A stretch of 64,000 bases of DNA from Paramacrobiotus metropolitanus (taxonomy: Eukaryota > Tardigrada > Eutardigrada > Parachela > Macrobiotidae): contig NW_026570228.1 of the NCBI RefSeq assembly GCF_019649055.1, forward strand, positions 682,001 through 746,000, written 5' to 3'. Positions 1 to 64,000 of this stretch are shown here, one piece after another (position 1 is the first letter of the stretch; each line of letters starts with the position of its first letter). A program made the translations under genes and the position numbers. Below the pieces are notes generated by a model. The model ran no database searches. It saw nothing but the letters and a program-made list of their open reading frames with translations, and was not told the origin of the DNA.

Positions 1-369
1 ACCCGACCGGAGAAGAACACGCCCCCGTCCTTGTGTACACCGAAGATTGGTAAAAACCGAACAGATGTCGGCGCGATTGTCTTTTGAGATACATGGGGCA
101 GTATGCTGGCGCACGGGAGTAACGGAAACCTAACTAAGCTTAATTTGTACTGAAAGTTAAATTTTATGTCTTCGATATTTTTTCGACAATTTGTTTTAGC
201 TTGTTTGGCGATACGTGCCAGTGTTAAAAGCCCTTTGCAGATAAGTTTTGTAATGATCCCTGTTAATAATATTTACAAGAAACGGCTTCGGCATTTCTTG
301 TGGTCTGCGGTCGGGTTCCTTGAATGATTTTGATTAATTTAGTATTGCTGCATTCACTATTTGCGATAA
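1..369. other. no gene seen
   Basis: AT-rich sequence with stops in all frames. I see no gene, RNA or clear repeat here. Confidence 0.6.
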
Positions 370-850
370 CTATGAGCATTAAACAGTAGTGTTACTGTTA
401 CTTCAGTTCTCCACCACCTATCACGATTTGCGCTCAAGAAAATACGGTAATTTGGTTACTCGCTGTCTCAGTCGGCGCTGCGTACTGGACAGTACAGGAC
501 AGTGAAATTGGTCTCTCACTATGTGCAGTGAACAGTAGTGGTACTTCAGTTACTGACCACCACTCGTTTCGTTACGTACCAACCTAGCGAGCGGTACGCA
601 ATGATTATTTTCAGTAGGTCGGTCACCACTCGCCTACCGGTCTCTGTACACGAGAACAGTGACACTTCAGTCAATATGTGCAGTTCCAGAAGTGATAGCT
701 CAGTTACTCGTTCGTCACCACTCGTTTGGTTGCTCACTCACTCTGTGCACTGGAGAGTAGCGGTAGTGCGGTTACCTATCGGGCTAGTAATTTGACACTC
801 AATTTGTACACTAAATAGTAGTGATAGTTCGGTAATTCGTTGATTCAAAC
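370..850 (+). repeat. degenerate tandem repeat, unit about 60-100 bp
   Basis: A motif close to GAACAGTAGTGGTACTTCAG, followed by a CACCACTCGTTT-like stretch, recurs at about 373, 530, 655, 750 and 810 with many changes. The open frames here are by-products of the repeat, since both strands stay open together. No protein family is recognisable. From 851 to 1160 I see nothing further. Confidence 0.45.
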
Positions 851-1168
851 CCATGTGACCGTACCTCCGTGGCTGTAGTCTGCAAATGCATGGACACCCG
901 TTTTTTTTTAAAAATGACAGTTGATTATGAAGCAGTTTTTATTATTCTAAACTGTTCTTTGAGTCGATGTACGTGACAGCGGTACTCTGCTGTATATTTC
1001 CAATGTGAACAGCCCTTTTTCATTGATTGTGAATTGTGATCATCAATACATTCTAAAAGTAGCCTTTATAATTCATTCCTGACGAGGATGCCGTTAAGGT
1101 GTTTTTTTTTTGTAGGGAATATAAATTTTCCGATCTGAGCAGTGCAATCGGTTTGGCATTTTCTAATC

Positions 1169-4100
1169 GGCCAGGGTCAAAAAGAGGGAGGAATTTTGAG
1201 AGGGAGGAATTTCTGCGTGGTCAAAAAGAGGGAGGAATTTCTGAAGGGAGGGAGGGAGGAATTTTATTATGTTAAAAAATAAGGGAGGAATTTTTTCGAA
1301 GTTCAAATGAAGTACTTAAGGACCTCGAACCCGGGTCCCCGAGGTCGCCACCGAGATTTTCTCATCAAGCTGCGAGCAGCCCGCGTTTCTAATTCAAGAC
1401 ATGTTGAGAGTTCGATGAAACGGAAGTACCAGTGACCTTAAGGTCGCCACGTGACCTTTGGGTCGCCACCGATTTTCATAGTGATTCCTATGCAGTTTGA
1501 CATGTTGAGTCGAATTGAAGAACTCGGGGACCTCGAACTGGGTCCACGAGTTCGCCATCACGACATATACCATATATGCACAGTGTAATGTGCTGAGTCG
1601 AATTAAAGTACTCGGGGACCATCTAACCCGGGTCCTTGAGGTTGCCACCCCGATATGTAACATATATTCACGGTTTGCTATGCTCGGTCGAACTGAAGTG
1701 CTCCGGGACCTGGGAACCGCGCCCCTCGAATCTGTAGTTGTGTTTTTAACACATTTTTGAATATATTTTTGACTATTATAAAATTATGTCTTCTGATATT
1801 TCTGTACATATCTCTACAGTTTCTGAATATTTCTTCTAAATATTTCTAAATTTTTAAAAACTTATTAAATTTTTAGTTAACGGATGTCCAGATTTCTGGT
1901 TACAGTATCTGAATATATCTAAAAACTGAACTTCCACTCGTAAATGTTTTGCTTTTCATTACCTAAAAGTAAAAACCTTAATTCTTAAGCATCAAAAAGC
2001 TTTACAACTAAATACCTAAACAAGCAAGAATTTCTATTTTATATAAATTTCACTTTTTAATTTTTTTAATTGTTTAAAATGTTAAAAAGCTTAAACAACA
2101 AAATTACTTAACAGCTACATAGATAACTGAAACGTCAAACACCAGAATATCAATGTCGGTGGATTAGGATATACAAACATCAAAACAGCTAAAAACAAAG
2201 ACATCTGAATAGTTCAATACAGATGCCAAATACCTTAGTTGTGTAGATACAATTCTCGAAATGCCTAAGTTTGAAGTAAGTAATAAGCCTGATCTCGATT
2301 TACCAATACGTACAACCATCTTTAAATCCATAAGAAGCCTTATTATCTGAAGTTAAATCTAAGTAGCTACCCAAAATTCATTTCAGCTATGGTCGGATAC
2401 AACAGCTAAACGTAGGACGAATCTTATCTGAGGCGTTAATTTGGTTTTCAAAACTTTGATTATGCTGTGAAGTTATACAAGAAGATGTAATTCGTTTTTC
2501 CATAGTGCTTTAAAATAAATAAAAAAAACCGTGGTAAATTAGAGGCTGAACGTACAGTACGAGTACATGAGTGCGAACGCGGTTTTTGCGCGCATCAGCC
2601 GGTCGATGAGATTGCACGCGGAAGTGACGGAACCAAAGTTTTGGTATTCTTTCTAAGCATAAAAATATTCTTTATGACGACTGAAATTTGTTTAAGAACA
2701 AAACAAATTTCTATTTCATTTGTTTGGCGTAAAAACGGTTCACTTATGCGCATTTACATGTACGATTTTAACAAGGTGGTTTATAATGAGAATTTAGATC
2801 TGCAACTAAAAGCCCAATCTGCAAGGTCGAATCTGAAACTTCAGCGATTACGCCTCATACGGCTTTAGGGCAAGTGGACGGCGGTTTTTAATTTAAAATG
2901 TATAAAGCAACGAAAGCGTTAAGCATTAACACCCTATACTAGGAGATACTGTATGAGACATATTGTATGAGATTTCAATGAGTTTCAAAACAAACTGGCA
3001 CATCACAAAGTCTCATTATGAAACATTGTGTCATGTGTAGTTGTGTTCCAATGTGTCATCCGCAGATAAAGGTAATGCGCTGTTGATTTGCTTTTAAAAA
3101 TTAAAATATCGTGTTTCAAATATTTAATGCCGTTTTCAGCCAGACTTCATTTTTCCACTGCAGTTTTAGAATCCAAACGGTCATAAACTATAAAAAATTA
3201 TATTAAAATATAATATGAATTTATGATCCAAAGCTTGCGGTAAACATAAAGAAATTTGATCTAAAAGTGGTGTTTGAATTTATCTTTACAGCAGCATTAC
3301 ATAAAGTAATTTGATTAGAACATAATCAGCAAGTATTAAAACGTAGTGGTTTTAGGTAAAGAAAATTCGGCATGCTGTGCACTTTGATACTTAAAGAATT
3401 TAGGTATTTTGAAGTGAAATGCCAGTTTTTAAAAACCTTGTTTTTTCAACCAGTTTTACATTTAGGGTAATTTATTTTTCAGATATTCTTAAACACTGTA
3501 ATCGGAATTTGTACGTCTGCGTTTTACCTAATGCAAAATGGTAGAGCTGTTGAGAAGTAGAATTATTGAAAAATGTATGTAAAAATGTGATAAATGATTG
3601 AAAACGTGGAACATTTAAAATATTTTTTGAAATGTATCAAGAAATAATTGGATATATCTGAACCTTTCGAAAATACCACTAAGTATATTCAAAAATATCT
3701 AGAAATATATTTAAATATTTAAAAGTATATTTAAAAAAATGTATAATACAAAGAAAAAGTATTCATAGAAAAAATAAGATTTATTGAAAAAATAATGAGA
3801 AATACTTAGAATTATAACGAATATTTAGAAGTTTTGAGAAATATTGAAAAATTGTCGAGATAGGTACAGAAACATCAGAAAACTTAATTGTAGAGTAATC
3901 AAAAATACGTTCAGAAATGTGTTAAGACATATTTGCAGGTATATTTTAAATTATCGAAAAATATGTTGAAATGTAATCAGGAATATGTCGAAAAATATCT
4001 AAAATATTTAGAAATATATTTAGGAATAGGAAGAAATATAGTAAGAAATACTAATGAAAATATTTAGAAACATTCAGGAAGATTTAGAAATATTCCGGGT

Positions 4101-4623
4101 TTCTACGTCCTACAGCAGTAGTTTGATAAAGCACATCAAACTATGCATATAAAATATATATCATGGTGGCGACTTTGGGGACGTGGGTCCAAGAACCCGC
4201 AGCACTTCAGTTCGACTCAACATAGCAAACTATGCATATGTGGTACATATCGTGGTAGCAACCTCAGGGACCCAGTTCAAGGTCCCCGAGTACTTCAGTT
4301 CGACTCAACAAGTTAAACTGTATAGGAATCACCATGAAAATCGGTGGCGACCCAAAGGTCACGTGGCGACCTAAAGGTCACTGGTACTTCCGTTTCATCG
4401 AACCCCCAACATGTCTTGAATTAGAAACGGTGAGCGAAGCGAGCCCGCTTGATGAGAAAATCACGGTGGCGAACCCGGGGACCCGGGTTAGAGGTCCTTA
4501 AATACTTCATTTGAACCTCGAAAAAATTCCTCCCTCTTTTTAACCAAATCAAAATTCCTCCCTCTTTTTGACCACGCAGAAATTCCTGCCTCTCAAAATT
4601 CCTCCCTCTTTTTGACCCTGGCC
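1169..4623. mobile_element. 3.45-kb non-autonomous DNA transposon with very long terminal inverted repeats
   Basis: The left end from 1169 reads GGCCAGGGTCAAAAAGAGGG, and the complement of the right end at 4623 reads the same; the two arms then track each other for roughly 480-590 bp with small indels. Pairing resumes inside (about 1748-1870 with 3850-3930), so the arms are longer but interrupted. The element is flanked by a perfect 8-bp direct repeat, TTCTAATC, at 1161-1168 and 4624-4631. An 8-bp target duplication and a CAGGG-type end are usual for the hAT superfamily. The core (about 1750-4080) is AT-rich with no transposase frame, so it must depend on enzyme supplied elsewhere. Confidence 0.88.
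1300..1745. repeat. subterminal tandem units (about 100 bp) inside the left arm
   Basis: Units carrying a GTTGAGTCGAACTGAAGTACTC-like core followed by GGGGACC...GGGTCC...GAGGT(C/T)GCCACC recur at about 1310, 1500, 1590 and 1680. The mirrored arm at 4160-4480 contains the same units inverted. Such subterminal arrays are common transposase-binding regions in hAT elements; that role is inferred here. Confidence 0.65.
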
Positions 4624-4631
4624 TTCTAATC

Positions 4632-6660
4632 TGAAGAAAAAAAATTATTCCGTATTCTACGAAAATTTACGGATCGTATAAGGCGTATGTACTGATTAAT
4701 CACTGTCCTTACTTCTGCGCGGACTGTAATGGAAGGTCGCCGCTTAACGATTACTATGGTCAACCGTTTACAGCTGCCTTCAAATGGCTTTTAACGAGCG
4801 TTCTTATTCCTAAGTCATGTTTTTGAGCGCTTTAAATTGTTAACGATAGAAGTACACCTAAATATGAAAATTAATTAATCATAATGAAGATGCACGAGCA
4901 TCGATTTGTACGAGTTAATGTGTAAACGTAGAAGCCAGCTCAATGATATATACGGTACTATAATTGTATTTTATGTAGCATGTATTTTATGTAGTATTTT
5001 ATGTAGTATTTTATGTAGAGTGTCTTTCAATAAAATTAATAATATTTGTCGTGTACGTTGCTTTCCTAGCAACTACTGTTTTACTTCTAACTACTTTCTG
5101 CTGTACTTTCTGTCATTCTACCTGCTGCGCAGTTCCTGTTCACATCATTAATTATGTAGTATTAATTAACTATTAAAGTATTACTTATACAATACTTCAC
5201 AATATTATTTCTCTTATAAAACTCGAAGAAGCGTGTACGCTCAAGTTGATACTCGTGCATCTTCATTATGGAAATTATTAAGACTAAGACTCTTGCAGTT
5301 TCCTCTCATCCAGTGTGCGCGACTGCAAGTTCGGTTCATGGTCCCTGACACAGCTAGGCAGGAGTATCATACTAATAATTCTCCTCATACCGATAAAATT
5401 CATAATCATACTGATCGTCATTATATATACAATCCTAACTCCGCCGTTTCTTTTTCTCCCTTTTCCTTCAACACTGTCCGGCGCAGAATTTCGTTCGATA
5501 GCTTAAAAAACGCCTAAAATCCTGTAGTTTGTCCCTATAACTTTAGTTTTTCGACCTTCTTTTCCTTCGAATTACGAAACACGACCAAAACGAATTTTGC
5601 TGATTGGCTTATCATAAAGTAATTATTAGTGGATTGGCGGAAATGCGCATATTTCGAGCGGAAACTGCTGACACAGCGTGGCAAACTGAGACATAAAAAC
5701 TACGGTACATCAGTAATCAGTAAAACTTAACACTCCTGTTTGTCGAAATTTTGTAACTGGCAGAGCGATAGTACTCATACATTATCATTTCTTTGGCGGA
5801 AAGAGGAAGGGGCAACAGTATAACGCGATTAACTGTAAAGCAACGGGTAACTTACGTATAATCGGAAACATCATTGCTGCGTCTTAGATTTTGGTAGAAA
5901 GTTACTTTGAAGTTCCAGACACCAAATTTCATGAAATTAATTGCGTATTTTTTCTGCCTATATGCACAGTGACTTCGGTTTTCGCACGTGACGTTTTTAT
6001 TTTTAACAATTCGCGGTATGCTAGTGATTATTAGTGGAGGAAGAATTATTTCTTGAGTGAATTACTATTATTATGAATTATTAATTAGATAATTAATTAC
6101 TCTACTGATTATTATAAGAGCGGTGTTTTCACTGTTTTGGTGCTCTTCCATTTCCCTATAAATTCATTTTAGTGCAAGAAATAAATTTCATTATGCGGAC
6201 ATTCACTCGCTGCATCAGGCTGGACTTTCGCCATACCATTGTTGCTTATACGGTTCCGTAAACTAAATAATAGTTTTATCGATAATTTAATAACCAATAC
6301 TGTTAACAGAAATATTATTCCTAAAACACAAAATAAAGTTCTGCACTCAGTTTTGAAAAGAAAAAAGCAACACCTAAACAAAGGAATAATAAATATTACT
6401 ATCAGAAATAAACAAATAACAATTATGAATAATAATACTGATAATATTAAAATCAGTCATCATAATAATTGGCTGGAAAACCGATTGCGCAGTTGACAAA
6501 CGTGATCACCAAATAGAAATAAACCATGTCAAATTAAAAAAGTTTTAGCAAGCGGACGCATTTACTGATTGTTTCAGGTGGAAATTTCGGCATTCGGATG
6601 GTTTTAAAATAATGTCAATTCGGCAAGAAAGATTTTAGCATGCGGACATAAGAGCACAGA
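4632..6660. other. AT-rich intergenic stretch
   Basis: No gene is supported. A short run of TATTTTATGTAG units lies near 4975-5020. Open frames of 60-94 codons overlap one another on both strands and lack family resemblance. Confidence 0.5.
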
Positions 6661-6667
6661 ATTGAGG

Positions 6668-7345
6668 CCGGTTAAACACGGAGTTAGGGATTTCCGCCGG
6701 TCAGACAGGGGTAAGTGGTTCTCCCGGTGAGACAGAGGGGTAAAGATTTTCGCCGGTCAGACAAAGGGGCATGGATTTTCGCCGGTTAGACAGAGGCGTA
6801 AGGGTTTTCGCCGGGCAGACACAAGGGTAAGGATTTTCGCCAGACACACAGAGGGGTAAGAATTTCCTACGGTCAAACAAAGAGGCAGGGATTTTCGCCG
6901 CTTAGGCAGAGAGGTAGGGTTTTTCGCCGGTCAGACCAAAAGGTAAGGATTTTCGTCGGATAGACGGAGGGGTAGTGGTTTTCGGCGGTTAGACAGAGGG
7001 ATAGCGATTTGCGCTGGTTATACAAAGAGACAGGTATTTTCGCCGGTTAGACAGAACGGTAGGAATTTCGTGCGGGCCGAAGACAGAGGGGTTAGACAGA
7101 GGGGTACGGATTTTTGTCGGTCAGACAAAAGGGCAGGGTTCTTCGCCGGTCAGACCAAAGGGTAAGGATTTTCGCCGGATAGACAAAAGGAGTATGAAAT
7201 ACCGCCGGTCAGACAAAAGGGAAGGGTATTTCGCCGGTTAGACACAGGGGTAGGAATTTCCTCCGGTTAGACTGAGGGTAGGGATTTTCGCCGGTCAGAC
7301 ACAAGGGTAAGGATTTTCGCCGGATATACAGAAGAGTAGTAGTTC
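6668..7345 (+). repeat. 29-bp minisatellite, about 22 units
   Basis: The unit is close to GATTTTCGCCGGTCAGACAA followed by AGGGGTAAG. Units are mostly 28-31 bp and diverged by a few substitutions; one unit near 7060-7115 is expanded by an internal duplication. There is no spacer between units and no open frame across the array, so it is neither CRISPR nor protein-coding. It could be an arm of a foldback-type element, but I find no matching inverted arm nearby. Confidence 0.85.
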
Positions 7346-7439
7346 GTCATATGACAGACTTTACAGTAAAGTTTGCTAATCAATAATTCCATAATCATTA
7401 CATATTAACAATTATAGAATAAAACAATCAAAATTCAAT

Positions 7440-8230
7440 CCTACATTTTCCCGACCGAGGCCGGAGGCCGAGGTTGGGCTTGTAATCATAATCATACCAA
7501 CGTTTGAAGTCGTCATAATCATAATCATACTTACGGGTACATTATTCATAATCATACTCCAAGACTCATAACTTTTGCTATGTTCGAAACCATGCAGTTT
7601 TAACACGCGAAGATATATTTCGACTGTTATTCGCCCTCGCCTACTTTCGCCCAAAAAAAGACTACTTGTAATCAAAAGCGTGCCACCACCGGCAGGGAAG
7701 ATTGCTTATCGAAGCTTATGTTGACTCCTCGAGAGTGGTTTGAGACTATGAACGCCAAACTGTGAATATTCAAGATTTTTTTAAATAATTTCAGCGCGAA
7801 TGTTTACAGTTTTGCAGCAAGTTGTTTCACCGTCGGAAACATATATGCGGCATCGAAGGTTGTAACGTCCTTGTGAAGTGATTTTAACCAATGTGTGAAA
7901 GGTCAGTTCGGAGGAGTGGTAGAGTAGCTAAAGGGGTAGCTAGCTGACAATATACCAATGCTCATTTGAAATCTAAAAGTATTTTGTTTTGGACGGAAGT
8001 AGATGAATACAAATTAACAGTCGAAAGGAAATTTCGCACGTTAAAATTGTATAATTATGAATCTACAAATAGTGAAAGGTACGAGTATGAATGTATGATT
8101 ATGAATATTTAAGCGTCGGTATGGTTATGATTATGACAATTCTGAGCGCAGGTATAATTATGGTTATGACGATCAGTATGAGGATGATTACGGATTTTAT
8201 TAGTATGAGGAGGATTATGATCGAGTCTGA
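7440..8230. repeat. paired ATGATTATGA simple-repeat tracts in opposite orientation
   Basis: TCATAATCATA runs at 7480-7570 are answered by TATGATTATGA-like runs at 8060-8220. A GC-rich imperfect palindrome (ACCGAGGCCGGAGGCCGAGG) sits at 7453-7472. The layout suggests the two ends of a decayed inverted-repeat element, but no target duplication is visible. The remaining bases 8231-9669 show no gene. Confidence 0.4.
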
Positions 8231-9669
8231 GACTCCTACCTAGCCCCCTCACACCCTGTTACATTAGTACGTACGGTATACGTATTAAAGGACACATTGC
8301 GATATTTCGACCGTATTACTAGAAAAATTTGGTATTACACCTTGAAAGATGAGGCATTTTCATTTTTCTTGCTTTTTATTCCTAATAATCTGTAATTGGT
8401 TATAAAATGTGCGCTTAACACTGTAATTATGCATAAGCGCAAATTACATTATTTTTCTTCCCTGAACGCCAACAAGAAGCGAACATGTAGTATACTTAGT
8501 CGCACTCTAAAAATTGGTATCGCTAAATAGCCGGTAGCCATGGTATCGCTAAATTAAATACTATTTAAATTAATCTCCTTCAGAGAGAGAGTGCGCACAA
8601 TAATGTGCGCTGTTTTGTAGCATCTAAATAATTACAGAGTAGTAAGGCACAGTAAGTACACGCCAGCCGGCAGATGAAGTTTTCAACAGTGCCATGAAAT
8701 GCTAACCGATAACGTTGAGTACTGAACATTGTACTACTTCTTGTAATTATGCACCCATTGAAACGGTCCGCTTTGTATGCAGTATTTCAAAATATTTGTA
8801 ATACAATCAACCTAACACAAATGCCCAAATATCTGATAGTTTGTTGGTGATAAAGCTAAATCCATCTAAATACAGCGCAATAAACCTTTCTATTATATAA
8901 CAACATGCATTGTACATATTATACATAAAGAACACCGCGCAAGCAGTAATTCATTTATTTTTATTAATATTATTTAAGGCATTTCTTATCGCACATCACG
9001 GATGTCAGTAGAAGTCTGTTATCAGGGTTTCACATAGAGTGGCGTCCTAACAGCTGCGTGTACCATGCAGTTTCATTGCGGGTGTAGCGGCGGTGCCGCT
9101 TACGTATGTACGAGTGCAGTTGTAGGTATGAGACGTACGGGTAGTACAGTTTGCCCAGTATAGGCTATTTAAGCGCAGCAGCGGCTAATGTGATGATGTC
9201 ATTCTCTGGCTTTCTTGGATTTCGGTCTCGAATTAAAGAGAATCTGGTCCGTAGTCGGGATTTCTGGTGTTTCTGTCTCCTAGTTCTAATAGAATGTAAG
9301 GAAATAGGGACTCCTTTATCCAACTACGCTACACGGGTGCAGCAGTTATTAGTGAATGCGTTCGACAGAACTTGATGTTTCAGTCGAGCGCAATCTTCGT
9401 ACCGCGCTGCACCAACACTAAAATTCTTGATTTCACTATGTTTCCCAGTGTTATTAATTATCCGACAGGCGGAAACTAATTTAACTACCAATATTTATTT
9501 AGATGTAAATTGACAGCTATCCAAGTCCGTCCTACCCTTTCCGGCAAAAAATGTTTTGCATCGCCTGGCCAGTGCAGCCGTATCTAATTGATACCTATTT
9601 CTTTGTTATAGGAAGTAGCGATTCCTAATCGTTGCACTAAAAATTGTGCCATTGGACCAAATTTAGGGT

Positions 9670-9857
9670 TGTTAACGGTGCGGTGCGGTATACACCGGTG
9701 TGGCTTTGGTGCGGTTTTTTACGAGAAATCGCACTTAGCTTATCGGTGTAAAGCGAAAAACCCTACCGAACGGTGCGGTGAAAAACGAAAATCGTACCGC
9801 AATGTTTTAAACCGCACTGAGCCGGTGTACACCGGTGTAGCGCACGTCCGTAAACGC
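9670..9857. mobile_element. small inverted-repeat element (MITE-like)
   Basis: The left arm (about 9670-9716) and the complement of the right arm (about 9806-9857) share a CACCGGTGT...GTGCGGTTT pattern at about 75-80 % similarity over 40-45 bp. Both arms contain GGTGTACACCGG-like palindromes. No coding capacity. The target duplication is unclear. Confidence 0.5.
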
Positions 9858-9965
9858 GAAAATGCAGCGCGCTCTGCGCCTTTATCTCTGCCCGCCAGAA
9901 TGTTTGGGCTAGATATAAACGTCCTAAGAGCATTGCCGGCAGAATGTATCCAGTGACGCCTTTCA

Positions 9966-10028
9966 CCGGCAGAAAGGTTTACGCAGTTAGGCAGGACGTT
10001 TCATGTATCGTAAACCTTTCTGTCGGAT
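9966..10028. repeat. hairpin, 18-bp stem
   Basis: CCGGCAGAAAGGTTTACG pairs with CGTAAACCTTTCTGTCGG (17 of 18) around a loop of about 25 bases. It adjoins the larger fold-back at 10061-10355 and may be part of the same nested insertion. Confidence 0.55.
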
Positions 10029-10060
10029 TTCGGCGAAAAGGGTTACGCGCCGCCTTTGAT

Positions 10061-10355
10061 CGTAAACCTTAAGGAAAATGGCCCGGTACATATCGTCAAA
10101 ATTGGGATACATACACCAAAACTTTCGCTTTCGCGCATTCCGAATCACTTTTTTGTAATACTTTATGTCGTTCATTGGGCCAGTCGCCATGGCAGCCTAC
10201 GAGTAGGCAGCCAGCGACAGTCCCGCTTCCGGTGTGCTGACTCACACCGAGTCGCACTCGCAGTCGAACGCCAGATCGACTGCGATCGCGAAAGCGAAAG
10301 TTTTAGTGCATGTATCCCATTTCTGACATCATGTACCGGGCCATTTCCCTTAAGC
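10061..10355. mobile_element. fold-back element with about 70-bp arms
   Basis: Arm 10061-10135 (CTTAAGGAAAATGGCCCGGT ... ACTTTCGCTTTCGCG) is mirrored by 10287-10355 with few mismatches. The loop of about 150 bp has no frame of interest. The strong stem and lack of coding capacity indicate a MITE or a palindromic duplication. Confidence 0.7.
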
Positions 10356-10389
10356 TAAGCACGTAAACGTTTCTGTCAGTTACACTCGC

Positions 10390-11110
10390 CATTGGAAAGC
10401 GGTTCGGTCGCATCTTGGAACATCTCCAGGAAAACAGGCGACTGTGCAGCCAGAAAGACGGGATGTGTCGGGGATATGCGATCGTCGTTGGCGATGGAGA
10501 TGCATTCGTTCAGAGAGCCGGCGTCCAAGAGGCTCCGTAGTTCCAGTGGGGAGCGGTGATGCTAAAAGACAGACCGATGTAGTCATGTAGATACTCTGCA
10601 GTAGTTGCAGGGTGTACATAGCATAGTTGTTCACCACGAAATAGTCCAAATTGTACTTATTCGTGATTCCAACAATATTCAAGCTCCGCTAGCCTTCCCG
10701 GAAGCATCAAGACAACTGCTGATACGATGGCCTTTGTCGCCAGGCGGTCACCCCACGACTTCATACATCTTGCCTCCGACTTGCAAATTACGATATAGCT
10801 TTGTGTAACAAGGTACAACATCGTTAACGTTAACCTGGCTATAACAACCGCCATATTTTTTTAGTATTCGCCAGGTTTTATTGCTTGCCAGTTACCAAGC
10901 ACCTCAATACCGGCCTATGGGCCGGTGCTGAGATGCTGTACCAGGCTTGATACGACTGGAAGTTCACCCCGGGTTAAGCCCTGGTAGGGCCTCAATTTGT
11001 CAAGAGCACCGCCTATACGACGTGCCTGAACGATACGCTGAAGCTGGACTTTCATTGGCTGCTGTGTGCTTGGCATAAAATACGCTTGCGTTACACGTTA
11101 TAGTAAATCA
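10390..11110. other. no gene seen
   Basis: Overlapping frames of 65-100 codons occur on both strands without any recognisable family. A short GC-rich hairpin (CCGGCCTATGGGCCGG) lies near 10910. Confidence 0.4.
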
Positions 11111-11123
11111 ACAATCAATCCAA

Positions 11124-11860
11124 CCAGGGCCCCATCAAGGGCTATAATTTCAGACAAGTTTGATCTTTTTAAGAAAGAGAGAGGATCACTGGAATAAACA
11201 AAAAAAATTATTTTCAGCTGCTGTGATCAATGGGCGTGGCCAGAACAATTTGAAACTAAATCTTTCACTGTGCTGTATTCTATGGGAACTATCGGCTATG
11301 CTGAATGCGGTATTACACCGCTAATACCGAACAATCTAATCTGTACGGGGTCAGTTTAACTTTAAATACTCGTTTACCTTTTCTGGAAATGATACAGTTT
11401 ACACTTTACACTTACGTTTTCCAGCAGAAATGGACGTGCTTTGTTTTAGCAATTTTTTTAACCATTACGAGATCATTAACCATTACAAGCGCGCACCGAT
11501 CTACCTCGGCAGAAACAAGCTGAAGCGCGCGCTGCGTACCATTTGCAAACCCGTTTCAGAAGCGGCTGGACTGTGAAATTTATGTATGTGTAAGTCTTTA
11601 AGAAATACATAAAAATTTTGAGAGAAAAGCATGTAAAGTTAAACTGGCCTCGCACAGGTTCTTCAGTAACGTTAAAACGTATGAAGCGGTACATCGCCCA
11701 TAGGCTACAGCACTGTGTGGAATTTGCTTTCAATTTTTGTTCTGGCCACGCCCATTTATCACAGCAGCTGAGATAAATGTTTTTGCTTATTCCAGTGTTC
11801 CTCTATCTTTCTGCAAAAGATCAATTTTTTCTGAATTTATAGCCGGTGACGGGGCCCTGG
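11124..11860. mobile_element. 737-bp element with about 130-bp terminal inverted repeats
   Basis: The left arm 11124-11258 begins CCAGGGCCCC and the right arm 11733-11860 ends GGGGCCCTGG. The arms match at roughly 80 % through conserved blocks such as TGGGCGTGGCCAGAACAA. No clean target duplication is visible directly at the ends. A 12-bp direct repeat, AATCAATCCAAC, occurs at 11113-11124 and again at 11914-11925, about 55 bp beyond the right end. The interior has no transposase. Confidence 0.78.
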
Positions 11861-12565
11861 CAAGTGAGACAATGGTATTTTGCTTGTACAAGTGTATTAA
11901 TAAAGTGATTTATAATCAATCCAACTAGCGAAAGGGATTGCCCGACAATCGATCAGTAGTAACGCTGATTCGATCAAAGGCACTCAGCATTCGAGATGGA
12001 ATTTCTGTGAAAGCGTACGTCTGAACATCAAGCAGTACGAGTTTACGCGCATGAGTCCTACAAGATATATTATTACAACTTCCGGCTAAGGATGCCAGGG
12101 AGAGCGCAACGACTTCGCATAACACTACGTCACTACCGGAAGAACTTGGACCATTTTATACTGCTTGTTAATTACTTGTTGAACGAAATCGACATAACCT
12201 CGGCAGATAATTTCAATTTTTTTCTCATTGCCTCTCAGCTTATTAATCACGGAAACAATGCAAACTGTCCCAAAGAACAATAAATTAAATCCGTTCTTTC
12301 GCCGAAGTAACGAAGTAAATTTCAGGCCGACTAAACAATTTCTATTTATGAGTGTTTTCCCGTCGCTTTAGCACTGAATCTTTTCGAACGAAAACAGCGT
12401 AACGTTAGTCAGCTTGGCCAGTTTCTGATTCTTACGAGTTAGTATGCTCCTTTACCTCTCTTAAAGCCGCAGCTTCATTCAGTACGGTCAACCTTGTTGG
12501 AATTGACAACATTACTCTGGCTTTAACACCTTTAAATAGGTCATCGCAAAAGCATATGCTGAAAT

Positions 12566-12852
12566 TATGGTGTTGGCCGGCCCGGCCCTTTTGGGAGGAC
12601 CGCGCCCCTCGGCCCGGGCCGTCCGCTGTGGACGTTAATTATGGAAAAAAACGTAGAAAACGTAAAATTTCATTGGGATTTACTGAAATTCAGTATTTTT
12701 TATGTATTTTTTTATTTTGGCAGTATTAAACGTCTCCTAGGCGAATATCCGCCTGTTTTTCTGTTGACATAATCTCTGTAGCCGCTTGCTCAATGACAGC
12801 CGGGAGTGAAATAATGGTGTGCTGCGAGACGACCCGGGCCGACCCAATGCTA
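12566..12852. mobile_element. degenerate hAT-like MITE
   Basis: The left end (TGTTGGCCGGCCCGGCCC) and the complement of the right end (CATTGGGTCGGCCCGGGT) resemble the 22-bp ends of the hAT transposon at 34427-35962. The flanks GCTGAAAT (12558-12565) and GCTGCAAA (12853-12860) match at 6 of 8, consistent with a decayed 8-bp duplication. It is probably an old non-autonomous relative of that element. Confidence 0.5.
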
Positions 12853-13331
12853 GCTGCAAACACAAAAAAACTGAAGATTTTCCAGGACAACAAAATTATG
12901 CAGAGTCAGATCATGCGTAAAATTACGAGGGAGCCGCGGCAACGATGGCCCTCTCCCTGATTCACGGTGGACGGGCTGGTAGCTCAGCCCGCTCAGCAGA
13001 ACTCCCGACTTGATTGTTACACAATCTACTGCATAGTCGACGTAAGTCCTGGTAAGAAAGTCCAACAATGAATTGTACATGGACAAGTTAGTCTAGAAAA
13101 ACAAATAAGCGATGATAAAGACAAATTAAGAAACCCATGCATTTATTAGGGAGTACGTACTAAAATTGATTATCGTTACTGGTTACATTACTGGGGAGAA
13201 ATAGCGTCAGGGCAGCAGAAATTACCATAAAAATGGCATAAATGTTTATTCTGAGAATTCGTATTTGTACTGAGACAGTGAGAAAAGTCGCAGTCCTGCA
13301 TGAGACCAAGTATCTCGTATTTGTCGCCGAT

Positions 13332-14090
13332 CGCACCCGGACAATTGGGAGTGTGACATTTCGCCGCACTCAAACTCGACGTGCGACTTTTCGCCGCGAA
13401 GACATTTCGCAGCCGGACATTCGGACGCTGGGACACTTCGGTTTGGGACATTATGCTTTGAGACATTTCACCTTTGCGACATTTCGACGCAAGGCGTCTG
13501 GTCGCGGACAATTCGTCTTGGGACTTTTCGAACGATGCGACTAATCGCCGCAAAATAATTCGCCGCGCTCAATTTTCACTAGTTTTTCAGTTTCTAAGCT
13601 TGTTTTTAATTTTTCTTAGGTTTTCTTAGTCTTTCTTAGACTTTCTTAGGTTTCTTATGCTTTCTCAGGTTTTCTTAGGTTTCTTAGGTTTCTTAGGTTT
13701 ACTTATGTTTTCTTATGTTTCTTAGGTTTTCTTAGGTTTCTCAGATTTCTTTGGTTTCTTAGGTTTCTTAGGTTTGTTTAGATTTCTTAGGTTACTTAGG
13801 TTTGTTAGGTTGTTTGTTTGGCTTTGTTTTCTTTAGCTTTCCCTTTTCTGGATCTTTTAGTTAGCTTAGTAAATAATTTATCTGATAGACGAAATGTCGC
13901 TTCGTCGAGATATCCTTGCGTCGAAATTTCCTTGCGTCGGAACGGTCATGCGACGGAAAGTCTCGCGGCGTAAAGTCCTACCGACGAAATGTCCTGCGAC
14001 GAAACGTCGCGCGGCGAGATGGCCTTGCGGTGAAATGTCTGCGACCTAAAGTCCTGCTACTAGTTGCCCGCGGCGAATTGTCGCGGTGCC
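13332..14090. mobile_element. foldback-like element A: arms of about 16-bp subrepeats around a TTAGG-rich core
   Basis: The left arm (13332-13570) is an array of about a dozen units near GCGACATTTCGCCGC, each 13-18 bp. The right arm (about 13885-14090) is the inverted equivalent. The core (13570-13870) is T-rich with repeated CTTAGGTTTT motifs. The ends read (G/C)GCACC followed by a GACAATT unit on both sides. A perfect 9-bp direct repeat, GTCGCCGAT, flanks it at 13323-13331 and 14091-14099. Long inverted repeats built of short tandem subrepeats plus a 9-bp duplication are the hallmarks of Drosophila Foldback elements. No transposase is present. Confidence 0.82.
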
Positions 14091-14099
14091 GTCGCCGAT

Positions 14100-14699
14100 A
14101 TCGTAGAGCTCCATTACACGTCTTGGCTTGTGTCAAAACTGCAACACCAAAGACTGCAGCTTGCCCCAACAGGTTTTGTCAAAACTGCTTATTTCTACAT
14201 AATAAATGATAAAAATTGTGCGATAATAAGTTTGTTTGCTCTGCTCGGTCTGTCTATTCCAGCTGATCGAGTCGACCTTTTTTAGTTACAGTCTTACAGA
14301 TAAATCGAAGTCAAATCAATCATACGAGCGTCAGCGGACTTTTGAAGCAGACTTACTCGCAGTTTAATCACCGTTTTAACCAACCTAATCTATACTTCTA
14401 TTATATGCCTGTGCATCAGCTGGCCTTTTTAAATTGATTTGATGTAAAAATCGTTAACCTGAGTACATATCTTTTATCTTCTTTTTCTTTCCATGAGCAG
14501 ATTTAACCTACAATCCGGGCAAATGAACACGGCCTGCACCGATGCTGCTTATGCCATGTTATGGAGATTGGTTGACCTTTATAAATGACACTCATGATCC
14601 TCTCTGTTGCGCATGTGGCTCGTTACCAGATCCGGCTGTTGCCTAACGAATACTGTGCTTGACCTTGTTCCTTCAGCTTTACGTCGGCGGTCGACCTTA
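14100..14699. other. no gene seen
   Basis: Intergenic sequence without recognisable genes. Confidence 0.4.
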
Positions 14700-15370
14700 G
14701 CGTTGATGGAATTAATTACTGTTCAAATCCGGGTCAATGCAATGCACAGCACCAGTTTGCAAACCCGCGTATAGTTGCAAATTCAGATCTCGCAGACGCT
14801 CGTACGTTAACATAATTATGTTAATACTTGAGCGGACTGCATTACGGCTGAAAAACTCATATCAGTTTGATTCCCCTGCAATTCTGTAAATAAATCTGAC
14901 ATAATTCTATGATCATTTCTGCGATCTAATATTTCCAACAACTGTAATATGTCATTTTGGAGACGCTAGTTTATGAAGAGCTCCCTCTTGCAATATGTCC
15001 ATTTCCCGGTCGCTAGAGGTAGGCTAACGTTACCGTGGGTCCGTGACTGAACTCGAAAGCTTACTGTATAGGCTGCTCTCCTGCAACCTTGAGGATTAAT
15101 AGAGTAAGAAATTAAGTACAATCAATCAACTGCCGGAAAAACATAAAAATTTTGATATTTCTGCGCCCGGACATTTGGGGCGCAAAGCCAAATTCTGTGC
15201 GCCCGAACACTCGGTCTCGGGCCACAGCCATTTCAACTACAAAAAGAACTTCTCTATACTGTATAATAACTATGTATATATGCTATGCACAATATACTAT
15301 TTATTACTGTGGTGCAGTACAGCAGTAGAAACAGTACCATTGATTGTTTGCGACCTTATAAAAAGGTGAT
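14700..15370 (+). repeat. upstream part of a segmental duplication (pairs with 38000-38560)
   Basis: Blocks such as AATCCGGGTCAATGCAATG, the GATTCCCCTGCA stretch, TAGTTTATGAAGAG, AGGTAGGCTAACGTTACCGT and GATGTACGAATCAATCTAA recur in the same order at 38040-38545. Both segments lie 1.5-2 kb upstream of F-box gene copies A and B, so the duplication unit includes long 5-prime flanks. The segment near 15150-15240 has no counterpart and looks inserted. Confidence 0.7.
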
Positions 15371-15405
15371 GTACGAATCAATCTAAATGTTGCATGCGCT
15401 ACTAA

Positions 15406-15490
15406 GACGTACTCGTTGGGCCTATGTTTATGACATAAACGTAGGTCCAACGAGTGACGTACCAAAAATACATGGTATTTTTTGTACGTC
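15406..15490. repeat. compound palindrome: two adjacent hairpins sharing a GACGT arm
   Basis: Bases 15406-15432 pair with 15434-15460 (one-base loop, a few mismatches). Bases 15456-15471 pair with 15475-15490 around ATG (15 of 16). The two hairpins overlap in GACGT at 15456-15460. Nothing coding is present. Sequence 15491-16090 shows no gene. Confidence 0.7.
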
Positions 15491-16089
15491 AGTGCAAAGC
15501 GCTGTTTTTCTAGATAATACCAGATTTTCGTAACATTCGCTTGATCTACTCCACCGCATACAGCTCCGTTCTGTTGAATGGCTGCCTCGAAGTTTTAAAT
15601 ATTCTCTTATTTGTTGCGTGTTGTGAAACTAAGTTGGCTCATCAAATTAAGGTTGCCAAAAAGACTTCTACCAATAATCTTATGATACTTTCGTAACAAT
15701 AAAAAGTATATTAATTATGCTTTATAAGCGATGGAACTCCTGAAGCAGCGACGTGGCGCTAATCGTATATTTTATCGGCAACGCAAGGCGCTGCGCAGTT
15801 GAAACTGAGCTGCCCATTTTGCTCACTACCCCGTCTGTAGCAATTCTGTCACCATGTGCAACACCGTTGTACGGCTTACCGCATTCAAGCTGCATGTATT
15901 CGCCGGTTGGAGAGATCGTTATTCTTCGTCAGAATCTTTACAAACCATACGGAGAAAGGTCTAGAATGTACTAAAGTACCAAATTTGCGGATGCCCAGCA
16001 ATTTCGACGTACATAAAATGCCGACCGCTGCCAACTGCATCAAACTGGGTAGCAGTCGCCGGTATGTGACGACCGGATACTTTGCCCGG

Positions 16090-16952
16090 CTGGAAACTTT
16101 CGGCTTCCAGCCGGACGTTACCAGGCTTTTAATCTGATTTGGCTTCCAGCCAGACCAGATTTAAGCAGTGTGAAATTTTCCGGATTGAAAAGCGTGGACG
16201 TCATTTATTTTTCGGATGCATTCTGTCGAACCCGAAAGGCCACCTCTCGGACGCAGTTTGCATCCCGATTGGTCATCTGGATCGCGATGTGCTGCGTTTC
16301 AAGTTTTGATAAACTGCCGCTGTAATAAGCGTTCTTTTGCCAAAATACATAAATTTGCTGTGAATGTTACTCATTTTTTGATTCACCACTCGTACTCTGA
16401 CATGGGTATTTCTGCAGCATGGCCGATCAGCACATTGAGCATTTTTCCAAATCTCGGGGCTTCTTCGCCCAACTTGGCCAATGCAAAATTACGGAATTTT
16501 CGACAGGGGACGGATTTATTAGTGGTTTGAACCGGTCAAAAAAGCACTGGTTAAAACAAACAATAACGTACTGTTTTGATCGTTTTAATCTGTTTAAACT
16601 GTTTTAATGGCCTTGGAAAAAGTTCCGTACCCTTTCATAAAGCGGTACGGAAACTATGGACTAAAAAATAGCTGCTACAGTTTATATGGCAAACCAATTT
16701 TTTGCTGCAATTGGGTGGTGCAAGCAACACGTTAAACTCATACAAGAACCGGATCATCATACCGTAATTTCAATTTCTCCTCCCCCTTTTTTGATCTTAA
16801 CCTACTTTACACGTCTTGCAGTTTTTACGGTTTTCCTTCAAACTTTTGCTTTTTTCTCAGATCTGCTTTTTGATGACTAATCTACAATCTAATAAAAGAT
16901 ATCTCGTCTTGATACGAAAAATTTGGTTCGTTGCAGCTTCTTGCTAGCCTCA
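16090..16952 (+). repeat. 5-prime flank shared with F-box copy B
   Basis: CAGCCGGACGTT, GAAATTTTCCGG and, near 16800-16880, a stretch with CTTGCAGTTTTTACGG and TTTTCCTTCAAAC recur upstream of copy B (39410-39920). This shows that the duplication carried at least several hundred bases of putative promoter. No coding frame is supported. Confidence 0.6.
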
Positions 16953-17052
16953 ACGCGAATAGAATTTCGTCAAGTACTGTAACTAGACTGTAGTCATTCT
17001 GTCAGAAAGAATGACTGCAGTCTACAGTACTTGACGAAATTTCAATTCGCGT
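16953..17052. repeat. 100-bp near-perfect hairpin just upstream of F-box copy A
   Basis: The left arm (16953-17000) pairs with 17008-17052 over about 45 bp with a few indels around a 7-base loop. The beginning of the left arm (CTCAACGCGAATAGAATTTC) corresponds to sequence upstream of copy B (CTCAAAACGAACAGAATTTC), whereas the right arm has no counterpart there. It therefore looks like an inverted duplication made in place, for example by template switching, rather than a transposon. It ends 76 bp before the start codon of copy A. Confidence 0.8.
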
Positions 17053-17128
17053 GTTCTATAAATCTATAAGTATTTCTATGGCGGCCGGATATTTTCTTTA
17101 GATCATTACGGATTCGCCGTGGGGCTTG

Positions 17129-20100
17129 ATGCCGCGGTATCGACCAATGCTAGCAGATGCCAACCAGATGGGCTACCAGAACACGGTTGCGGTTCGGAAC
17201 GCTGACGACACGTGGTGGCTAGGATACATCCAGGACATCAACGGCGACGACGCCTTCGTTCACTTTGACTCCACAAAGGCCACACCGCGGTGGATCCACA
17301 TGGGAAGCGTGTGGCTGCTGCCGTTCTACTGGGAAAGTGGTGCATATTCAACAACCGAACTGCACGTGGCGCTGCGTGATGAAGTCGGCGGACCGTTTCG
17401 CTTTCGACCCGCCACATGGAACAATATCTCAAAAAGTTGTAAAGAATTCTGTGAAATATTCAATATCACACCACAGCTGGATGGTTGTCCCGGCGACGCC
17501 GACACTCCAATCTATTGTTTCGAAATGGTGGATAAAGGTCAAGTGGTTAAAGACTGGCCGCCCCCGGATCCGCCGTTGCTGGAGCGTCACAGCGGTCTGC
17601 TCTATACGAAACACTTTATTCCCTTGACCGGGACGCAGATGGTACTCAGCGACGCATCTGACAAATTCCGCATCATCAAGCATCTTCGCGACGCTTTCAA
17701 ATTACCATCCTCATCGGCATGGCCGCGCCCGCTTGATCGCTGTCGTTTTCACTTGCGCGTCCAGCGGGAAGGCTGCACGTTTATTGTCGTAAGTTTCGCT
17801 AGAGACGCGGAAACAACCCGAGCGACCGAGGCCACGTTGACGACAGTGCTGCAAAATCATATGGCTAGCCGGGATAGTCTGCCGCCCATCCGAAACCGTT
17901 TCGTCCTGCCACACGAAACCGGTTAGTAACGCGCAGTAAACTTTAAATATTATTTCTGGCTCCAGTAGATATTGCTTGCAGCGAACCGAGCGAAATAAGA
18001 GACAGTTGCAGCGTACATTATCACGGTTTGGTTCGACGAACGGTTGCGACATGTTGGATAGTACTGTACTTACACAAGTTTAAGGGCCACCAAAATGGCG
18101 GAAGCCGTAAACAATAGCGCGTGGCATTTTTGAAGTTAAAAAAAGCTGTCGGATTTTTTGCGCGCACTCGGACTTTTTTGTGGCTCTTAAACTTGTGTAA
18201 TTACAGTAACAGTGTGTTATATTGTATGATGGCGGACTTCAGATCCGAAAAAGATTTTATTCTGCTTGTGATACCTATTTAGCACATTAACGCTACTGTA
18301 CTTCTGCAAAACGACTACGGCCTCGTCCCGAATTCAAAGCGAATCTCGTTGCGTTACAGCAACTCCACCTCGCGAGGTGGCTTCGCGTACCGTATCTGTA
18401 GGCGTGGCCACTGCGTACAGCCACCTCGTGCGGTTGAACAACCGTACCATAGCGAGATTCGCTTCGAATTCGGGACAAGGCCTACCTGTACGCTTAGTTG
18501 TGTCGCCAGATTACTGTCAGACGAAAAGTCACTTCCACTCTGTCGATAATCGCGTCTGGATTTTTTCAAGCCACGACACTAATTTAAGTGCAGCACAGCC
18601 AGCCACCGAGGGAAGACAGTCTAGTGGCACGACACAAACTGCAGCCCTTCAGAGTCTTGGACAGTAAAAACTTGAAAATATATTTGATAAAGCAGTAAAA
18701 ACCCTACGGGTAGCGTAGGGTGTTTCTCCGATACATCATGTATCGGAGAAACACCCTACGTGCACGTTTTTGCCCAACTGCGCGCACCATCATAGAAGAG
18801 CTTAATAAACGTCAATGTACTTAGCAGCGCCGTTTGTTTGCTCATTTGGACAAAAGGCGTGAACAGCCATCAAAAAATACAATATTGAGAAAAATGCTTG
18901 CTTCAGACTTAAATTGTCAAATTGCTGCAGGTTTGGAAAGCGATGCATTGCTAACGAGTCTGTCAATCGCCCACCTAACGCCGTGGCTCATGGACTACAT
19001 CTTGATGCATCTTGATGTTCACTCCCAAATGAAGGCCCAGCGGTAACGTATATTGTATTTGCAACCTCAAGCGTGCTTATTGTCTGACGGCATCACCCCT
19101 TTTGCGACAGGGTGTGTGCCTTGTGGCAGTTGTTGCTGACCAGTGCCCGCGTGAAGGAGCACGTCAGCATCTCTTTTGAGAGTTGTTGGCAGCTGCAGTC
19201 AGACAGCGATAACTGCTTTAAAGCGGCCACTCTTCTGAGCCGATACATCACTCCAAACACCATCAGCGTGACCGTGCTGCGATTCCTCCCGCCAAACAAC
19301 GTAAACATCTTGTTCGACTGTCTTGGCCACATGCTGGACACCTACGAAAGCCCGCTGCCATTTCTCGTTTACAAGGACCACACTAGCCGCAAACCACAAC
19401 CGTCTACGCGGTACAACGATAAGCCTGTAAAACACCAGGCAGCGCTCGACGCCTTAATATTCAAAGACCTGATCGGAGACTCCATTGTGCTGCACAAGTG
19501 GACCGTAGGCGATTTGTTTGGCCCGACAGCATACCATGTATTCGAGGGTTTTCAGTATCCACCCGTCCATCTCCTGCGGATACAGGAGCAGGATCTAATC
19601 CTGCATCTTACACAGGAGTCACACGCCCTGGAAATGGATAAACTGCAAATTACCATCCCGCGGCTGCTGCTGCGCTGCAGCGAAGGCCGGACGCGCATGA
19701 GCGCTCGCTTCATGCACGCTCTCAACGACAACTTCCCGCCGATCACCACAGATATGCTAACAAAGGTCATGGCTGTGCATACGCGTTGGGTGCGCACTCT
19801 GGCTTATCCCGAGCACTGGGAGGCGATTCGAAATTACATTTCCGTGTACGTAGGAGGGTAAATTCTTCTAACGCTTCTTCCTCTCCCGGTGCCGTACAGA
19901 CAAAGTTCTCCGGCTTTCTGAACAATTGCTCACTCGTATACTATACACTTTGAACAAAGCTCAGCCACTTTATGCGAGGTTTGCGAGCTGCAGTTTCTCA
20001 TGTACGTTACCGAATCGGGCCGCCGGTTACAATGCGTTGTGCACATGCAGTACGCCAGTCATGTACTCGGTTATATGAGGAACTTTTGCTCTGTGCAGCC

Positions 20101-20626
20101 GCGTTATGTGGATGTGCGGCTGCTAATTGCTCAGCAAAGTCGGAAATAGTAAACTTCTGCTAGGAACGTGCATTTGCGACGTTTGTGTATGACACCTGAC
20201 ATGTTAATCCACGGAATTTGTACGGAAAAACCAGCACACTGGCAGTGTGTATGCTGCTTGTACAAAATTAATGGTGGTACACGACCCGTGTGATGGTTTT
20301 TCGTAAGCAAACTCTCGGGTCTAAGATGTGCGGTCCCAGCACTGCTGGGCATTAAAGTATCATGTGCGCGGCTGTGGGCGACCGGAGAGAAACAGACCTT
20401 CGTATATGTAAAATGCCCTTCTAGACTTCTAGTGGGAAGGGTACCCGCATTTGGTTAACACGTCTGAGGGCAAAATTGCATTAAATTTGGGATGCGTTGT
20501 AGGTTCAGCGGCTTCGACTCGGATGGGAATTTGCTCATGTGGGACACAGTGGATTTGCGTTTGCTGGATGTATCCACATTGAGCCGGTTGGCAATATACG
20601 GAATCGACCAACTCTTCCGTGTTTGA
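17129..20626 (+). CDS. Tudor-like / F-box protein, copy A (four exons, intact)
   Basis: Exons 17129-17921, 18931-19042, 19111-19845 and 20503-20626 join in phases 1, 2 and 2 and give about 587 residues ending in TGA. Exon 1 (residues 1-264) holds a Tudor/agenet-like segment near residues 12-60 (VAVRNADDTWWLGYIQDING, then FDS...WIHMGSVW), followed by an unrecognised region. Exons 2-3 encode an F-box around residues 277-310 (LTPWLMDYILMHLDVHSQMK, then RVCALW). The long C-terminal part (IPRLLLRC, MSARFMHALNDNFPP) is not a repeat I recognise. F-box proteins are substrate adaptors of SCF ubiquitin ligases, so a degradation role is inferred. The ATG is internal relative to copies B and C, whose upstream ATG is ACG here. 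TCTATAAAT lies about 70 bp upstream. Confidence 0.85.
18073..18197. mobile_element. 125-bp MITE in intron 1 of F-box copy A (TA target)
   Basis: The ends CACAAGTTTAAGGGCCAC and GTGGCTCTTAAACTTGTG are inverted copies differing at one base, flanked by TA on both sides (18071-18072 and 18198-18199). A TA duplication is usual for Tc1/mariner-type elements. No coding capacity. Confidence 0.75.
18316..18484. mobile_element. 169-bp inverted-repeat element in intron 1 of F-box copy A
   Basis: GGCCTCGTCCCGAATTCAAA at the left and the complement of the right end share about 33 bp (GTCCCGAATTC, AAGCGAATCTCG) with a few differences. The interior has further small palindromes (CCTCGCGAGG, GTGGC...GCCAC). 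It is not found in copies B or C, so it arrived after duplication. Confidence 0.72.
18714..18760. repeat. perfect 23-bp palindrome with a one-base loop
   Basis: CGTAGGGTGTTTCTCCGATA continues to an exact inverted copy around a single C. It lies in intron 1 of F-box copy A and has no counterpart in copies B or C. Confidence 0.92.
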
Positions 20627-21408
20627 GACGTTTTGCATCGTGTTTCCTACGCTTATAGGCGACTCCCTCTTTATTTTTATAAAATCATCCTGTTCGGTTG
20701 TTCTTTCCGTTCTCATTTTTGTCATCCATTTCATTAGTTTTTCTTAGCCAGTTTTCTTGTTTTAGGTTTGTCATGTCGAGGGTGTGTTTAGTGCACTACA
20801 AGGAATACGCTATTTTGTCCTGTCGTTCATAAAATTGTTCGCTTTTACGTTCATTCATCCTCAGTGTCACGATGGCCAACGACTCCACAGAAATCTAATT
20901 ATAACCTATAAGCAGCAAACGACGTCATACTTGTGAGAGTTGTTAAGTAGATAAAACGCTGCCGGTATTAACCGTAGTTGGCAAGAAAAAATTACAGTTA
21001 GAGATTAAAATGGTGGAAATTGAACCTACATACTTAAAAAAAAATTTGGCAGTAAGAAATTTACAAGTACTGTACGGTAGTTAATAAGACGACGCCTCGT
21101 ATATTGTTCCACGTATCATTCGGTTCATTCTATAATATAAGTTTTTGTTTTCTTCATCAAACTGCGTAACTTCTGCCGCATCGGTGCAATACTTTCGGTA
21201 AGTTCTGCAAAAACGGTAAAACGATAACGCTGTTTGGGAAATGTTTCTTATGTAATCTTTGCAGCACGTCGGGGAAGTGCCCGCAAAGCAGCACATGAAA
21301 CATTACTGCATAAAAATTACCTGTTCAGTCACTCCTGGCAGAGCGCGGTCGTGCACGAGCACCTTTGGCCTTATAGTCGCATCAGCACAGTTAGTAGTCA
21401 TGGCGTTC
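20627..21408. other. 3-prime flank of F-box copy A, no further gene seen
   Basis: The first 100 bases retain weak similarity to the 3-prime flanks of copies B and C (GTGTTTGAGACG, CATCGTGTTTCC). The rest shows no gene. Confidence 0.4.
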
Positions 21409-21691
21409 TCACGACGTCTTCTTCGCGTCCGATCACTACGTCTTCTTCGCGTCCGGCCGTTACATTTCGGCCGCAAAGGTTCATTTCGGCCAACGTTCAT
21501 TTCGGCCGTGTCTCACTTCGGCCAACACTCAATTCGGCCGACGCTCATTTCGTCAACTGGACGTTTCGGCCATCATAGGTTTCTTGGGCTGCCTACGTTT
21601 TATAGGTTTTCTTAGATTTTCTTATGTTTTCTTAGGTTTTTTCAGATATTTTATGGTTTCTTAATTTTTTTAGGTTTCTTGGCTTCCCTAG
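21409..21691 (+). mobile_element. foldback-like element B: one arm only
   Basis: After a 24-bp duplication (ACGTCTTCTTCGCGTCCG twice, 21413-21460) come six to seven units near GTTCATTTCGGCC, spaced about 16 bp (21460-21575). A T-rich tract with TTTTCTTAGGTTTT motifs follows to 21690. This is the arm-then-TTAGG order of element A. The expected inverted right arm is missing: at 21692 the sequence switches abruptly to a piece of the F-box gene. Confidence 0.7.
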
Positions 21692-21745
21692 GCAGGCGAC
21701 GGAGGCCACGTTGACGACAGCACTGCAAAAACATTTAACCAGCCG
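21692..21745 (+). pseudogene. captured fragment of the Tudor-like / F-box gene, end of exon 1
   Basis: About 52 bp (GCAGGCGACGGAGGCCACGT ... AAAACATTTAACCAG) are almost identical to 40798-40850 in copy B and close to copies A and C. It is bounded on the left by the T-rich tract of foldback-like element B. On the right it meets the CPEB-derived exon at 21743. Its terminal CCAG supplies the AG that would act as acceptor of that exon. Confidence 0.88.
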
Positions 21746-22912
21746 GGGATTATCACGGCGGAGAGACTTGGGCGGATCATGAACGCTTTATTCGGCGGCG
21801 TCATCGCCGCCACACTGGACACTGCCGCCACAACAAAGGCCAAGAATATTGTAAAAATGAAAACGAATCGTAGAAACTGAACGGAAAAAGATTACAAGTT
21901 TACTTTTTAAAGAATTATAAGCTCCGTCCTTTATTGCCTTTGAAGACGCAGTCAGATATATATATTATTAAAAATCATTCCGCGACGAACAGTTTCTTTG
22001 ATTCTATCTAATAATTATTAAAAATAAAATTCTGATAATTAGAAAAACCTGCAACGTATATTATCAGTCGATCAGAAACTGTCGGTTACTGCGCTGGCAG
22101 TTGGTGCTTATAAGCCGTTACTGGCATGCGATCGGCGCAATGGTATGTAAAAAAACTTAGAAAAGCGTTTCACTGACAAATATGACTAATTACTCGATCG
22201 GATCGGGCCGTGGCACCTTCAACAACCCGACCAGCCACCTGAAAGCCATCACCGCGGAGACGGTGGAGATCCGGACGGCCGAGTTCACCCTCCAGATCAA
22301 GATCAACCACTACCTCACGGAAGATATCTCCGGGCGTTACCGCGGCCACAGCGACGTCTACGTGGGCAGCCTGGGTGCCAACGGAGAAGCGTTAAGTTGT
22401 GCAGTACAGTGTCTTGTGGGGCCGGGCGGTGCCGGTGCCGGGCATGACGTAAGCGGCCGCGGAGGGCACGGTGAAGGTGGCGGATGTGGCGGACACGGTT
22501 CTAGCAGTGAGGAAGAAGCTGAGCCGCGACAGATCCGATTTCGTTTGGGTAAGAACCCTCCATTTTTCACATATCGCATAACTTCAGAATTATTTTAATT
22601 TAAAAATTAGAAAATCATCACATGGCAAGTGTTTATTTCATATTTCATTTATCGCCTAATTTTGCAGATCTAGATCCGAATGCGGCATACCACCAGGACC
22701 ACTTACCACTGGTTGGCAGTGGTTGCCAATATTGACTGGCAGTCCGAGCCGCGCCCCCAAGCTGATCTTGTTCTCGGACTGTTGAACGCTACCCGATTCC
22801 AGCCTTTTATCGATATGAACGCCGCGCCGGAGTTTACGGCTCGGCCTGGGGGGCACCACATTGTGTTCCGTGTGTTGCCAGGGCAAAGCAATCGCGCATC
22901 CCGGCGCATAGC
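21743..22912 (+). pseudogene. CPEB-derived gene, locus 1: RRM2, linker and C-terminal module, 5-prime truncated and frameshifted
   Basis: Exons 21743-21850, 22161-22548 and 22668-22912. The first two encode the second RRM of the CPEB family: ITAERLGRIMNALFGGV, then YSIGSGRGTFNN (the RNP1 region) and VEIRTAEFTLQIKINHYL. The usual ZZ zinc-binding cysteines do not follow. Instead there is a Gly/His-rich linker and EPRQIRFRL, as in locus 2. Exon 22668-22912 matches exon 4 of locus 2 (IDWQS, HHIVFRVLPG) but is 245 bp instead of 244. Entering it in the phase set by the preceding donor gives a TGA before the matching frame resumes, so a one-base frameshift is implied. The start of RRM2 and all of RRM1 are missing at the junction with the F-box fragment. 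It is probably a pseudogene, unless the indel is an assembly error. Confidence 0.78.
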
Positions 22913-22974
22913 GTAAGTGTAGCCTTTAGTTAGAATTATATATTATTACTGTACGTCATGCAAAAGTCCATACG

Positions 22975-23380
22975 TATTTCAGAGCGTCAAAACGTCAGAA
23001 ATTCAATACGTATGAACGTCAGAACGTAACACCGTCAGAACGTCACAAAGTAAAAACATCGGAACGTTAGAACGCCAGAACGTCTTAAAGTAAGAACATC
23101 AGAACGTTAGAACGTTAGAACGTCAGAACGTCATAAAATCAGAACGTTATAACGTTAGAACGTCAGAACGTTAGAACGCCAGAACGTTAGAACGTTAGAA
23201 CGCCAGAACGTCATAACGTCAGCACGTCAGAACGCAGAACGTCATAACGTCAGAAGGGCAAAACGTCATAAAGTAAGAACGTTAGAACGTAAGACCGTCA
23301 AAACGTTAGAACGTCAGAACATCAGAACTTCAGTACGTCAAAAATTAAAATTGTCAGAACGTCAGAAATTCCGAACGTCA
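22975..23380 (+). repeat. 8-bp satellite AGAACGTY
   Basis: AGAACGTC and AGAACGTT units repeat about 45-50 times with scattered single-base changes. The array lies inside the long last intron of CPEB-derived locus 1. It includes many AACGTT palindromes and no open frame. Confidence 0.88.
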
Positions 23381-26300
23381 GCCTTTATATATTCATAATG
23401 ACCTTTCCAAAACAATGCCAATACTACCCAATACTTAAGTGCCGAGCGCGGATGCGCGAGGCTACCTTGTAAAAATAAAGCCTACCAAGGCACTTTTCAT
23501 CCTCCAGTTCAGACAAGTTTCATTTATTTCAAAATTGATAGCTTACTGCCGTGATATGCTTTATATTTCATCTGCAAAGGTCGAAATGGCGTGCCCAGTG
23601 CCCAAACCAAAACGAATGCAGCCAAATTTTGGACACAAATGAGTACTATACCGTATACAGCGTTAACGCGTTTAGCTGCGCACAAAATCGCCGCTTGTTT
23701 TTATGGTTTGTTTCTCGTGCAACACTTATCGCACTGTAAACTATTTAGCCTTCGCTAGACAGATTTACTACTAAAAAAATGGGCCGTGATTGTTAACTGT
23801 GGTGTCAAATGAAATTATGCAAAAAATTATTGAAACGGCAATTAGGTACACAAAAACCTGTTCAGGAAGGAAAGCAATTTTCAGTTGAGAAAATATGGGA
23901 AAATTCGAATCTAGGTTTCTGGGGAATTCTCAACTTCTCCAATTTATCAAAACAGTTTACAAAAAAACTTAATAAAGCAAGACAGCCATTATGTTCAGGC
24001 AGCTCAGCCAACAAGTACAATGTACAAGCATTCGTAAATACAGCAAAGATTAGAAATGTACGGGTAATGCTTAAATCCCTACTACGACGCGCGCCACACT
24101 GTTTTTTTACACGCAACATGCATTTGGCTTGCTGGTGGCTTGGTGTCCGCCAGGTATTTGAATGAGAATATTGTACGTAATTGCCTGGCGTAATGTGGGT
24201 AGAAACGGTCGGTGCAGTAAGAGACAATCCATAATTGCAAGGCACAATTACGCAATGCGATGAAAGTAGTGGCGATCATGCAAGCGCCAACTTAGCGCTA
24301 ATATCGCTACCATTACATGCTCAATTGACAATTTGCCGACAGGCTTGTACAATATATTTACGTGTTACCACAATGCAGTTACCGGGTGGCTGAACAAAGT
24401 AGCCATCTGTCTTACTGAGGTGCCATGGGTCAGTGCTTTTCTTCATTGAAAGAATCTTAGTTTTATTTGAAAGAGCCATGTCCAAAGTGTATAAGAGATA
24501 TGCCAAAGTGACAGTCAAACCATTAGTTCAAGAAGATTCCGTTTTTTTAATCCTTTTTATAAAAAGGGGTAAAGTTGAATGATGTCCTGGAAACAAAACT
24601 TCAAATTTTCCTGTTTAAATACCGGAATTTCAGGTACTCAACTAAATACGTTAAAGTTTACCACGTTACCGTTTCGGAAAGAAGGATTGTTTCTGGTTTT
24701 TCACTGTAAAAAACAGCGACATTCATGTGACCCTGTCTGACCAGGGAGCAAATGGTTTGAGACTCCCCACATTTGATCCTCATGAAACGCGGTAGCAGGT
24801 TTTTCGAAAAATATTTTCAATTTTCAAATTATCATAATTTATTTTCAATTTTCAAAGTTTCAGTTTTCAAATCATCGCTTCGAAATCAGTCCTGGTTTAA
24901 ACCTGTGTTTGAAAGGGTAACTACGCACTTACAACTGCCAGTTGAACGGGATTTTTTGTTGCACCCTGTCATGGATGTACAAAAAACTGTAACTAAAATA
25001 CTCAAATACTCAAAACTAAAATACTCAAAACAACAAAGTAAAAAACGTGCAGTTTTGTCGAAAAGTCAGAAAGGTTGTTTAGTGCATAGTTTATCCAGGG
25101 CATGCACCATGTCAACAATATTTTGAAGTCCTTCACTAGATAGAACAATTAAAAATTATAGATCTACCGACGAAAACAAACTGAGACACAATTTTAACTT
25201 TATGAGCTGGGACACTAAAAATTTCGATACGATATTACTTGGCACCATTGTTAACGTGGAACTCTTGATTTTTCGAAAAACATTTTATTGGTTTTTGTAG
25301 CTGATAAAATTGTCTATCGAACAAGCCTAAGTAATTTGCAGTGCATCAATTAGTTTGCGAGGGTCAAGCAAAAAGCGGACAGAGCCATTTTGTTCGGCCA
25401 CCCGGTATTATTGCATTATATGCCATAACAATATGTGTGCGGGCACGGGCACTGCAGGTTCCGCGCCCCTTCTCCGATGTTGAGCCCGAATCGAGTAACT
25501 TACAATGGCAGCACAGCCGAAAAATGATGATTTCATTATAAAACTTGCTAATTTATAACCTGCGTGTACTTTTTGCTAGGAGTAACTTAGGATGTTTATG
25601 CAAATCCTGCACCCAATTTTTGAATAAATTACGTGCATCTCAAGGGGTGTGTATTATATTATTCGTACAAATTAAAATTCGCTCTGTATTAAACTGCGTT
25701 AATATAGACCGTGAAACGTGAACGTGAAACACCTGCGCATAGATGAATGCGCATCATTATTATTTTAGAATAAGTAACTGTAATAATTCCAGTTGAAATA
25801 CTGTTTTTTAATTAATTAATTTTTGAAAATTTAGAAAATAAAGAAAGTTTGTTTCGAAGAAACCCCCGGCCCCCAAGGGGCCATTCACATTCCAGGAAAG
25901 GTAAAAAAAAACATTTTATACAATAAATTACTTAACTAGGATTTTCACAATGTTTCATATTACTGTTGAAATTCCATTTCCAAGCAACAATACCAATTTA
26001 AAGTATTGCAATTCCAGTGAAAACCGTTGCCCCGAGACACTTCGATAATTCTACCTAAAGAGCAAGTATTTATGCATCCGCTATATTCTCCGTGGTTACA
26101 GTCATTATGTTTTAAAGCATTTTATTGCTGTGCAGTGAATACTTTTTCGAGTGCTCTTTACGTTTTCTATACTTAAGACCTGGTGAAACCATCTTTTGAC
26201 CACTGGTTATTAAAAACAAACAAAAATCTATTGGCACACCTATGGAAAATATTGAATTTTTTAAGACCAAGCTGGACTTGAACTGACCACGAGTTATCGA

Positions 26301-26642
26301 GGAGTTAAAAACGGCGAATAAATACGCTTTGGTCGGTAAGCTTGTATGAATATATAAAGATAAGTAATTTGGAAATTAAATACCGTATATAGACAAGTAA
26401 ATGGCATACGAGTACTCATTACGCAGTACACACCGCGAACTAATTACTCAGTACACACCTCACTAGTAGGAAGTTCCTGATAGGAACCGTAGGATACAGT
26501 AATCGTACTTTACGTCAGATGCGATTGGAAGAATTGCATCGTTTATTGCCTCATTGGTAGGGCATTGCGCACGGTTGTCATGACGATGTGTGTATTGTAT
26601 TGAAACCGTCAACTTGCGTAGTAGCTCTGCAGTAAACTTCCG
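23381..26642. other. intronic or intergenic, no gene seen
   Basis: Frames of 117-127 codons (23809-24165, 23862-24245, 24773-25126) have no family resemblance and uneven composition. A weak inverted pair (CAGCCACCCGG-type, 24366-24410 against 25380-25425) suggests one more decayed element. This stretch lies within the putative 9.4-kb intron of CPEB-derived locus 1. Confidence 0.4.
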
Positions 26643-27025
26643 ACGTGTCCATTCATTTTGGCCGCCATTCATTTCGCCCACCAGTGATTACCGCGTTCAA
26701 TTTTTTTAGGTTATGCTTACTGTACGTTTTCCTTAGGTTTTCCTAGTTTTTTTTATTAGGTTTTATATGTAATCACAAAGTGAGGCTGTGAGTCAAGAAA
26801 TGTTTGTTTCCTATGTTTTATTCCTAGGTGCTTACGTCTTAGGTTTCTTAGGTTCTAATTTCTGCTTTATGTTTATTTTTTGTTTTAAAAAGACGTTGCT
26901 TGGTTACAGTCTTAGAAAATGAGCAGCGAATGCGTGTGTCACTGTAGCTAAAAATCGAACTCGGTACCCAAATTATGGTGGCCGAATGGTGACCAAATGA
27001 ACGGTGGACAAAATGATAGGGCGCC
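26643..27025. mobile_element. foldback-like element C
   Basis: A short left arm (TTCATTTTGGCCGC, TTCATTTCGCCC) is mirrored by the right arm at about 26965-27025 (GGTGGCCGAATGG, CCAAATGAACGGTGG, CAAAATGATAGGGCGCC). TTAGG-rich T tracts lie inside next to the left arm. The right terminus is GGCGCC. The flanks AACTTCCG (left) and AACTCCGTT (right) could be a decayed 9-bp duplication. Confidence 0.6.
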
Positions 27026-27211
27026 AACTCCGTTAACAGTGGAAACGTACGCGTGACAGTTGACTGTGAAAACGTAGCAAGCGTACTCGTATTAACGCAA
27101 TGCTTAAAGTTCAAGACTTGAGCACAACACAGTACTTCGACGTCGCCACTTGTCCGACTTTACCTTGGTGTCGTCGTGGTTATAAAAGGGGCAGATAGTT
27201 GCTTAGGCATT

Positions 27212-27300
27212 AGGCAAGCACTCGCTGTACTTGCTGTCGTCACCCGGTTGGAGTATGACGTTTTGACAAAACGTACGGTTAAATCAGGCGGGGTACATAA
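27212..27300 (+). other. block conserved in the last intron of both CPEB-derived loci
   Basis: TGTACTTGCTGTCGTCACCC followed by GGTTGGAGTATGACGTT resembles 61989-62034 in locus 2. In locus 2 the block carries an AG acceptor and an open frame ([20 protein letters not shown]); here the acceptor reads CAC instead of CAG. It is either ancestral intron sequence or a lost alternative exon. Confidence 0.5.
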
Positions 27301-28102
27301 CCACCATGCTTTTCTTTTTCCAAAACGTAAAATGCCGTCTTTAACATAGAAATTCGATAAGTACAGTACTCGCAACATTTACATACGCACTAGCAAATTT
27401 AACAAAGTTTTTGCTTGTCCATGTTAAAACGGAAATCATTTCCTACCGCTTTCTGTAGAAAATTAGTCTTGACTAGAAATGTGTGGCGACCTTACGTTAT
27501 GGGAGCTCCCGTGTACTAGTATCGAAAACATAAGTGTGAGTGTGACCTACCGAAAGTCACATTATCTGGACGACAACATCCTCAGCGTTTATTCGTGCAC
27601 GTAGTGAGATTACAGTACTGGTAAATGGATTTACTGGTATTTTGTGAATTTGGCATAAGAACAGTTCATATTCTTACTTTTCACTTAAGCTACGCTACTG
27701 AGTTTAAATGGTCATTTAGTACTGTCGGAATGCTATACGGATGATGCAGTGCATCTTCCCTTTAGCACGTCAGCATTTAAGTACAGTAATAATTATTATA
27801 AGGTCGATGCTGCGTGCACGGGAAAACACGGGTGTTGGCTGCGCTCACGGGTTTTAATTTGAATTTTTACGTTTACGTGTTGGCTGATTTGATATTCAAG
27901 TTTTCTTACTGTGACTCTCAAGTATTCACAGTACTGCACTACCTCGCATTAGCTGGTAACACAGTACTTATGATATACGATAAAACTTCGCGGTACCCCA
28001 GTTCTGCGGCAAGCAGTTTTTTTATGACATCGTCGGAGCGCATTACACCGTCTTCATAACGGCATGTTGTAGTACACTTATGGAGGCCGTTTCAATATAC
28101 AC

Positions 28103-28125
28103 GGGTGCTACGCCAAGTTCGGGCA
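28103..28125 (+). repeat. 23-bp sequence repeated inverted at 29836-29858
   Basis: GGGTGCTACGCCAAGTTCGG plus GCA is identical, inverted, at 29836-29858. GTGCACGGG/ACACGGG(T/A)GTTGG blocks at 27815-27850 recur inverted at 30275-30300, in the same relative order. Together they suggest the two ends of a larger decayed inverted-repeat element that encloses foldback-like element D. Confidence 0.6.
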
Positions 28126-28776
28126 CCTTCTCTCATAAATTGCTACAGGTCACCCGTTAACAATTTCAAACTTATTTAATTTTTATAGTATGACCGTATG
28201 TGTACGTGATCTTTCGCACTTCGATTCTCAATGCTGATAGCATGTTTCGAACTGCAGCGAGCTTGAAACTAGAGCAACCCTGCTTAAAAATGCGGCTCGA
28301 CCCAAGTGCCATGGGAGCGTTCCTTCTGTTTATAATTTGCTTAAGAATTCCACTGACGTCGTTATCCATGGAAAATAAGCCTAACTTGTTTGTCGTTCAG
28401 AACCAGTGCTCTTGCAAAATAAGCCCAGGTTTGTGTGAATTCAATATAATCCACGTGACTTAGCTAAGTGCCTGAGGGCATAGTTAAAGTGAATGATGAC
28501 CCTTCATAAACGCCTGCCCTGAAACCGCGCGATGTTATCGTGACAGATTTTTATGAAATCCCATCTGCAAGGTACTGAATACTTATTTAAAAGCCTTCAT
28601 CCGCACAATAAAAAGAGACACTTCGCTCCAGCGCACTCTAACGGCAACCATAACTTTTTTTGCCTGTCGCTTTGTTCGTTTTTTCTTTCAATTGTTCGGC
28701 ACTTTCATCTTTCCACCCGCGTAGCGGATGGCCATCAAAACTTTAAAATCGTTTGATGTCCATTAAAATCCATGTG

Positions 28777-29390
28777 GCGCCGTGACATTTGGGCCACCTG
28801 ACACTTGGGCCACCTGACATCTGGGCCACCGTACATTTGGGCTACCATACTTTTCAAAAAGAAAACGTACGTAATAAAACATTCCGATGCGAATGATAGC
28901 TTCTTTATTCTTACTGCTGGTAAAAAATTAAATATTGGCTTGTTAATAAAAGTTCTGCAGCTTGCAGCATTAGCCATTAACAACGTACGAATAAGTACAC
29001 AAGATTCGAAAACGAGCGTGCATTAATATTATGGAGTGTTTGTAGGCATATAAGCGGATACACAGGGGCTGCATGGGTTCGATCAATGCACTATGTAGCA
29101 GCATAAGTAAATCGAACTCATGCACTGACGATGTGAGCACTGAGCAGTTGCCGTTAAATTTACTCCGCATCCTTCTGCTTATCAAACATCTTCCTGATCA
29201 GATTTCTGTTTGATTAAAATTTCAATTAATACATGGCGCTAAAAACCTAAAAAACCTAAGAAAGCTGAGAAACATAAAAATACAGGGAAAGAGAAGAGTT
29301 ACAAGAGACCGTAAAGTGCGGTGGCCCAAGTGTCAGGTGGCCAAAATGTCAGGTGGCCCAAATTTCAGGTGGCCCAAGTGGCAGGACACC
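28777..29390. mobile_element. foldback-like element D with exact 16-bp units
   Basis: The left arm (28777-28850) has four units close to CTGACATTTGGGCCAC in strict 16-bp register. The right arm (about 29316-29390) has the inverted equivalents. CCTAA-rich sequence near 29240-29265 sits just inside the right arm, so reading inward from an end gives arm then TTAGG, as in elements A-C. The termini are GGCGCC and GGTGTCC. The flanks ATCCATGTG and ATCCAGGCG match at 7 of 9. Confidence 0.72.
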
Positions 29391-29401
29391 ATCCAGGCGC
29401 C

Positions 29402-31400
29402 ATCATCATTCATCGGAACGTGTTCGCTAGAGGTTACCTATGCTTCGGCGCTAGGCAATCACATCCTTCGGTAAACACGTTATAATATATACTGTACAAG
29501 TCTATGGGAGGTAAACGTTGTTTCGGTGTCACATCGATCCTCGATGATGCAAGGTTCATTTGCTAACCCGTAACAGACTCCATATGAGCGTCTCAACAGC
29601 TTAAAAAAAATCCCGTGCAAAAATTTTATTTGGGGAATTTTTTACAAAGGTTGTTATAATCATACCGAAAACGACCTCTGCCCCTCCCCTTTATTACCTT
29701 CACAGGTGGTTGCTGACTGATTCTAAGATTTTTATTTTTACGCTGCTGGATGGGCCATAAAAAGTTGCACTGGGAAAGTGCAAAACGAGAAACGGAACGA
29801 CGCATCGAAATACATTATAATTTATTTTGCACCACTGCCCGAACTTGGCGTAGCACCCCTGTACGCTTTTGCTTCTAAATGCATGGTCTACGGAGTTAAA
29901 TAATGCTTTCTTGAACTCAAAAAACACCCATCCTGAGACATCTTTTGAATGAGGAAAACCGCGGGCACGTTTTTTTCTCAAATGAAACCGGGTACTGCTT
30001 AACTGTATTTTTGTTAAAAAATTATGGATTTTGTGACAGATTTTATGATTTTTGTAGTAAACATTTAAAAACAATGCGAAGTAAAAGCATATAAAAAGTT
30101 AGACTATTAGTAAATAAATTAATCAAGTTTAAAATTGAATAAATTACCCGTGCACGCATCCCGCGCCCGTGTTGGAATCCCGTCTTCCCAGCCAACACCC
30201 GTTTCCAGACTCCGTGCCAACAGCCAACACTCGTGCAGACCCAAAAAGGTCACCTGTGCTGCACAGGTGACCAGCCAACTCCCGTGTTTACCCGTGCACG
30301 CAACCATAGTGTTATCATACAGCAGTATGCTAGTGTCAGTCGCGCTAGCGCGCGACCAGTTGCGTTTAAGGTATAGAATTACGGTTCTGAAACTACTGTA
30401 GATGTGTGAATGAATTAAATGGAATTTCTCCTAATTTTTTTCAACTTTTTTTAAACGTAGAAATGCTAAGATACAGTACCTGTACATGTATTAATGTATA
30501 TGCTAAAATATATAGTTATTAGCCCCGCAGCGCGGAGCCAGCTTTGAAAATAATTTGAAATGTTAGGAAATTTCTGGAAAATCAGAATCTTAATAAATAT
30601 TATTGAATGTTCAATAAATATTTTGAAAAAGTTTTGCAGGTATGATATTTGGAAATTTTTAGAAACTTCAACAAATTCTAAAATGTGAATGCATGCGATG
30701 CCGTATACGTAATACGTCAGCATTCAAGTCATGTATTAAGTGCCTAAAATCTTCGGTATGGCATGTCACTAAATAAGTATTTTCTTAGGTTGCGACGAAC
30801 GCGACCAAATTTAGTCACACTCTTTCTTCTGCTTATTGTGTTAGTTACTGTGAGCACATATCCTTTAATGGATGTGCCCATAATAACAAATACCGAATCT
30901 CAAGAGTGACCCGTAAAAAGATGCGCTAAACCTCAGTAAGACGGTGATGTCTTTTTCTCGCGTATAATAACATTAAATTTCAGCTTTCTTTAGCTTTCTC
31001 ACCTCCTACACGAAAGCGGTAACTTTGTTCGCACAGTGTACCAAAATTCTGATTTAAAAATTAATGCCACTAAAAGGTCACGTGCTTCAGTGTATGTACG
31101 TGCTTCAAGGTTCGCGAAAAAAAAAGAATGCTAATTACTGGTCGAAGTCTTTAAAATTCATGCAAAAATTGCAATTCGTGTTGTAAAGTCGACCTAATGC
31201 AATTATTTTACTAGTATTAGTATTGTTAGTACTGATTGCAATTATTTGTGTTGCATTGACTGCACTCGATATTATAATACTGTATTTGATTTGTGAGATC
31301 CTTGCTAGTTAGTACCGTAATTAGTAGTCCAGTAGGTTTTTTTAAAGGACAGCCCACAATAATATTAATTTCCTATTTTAATACTGTACTTAAGATTTGA
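29402..31400. other. no gene supported; scattered repeats
   Basis: A minus-strand frame of 124 codons (29700-30074) lacks any recognisable family. A perfect 12-bp inverted repeat around one base (GGTCACCTGTGC-T-GCACAGGTGACC) lies at 30248-30272, within a GC-richer patch with repeated CCAACA/CCCGTG motifs (30140-30300). Confidence 0.4.
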
Positions 31401-31409
31401 TTTGAGTCT

Positions 31410-31790
31410 GTGACGTAACACAAATTGACGGGTTTGTCACACTGTCACTGAAATGCGACCATAAAAGAAAAGCAATTTGAAAGTTAAGATGTAAAAATTA
31501 ATACTTCTGTAGTGACGTAACTCAAATAGGCGGGGCTGTCACACTGTCACCGAAATTCGACCGTGAAAAGAAAATAATTAAACAATTAAGATTTAAAAAT
31601 TAATAATTTTGTGGTGACGTAACTTAAGTAGGCGGGGCTGTCACACTGTCACCAAAATTCGACCATGAAAGGAAAATAATTAAAAAATTAGGATTTAAAA
31701 ATTAATATTTTTGTAGTGACGTAACTCAAACAGGCGGGGCTGTCACACTGTCACCGAAATTCGACCATGAAAGAAAAATGAATTTAAAAA
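31410..31790 (+). repeat. four tandem copies of a 102-bp unit
   Basis: Each unit starts GTGACGTAAC, carries GGCGGGGCTGTCACACTGTC and a CGAAATTCGACC block, and ends AT-rich. Copies 2-4 are more alike than copy 1. TGACGTAA matches the binding site of ATF/CREB or C/EBP-type bZIP factors, and the block conservation exceeds that of the AT-rich filler. Confidence 0.88.
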
Positions 31791-32295
31791 TAAAATTCAA
31801 AAATTATTTTTTTATCAAAGAAATAATAAAAATAAATAAATTAATATTTAAAATTTATTTTAATAGTATTTCTTTAAGAATTTAAGATTAATAAATCCAG
31901 TTCCATTAAAAAATTTTCCATTTACAATAAAAACATTTGCCCCGAGCCTTGAGCTTAGTTTTTATACTGATCTCTAATTAAAGTAAGCACAGAGGGTGCG
32001 CCATTCAGCTTGTTACATTGCACAAACTGATTTCCTAAAATTCCCGTTCATCTATAGCAGCTTAATTTGCCTTGATGAGCTTGAGAATAACGTTCTTGCT
32101 GTAATTGTTTAAATTGCATTTTAAAAAAAGATTAAAATTTTTGAACCGTTTACGAGTTGTTTTCGATGTGTAATCAGTGATAAATAAATAAATAACCATA
32201 CTGCCACTGCACTAGATCAAACTTACTGCAGCAACTGCTACGCATCCGCCCAATTACGCTCTTGTTTAATTCTCAATATGTTTTCGCATTTTCAG

Positions 32296-32371
32296 GGGAT
32301 ACCATCAGGACTACCCCACACCGCCATGGGGAGTGGACGTGCGGTGCGAGCCCCTGGGACATCCTTTCTGA
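32296..32371 (+). CDS. terminal exon of CPEB-derived locus 1
   Basis: After TTTTCAG the sequence encodes YHQDYPTPPWGVDVRCEPLG plus HPF and then TGA. Exon 5 of locus 2 (62144-62222) encodes [20 protein letters not shown] plus TVFL and a stop. The two align without gaps over their shared length, and both are entered in phase 2, the phase left by the preceding exons (22912 in locus 1, 61871 in locus 2). The simplest reading is that this is the last exon of locus 1, separated from the rest by a 9.4-kb intron swollen by repeats. It could also be an orphan left by rearrangement. Confidence 0.72.
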
Positions 32372-33280
32372 ATAGTGAAAGGATACGCCGATGGAGAACG
32401 AGAAAAAACTGTTGTTGTTCAAGCAATTTTTTAACCAATTTTTGAAAGACAGCCGCTAGTGTTTAGTAGTGAATATTACTGTTTTCCCATGAAGCCTTAA
32501 TACGACGAGTACCTAACGAGTCCCTTGTTTACCTAACGTGTTAAATTAATTTTATTTTCCCTAACACCGCCAGTGTCAGTAATGCGAAAAAATTTTGATG
32601 TGTTTTCCGTTACTTAATCATAATTAGGGCACATCGCATGGCGTGCTCCTGCCAGAAGAAGTCTGAGGGAATAAAGTTTCTTGTCTTGTTGCATTATCTG
32701 CCTTCGTATGTCATGATGGCAGTTCATTTTATTCGGCTTCCCGTAATTCTCTATTCGTTTGTAATTACAAATTTGTATAGAAGTACCCTTATACCCTGTT
32801 TCCTTCAGTAGAAATGTGGTTATCAATCTGTGATTAATTTGTATGTGCAATTTAAGTGCGGTACTTGCGTGCATAAAGCTGGAAACTACTGTATTATCGC
32901 AACAGCTGACAGAGTACACAGCTGTAATAGTTCAGTTTTGTTATAGTACGTATAATGCAATGTAAAAATTATTAATATTTTGTTGATCATACTGTAAGTT
33001 TTGATAAATAATGCAATGCGGCAGCGCCGTCGTCAAGTTGAAGGCAACAGTTGTTGATTCGGATAACAATGGATACATTCAAGATACTCGCATAACGTCA
33101 CTCATAGACCATAGTCATTACTTTAGTGAAATGTGTGCAAAGTACAGTACAGTGAACTGAGTGAAGTACTGTACAGTGTGTACTCTGTACAAGCCAGATT
33201 CATAATGGGCCACCTTTTTCTTTTTGTATGTAGTTTTCCTTAACCGGTAGATTGTTTGGAGCTTGGACTGCGGTACTCAC
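32372..33280. other. no gene supported
   Basis: A 101-codon minus-strand frame (32614-32919) is not recognised. CCAGAAGAAGTCTGAGGGAATAAAG-like sequence at 32651-32675 recurs at 37799-37825, marking a dispersed repeat. Confidence 0.4.
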
Positions 33281-33445
33281 CAGTGTTGCCACAGAACAAG
33301 GATTTTCAGTAAGTACTCGGGTACCGAACTCAACGCACAAGTCCGTGACTCCGTACCCATTTCTGCATTGGGAAGCTTCTACTTGTACTAGCACCACACA
33401 CTCGTATAGCAGAAAAAGACAGAAGAGCGCGGACATTGTTAACAT
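33281..33445 (-). CDS. possible first exon of a small secreted protein
   Basis: From ATG at 33445 the frame begins MLTMSALFCLFLLYECVVLV, a good signal peptide, followed by a cysteine-containing segment (QCRNGYGVTDLCVEF). It runs to a consensus splice donor (CTG then GTGAGT) at 33281 in phase 0. I could not place the next exon. Two perfect palindromes sit at and just upstream of the start (33439-33454 and 33460-33489). The evidence is one hydrophobic leader and one donor, so chance is possible. Confidence 0.35.
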
Positions 33446-33489
33446 ATATGTTAATCTCACTGTCTGTAGCCTATATAGGCTACAGACAG
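33439..33489. repeat. two perfect palindromes
   Basis: TTAACATATATGTTAA (33439-33454) and a 30-bp perfect palindrome at 33460-33489 (left half CTGTCTGTAGCCTAT) are five bases apart. Neither has a loop. The smaller one overlaps the putative start of the minus-strand exon. Confidence 0.9.
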
Positions 33490-33642
33490 AACAGCGCTGG
33501 GGCGGTGCAAAATAAGATGCAACTCATTCTCCATAATGCCCTTATTATCGAGAGAGGTATCAGAATTGTCGGGGAAACAGCATTTTGCAAAAAAAGACTG
33601 CATTATCAGGCCAGTTTTGCATCGAGCACATGTACAGTAATG

Positions 33643-34101
33643 TTAGGAACTTAGGACATAAAGCACAAACCAATACTCGTACTGGTCATCACGAATAAAC
33701 TTGACCACGCCCTCTGTCAGTTTCCCCAAACCACGTTGCTGCGCAAACCCCAGATACTGTCCAGAATTGCCTGTTGGAGTGCCGTTGATTATAGCTTCTT
33801 CTCGGTACTGCATTAGACATTCAGTACGAATTCCCGAAGCTTTTCCTTGCAGTTCCCCGTCAAACATCATGCTGAATTTCGGGACGGTGCTCCCAAATAG
33901 CACGATAGGCGGATAACCGCTTTCCGTCACGGGAAAGAGTGTGCAGTCGGCAGCGTATCCGGTTTGCAGCAAAGCATCTGTAGTTAGTTTTGTTGATACT
34001 TTTTCCATGGATGATAGAAACACAGTCGCATAGCAATATAAACATCTGGTGACAGGACGAGGCAATGGTTTATGTCTGTGTCGGCTTTGCCGTTTTTCCA
34101 C
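33643..34101 (-). pseudogene. BTB/BACK-domain protein fragment
   Basis: The frame carries GYAADCTLF (start of a BTB domain), then VPKFSMMFDGELQG, matching the BTB pattern of a buried helix plus MF.GEL. NSGQYLGFAQQRGLGKLTEG, then VVKFI, resembles the helical end of BTB and the BACK region. The central AHR.(I/V)L motif is degraded (PPIVLFGS) and the domain is compressed, so part has been lost. BTB proteins usually recruit substrates to Cullin-3 ligases. Neighbouring fragments at 34241-34369 and 36916-37061 belong to the same family. Confidence 0.6.
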
Positions 34102-34240
34102 GGATAATGAGTTAATCCATCCGGCCGTTTACCGTTCTTTCGATCCAGACCTGTAGGCTCACGGATCGAAATGAGTTTTCAATAATGCACGCAATAGCAG
34201 CCGGATCTACTTAATACCGTAACTGCGCTGATCGCTTTTT

Positions 34241-34369
34241 TCAATTCTCGTGCTGTGCGAACCACAGGTACTGTCCGGTGTTGTGCACTGTGATTATGCT
34301 AATCATCTCTTCTTCGCAGTACTGCACGAGACCCCGCAGTTCATACTTATCGCCGGCATCAAACAGCGC
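34241..34369 (-). pseudogene. second BTB/BACK fragment
   Basis: The frame reads ALFDAGDKYELRGLVQYCEE, then MISIITVHNTGQYLWFAQ, before a stop. This is the typical BTB C-terminal helix pattern (DKY.L..L...CE..L...(L/I)TV.N). It is open at its 5-prime side to a TAA at 34370-34372, next to the hAT insertion. It overlaps in content with the end of the 33643-34101 fragment, so it is a separate partial copy. Confidence 0.7.
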
Positions 34370-34449
34370 TTAATCGCTACGAGCCCAACTAGCACTGTGA
34401 TACAGTACAGCATTACGATCGCTGATTAGTGTTGGGCCGGCCCGGCCCG

Positions 34450-35406
34450 TTCTCTGTTACTAACATCGCCGTTGCTGAGGAACAAAGGTCACGCTGTCAC
34501 ACAGGAGAAGATGTCGTTGGCGCGTTTGACACATTCCTGTCCGAATTTGACATTGGCAACAAATTATTGGGATTAACAATTGATAACGGATCAAATCTAA
34601 TATCAGCGGTCAACTTATTAAAAATCAAGTATCCCGACATTGTGCACGTCCACTGCGCCGCTCACGTTATCAATTTAATTTGCCAAGCCGGTCTCAAACA
34701 TATTTCTGACCAACTGCGCAAACTGCGCGGAATCGCCGGAAGGTCACGCATGCCGAAAGCATTCCAAGCTTTGACCCGTATACAATCCGGCATCAACCCG
34801 GACCAACCGGCACGGAGATTCCCCATAGACGTGGTCGTGCGCTGGAATTCGACTTACAAAATGTGCGATGTCATGCGCGACTTTCGGGCTGCTATTGACT
34901 TACTGTGCAACGACCGCACAGGAGAAGACAGCTGCAAGAGATTCAAGTTGACAAACGAAGACTGGATTTTAGTGGACGAAATCACAGAGTTACTGGAACC
35001 CTTTTACAGTGCTACTAATGCTGTTTTTTCTAAAGGATATCCCACGTTGTCAATGGTGGTTCCGGTAATGGCCGTGCTGGACAGCCATCTAAAAGACTAT
35101 GCCAATGAACACCATTCCTGGGCGGAACAAAAATGGAAAAAGGACATGCTCGGAGACATGCAGAAAAAGATGGATAACTACTGGGACAAGATGACTCACT
35201 CCGACGTTCAGATTGCCACTGCTCTTGATCCCAGAATAAAGAAAGAGCTTACTGTGGACCGGCTTGATTTATCTACTGTCGAGACGGCAATTCAAAACAA
35301 AGTTGGGACAGTGGAGCCATTGCCGGAGACCTCTACAACTCCTGCGGCTATAGTTACCAAAACTTCGGCGAACGATTTTCTGGCTAAGGCACTGAAAAAA
35401 ACATAA
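34450..35406 (+). pseudogene. hAT transposase, N-terminally deleted
   Basis: About 320 residues of the hAT catalytic region: LGLTIDNGSNLISAV (catalytic Asp region), HVHCAAHVINLICQAGL (the conserved CAAH helix), RWNSTYKM (the RW motif) and LLEPFYSATNAVF. The open frame runs back into the left inverted repeat with no ATG, so the BED zinc finger and the first catalytic segment have been deleted. A TAA ends it at 35404-35406. The C-terminal dimerisation part continues in another frame at 35531-35737. Confidence 0.9.
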
Positions 35407-35530
35407 AGTTGCACATGCGCCCCCCGCGGAAAACGCGGATGTGAAGAAGTATTTCGATCACCCAGCGCTAGAGCAAGCCGACGTGAATGTTCTCCAGTGA
35501 GGGCACGATCATAAGACGGATTATCCTCGA

Positions 35531-35737
35531 TTGTATCAGCTCGCTATTGATTATGCGACCATAAGCGCTTCTTCTATTAGTAGCGAGCAAGTTAACTCTC
35601 GTGGAGAAGAAATGGTAACCAAAAAGCGCGCCCGACTCAGCAAGAAAAGTATACACGCCGGAGTGTGCCTGCAGGCTTGGCTGCAACTGGATAATCCGGA
35701 AACCATTTTGCTAGACGATAGCACTGATTCGGAATAA
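35531..35737 (+). pseudogene. hAT transposase C-terminal dimerisation domain, other frame
   Basis: ISSEQVNSRGEEMVTKKRAR, then LSKKSIHAGVCLQAWLQ, matches the hATC pattern (SER.FS..G..(V/I)..KR..L......L..L). The expected arginine of SER is glutamine here. It lies in a different frame from the upstream piece, so at least one frameshift separates them. Confidence 0.85.
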
Positions 35738-35970
35738 TACAGACCGTTATATTAGTTTTCTGAATTGTACTGCTTACTACTTAAGAAACGAGAAATAAAA
35801 GCAACGGAAATGGTAACGGATTTAAACTGACCTTATATACGCATATATAAATGGCACCGGAAAAATAATAAAAAATTATATAAAAAAATTGAATTTAACG
35901 AGCGGCCCGGGGAGGTGCGGGCCGTGGGCCGGGCCGGGCCGGGCCGGGCCGGCCCAACACTATCGCTGAT

Positions 35971-36915
35971 ATGGTTAAGAAACTTGTCTCCCCAAAAAGC
36001 GGTGTAGCGCTCTGGCACTGCAACGTGCAACTGCGTGGGGAGAACGAGCATACGGAAAACCATATACCAGGGACAATATCGACATACTTCTATTGATGTT
36101 GGTCAAGGTCACACGTTGTTTACATCCCCTCAAAATAAGAGGCCATACCCATGACGCAAATGGAAATTGTTCGTGTCGAGTGTCTGTCATGCCAGAACGA
36201 TTAAGTAAGTATTCCAATCAATGAAGAAATATTACTAGGACTGTCTGTGCTTGTTTCGAGTAATTAATTTACTGTCACTCAGAAAAGATCAGGCTCCCTC
36301 AGTTTTAAATAAGTACTGTAGTCGCTCGTGCAGCTTGAACCGAGCAGCACAGGCACATGGCTGATGGCTGATACACTAAAACTCTGACGGTCAGTCGTTA
36401 GATGCGCAAGCGGCTACGGTAATCATACTTTGTATACTGAATGCTGCCAGTAATTACGAAGTATATAAGGAATAAATTTTGCTGTTGCCTAATAGCGCTA
36501 CAGGAAAATGTTCGGCGCAGCTACGAAAAGTTAATTCGTTGACATAAAACAAGCACCATTATCAACATAGCTTTGTCGGAGAATGTTGTACATGTCTAGC
36601 TAAAAATTTAGTGCGGTAATGAAATTAACGACGCAAAATTAACGTAAATATGGTTGTATGAACCAAAATTTTGTTGCTGTTGCTGTTATCATTTGCCTTA
36701 CAGCAACGAAGAATACGATTACTCGTATACGAGAACTGTGCTCCGTGCAAAGCCGTGATTAGTCCATCTGGATTGAGAATTCTTCAGAATAGCCAGTATA
36801 CTGCGCATTTCGACAGCGGCCACTAAAAGGCATGGTCGCCTCTTCCTGTCATCAGGCACTGTCATTGCAGTACGACTGATTTTCCATTACTTACCCACAA
36901 AGCCTACCTGACTAC
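35971..36915. other. no gene seen
   Basis: Sequence without recognisable coding or repeat structure. Confidence 0.4.
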
Positions 36916-37061
36916 AGCAAGGAGCTGCTGAACAGCCTGGCAATTTTATTGGATACGCTGCCGACTGCACGCTGTTTTCTCGAGATGGAAAACAGTTCGC
37001 CGCCCACCGCGCTATTTTGGGCGCGCGAGTTTGGTGCACACAAATTTCGTGTGCAGCATAA
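36916..37061 (+). pseudogene. BTB-domain fragment
   Basis: The frame 36951-37061 reads GYAADCTLFSRDGKQFAAHR, then AILGARV, the canonical BTB start (DC.L......(F/L).AHR.(I/V)L.AR), and stops at 37059-37061. The preceding SKELLNSLAILLDT is in another frame. It shares GYAADCTLF with the minus-strand fragment at 33643-34101, so both derive from one local family. Confidence 0.72.
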
Positions 37062-37099
37062 GATTATCCAATCTACAAGTCCGACTCCGCGCCTGCTGT

Positions 37100-37999
37100 T
37101 TTTCAGACCATCAGATATGGAATAAACATCAAAAGAAATACGAGTATGTTTTCAACTAAAGCCATGTCTCTTTCCGCTGATAAAGCGCCTTTTACCTGAC
37201 CGTAAACTTGTACCCGGCTTTCTTCTAACTGTTTGTGATTTGTGTACTAAATTCGTTTAGTCTGTTGCATCAACTTGCATGACCGTGCCTTTAAACGAGC
37301 TTCTCTGACGCTCGCTATTTGTGTTTCTGCACTGCACAGTGTATGATAATATACCGTAATTATTATTACCTAAGTGATTATGGATTCTGCGGCTTGCGGC
37401 CAGCTTTGCCGGGCGATTAAAGTTTCAGTTGTGAGCTGAGCTGTGTACACCAATAAGAAGTACCATCGCAAAGGCTGGCAGGATTGGCAACTGTAAAAGG
37501 TCAATTTTACCAGATACCATACTAACTGTGTCATGTATGTAGTAAATATAGGCCTTATGTAGTAATCCGTGGCTGATTTATTCGTGCGGTTTACGCGGTG
37601 TCTACCGTTAAATTAAGTTTTTATGAAGGTTCATAGTAGCATTCCTTCCCATACGCAGCAGTGAACGTCACGCGTCCAGTCAGAGCGCTAGATAGGTACA
37701 GACAGACTGAGACAGCGGTCTCAGAAAAATTTGTGGGCGTAGTAAACCGCTTATTCGTCATGTTTATTCGTACCCGGAATTAGCGTCCGTTGGTCCCCCG
37801 CCAGAAGAAAATTGGGGGAATAAATTTGTCTTGTCTATTCATTCGGGCGGATTGTATGTTAAATCTACTCGTATGTACTGTACAAGTATACGAGCGTAAT
37901 AAGGAAAGAGAGAAACCAATGCACGCGGATTCCAGATTTTTACAACAAATCAGGGTCAGGGGTCAGCTGAAACACAGGCATTAGTCTTTTAATACTTTG
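37100..37999. other. no gene seen
   Basis: No gene is supported. The repeat block CCAGAAGAAAATTGGGGGAA at 37800-37819 is shared with 32651 onward. Confidence 0.4.
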
Positions 38000-40059
38000 T
38001 AATGTAGATTCGGTCATCGTTCAACCTATTATTCATATCCGGGTCAATACTATGTACAGCAGCAGTTTTTTAATAAAAGGTCGATACTACACACAGCGGC
38101 AGTTTGTTAAATCCCGCATGATTTCGATCTAACTGACACGTACATTAAGCTGATAGTTATGGTTTGTACGACTGAAAAATTCATACTAGTTGATTACCCT
38201 GCAGATTGGTAAATTATCTGGCCCAATTATATGTTTATTTTTGTGATCTGATATGCCCCATAAGTGTGATTTGCTTCGGTGCTGTCTTATGGAAACGGTA
38301 GTAACTAACAAGTAAGACTAGTAGTTTATGAAGAGTCGAAACGCTCTATAAACTGCAACAAGCCCACTACCCAGCCGCTGCAGGTAGGCTAACATTACCG
38401 TGACTTATTTCGAACATGCGTATAATTATAATTTGCATTCTGATAGATTGGATAACACGACAATGCACAATGTACTACGTAGTCAAAGTATCATGGATTG
38501 GTGGCGAACTTATAAAACTTTTATGTACGAATCAGTCTAATAATATTATTACAAATACTACCCTTAGTACCATAGGTATAAGCTCTTTCTGTCGCGCACT
38601 TCAGGCCTTGCGCGGGTTACACCGGCAAAAACGGATGAATCTTTCACCAGACCAAAAAACACATGACGCAAATTTTGCTTACCAAAACTTTTGTTCTCTT
38701 TTCGAATTAACGCATCTGGATGAACATTTCACTCCGGAAGGTTTTGCCGGAGTACCTGATCGCGGTCCATAGTTTTGTGCCGCCTGAATATGGCATTCAC
38801 CACATGTCAGACGCCCTTTTACGTGATACGGTGCGCAGATGACAGCCTTACTGGCACCGGTTAGGTAGTTCAACAAATTTCCAGATTCATGTGATCCGTT
38901 TGCATTATAGGTCAATATAGGCAGAAATATTTTCGAAGTTCGAAAAGAGAAAGCAAGTAGAAAACATACTAAGTGCGCCATCCGAAATGAACCGAGAATT
39001 GTCCGCAAAATGTACCGATAGGGGAATCGAATTCGATTCGTAAGATCCGCGTAGGCAGTACCCTGTACCCCGGCGCAAGTGAGTGTCGAAAATCCTTCCA
39101 AGACTTTATTGCTGTACGTTAGCCGCTTCTCTCCTCGCAACATAAAGGAACTGGGGAAATTCAAATCTTTTTATTTAATATAAAAGGTCAATTATGAATT
39201 AACTAATAGACTCCTGCTAATGCATTTAAAAGCATCTTGCATTACCGCGTTATATCTAAATTATACCGTTATCGATAAATGCCAGAAAAGCTATACTCCG
39301 GAGTAGCTTTCCTGGTGCGTAATGAGTGAATTGTACGAATCCTCTTACAAGGGCATGCTCGCTCAGCTTTAGCGCCCGCACATAGGTATCTGTACATTCG
39401 CGGCTCAGCCGGACGTTTATCAAGTTTTGAATACCCTACCATTTTTCAGCGTACATACATGGAAGTGGAGTGCGCGAAAGTGAAATTTTCCGGTAAGTTC
39501 ACGAATTTTGGTACCATGTACGATGAGTGTACCGAATCACTTTCGTTAAACAGAGCAAAAAAAACAGATAATTTTTTAATTTTGAAGAAAGCGGTCGAAG
39601 GCAAAATTTGTTAATTTGGTAATAAATTATTACATTTGCGGCTACCTGCTTGGAAGTATCTGTAGAATCTGGGCAACAAAATGGCCGGTTTAGTTCGAAC
39701 CTATTTTTTTAAGTTTTCGAATCTTTTCGAATCTTTTAAGGTGCGGAAATTCCTACCTTGTTCTGATAACTTAAAACACAATATTTCTGATCATTTCCCT
39801 CTTCTTTTCGGCCAAAAAAGTTTCTTCTAGTGTTTTCTCCGTCTTTTTTCTTAGCCTACTTTACATTCTTCCAGTTTTTACGGTTTTCCTTCAAACAGTT
39901 TCAAACAGTTTTCTTCTAATCTACAAACTCAGGGATTATGATATCCCGAATCATGACATACAGTTGGTTTACTGCAGCGTTTTACCGCCGCCACTATCGG
40001 CCTCAAAACGAACAGAATTTCCCACTCTGTTATTCTGTGATATGCAAATGATTTTCTAG
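38000..40059 (+). repeat. 5-prime flank of F-box copy B, part of the segmental duplication
   Basis: 38000-38560 matches 14700-15370 and parts of 39400-40050 match 16090-17100, in the same order and strand. A 161-codon minus-strand frame (38679-39164) exists, but its translation resembles no family I know and I do not call it. A near-palindrome (AAAGCTATACTCCGGAGTAG, then CTTT) lies at 39285-39308. Confidence 0.6.
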
Positions 40060-42360
40060 ATGATTATGGATTCGCCATGGGGCACGATGCCGCGGTATCG
40101 GCCGCTGCTAGCAGATGGCAACCAGATGGGCTACCAGAACACGGTTGCTGTTCGCAACGCTGATGACACGTGGTGGCTGGGATACATCCAAGACATCAAC
40201 GGCGACGAGGCCCTCATTCACTTTGACTCCACAAAGGTTACGGCGAGATGGATCCACATGGGAAACGTCTGGCTGCTGCCGTTCTATTGGGAGAGTGGTA
40301 TACCTCCAATGGCTGTTGTCAACTATAAGGTCAGGGAACTTCAAGTGGCACTGCGAGATGAAGACGGCGGACCCTTTCGCTTTCGACCCGTCACAATGCT
40401 GTGTACCTCCAACGGCTGCAAAGACTCCTGCGAAATATTCAGTATCAGAACGCACATGGTTCATTCTCGCGGCAACGCCGGCGCTCCCACTTATTGTTCC
40501 GAAATGGTGGATAAAGGTCAAGTTGCCGGTTATTGGCCGCCACCGGATTCACCGTTATTGGAGAGACACAGCGGCCTGATCTACACAAAACACTTCATTC
40601 CCATTCCTGGGACACAGACGATTCTAGCCGACGCCTCCGACAAGTTCCGCATTATAAAGCATCTGCGCGACGCTTTCAGACCGCCACCCACATCCGTCTC
40701 GCCACGTCGGCCTGACCGCTGTCGTTTTCACTTACGCGTCGAGCGGGAAGGTTGTATGTTTGTTATCCTGAGTTTCGCAAGTGACGCGGAAACTGCGCAG
40801 GCGACGGAGGCCACGTTGACGACAGCACTGCAAAAACATTTAACCAGACGGAGCAGTCTACCTCCCATTCGAAATCGTTTCGTCCTCCCACAAGAAAGCG
40901 GTTAGTGACATGCCGCGCATAACCAGTAAATGTTACATCTTCCTACAGTATCTGTAGATACTGGTTAGTGGTTACAGCAAACTAGGCGAAATGGTAGACT
41001 GTAGCAGACAGTTGAACCATACAGCATCACGGCTCGGGGCAACGAACGGTTAAGGATTCCGCTAGTCTTAAAATTTGTACTCTATAATGTCTTCTACTTT
41101 TACTCCGATACCTTTCGCAAACTTCGATACCTATCGCAAACTTTGTACCCTACAGATTGCAGTGCGCACCAGTATCGAAGAGCTCAATGTGTCCATTTAT
41201 GTACTGTAGACGTTTGCGTGCGTAGTAAAGCAAGAAAGTTGTGAGAGCTATCGGAAAAATACAATACTAAAAAAGACTTCAGATTTAAATTGACGTCTTG
41301 CTGCAGGTTTGGAAAGCAATGCGTTGCGAACGTATGTGCACATCACCTATCTGACGCCGTGGCTCTTGAATGATATCTTGGCGCATCTGGATGTCCACTC
41401 CCAAATGAGGGCCCAACGGTAACACAATATTGTATTAGCAATCTCAAGGGTGCTCAAACTCTGACGGTCCTCTTTGCGACAGGGTATGCGCATTGTGGCA
41501 GCAGTTGCTGAGCAGCAACCGCATGACGGAGCACGTCAGCATTTCGTTTGGGAGTTGTTGGCAGCTGCAGTCCGACAGCGATAACTGCTTCAAAGCGGCC
41601 ACTCTCTTAAGCCGATACATCACTTCGAACACCATCAGTGTAACCGTGCTGCAATTCCTACCGCCCGGCGACAAGAGTATCTTGTTCGACTGGCTATGCC
41701 ACATGCGAGAGGACCACCGAACCCCACTGCCGTTTCTTGTTTACAAAGTCAACACTACCTGCAAACCGCAGCCGATTAAACGGTGGGACGATGAGCCCTT
41801 CAAACACGGGGCAGCGCATGATGCCTTGATATACAAAGACATTGTCGGCGTCGCCATTGTGCTGTACCACTGGACCGTGGGCGACCTGTTTGGCGCCACA
41901 GCATACCAGGTGTTTGAGTGGAATAACTCTCCGCCCACCATCCGCCTGCGTGAACGTGAGCAGGAATGAAGAAATCCTCACGTCTTAGAGCACAGAGTTT
42001 GTTTACGGAAAACCAGCACACGCGCCGCCCTTGTGACTGGTATCCGGTACACAATCTCTGTGGTCGAAGATGTGCTATCCACCACAACATTAGGGTTGCG
42101 GCCATGGCCGGGAGAAAAGAGGGCAAACCGGGCGGGATATTGGAAACCGTTACCGTATAGAATGTCGACTGAGATGGAAAGGGTTCCGGCAGCTGGTTGA
42201 CACGCAGATTTGCACTTATTATGCACACTGTTTTAGGTTTAGCGGCTTTAACTCGGATGGGTCACTGCGCGTTTGGGACGAGGTGGACTTGCGGCTGCTG
42301 GATGTATCTAAACTGAGCCGATTAGCAATATACGGCATCGACCAACTCTTCCGTGTTTGA
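40060..42360 (+). pseudogene. Tudor-like / F-box protein, copy B (internal deletion)
   Basis: Exon 1 (40060-40900) and exon 2 (41307-41418) are intact and start at ATG with MIMDSPWGTMPRYRPLLADG. Exon 3 begins at 41483 with the F-box continuation (VCALW) but reaches TGA at 41967-41969. Directly after the shared LREREQ region the sequence jumps to what is intron 3 in copy C (ATCCTCACGTCTTAGAGCAC matches near 53580). About 480 bp covering the last third of exon 3 and its donor are therefore missing. The last exon (42237-42360) survives and would otherwise be in frame. A truncated product of about 479 residues retaining the Tudor-like region and F-box could still be made. Confidence 0.82.
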
Positions 42361-42600
42361 GACGTGTTAAGTTGCATCATGTTTTGTTTGAGACGTCCTG
42401 CATCATGTTTCCAACGCCGATCTCATTCGTTGAGATTATCTTGACCGACTGTTTCCGTACTAAACAAGGAATGAGAATTTGATCGGGAAGATGAAAAACG
42501 TACTCGTGTGAGTCGTGTCACCAAAAAGTATGCCAGACATGTTTGTCATTGTTGCGTTGCTGGAGGCGGCTTCTTCTGTTAATAAGATCATCTGGTTTAA
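42361..42600 (+). other. 3-prime flank shared with F-box copy C
   Basis: TCTCATTCGTTGAGATTATC, GACCGACTGTTTCCGTACTA and GTACTCGTGTGAGTCGTGTC all recur after copy C (54030-54180). The block is likely 3-prime UTR. Copies B and C are closer to each other here than to copy A. Confidence 0.6.
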
Positions 42601-42929
42601 GTTAACCTTTTAAGGTATTCGTTTTTCCCACTTCAACGACTCCGATTGCGTTGTATTAAGTACTGAACCATTGGTTCTGTAAAATTTTGTCCTATATCGA
42701 CAAAATTACGGGTAGCAGGCACATGAAATACGTAATTCAGTTACTTACTCGCACTTTCAGCGCTTTCGGTTACTGTTCACTGTTTTTGTTTGCAATTGTT
42801 TGCTTCAGCACATTTTAACGAACGGTCGTTTGAATGTGTTGGCTCGAAAATTATACCGCTTTGTCCAATTAATCCGCCACCTCGAATTTTTTAATGCCTG
42901 TTCCATCGTAATTTTTCTTGTATATAGCC

Positions 42930-43290
42930 CCAGTCCTAAGCATTCATAGACTGCAAGAACTATGTACTTCCTGGGTATAGTATAGTTTTAATTGGTAATA
43001 AGAATAAGAAATCCAATATGGAAAACAGAATCATTATAGCCACTGCTGCGCCAACTGTGACAGTAGCTACTGCTGTTATACCATTCACTTACTAATTTGG
43101 ACGCGATATTGTGCACCGGGTCTTCCGCATTCTCACATTCTTGGGAAGCAAACAGCTAAAGCCGCTCCATTACACAAAATACCGTAGCATAATCTACTTA
43201 TTCTATGTTCCATATCACGAAGTATGCAACTGTCTGGCAATACGACACCAAATCGTATTTGTACCTTGTTGTTAACAGCAAAGGGTGAGC
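42930..43290. repeat. dispersed repeat paired with 62700-63080
   Basis: CATAGACTGCAA, TACTTCCTGG, AATAAGAATAAGAAAT, GGAAAACAGAATCATTA and GCTGCGCCAACTGTGACAGT recur in the same order at 62706-62845. The minus strand here encodes a hydrophobic stretch (ITAVATVTVGAAVAIMILFS), but the second copy breaks the frame, so I treat the pair as a repeat rather than a gene. Confidence 0.6.
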
Positions 43291-43349
43291 GGGATAGGGA
43301 ACAACGGCACGAAAGTATAGCAAACGTGTTATAAGCTCTTGCTTCGTCC

Positions 43350-45180
43350 TGCTCCAAATCCGGAATCCGTTTTCACTTGATTCCTACCTAATGCAGGACG
43401 ACCCTTTGACTTTGGCATATACAGATTTATTCGAAAAATCTTTCTTATTGCCAAACTCAAGCTACAACGAGTGCGTAACAGCTTTTGCGAATAAGATAAG
43501 CGGAGTCAGTGTCTTCGTTATCATTGAATTCGTCAACTCCGTTTTTGTTTTTCGAAAGTGAAACAGGCCTTTTGAGATGGTCTCCCGTAGCATCAAACTC
43601 AGCGATTATATTATACTATCCTCCGTGGTCTTTCGAATAGTTTCGATACTTGTAGTGGTTATTGTATGTTGTTCTTCCCTGCTGACTTTCAGCCAGAAGT
43701 CATCACTAAGCCCTGGGGCGCGTTGGATGTCAACCCTTTACTCCTTAGATTTTGTGTTTAATTCAGCAGTAAGTGCAGAAACCGCGGCCATTTACTTATC
43801 TGCTCGCCTTAAAATATTAATACTATACTCGTACTGTAAAACATGGTGCGACCTGTATGATTGCAAATTATAATAATATTATTCTTCCATACCTTCATGA
43901 GTGAGTCTGAACACCTCACTGGCTACAAAACTGAAGAGAAAAGAGAAAAAAAGTATTATTAACCTCAACAGTCTGATAATCGCCGTCCTACTCCTTTTGG
44001 CCCATGTACTACAGTTTCGCAATTCGGCAAAAGGCTTAGGACAGAAAGGGGAACGTTCATGGCTTATAAGAAAAGGCCATTCTTACATATATAGCCAAAA
44101 AGTGACTATTCGTGACGAATCAATTTACTATGAGAGTATAAGATGTTTTGCTGTAGCATAACATGCAGGTCAGAGCGTCCTCGCACGGGTGTAACCTTTG
44201 CCTTTAGCAAGGAACTTTCCCCTTCCTGTTCTTACGGCGAAGTGCGAAACTGTAGTACATGGGCCAAAAAGCATTTGTTTATTCAGTTCGAATTTTTGTG
44301 CGGCTACTTTCTATGTTGCGTTGCTTTAAATGAAATGAGCAGGATGGCGATTAGCAGGCTATCGGTGAGTGGGAATGCCGATGTACTCGTACATATTACG
44401 AGACTACGAGTACATCGTAACAATTTTGCTCGTACTTCATAGCTATTTTCCCCTACAAGGTTGTACTTGGGTATTTCTTTTGAAAGAATCAGTACTCTGT
44501 ACGAGTATTAAAATGATAAAGCATGCTATTTATTATTTAGTATTTACTCGTATTTCACGTTAGTGCTAAATAATTTTCTTTCGTGCGTGTTGCGGGTTAG
44601 GAATACTTACCTCATTAGGCCTAATTTAATTTATATAATATACTTTTTATTCGCTTTGGAAGCGTGAATTAATGCCGTATATCCGTACAAGCCCGCGATC
44701 ATATGCGACAAGCGTAACCTGTTTCCGTGCGCAGCATCACGAAATTAATTGTGCGAACATTCATTACTTATACCAAATCATAGACACAACTGCTAACTAT
44801 TAGGAAATCTATGCACGAATTTCTGTTCATATTTTTTAAACAAACTTGGCTTAGTCTGGGTAATTACGTATTATTAACATAACAACATTTTTTCCGCTTC
44901 ATCAAACGTACACTGTAGTTTGATTACAATTAATTAAAGCTTAATTAGTACTAAAAAATAGCACTTGTTTTATTATACGCATGTATTTCGTAAACATCAC
45001 GGTTTAAACTTTAAAGCCAACCGAACGCACAGGTCAAAGACAGAGAGGACAAGGTTGCCGCCGTTGGCCAAAACGAGGAAGCGAACGAAAAGGCCATTCA
45101 TATACGACTAATACTCGTACTGGAGGAAATTTAATAAATACATCGCGTAATACACAAGTAACAATAACAAAAATACACAA
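43350..45180. other. no gene supported
   Basis: Frames of 64-99 codons with hydrophobic stretches (43577-43873, 44143-44442) lack family resemblance. A 13-bp-stem hairpin (CGATGTACTCGTA ... TACGAGTACATCG) lies at 44378-44416. The 3-prime end of the retrotransposon on the minus strand should fall near 45100-45180. Confidence 0.4.
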
Positions 45181-45182
45181 CA

Positions 45183-48075
45183 TCATTCTCGCTCAGCTAA
45201 TTTGAAGGCAAAATACACATCTTCCCGCTCAACCATGTCGCTGAATGTACCGAGAACAGAAACTGCATTTCCTCGCTGAATCTCGATACCGATTTTCTGT
45301 CGCAAAAACTCCCCTGAGCGAGGGTTGCCTGTACAGTCGCTAATCTTTCTCGACAGATCTTTGAAGAATTTCTTTGTCAGTGGTCCGAATGTACCCGAGG
45401 TTTCAAACGCCAGCGGTTGAACGTTGTAACGGTCTGCCAGCCCGCTGTACTTTCCTAATTTCCGATTTTCACGAATTTCCGCTGCGCTTCCCGGCACCCT
45501 GGACGTCTGGGCGATGTATGTTAGGGCAAAGGTGTCAGCCACGGTTACATCCCCATACTAGCGGCTTGCCATTTTCCAAGGAATGCTGTGACTCCATCAG
45601 GTCGCTTTCCATCTCCTCTGTTTAAGCCTGCTGGCTCAAGTGACGATGGTACTCTTGCCGAGCACAATGCCCGCTTTGTAGCTTCGTTCAGGACGGCGTG
45701 GACTCGTGCCTTCCTTTCGCTAGCTTGCATACCAAGCCATGGTGTCCGAGACTGTCCACTGTGCTGCCGCACCGACAAACATGAGGCTGGCATACGGGAG
45801 CTCCCAACCGCCGGGCCACGGCAATCCGTAAGTGAGTGTCCTCCAGCAAATTTCCGAATATGGATACAGGCAAGGCAGATAACCAGGCGCGCGACTCCGG
45901 TGAGGATGCAGCCAACAGGCGAGCAGAGGTAAATACGTCGGCATTCTCCATCATGCGGGATACTGTCTGGGTATGCTGCAGAGCTGTCCAAACCGACTGG
46001 AAACATCGGCTTTCCGTGCGGGGAGGTTCCAAGGAAAAACGATCTGACCACGCTTCTGTGAGCCGATAACAGCGGTCCGCCGCTGCCGCGTCACCTGCTA
46101 TGCTGCCAACCATGCCGGCTGCTCCGTGTACCGAAGAGGCGTAGGCGGCTAGCGCGACATCGGCTGCGCTGATTAGTCCCAAGCCTCCAAATTTTGTAGG
46201 CAACGAGGCTTGCTCCCTTACCGGGCCGGACATTGTCACGTTCGTCAGTTGCTCTGCTTTAACTCGGATGACTTCATCAAATTTTTTCAGCTCATCCGGA
46301 AATTGCCAGCACGGTGATGTTCTAAGAAGATACAACAATTTCGGCAGCGACAAACAGTTCTTAAGCAAAAACAGCGCCTGATGTGAAGGCAATATACCGA
46401 GCTGGTCGGCAAGCACTTGTGCTTGACCGACCTTCCTCAACAACGCGCCCGAGACAGCTTCGTTCAACAGCGGTGAACCCAACAGCTCCAGTTCCTCCGG
46501 TTTTGACAGTCGGATATCTGGTGCTACGTTCAGGATGGACTGGATTACGTGCTGGCGTTCTTCGGGAGATCCGCCGTCTACGTACAGCTCACACTTTCCT
46601 GTGTTCAACTGTAAGCCCACCGTGGCGGCTGCTCCTTGAATGTTCACTAAGGTGTCTTTCACGGCTTCCGGATCGCCAGCAGACACACCGTCGTCTAAGT
46701 ACCAGAGATTAATTTCGGCTTCGCTCTATGAGGATATGTCCTGTGTCAGCAGGCCATAGTACATTGGAGCGCAAGGGTCGCCCTGCTGCACACCGCTGGC
46801 GGACGGAATGGTGACTCCACTACTGGGGGAGATGCAGAACAATGTTGTGGCTTCGCCGTAGGCAGAACGGACAAAATTGTAGTAAGCGGGAATTCGCTCG
46901 AAAACTTTTTCCAACAATTTATCTCGCCGGACTGTGTTAAATGCGTTGGCAAAGTCAAATTTCAGGAACGCTCGCGGCTTTGTAGACGACTGTTGCAAAA
47001 ATTCCCTGGCACTGTGCACTATTATTTCCGCTCCCTTCTTGGTGCCAAAACCAAACTGGATGGGGCGGAAAAAATTCCCCATTTCTTCCGTTAGCCGGAA
47101 ACAGACGATTTTTGCCACAAGGCGGCGTAATGTACATCCAGAGGCAATGGGGCGAATGCCACCGTTTGGCTTCACAAAAGGGAACAAATTGGCACCGAAA
47201 AATAATTCTCTTGCTTCCGCTGGGATTTCCCGATTCAAAACGTGGTCTGTAAACTTCACCAGGGCATCTAATAACTTCCTGCGGGTTTCTCCTTGGGTGA
47301 ACAGCAGGTCTTTCAGGTGATCCGCGCGTAGTCCGTCCGGGCCTGGGCAGGTACCTGAATCAAACGACTCTACAGCAGATATCAGTTCTCTGTGTGTTAC
47401 GTCAGCAGGGGCCACGTCAACGTTACGCACCGTAGCATCCAGGTCAACGGGTCGACCTGGATGTTTCTGTTTTAAAGTCGCGATAACTTCATCAGTTAAT
47501 GGGGCGATGGTTTCTTGGGAAACTAGGATGTTCATCGCTCGCCCTATCGATCCACTTTCCAGTTTGGCGTTCACTAATTTTGCCTTTGTTGCTGCTGCTG
47601 CTTTGGGTTTTTGCTGCCTTTTCTTCGAGGGAGGACCTGTGTCCGTTGATTTTCCTGCCAGGTTCCTTTTGACCGAAGTTGCTAGCGATGGGCCTCTACC
47701 AGATTTCGTAGGAGGGGCTGTCAGGATACTCGGTGCGAATAGAATCAGATCGCTCCACGCGCTGATAGCGTTTCTAGCGCAACATGCAAATAAAAGTTCC
47801 GCGAAGGCATCTGCACACGCATCCCTGGCACCAACTGGAACGTGCGGGAGAATGGGGTTAGTCCGCCTCAAACGAGAAAGTTTATCAACTAGCTTTTCAA
47901 CTTGGGGAACGACTTGGCTGGCTGCAGCGGGTATCACGGGTTCGCTGCGCAGGTTTCTGGCTTGGGCTTCCCTGCATTTTCCACTGTCACGATGCTTTCC
48001 GATCCCATGCGCAGTAGCACAAACTTTTCCGCATAGATGACAGATGAAATTATTACTATTACTCTGGGACGACAT
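45183..48075 (-). mobile_element. non-LTR retrotransposon with restriction-like endonuclease, decayed
   Basis: Reading on the minus strand: a C2HC zinc finger near the start (CHLCGKVC ... HRDSGKC); SGTCPGPDGLRADHL; reverse transcriptase motif A (FLKFDFANAFNTV); motif B (SGVQQGDPCAPM); motif C (YLDDG); a CCHC knuckle (CRCGS ... HHGLVC); and a PD-(D/E)XK-type nuclease (GDGKRPDG ... GDVTVAD). The order zinc finger, RT, CCHC, nuclease is that of early-branching non-LTR elements such as the R2/NeSL type; the exact clade is uncertain. One in-frame TAG lies at 46726-46728 between motifs B and C. Frameshifts fall at about 45700 (after the CCHC) and about 45550 (inside the nuclease). It cannot encode a full protein. 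Confidence 0.9.
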
Positions 48076-51000
48076 TCACTGTACCATTGAACACTTGTCA
48101 TACTTCTACTCCAACAGAACTATTTATGTTATGCCGACAGAAACCAGCTCAAAAGCAGGACACCTTTATGTAGTTATTAAACAACACTTTTATTTCCTTC
48201 ACATGTAGAGCTGGTTAAAAAGATTCCACCCCCTGACCGATTATTGCAGATCAGACGGGAATCTCTTACACGAACTTTATTAAATTCTAATACTTAGACA
48301 AATAAAACTCACTTGAGTAGACTATAAGAGATGCGGGTAAGGACATGTAATACTGCGGCAGCCGCAGCCCAAATACGAAGGAAAGAATTAGATTCGATGT
48401 CTGACTTCCACTATGCGGCAGGAGTCGTGTTAGCGCGATTCTGATTGGCTTGTGCACGCCAGCCATCCCCTCTCTGCTCCGACAATTATGATTGGCTTAG
48501 CGAGGTACAGCTCATTGGGCAGTGCAGCAGCTACTATTGGCCGAATCAAGGAAAGTGCTATTTGCATGCTCGTTGATATTGGTCCTATAACGGCATTGTT
48601 CCTCCCACTAATAACTGAATCGTGACGTTTTACATGACGCGGCAGCGATAACTTGGTTAAAGGAATGTTTATTGACGGTTTATGACAGCAAATCTATTAT
48701 AAATAGAGCAATAACAAAGCAAACAGGTAACCATGAATTCCAGAAACATAATAAGTACACAATTAAAATCAGTAGAGTGCGTATTTCACCAGCACTGAAA
48801 CAGAAACAGAGACTTGCAGTCTTGCAAAAATAACTTGCTGTTAATAAAACAATTTTTATGGTTTTCCACTGTTCCACGATCCATGGATCGATGGAAGTTC
48901 TTCGAAAACAGGAATTCCTGTGTGTTCTGTAGTTAACTCCAGGCGCTCCGCTCTTCGAGGATTTTCTGCAATAATGAGGAGCTGTTCAAACTATTGAGAG
49001 TATAATTAGCAATGTAACGTTCGGGAATTCCTGAAACCACAATAGCTTTTGCCTGCAATTGTACAGTATTACAAGCATAAAATTACAGGTGAGATTTCTT
49101 GGGAAAACAATTTCTTACAGAAAAAGGATTCTTACCTGTTCAAAATCATACGTCGATGTTCCAGCTCCGATTGTAGCAGGATAACGCGACGAATTCGAGT
49201 TCCACACTGTTTACCATATGGAGCCCCAAAGCAGAGTTGCGATAACCTTCGTAAAACACTACAACTGACAGGAATTCCCGATGGTCGCGAAAATTGTTAA
49301 AATTTAGGTCATCGAAGTCGGACGGCAGATATAAAGGGGAAATTACAGCTTCAATACAGTCGAGGCATTACGAAAGCTACAGGCATAAAATCGACTGCGA
49401 CGGTGTCAGGATAGTGGAGACGATGTACTGTGTCGCCCGTAGACTTACATTCAACTTTGAAATTCTAGAATTCCTTGTACCTTTGTTTATAAGTCTCCAG
49501 GGACATCTCAAAAGAAAGAGAATAATTTGTTGTTTCTTCTGATACTAAGTTAGCGCGGATCCGCTGCAAATTAGATGCGATATGAGTGTTTTTATTTAAC
49601 ATGGAAGTCTATGGAAGAAGCCTGCACTTGTGGCTATGCTTGTGGTGCGGATTTACTGTGGACGGCTGCAGTCTTCCGACTAAGTTGCTGACTATCTGTC
49701 ACTATCAGTATGTGAACACTTTCTGAAATACGAGTCCAGAAATTTATGTTTTCACTTGACTTTGTTTCCTGGACTTTAATCATTAAGAAAACGGCCATGG
49801 TTGCAGCTTAACCACTCTTTGAAGACACACCAGTACCTTGGCTCTTGGATCCACCATGTGCGAGGCCAAACTGCTTTTAACTCAACTTTTACCGCTAGAA
49901 TTTTCGGGGACAGTGACGAAACATCATGTTTTTCAGTTTTAAACAAAAACAAACCATTTAGACGCAAGGAAATTTCGTTCTGCTGGAACGCAAAGAGCGT
50001 GCAAGCCTATGGAGTTCGCAAGATCGGTCTCCTCCACCGTGACGTCATCGTACAGGCTGCCAGTTCGATTTTATGCCTTAGAGCTTTCGTAATGCCTCGA
50101 TACAGTATAATTTTGTCATAGTTTTGAACTCAGAAATTTTCCAAGTCTTTACAATGTTAGCAGACGTTGCAGTTGCCACGGGTACTGCAGACTGCTGTAG
50201 CTGTGCACGCAGCGCGCTGTAGATGTGTACGTACGAAAGCTGAATGGGCCGTGCATGTCTGAGCGAGCCAATCGGAATTAGTAAAATATTTGGCTAAGCG
50301 GCATAGTAGACCGCTTAGTCTGCGGCATACTATGCGGTACACTTTGTGGCACAGTGGGCTCTTATCGAAAATACCGACTTGGACCGATTTTCGTGTGAGT
50401 AAATGAGAGGCCTTCTGCACCTCCTCCTCCCCTTTGTTGATATAACAAATCCGTAAAGTTTTGTTCCATTTTCTGTTAATGGCTGGGTTGGTCGACATTG
50501 GTTGGATACGGTCGACAAGTCGACAGATATGAAAGATCTGAAATTCTGATGTATCGTAACTTTATCAGCTGATTGGGATCATAGCAAGAAGCAACTGAAC
50601 TGAAAAAGGAAAGGATCGTAGCTAAGAAACAGGATAGAAACAGCAGAAGCTGTTAACAGGAAACCAGAATTTAGGAATCTAAGAATCACGAAAAAATATC
50701 GAAGTATCGCATCGTACATGCAAGTACACTTTGAACTTATACCAACACCACAGAACCTTATCAGCATCTTAGAATCTAAGAAAGGTTCTCCTCGGTCTAA
50801 TTATTGATCTAACCACGATGCTAATCTAAGCAACACCCTGTTTCTTACCGCTTTGTGGGAACATGAATTTTTGAATCTGTACAGTATCAGCTGACGTCCG
50901 TGCGGAGTATGCGCTATGCACTACAATACTAGCACACTGTGTATTGCGTTTGTGCAGTTTCCATTCAAACCATTACTAGTACGTAATTATCTCTGTCTTT
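48076..51000. other. no gene supported
   Basis: Upstream of the retrotransposon I see no recognisable gene. Frames at 49294-49542, 49776-50121 and 50157-50498 overlap on both strands and resemble no family. Confidence 0.4.
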
Positions 51001-51193
51001 TTTTCGCCCTTTGGTGGCAAATCTACAGGCTCAGCAATAATGCATGATTACCTCGAATCTTGATATGACATTTTGAATTTGGGTTCATTTGCAGCGTCTT
51101 GCCGGTCTCGACACTCGACACTGATAGAATTTATCCAAGTGTTGTGAACGTTCTGTTGTAAACGTTCTGTTATGTACTTCCTATGATAAGCGG

Positions 51194-53999
51194 ATGATTC
51201 CTTCAGGTCAATATGACTCGCCCTGGGGCGTGATGCCGCGGTACCGACCGCTGCTAGCAGATGGCAACCAGATGGGCTACCAGAACACGGTTGCTGTTCG
51301 CAACGGTGACGACACGTGGTGGCTGGGATACATCCAAGACATCAAGGGCGACCAAGCACTCATTCACTTTGACTCTGCAAAGGTCACGGCGAAATGGATC
51401 CACATGGGAAGCGTCTGGCTGCTGCCGTTTTACTGGGAGACAGACATATATCGTTTCAGCTACAAGATCAGGGAATTACAACTACAACTACAAGTGGCAC
51501 TGCGTGATGAAGACGGCGGACCGTTTCGCTTTCGACCCGCCACAGTGCTGCATACATCCAAAAGCTGCAAAGACTCCTGTGAAATGTTTAGTATCACAAC
51601 GCAACTGTTTGATCCTCCCGGCAACGACACCATTGTCACCACATGGTCTGAAATGGTTCATAAAGGTCAAGTTGCCGCTTACTGGCCGCCATCGGATCCT
51701 TAGTTACTGGAGTGTCACACCGGTCGGCTTTACACCAAACACTTCATTCCTTTTCCCGGGGCGCAAACGATTCTCAGCGAAGCATCCGACAAATTCCGCA
51801 TAATAAAACATCTGCGCGATGCTTTCAGACCGCCACCCGCATCCGTCTGGCCGCGTCCGCCTGATCGCTGTCGTTTTCACTTACGCGTCGAGCGGGAAGG
51901 TTGTATGTTTGTTATCGTGAGTTTCGCAAGTGACGCCGAAACTGCCCAGGCGACGGAGGTCACGTTGACGAAAGCACTGCAGAATCATTTAGCCAGCCGG
52001 GCAAGTCTTCCGTCCATTCGAAATCGTTTTGTCCTCCTACAGGAAACCGGTTAGTAGCTTAGTACTGTATGACAGTTTATCGTAGTTCTTTGATTTAGTA
52101 GCGGACTTCGGGTGCGAAAGAAAATTCATCCCGCATTTGTGCTTCTGCTTGTACAGCATTAAGCATGCACATGTTGCTCCTGCTTAGTGATGCGTTAATT
52201 GCCACTTAACTCACTGTGAAACCACGATCTCACGTTTAGCGCCGGATTACCACCAAACATATGAAATTCACTTCCACTGTCAATAATCGTGCCTGGAATT
52301 TTTGAAGCAACAATAATAATTCAATTATAGCGTTAGAAACCGAAATTTAAAAATAATCTCGATGAAATAGTTGGAACTTTCAATGTAACTATCTAAGATT
52401 CAAACTGTCGTCTTGCTAAAGGGCTGGAAAGCAATGCATATCTAACGAGCGCGCCGTTTGCTCAGCTGACGCCTTGGCTCTTGAGCGACATCTTAGCCCA
52501 TCTGGATGTACACTCCCAAATGAGGGCCCAACGGTAACAGATATAATTGCAATCTCTAGCGTACGCAATGCTTGATCATCTATGTATCTACTGATTCCTT
52601 TTGCGACAGGGTGTGCGCATTGTGGCAGCTGCTGCTGAACAGTGCCCGCATGGTGGAGCACGTCAGCATCTCTTTTGAGAGTTGTTGGCAGCTGCAGTCC
52701 GACAGCGATAACTGCTTCAAAGCGGCCACTCTCTTGAGCCGATACATCACTCCAAACACCATCAGTGTGACCGTGCTGCGATTCCTCCCGCCTAGTGACG
52801 TGGGTATCTTGTTCAAATGGCTTGAACACATGCTAGACGTCCACCAAACCCCGCTACCGTTTCTCGTCTACAAGGACCACACTAGCCGCAGACCGGAACC
52901 GATTCCTCGGTACCATAATGCGCCCTTTAAACACCCGGCTGCGCTCGAGACCTTGGTATGCAAATACCTGGTCGACAACATTGTACTGTACAACTGGACC
53001 GTAGGCGACCTGTTCGGCCCCGCAGCGTTCCAAGTATTCGAGTGGGATCGCTCTCCGGCTGCCCGACCCCTGCGTGAACTCGAGCAGGGCCTGATGGTGC
53101 ATTTAACGCGGGAGTCGCACGAACTAGGCATGGACAAACTGCAGATCACCATCCCGCAGCTGCTCTTGCGCTGCAGCGAAGGCCGAACGCGCATGAGCGC
53201 GCGCTTCATGCACGCTCTCAACGACAACTTCCCGCCCTTCACTGAGCACATGCTGGCAAAGGTCAAGACTGTCCATAATCGCTGGGTGCGCACGCTGGTC
53301 TATCCAGAGGATTGGGAGTCCATTCGAAATTACCTTTTCCTGTGAGTATGAATAAGGATTTTACTCAAACAGCCGTTCTGTACCCTATTACTCTTCTCGA
53401 CTGCGGTACGATTACTCACATGACTCGAACACAACAAGGAGTGAGTGCCGGTGAGCGATATTAAATCCCGTCTCCCGGGCTCTCTCTTCATTCTCGGATT
53501 CAGTTGGCCACCTGGTTACAGCCGGCAGCCGCCACAAAACCGGTTTATGTTTACGTGGTACAATCGCATAATGTAGGAATCTCCACGTCTTAAAGCACAG
53601 AGTTTGTGTACGGAAAACCAGCAATGTACACTGCTTGTACAATGCATGGACATGCACGCGATGCCCTTGTGCTCGTTCCCGTACACAAACTATGTGGTCG
53701 GAGATGCGCTATCCTCTATAGCATCACGGGCGCGGCGGTAGCCAACCGGAAAGAAAACGAGTGCGAACCGGGCGGAAGAGTGTAAACCGTCATTTTGTAA
53801 AATGTCGAGTTAGACGGAAAGAGTTCACGCAGCTGGTTAACACGCAGATTCGCACTTATTATGCACGCGTTTTAGGTTGAGCGGCTTTACCTCAGACGGG
53901 TCACTGCGCGGGTGGGACGAGGTGGACTTGCGGCTGCTGGATGTATCTACATTGAGCCGATTGGCAATATACGGCATTGACCAACTCTTCCGTGTTTGA
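51194..53999 (+). pseudogene. Tudor-like / F-box protein, copy C (single in-frame TAG)
   Basis: Exons 51194-52049, 52422-52533, 52610-53341 and 53876-53999 have the same phases as copy A and would give about 607 residues. The N-terminus is MIPSGQYDSPWGVMPRYRPL. In exon 1 a TAG at 51701-51703 replaces the CCG found at that point in copies A and B; the reading frame on both sides stays open and similar to the paralogues. The exon 2 acceptor is CTAAAG rather than CTGCAG, a weaker site. The F-box (LTPWLLSDILAHLDVHSQMR, then RVCALW) and C-terminal region are intact. AATAAA lies at about 54294. It is a recent nonsense allele, a sequencing error or a readthrough codon; the first is most likely. Confidence 0.82.
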
Positions 54000-54960
54000 G
54001 ATGTCTTGCTTCATATTGCCAACGGCGATCTCGTTCATTCAAGTTATCTCGACCGACTGTTCCCGTACTAAACCAGGAACCGGAATTTGATCGAGAAGAT
54101 GACAAACGTACTCGTGTGAGTCGTGTCACCAAAAGGCATGTTACTGGAGGCTGTTTCCTCTGTTAATAAGATAATCTTGTTTCAAGCTGACCTTTTAAGA
54201 TACCATTTCTCCCTCTTTTAAAAAGTTCCTTGTTTTGAGTTTTGTTATGTGATGGTGTCCTTAGTACTAGAGTAATGCGTACAATACCCATACAATAAAA
54301 ACAGTATAAAAACAGCACTGTCCTGTCATTTTTCAAATTAATGCTTCTGGTACTCGTAGACAAAGTGATGGCTTAGAATCTCGCCAGTTTGTAGCACAAT
54401 CTTCTCTCCGATCTTCTGGTAAAATGCCGGCGACTCATTCGCTGCCGCAACATTCATCGCAACGCCAGCTTCCGCCATAGAACAAAACATTTGGATGTTA
54501 CAGAAGGTTTACATAATTATCTAGGCTTCCGTTGTTCAATCCGGTGCGAGCCAAATTTTTTTATACAAAAAATAGTACTACAAAAAACGAACTTCTGATT
54601 ATTGTATAATTTGTATTGTGTACGGTTTGATAAGCAGTACGCGAGTAGCAGTTACAGCTGAGACGGGTAGCAATTCGGAAAGCACTTCATCTATAAATTG
54701 CCCCTTCGGTGCTGCAAGAGTACAAAGGTCTCTGTATATCAGAATAAATTTGGCAAATTTGTCAACCCGTGACAATCGCTGCTTCCATATTTTATTAGCT
54801 GGAAATCAATCAAATTAGCCGAAGCTAACAATTGTAAGCCAACTGCGAGATGTGCATTACTCGCATAATTAATGTTGTAGGATATCGAAGATAAAGCGAC
54901 AAACTTCATTCCACTACTGCAAGCAAGCAATCTTTAACCATTAGCCATGACCCCATTATT
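54000..54960. other. 3-prime flank of F-box copy C, then no gene
   Basis: 54000-54200 is the flank shared with copy B. The rest shows no gene; it lies between the converging F-box copy C and the tectonin gene. Confidence 0.5.
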
Positions 54961-54968
54961 ACCGAGAC

Positions 54969-56157
54969 TTAATGGCGCGAACCAAATCTGCCGTGTTCGT
55001 CCAAATAATAATCATTACTGCTGGTGGAGGTGGTCTGCACCGGACAGGTGCTGATGGCCCACTTGGTCCACGTGCCGCTCTTGAAAGTCCACGCGTTGCA
55101 GCCGGCGGTGACGACGGTAGCGTATGTAGCATTGCGCACATCCAGCGCGATAGCGCTGAGAATCGGAATCCCGTCGAAGTTATTAGAAGCTCCGTTGTAG
55201 CGGAACACATTACCTTTGCGAGAGATGGTCCAAATCTCTCCGTCTTCCCCGATACTAACCCATTTGCTATACTGAAACACTCGCTGGTTGCTACCGGCCA
55301 CGAGGGTCCATGTAGGGATCAAGCCTGCTCCGTTGTATTTTCGGATATCTCCATCATTACTGTCCAGTGCAGACGGCCTCTGAATCTCCACAGCGGTGTT
55401 TTTGCTCATGGCGTTGACCTGCAAATGGTTTTATACATCCATTAAAACGCTACGCTTCTGCAACGATAGCGGCTAAAAAGAAAAATTTCCTTAATATTTG
55501 TGGTAGTTTTTCAGATCTCCGTTTACGTTATTTTTCTTGGGATATGCGGCGGTTTATGCCTCGAAAGCACAACGTACTACAAAATATTTTGGATGCTTTC
55601 TAAATAAGCAAGACTGACTAATACTGCATTTTGTTTGAACTCGACACGAACAAATATAAGTACAGCATAAGCCGGACTATCCGGGCTAAATCTTCATTAT
55701 TGTATCAGAAAGATACAGTATGTATTCGTCTCTAGTCAGTGTGCTTTTTGTGAGGGAATATAATACACAGTAATGGATCATTCCCGGACAGTAGCTTACT
55801 CTCACCTGCAGACAGCGACCACTATTGGAGAACTCCCAAGCATTGGTGGTTGGATTAAAGCGGTATGTTTGACCCGTCAGAGTGCACATGGTGATGCCAT
55901 CCATCCGGACTAGCGCCCACACTAACGGCTTTGGCAGATCCCACGTCCCCATCATTAACAAGCGGCGTGGGTTCGGGCAATGCAACCCAGGCCCCGTTGT
56001 CGAGACGGTTGACGATTCCGGATCGATCGATGGCCAGGAGGACGTTGCCTTTACCGGAAATGTAGGAAAAATTACTCAGCGGGGCACTCGGCGACGGGAT
56101 CTGGCCAAACACGCCGACCACACTGACGAAAAAAATCAGACCACTTTCCAGGATCAT
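54969..56157 (-). pseudogene. secreted tectonin-repeat protein, broken by a 4-bp duplication
   Basis: Two exons on the minus strand: 56157-55806 and 55418-54969, joined in phase 0 (GTGAG donor, TTTGCAG acceptor). The N-terminus MILESGLIFFVSVVGVFGQ is a signal peptide. Repeats of about 35-45 residues follow: AWVALPEPT; KAVSVGASPDG; TLTGQTYRFN; KWVSIGEDGEIWTISRKGNV; NAWTFKSGTWTKW. These are tectonin beta-propeller blades, a family of secreted lectin-like proteins. In exon 1 the tetranucleotide GATG (minus strand) is doubled at 55898-55905, shifting the frame mid-blade. Without the extra 4 bp exon 1 would be exactly 116 codons and the product about 265 residues. It is a polymorphic null, an assembly error or a young pseudogene. 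Confidence 0.8.
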
Positions 56158-56169
56158 CGTTAGGAAGCA

Positions 56170-58230
56170 CTGGTTTGACTGTTAAGAAAAACTCCTTCGG
56201 ATGCGCTACGGTTGAAGAGTTCACGGAGAAAAGGCAGTGTGGAAAGCAGAATACTTCGATACAAAGACCTGGATCAGCGGAATAGCGGCTTAAATATGCG
56301 GCGACCTTCTGTACAGCATGCTAAAATGAAATACATAATATTACAGTATTATATTCAATGTAGAAGGAACGCCCCTTAGACTGCATCGTAATGTCTGGTA
56401 TTTGAGAATCGGAGGTTTGGAGTTGCTCGTTGTTTTCCAGTGGCATCACGTCAAAGGAAGCACAATTTCGATCAGCTTATTAATTACATGTACATAGCAG
56501 CTAACAATTTCAAAGTTTTACAGTTAACATACTGTAACATCTGTACGTTACATGGAGTAGAAGTAATAGCATGTACATAATATAGATACGACACGTACGT
56601 GTTGTATGTAAAACTACGTGTATTCATATATACACAGTTAACTGAGGAAAAAGAAAACCTTAACCTTTAAGCACAATTTGTGCTTAAAGGTTAAGGTGCT
56701 GCACAAATACTTCTCAATTAGAAAATGCTTTTGTGGTCATAAATTACTTAGCGGTCACGCTGGTGTAGATGTCGATGGTGAGCGCCGATAAAACAACAAT
56801 TATTTTATTGTTGTGTATGCAAGAGATTAACTGTATTCAGTCCTTAATAAAAAGTAATTTGTAGGCAATAGTAAGTATTTTGAATTACGGGGTTTTGTCA
56901 GTACCAGCATTTATATACATTTACACAGTAGCAATATACACAGTAGCAACACAGTAGCAACCCTTTTTGGAGCAGTCATATAAATGTTGTTCTGATGAAA
57001 TCGTAGTGAACTTGTAATGGAGAAACCAAGTAAAGGAAATAGTGGCTTTTAGTTTTATCTGAAATATCTATATATACATTCCAGAATTCAGAATGCGTTA
57101 TAAAAATGCATTTTTGCAGTGTTAGTCATTAGAATATTTTTGAATAACAGAATAAGTAATCAATACATTTGTGTGTTTGTGCATTCAGTTTTCTTCAGAT
57201 TTCTTTTGTCCTCCAAAGTAGGCTTTTTTCATTGTCAACAACTGTATCCCCGTGGATCCGGAACGGATGTCCTTGATTTATTTATGCAGTAATTTCATGA
57301 TGACTCCTGTTTTTATTAGTTACGCTCCAGGTACGTTGTTACGTTGGCCGAGCATACAGAATGGTTAATTTTACAGTGCATTTTTCTCATTCCTTCTCCT
57401 TTACGGCAAGTCTTCGGTTCTGTTAGATGGACATCGTAGTGCAATGGCGCAATTTCATGCTGGCATCACGATAGGGTCAATGGTGAAAGAAGTTCTAACT
57501 TCTACTGGTAGGTAAAGATTGTAAACTAATACCTTGTTTAAACGTGATTTTTTCTTCATAAAATGAGCCGAGCATATCGGAGTAAAAATTAATTTACTCG
57601 TGTTTATTTCACAATTCTGATGTCGAATCATTCTTGATGTTAATACTTTTACATAATTTTCCTTCCGAGTTTTTTGTGTTTGATTAATACCTTTTATTAA
57701 CTAATTTCTTTTATTTTTGTCATTAATAGTTGTAACAGACGATTTGAGTTTTGCTCCGTTAATTCGATCATTTTCTGCTTTTCAACGTTACGTTAATTAC
57801 TTTTCTGCGTTTGTTGTTTTGTAAGTGAACGTTTATGTGTAAATTTTGATGCAATAACTCCTGCTTTTTTCGTAGTGTGATGGCGCGATTTGAAGCTGAT
57901 GGGCGATGGAAGTTACACTGCTACAATACAGATAATTGTTGCAGGATTTTCTACCTAAACGTTGACACATCCTTTAAGTTTGTATTTTTTTGTTTTAAAA
58001 ACCGGACGAGTGTAAGGAGAACTTAATTATTAACCTATGCGTTCGTGCTTGCCTCGTGATACTGATTTTGATATTATCTGTTTATTGTGATTTTGTCATC
58101 GTTTCCACTAGCGTTGCTTTGTATTTCCTTAGTATCTTTTAATTAATAAATTTCTTATTAATTTCTTCTTTATTAAAATTAATATCAAAGTTGATTTTGA
58201 TGTTTTCTGCTTTCTCAACGGACCTATCAA
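56170..58230. other. intergenic between divergent tectonin and CPEB-derived genes
   Basis: Probable promoters of both genes lie here. It contains the palindrome at 56657-56697 and locally duplicated segments: CGTAGTGCAATGGCGCAATT (57438-57457) resembles CGTAGTGTGATGGCGCGATT (57873-57892), and TCATTTTCTGCTTTTCAACG (57769-57788) resembles sequence at 58201-58220. A tandem duplication of roughly 430 bp upstream of the CPEB-derived gene is the simplest reading. Confidence 0.45.
56657..56697. repeat. perfect 20-bp palindrome with a one-base loop
   Basis: ACCTTAACCTTTAAGCACAA is followed by T and then its exact complement. It has the same design as 18714-18760 but an unrelated sequence. Confidence 0.92.
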
Positions 58231-58391
58231 ATGGACAACAGGAGCGGTTTCGTTAGAATGAGCAGAATTCCCAACCAGTGCTCGACACCCCCTGGTCTCT
58301 CCACAGTCGACCTGTTCAACGTCACCGAATTCGCAGTGTGTACCGCGGCGTATTCAGGAGCCTGGCGGATATTTCCGGTTTACCCCATTTG
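58231..58391 (+). CDS. possible upstream first exon of CPEB-derived locus 2
   Basis: An open frame from ATG at 58231 (MDNRSGFVRMSRIPNQ) runs 161 bp to a GTAACT donor at 58391, leaving phase 2. An AG at 59703-59704 (TTTGTCCAG) before the main first exon would restore exactly the frame of the ATG at 59718. Phase agreement is the only evidence. The alternative is that translation simply starts at 59718. Confidence 0.4.
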
Positions 58392-58910
58392 GTAACTATC
58401 CATATTCACGATATTATTGCTGTTTTATCGAGCCTAACATGGCATCACTCGCTAATGACGTCAGATTGCTCAAAACTGGACCGTAAACTTTGGCCGCCGC
58501 ACTGTTATTGACAACACAAGAAAAACACCATGTTGGTGATTAACACACGTCTGTGATATTTATTTGAACATTTTTCTTTTTACTGATTTGTGGATATGAA
58601 TCATATGATTGTAAATTTTTAATACAGATTTCAATTTGTACTTAACGGTTTGATTGTTGTGTATATTTTCGGCTCCTGTACTCGTAGTCTCGTACACAAT
58701 TAAGTAAATATGGTTTCATCTTGCTGCTGCTTCATTAATTGCGAGATTTCAACGTTCCTTCAGGATCTGTTGTCGTTGAACAGAAAATGTTGACGCTATA
58801 AGTAAATTCAGTACTGCAGTAATTGAAACAAAACAAAGTTATAGTTCTATACAAAATTCCGTACAACATACTAATTACGATTAATAAATGCGCTAGTACA
58901 TCGTACGTAC

Positions 58911-59189
58911 CAGACCTGGGCAGTTATAGAAAATTGGCCCACAGTTAGAGTTAAGAGTTACGGGGAGCTTTCGAGTTACGCTAAGAGTTAAGTTATTTAT
59001 GCAGGAAAACCGAGTTTCGAGTTACACCGCGAGTTAAGCTGCCATAGACAATATATAGTATTTTTATGAGAGCTGAGTTAGAGTTAAGTTTTCTTCTGGG
59101 CGAGTTACGCTAAAGAGTTAAGTTATAACTCAATAACTCGAAAATAACTCGCGTTAAGTTAAATAGTTAAAATTAACTGCCCAGGTCTG
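58911..59189. mobile_element. 279-bp hAT-type MITE
   Basis: The ends are CAGACCTGGGCAGTTA and its exact complement, flanked by the 8-bp duplication GTACGTAC at 58903-58910 and 59190-59197 (itself a palindrome). The interior repeats GAGTTAAG and GAGTTACG motifs. If the upstream exon at 58231 is real, the element sits in the first intron of CPEB-derived locus 2. Confidence 0.92.
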
Positions 59190-59717
59190 GTACGTACTAA
59201 ACTACTGGTATAAAATTAATGGTATCGGCTGAACTCCGCATCTCTTCAGTGTGCTGCGCGTTGACCGCAGTTCAAAAAGTGTTCAAAGGTACGCAACGTA
59301 CGGTACATGGCACATGCTAATTTGAAAAGCAAATAGTGAACCGGTCAGTTAAACGCTTGTACGTACGGTTCCACGTTGTGCCTGACCACCGGTAGTACGT
59401 CTCAATTGGTTTTTATCCGCCCCAGTATCACGTGCGCAGGCGCTCGTTGATTTCGCGGAAAATCCGTTATCTCTGATGCAGATCGCCACCGTTCTCCATT
59501 CCGTCATAGCGTGATCTCACGATCAGTATCCATTTATTTTGGTTAACGACAAATTCCTGTTTGTCTAGTCGCTGACCTGAAAATTTTCTATTGTTTTGAA
59601 ATGTTGATACACAATCATCATAACGATTAGGTTTCCACTGAAACCAGTAAACGGTTTCAGTTTGTGATTTTTATTTTAATTCGTGTTTGAACGTCTTTGT
59701 CCAGCAGAGTATACATC

Positions 59718-62222
59718 ATGGCGCAGATGGCCAACTCCTTTTTCACTGGTCTGGATTCCATTCGGGATATGTCTTTCGACTCCCCTTCCTCCATCGCTTC
59801 CCGGTCCCTTCTGGTCAGTTCTCCGCCCCATCATTCTCGACTGGAATTCGGAACCTGGGCCAATCCGTCTCCTAGTCCGACGCTGGAACGTGGCGTGCCC
59901 GTGATGCTGCCTCCTCCGCTGACTCCGCTGGGGCGATTCAACCGTGGAATTCCCAGCAGCTCCCGTGCAGCTCGACTGGCCATCTTGCGGGATCCCGGGA
60001 ACAGTCATGTGGTCTGGAGCGTGGCGCAGCCACCGCGGAACTGTGGCACAAGCTCGCCGTTCTGCAAGGTAAAGATTGCTGATAAACTGTGCTGATATCT
60101 CAAAATCTCTGTAGTCTAATGCAGATCGGAGTAGCAGTAGTACGGTGACGTAACCAGCCGCGTGATATATTTTAGCGTTCGCTTTATACTTTCTGTCTTT
60201 CTCCTAATAAACTGTGCTCGAGCCGTATCAATTCTGTTCACCGTCATAGTTTTATTAGCGTCGTGTACGGAAATTTCTCTGCTTCAATTACAGTCTGTAC
60301 TTCAGATACCATTTCCTTTTGCTTTTGCTCGATTGCGATGAACTGATGTTTACGTTCTTGTGTAACACAGTGCACATTTGTTTCAGGTATTTTTGGGTGG
60401 TGTGCCGTGGGATATCACGGAAACGGACCTGCAGAAAACGTTCGGGGTTTTTGGCCCACTGCGCGTGGAATGGCCGGGTGTGCACGACCACTCTTCAACG
60501 CAGCGTCCAAAAGGTGAGAAAAAATCACAAATGTGCGGAGTAATATGAAAAGTTATTTATCAATCGTAGAGGAATGCATGGTTAATATTAATGTGTTCCG
60601 TTATTAAAATATAAAGCACATATTATTTTTAAAAATATTTTAAAACTGAATGAATTTGCGTAAAGCATGTAGTCGTACATGCATTCGGTTGTTTTGATTT
60701 TATACAGAAACGTTTAATAATTTTCTTCTTTATCGTAAACGTCCAACGCAATTAGAACAGCCGGTAGAAGGTTCGTTTCTGTTGCAGATAATTTAATAAT
60801 ATTTTCGGATTAAATCTGGCCCGCGATTCGGTCTTGATTGTATAATTTTACGAAACCGTTTGAATTATTTTTGAAAACTTCGCGTCGTCGCGACATGACA
60901 TTGTATTCCATCAGTTGCCGCAGTGAATTTAGCATTCTTTGATTTTTTTTAAAGGACACCTGTACCTGCTGTTTGAAGACGAGCGCTCGGTGATGAAGCT
61001 GTTGGCCCGGCGCTCCAACGACGGGCATCACAACCAGCATGGCAGTGGCCGAACCTGGAGCGGCGTCGCTGGAGGTAACGGCAATGCGGGATGCGGTGGT
61101 GGCGGCGCGGTACATGTCATAGCCGGACCGGGGCGTGGTGCGGGCAATATGTGGCACGGTCGCGGCGGTGGGAATGGAGAGAATCATTGCGGTGGAGGTG
61201 GCGGAGCCGGGCAGCCACAAGGGCGACGTGAGCTTCCGGAACCTCGTCAGATTAGATTTCAACTGGGTAAGCACATTCTCTACATGTCGTGCAACAACAA
61301 ATTCATTTTTAAATAAAAATTTTGTTTATGGGAAGTGAATACTTGCCAAAAATTTGCAATGTAATTATTAGAACTTCCAGTAATTTTATTGTTCCCGCAT
61401 TAAGCTTAAATTAAGCAAATTAATGAATTATACAGCCTTTCCCGACACAATCGAGAATGAAGGTGCCGATATGTGCAAGCAATCTAGCTAACCAACCAAA
61501 TATTCGCCAACCCTAGCTAACTGAGGCACTTCGCTCCTTAATCAGACATTCATAAATTAAAAGCAGCTGAACGGAAATTTTGAAATTTTTTAATCGTTAA
61601 TTTCAATGTTTTTTATTCGCTTTGCAGACCGCAGGGATGCATACCGAGAGCCGGGTCCCTTTCATGCCATTCGCGGCATCAACTGGCAGTCTGTTCCGCC
61701 ACCCGATGCGAATTCCGTGCTGACCCTCCTGCATGGACACGAATACTTCGGTGCCTTCATTAATTTCGCTGTTAACCCTCGGTTCTACCCTGGAGTGGGA
61801 GAACACGGACGGGATCACATTGTTTTCCGTTTGCTGCCCGGGACCAGTGTCCAAGCGGCTGCCCAGGAGCGGTAAGTGTGAATTGCGGTGTAAGATCGAT
61901 TATTTCTACCAGTCTACCTGGAAAACTGCGTAGACTGGTAATGTGTTTATCACAGTGTGGTGTATCATACGTTGACGCTTGAATCTCCTGTACTTACTGC
62001 CGTCAGCCGGCTGGAGTTTGATGTTGTGACTAAACATGGTGCTTACGTACCGCGCCAGATTGAGCTATATGAATAAGCGCACCTTGTACTTTAGTACCTG
62101 ATTACCCTGTTGGTAAATTGTCTGATTGCTTTTGCTTTTTCAGGGAATATTATCGGGTGTATCCCGTCACCACCTGGGGTGTCCGCGTGGGATGTGAGCA
62201 CGTCGGGACTGTGTTTTTGTAA
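59718..62222 (+). CDS. CPEB-derived RNA-binding protein, locus 2 (single RRM, new C-terminal module)
   Basis: Exons 59718-60068, 60387-60513, 60955-61266, 61628-61871 and 62144-62222 join in phases 0, 1, 1 and 2 to give about 370 residues. Residues 1-117 are Ser/Pro-rich ([18 protein letters not shown]), like CPEB N-termini. Exons 2-3 encode CPEB RRM1: [26 protein letters not shown], then [20 protein letters not shown] proteins bind uridine-rich 3-prime UTR elements and control poly(A) tails and translation. RRM2 and the ZZ zinc domain are absent. Instead a Gly/His-rich linker leads to [10 protein letters not shown] and an unrecognised module ([21 protein letters not shown]-like, [10 protein letters not shown]) of about 130 residues. 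RNA binding by a lone RRM1 would be altered, and the module is shared only with locus 1 here. Confidence 0.85.
61037..61240 (+). other. Gly/His-rich low-complexity linker in CPEB-derived locus 2
   Basis: GGC/GGT/GGA codons dominate ([26 protein letters not shown]). Locus 1 has a shorter counterpart (GGAGAGHDVSGRGGHGEGGG). Such segments are flexible and in CPEB relatives can drive assembly; that role is inferred. Confidence 0.7.
62007..62076 (+). other. possible alternative terminal exon of CPEB-derived locus 2
   Basis: After CCGTCAG an open frame in the correct phase 2 reads [20 protein letters not shown], then YE and TAA. A related block exists in the last intron of locus 1 (27212-27300). 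Use of this exon would swap the last 26 or so residues. Confidence 0.4.
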
Positions 62223-64000
62223 TGGGATCGCACGTCGGGATTATCAAGGCCTCTGCGTTACAGCCAAAGTTGTAGCGGGACATTTCGTCGATTGTTATTA
62301 GCCGCTGTTTCTAACTTTTAGTAGTGTTTGTTTTATAGTCGTATTTGTACCGGCATATGTACGTGTTTAGTCGCCATATTTGCGTGGGTCACAGCACTCC
62401 TTAAATCAGCACTATCCTGTGTACCTGTTAATCGTTTATTAACTGCATGTTTGATGATACTGTGTGTTGATGAAATTCCTGAATTTTAATGTTGGTTTTT
62501 TGTAATACGCGACGCTTAATTTGCGGTAATTAACGTGATCATTGTGTGTTTTGATTTGATTAAATTGTGGGCCTTACTACGGTGTAATGTGTCTGTGAAT
62601 TCGTCCTTTCTTCGTAACTAACAGAGAACAGTCGTGTTGGCTACGAGGGCCGCCTAAGACTAGTCCTGGAGCTCGTTTTGAGTAGAGCGTTTTTCGGTGT
62701 ACTTTTCATAGACTGCAACAATTTCTTCCTAGTTCCTGGCACTTCTTATTTGTTAATAAGGATAAGAAATTCGGTAACGGAAAACAGAATCATTACAGTA
62801 ATTCATAGTTACTTACGGCTGCGCCAGCTGCGGCAGTGGCTACTGCCGTAATAGCGACATTGAGTACATTTCCAGGATATGCATGAAAAAATCAGATATA
62901 TCAAATCATTTAGTGGTAAAACAACTGCTGATAGAGATTACCATTTCTTAATAAACGTATCAGCTTTGTGCTATGTAGCAACATTGCAGTTACTTTGGCG
63001 GTAGACGAACGCTAATGGTAAGATACATACCATGTACTTGATTAGTCGTACAAATTTCCAAATCACGAACGCCTCTGACAGTAAGGTGATATTACCGTTT
63101 GTCCGAATGGAAAAAGGAGCAGCTTACCATACGCACAGTACAATGTAAAACGCGGTACATCAAATGCGAAATAAAAGTGCACATTCATCTGAAAAAATTT
63201 AGCTGGTTCAATCGGTATTCGGTACCAAACTTTTGTCGCGCGACAGTCGCGGCAACGATTGAAGTATAATGCGCGATCGGGGCATTGGGGTTAAGTTCCA
63301 ACAAGGTGGTTGGGATTTTTTCCTCAGCGATTGGTAGCAGATAATCGTTATCCCCTAACGTAATAACACGAAGGGACTTTAAACCAGCATTAAAAACACA
63401 ATTTGAACATATGTCTCAAGCTAATTAAAAACAATAGGTGCGCAAAAATCGTTAATTTTGAACTTTCTGAGCTATCGATCGTACGCCGTGAGGATTAACT
63501 AATTTGTGTATGGTTAACTAAACCGGAGAGAAATCAGAAAGGTACAACTGACAACGCTTATTCAAAAATGTCTAATACAGATTCCATAAGTTGAATCATA
63601 GATGACCACAGTCTTTCCAAGCATGTGTTGCGTTCCAAGCCAATGGGTAGGAAAGATTTCGAATGCACGGATAGGTGGGCTGTCGAGTTTCGACAGGTAC
63701 ATATTCGGAACACGTTTCTGTCGGTGCGGACGCAAAATATGCGCCATGCGGTTCCGGTTGCTGAAAGCTGGCAAATATGCTGTTGTTGATCAGCGCTCCG
63801 GGTGGCCAGCTGAAAAGCAAATATCGTCTATAAAATATCGTCTATAATACTATATCGTCTATTATCTGCTTCCGGACAACAAAAAATTCCAGGACACCGA
63901 ACATGGTGTCGTGATTCTAATTCTACCGCCAATGTATGTTATATTGTGGAATGGCAGCTTAATACGCACTCTTCCGCGTTTCCACGGTTCTACCTAAGGT
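62223..64000. other. 3-prime flank of CPEB-derived locus 2; no further gene supported
   Basis: 62700-63080 is the partner of the repeat at 42930-43290. Frames of 70-81 codons near 63560-63847 overlap on both strands and are not recognised. ATATCGTCTATAA units repeat near 63825-63862. Confidence 0.5.

Follow-up and report, generated by a model that had tools for sequence, protein, structure and literature searches.

The ancestral architecture of CPEB proteins is described as a tandem pair of RRMs, with a zinc finger following them (PMC10284499, as far as its accessible text goes), and the accessible part of a review states that RNA binding by CPEB1 depends on the two RRMs together with the zinc finger (PMC3736149). 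Lineage-specific multiplication of CPEB1 is on record for the ctenophore Mnemiopsis leidyi, for which six CPEB1 paralogs are listed (PMC10284499). The accessible main text of the Paramacrobiotus metropolitanus transcriptome paper contains the string 'cpeb' 0 times (PMC11191345), and our literature search found no paper on the gene analysed here.

The window, meaning the whole 64,000-nucleotide stretch of DNA that was analysed, corresponds to C8:682001-746000 of a genome of 169.8 Mb in 533 contigs and has a GC content of 42.55%. Near its end lies the focal gene, whose five exons form a single open frame of 370 codons and a stop. The clean splicing claimed in the initial annotation was borne out: the exons (59718-60068, 60387-60513, 60955-61266, 61628-61871 and 62144-62222) are separated by introns that all run GT..AG, and the focal gene stands as a genuine reading frame. 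Its features are as follows, L018 being the intact CPEB1-like gene downstream and L016 another related copy.

59190..59717, + strand: 5' flank and presumed 5' UTR, common to L018 (92.1% identity over 59190-59499 and 95.9% over 59500-59717)
59718..60068, + strand: exon 1 (117 codons), coding for the CPEB1/Orb-like N-terminal region; 91.3% identity with exon 1 of L018
60387..60513, + strand: exon 2, first half of RRM1 (RRM_7 match), 98.4% identical to L018
60955..61039, + strand: first part of exon 3 (exon 3a), the remaining RRM1 remnant, to profile position 72 of 94 (RRM_7 match)
61039..61040, + strand: join within exon 3 from CPEB RRM1 sequence to linker sequence, placed to within a few bases by the ends of blastn matches to three paralogs
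61041..61244, + strand: Gly-rich linker, aa 189-256, with 27 Gly among 68 residues and 3 RGG/GRG
61245..61266, + strand: end of exon 3 and start of the module (RQIRFQL), 3 of 7 residues invariant in four aligned module copies
61628..61871, + strand: exon 4, module core, 36-45% identical to C8:681.6k, 607.1k and 704.7k
62144..62222, + strand: exon 5, module end and stop; profile match 1.3e-6 (L016 partner exon 4.2e-6), both matches arising by construction because the two sequences are rows of the profile

A search for poly(A) signals gave matches little above chance.

The 5' half of the focal gene is that of a CPEB1/Orb-family member. Residues 1-116 form a CPEB1/Orb-like N-terminus, exons 1-3a together with introns 1 and 2 are 84-98% identical to L018, and on the evidence of this sequence the focal gene descends from a CPEB gene. 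The view that it keeps RRM1 held in part: RRM_7 matches at aa 116-182 with 71.8 bits, above the cut-off (E 4.8e-20), and the closest solved structure is CPEB1 (2mkk, E 4.1e-21). The motif is nevertheless cut, covering profile positions 2-72 of 94 as against 1-94 of 94 in L018, so that RRM1 is incomplete, with about its first three quarters kept. The missing end holds the last strand of the domain, and an RRM1 lacking that strand may not fold. The Pfam scan of the 370-residue protein found neither a second RRM nor CEBP_ZZ. On the contig, no RRM2 appeared among the matches listed between C8:704325 and 765129, where weak ones may escape, and the nearest ZZ above the cut-off is at C8:766120. Thus, the absence of RRM2 and ZZ from the focal gene agrees with the initial annotation, none appearing among the matches listed as far as L018, which lies about 20 kb further downstream.

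The 3' half consists of the linker and the module. The linker, annotated initially as Gly/His, proved to be Gly-rich (27 of 68 residues) with only 3 His, the preceding HHNQH belonging to the RRM1 side. What had been described as about 130 residues matching no family is a module of 114 residues (aa 257-370), for which the second part of the description stood, since Pfam yields no match to it at E<=10. Among four module rows scanned against Pfam, one touches DUF1961 at E 0.25. The module of the focal gene shares 38-42% identity with the three other copies in the alignment and was found in its own genome only in the array on C8 described below, which supports the lineage-specific CPEB offshoot with an unrecognised module that was initially proposed.

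Searches of the genome with RRM_7, with the module and with the RRM2-ZZ part revealed an array that spans 160 kb of contig C8 and consists of six CPEB1-like loci, all in the same orientation.

C8:605-607 kb (L016): RRM2, linker and module
C8:623 and 647-649 kb (L032/L033, read as one split copy): module
C8:679-681 kb (L017): RRM2, linker and module
C8:704-705 kb, + strand, window 21746..22913: broken copy with RRM2 pieces, linker and module, matching L018, L016 and L017
C8:742-744 kb: focal gene, module and partial RRM1
C8:764-766 kb (L018): intact RRM1-RRM2-ZZ gene, ZZ at aa 302-361

The module occurs in five of these six loci and ZZ in L018. L016 and L017 carry RRM1, RRM2 and the linker, followed by the module at the position expected for ZZ. 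Their RRM2 is called from identity to L018, the two exon parts being 96 and 82% identical in L016 and 93 and 74% in L017; the L016 part that was scanned stayed below the Pfam cut-offs (RRM_7 24.2 and RRM_1 16.6 bits). As assembled, the focal gene is the only unbroken one among the five module copies: a gap of 2 nt interrupts exon 1 of L016 and one of 4 nt exon 3 of L017, the module exon of L033 is split by about 0.8 kb, and the 704-kb copy has a broken module exon frame and, within window 20000-24500, no match to exons 1-2. Some of the breaks in the sister copies could be sequencing errors. The existence of a conventional CPEB, which the initial annotation presupposed in speaking of a true CPEB, was confirmed by the genome search, both by L018 within the array and by a total of six loci above the ZZ cut-off, L018 (C8:766120) among them. 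The other five ZZ-bearing CPEB-like loci lie at C18:330-332 kb, C18:636-637 kb, C8:1737-1740 kb, C89:127-129 kb and C26:1295-1297 kb. Beyond the array, four loci (L019-L022) are CPEB1-like by eye, and L023 was taken as CPEB2-4-like.

Several other features lie in and around the array. A 315-base repeat, 88% identical between its copies at L032:2775-3064 and L033:2129-2442, flanks the roughly 23 kb between the two halves of the split copy, which suggests an insertion that split one array copy. Degenerate short repeats resembling AACGTCAG occupy window positions of about 22980-23400, directly after the broken module copy. Between the CPEB-like copies lie members of a repeated gene family, whose similarity was judged by eye, and the tandem unit may hold both a CPEB-like gene and a gene of this family; three members that were scanned had no Pfam match above the cut-off, the member beside L018 touching Agenet at E 0.041.

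Window 17102-17926, 19088-19861, 40060-40905, 41439-41969, 51128-51703 and 52560-53345, + strand: interleaved family members
L018:5480-6205 and L032:1142-2078: interleaved family members outside the window

The window also contains two adjoining ORFs at 45688-48075 (- strand), the first matching RVT_1 (E 3.7e-14) and the second without a Pfam match, which have the appearance of a retroelement; a fragment of a hAT-like transposase at 34426-35406 (+ strand, E 7.6e-10); and an ORF at 54969-55430 (- strand) whose weak match to Tectonin stays below the cut-off.

Comparison of the array copies points to two separate events rather than the single swap of RRM2 and ZZ for the module that was initially proposed. 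The DNA identity of L016 to L018 ends at L018:4162, by our reckoning near the first ZZ cysteines, and L017 retains the first ZZ residues (CSTWGVQPGQY compared with CSTCGLQPGPY) before its linker begins. Because the identity of both copies to L018 runs into the start of ZZ, we infer that linker and module took the ZZ position while RRM2 stayed. In the focal gene, linker sequence follows directly after 61039, inside RRM1, and the end of RRM1 and all of RRM2 are missing; blastn identity ends at 61039 against L018 and L017 and at 61037 against L016. The locus is best read as the product of a replacement of ZZ in an ancestor and a separate loss of RRM2 in the focal copy, so that the proposed swap applies to ZZ and not to RRM2, which the module follows in L016 and L017. 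Microhomology at the join relative to the L016 linker (13 of 21 bases) was not significant (p 0.07-0.11). In the history that we propose, the array would have arisen by duplication, and an ancestral copy would have exchanged ZZ for the linker and two module exons. Gene conversion or exchange would have kept the 5' halves of the copies alike, and the focal copy would have been produced by unequal exchange or by a deletion within the gene.

The two halves of the focal gene differ in divergence. Relative to L016, pS was 0.158 in the CPEB half (180 codons) and 0.776 in the module (75 codons); judged from such counts, the 5' half is young and the module old and constrained. Across five computed module pairs, pN was 0.34-0.45 compared with pS of 0.72-0.87, and for the three pairs that include the focal gene Fisher tests of constraint gave p values of 2e-5, 1e-8 and 2e-4. 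Identity to L018 varies from segment to segment (exon 1, 91.3%; intron 1, 94.2%; exon 2, 98.4%; intron 2, 84.1%; exon 3a, 92.9%), suggesting patchy gene conversion. Pairwise omega between the focal gene and L018 was 0.36 in exon 1 and 0.14 in exons 2-3a.

Changes specific to the focal copy gave a less uniform result. All four indels in exon 1 that set it apart from L018 and L016 are of 3 nt, compared with one of nine in the introns (hypergeometric 0.007). Its branch carries 11 changes over 136 synonymous sites and 16 over 407 replacement sites, a ratio of 0.49 with a one-sided p of 0.053, gaps having removed 7 of the 188 codons from the count. Exon 1 accounts for 10 synonymous and 13 replacement changes (Fisher p 0.081 on its own) and exons 2-3a for 1 and 3 (dN/dS 0.90, p 1.0), where the only three amino-acid changes cluster directly before the join. 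The triplet indels hint that the focal copy is still under selection, a question that the branch dN/dS (p 0.053) does not settle. Together, the indel and module data favour a maintained frame, without proving present function.

Several origins of the module were considered. That it is the CPEB RRM2 diverged in place was ruled out, since both coexist in L016 and L017 and neither profile comparison nor z-scores link them; more generally, sequence tests gave no link between the module and the RRMs or ZZ of its own genome. An origin from a neighbouring gene was rejected as well: when the module profile was compared with 2248 ORFs of 13 stretches, the best E values outside the module copies were 0.79 and then 1.2, and the first of these proved to be the focal gene's own exon 3. 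For viruses and prokaryotes, 17 and 23 pattern matches in their contigs failed tblastn and none was confirmed. Two structure models, both covering exon 4 alone without the parts in exons 3 and 5, had pLDDT 70.3 and pTM 0.63 (model 1) and pLDDT 72.8 and pTM 0.58 (model 2), and Foldseek returned no match at E<=0.001 among the matches listed. One of these two low-confidence models weakly resembles an RRM-like plait. This raises the possibility, which we consider unlikely if far from negligible, that the module represents an RRM-like domain (ferredoxin-like plait) that has diverged strongly, which would give the protein two RNA-binding-like folds again. Model 2 has the order strand-helix-strand-strand, its best VIA match is DND1 RRM2 (Z 4.6, rmsd 3.1, 69 aligned), and the chains ranked first by Foldseek are ribosomal (prob 0.82, E 0.29), presumably L23, a similar plait. 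However, a VIA Z below 8 may reflect a common arrangement, and model 1 reached at best Z 2.7 with MscS and 2.2 with DND1 RRM2. Mean sequence z was 0.45 between module and CPEB RRM2 and 0.92 between module and RRM1, compared with 3.39 between RRM1 and RRM2, and hhalign scores of the module to RRM1 and RRM2 fell below those of at least 8 of 30 shuffles, in a comparison whose RRM1-RRM2 control was itself weak. Still less probable, and in our judgement very unlikely, is descent of the module from the terminal part of a Polycomb RING finger (PCGF/BMI-1) whose zinc ligands were lost. BMI-1 matched the profile at E 0.058 among 177635 sequences, was placed by hmmsearch above 4000 shuffled sequences, and gave z of 2.6-5.9; none of 60 shuffles reached the hhalign score of 20.3 that the module obtained with the pair of BMI-1 and the genome's own PCGF. 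BMI-1 was, however, selected as the top match from a large search, so that its scores are biased upward, and the genome's own gene read as PCGF-like (L036, RAWUL below cut-off) gave z of only 0.5-3.1 (mean about 1.7; background 0.21, sd 1.05) and has introns at other positions than those of the module. The module lacks the RING cysteines, with no Cys or His among its invariant columns. A search of the genome with the BMI-1 stretch found no match and was insensitive, the PCGF-like gene being present. Identity of the module with RAWUL was rejected, as the BMI-1 match falls instead in the RING part.

For the gene as a whole, we lean towards a chimeric CPEB1/Orb-family gene born inside the tandem array and acting as a putative partner-binding modifier of CPEB-dependent mRNA control. 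Against this stand the branch dN/dS given above, an RRM1 that may not fold, the broken appearance of the other four module copies as assembled and the chance of an assembly error at the join. The main rival, to which we give real but clearly less weight, is a decaying duplicate, that is, an open but non-functional chimera that is intact because it is recent, in an array made up mostly of pseudogenes. The frame breaks, missing exons or insertion in the other four module copies speak for decay, as do the cut RRM1 remnant with its changed residues adjoining the join and a branch dN/dS of 0.49 with a p of only 0.053; the fact that all five exons are open and bounded by consensus splice sites, the triplet indels (4 of 4 in exons compared with 1 of 9 in introns) and the long-term constraint on the module speak against it. 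The initial annotation had proposed a competitor of true CPEB. Binding of U-rich CPEB targets through RRM1 would find support in the nearly unchanged RRM1 remnant (omega 0.14 to L018 in exons 2-3a), but RRM1 is truncated relative to L018 and RRM2 and ZZ were not found among the matches listed. Because the end of RRM1, RRM2 and ZZ are lost and RNA binding by CPEB1 is stated, in the accessible part of the review, to depend on all three domains (PMC3736149), competition for the CPE is argued against, and we rate such a competitor as improbable. We assign a similarly low likelihood to an assembly artefact, in which a tandem array was collapsed or misjoined. Tandem arrays are hard to assemble, and the probable source assembly, that of Paramacrobiotus sp. 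TYO, rests on Nanopore and Illumina reads according to the accessible text of its report (PMC8277472); yet the 5' side of the focal copy has substitutions and indels of its own and its module shares only 38-42% identity with the other three aligned, so that each half taken by itself is unique sequence.

If the focal gene is indeed a chimeric modifier, a partner-binding role is the more likely predicted function compared with competition for U-rich RNA. The gene might be expressed from the 5' region that it has in common with L018, and in the same cells, similar expression being expected because this region is 92-96% identical. Its product would have to be a stable protein, which might act through the N-terminal region and the module as a dominant-negative or scaffold-type modifier, possibly without binding the CPEB element itself. 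A broader proposal, which we offer as tentative and on balance doubtful, is that in a tardigrade lineage a domain absent from the family libraries searched replaced the ZZ of a CPEB1 gene, and that a recombined tandem copy with the CPEB N-terminus and a partial RRM1 serves as an RNA-binding-deficient regulator of germline CPEB complexes. Since the array combines an intact gene with copies in which ZZ is replaced and one that lacks RRM2, it shows how the CPEB domain order can be dismantled and makes it possible to test if selection can retain a CPEB fragment after its RNA-binding part is lost. If the module is functional, a new domain has become attached to germline translational control.

The array resembles the six CPEB1 paralogs of Mnemiopsis leidyi in being a lineage-specific multiplication of CPEB1; domain replacement is not mentioned in the accessible text describing those paralogs (PMC10284499), whereas the array has ZZ-replaced copies. 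Within the array, L016 and L017 share with the focal gene the linker type, the module and the exon order but differ in keeping RRM2 and the whole RRM1 stretch and in having one frameshift each as assembled. Relative to CPEB1/Orb itself, the focal gene has an N-terminal region and an RRM1 remnant close to those of the intact CPEB1-like L018 but, in place of the end of RRM1, RRM2 and ZZ, carries an orphan module at its C-terminal end.
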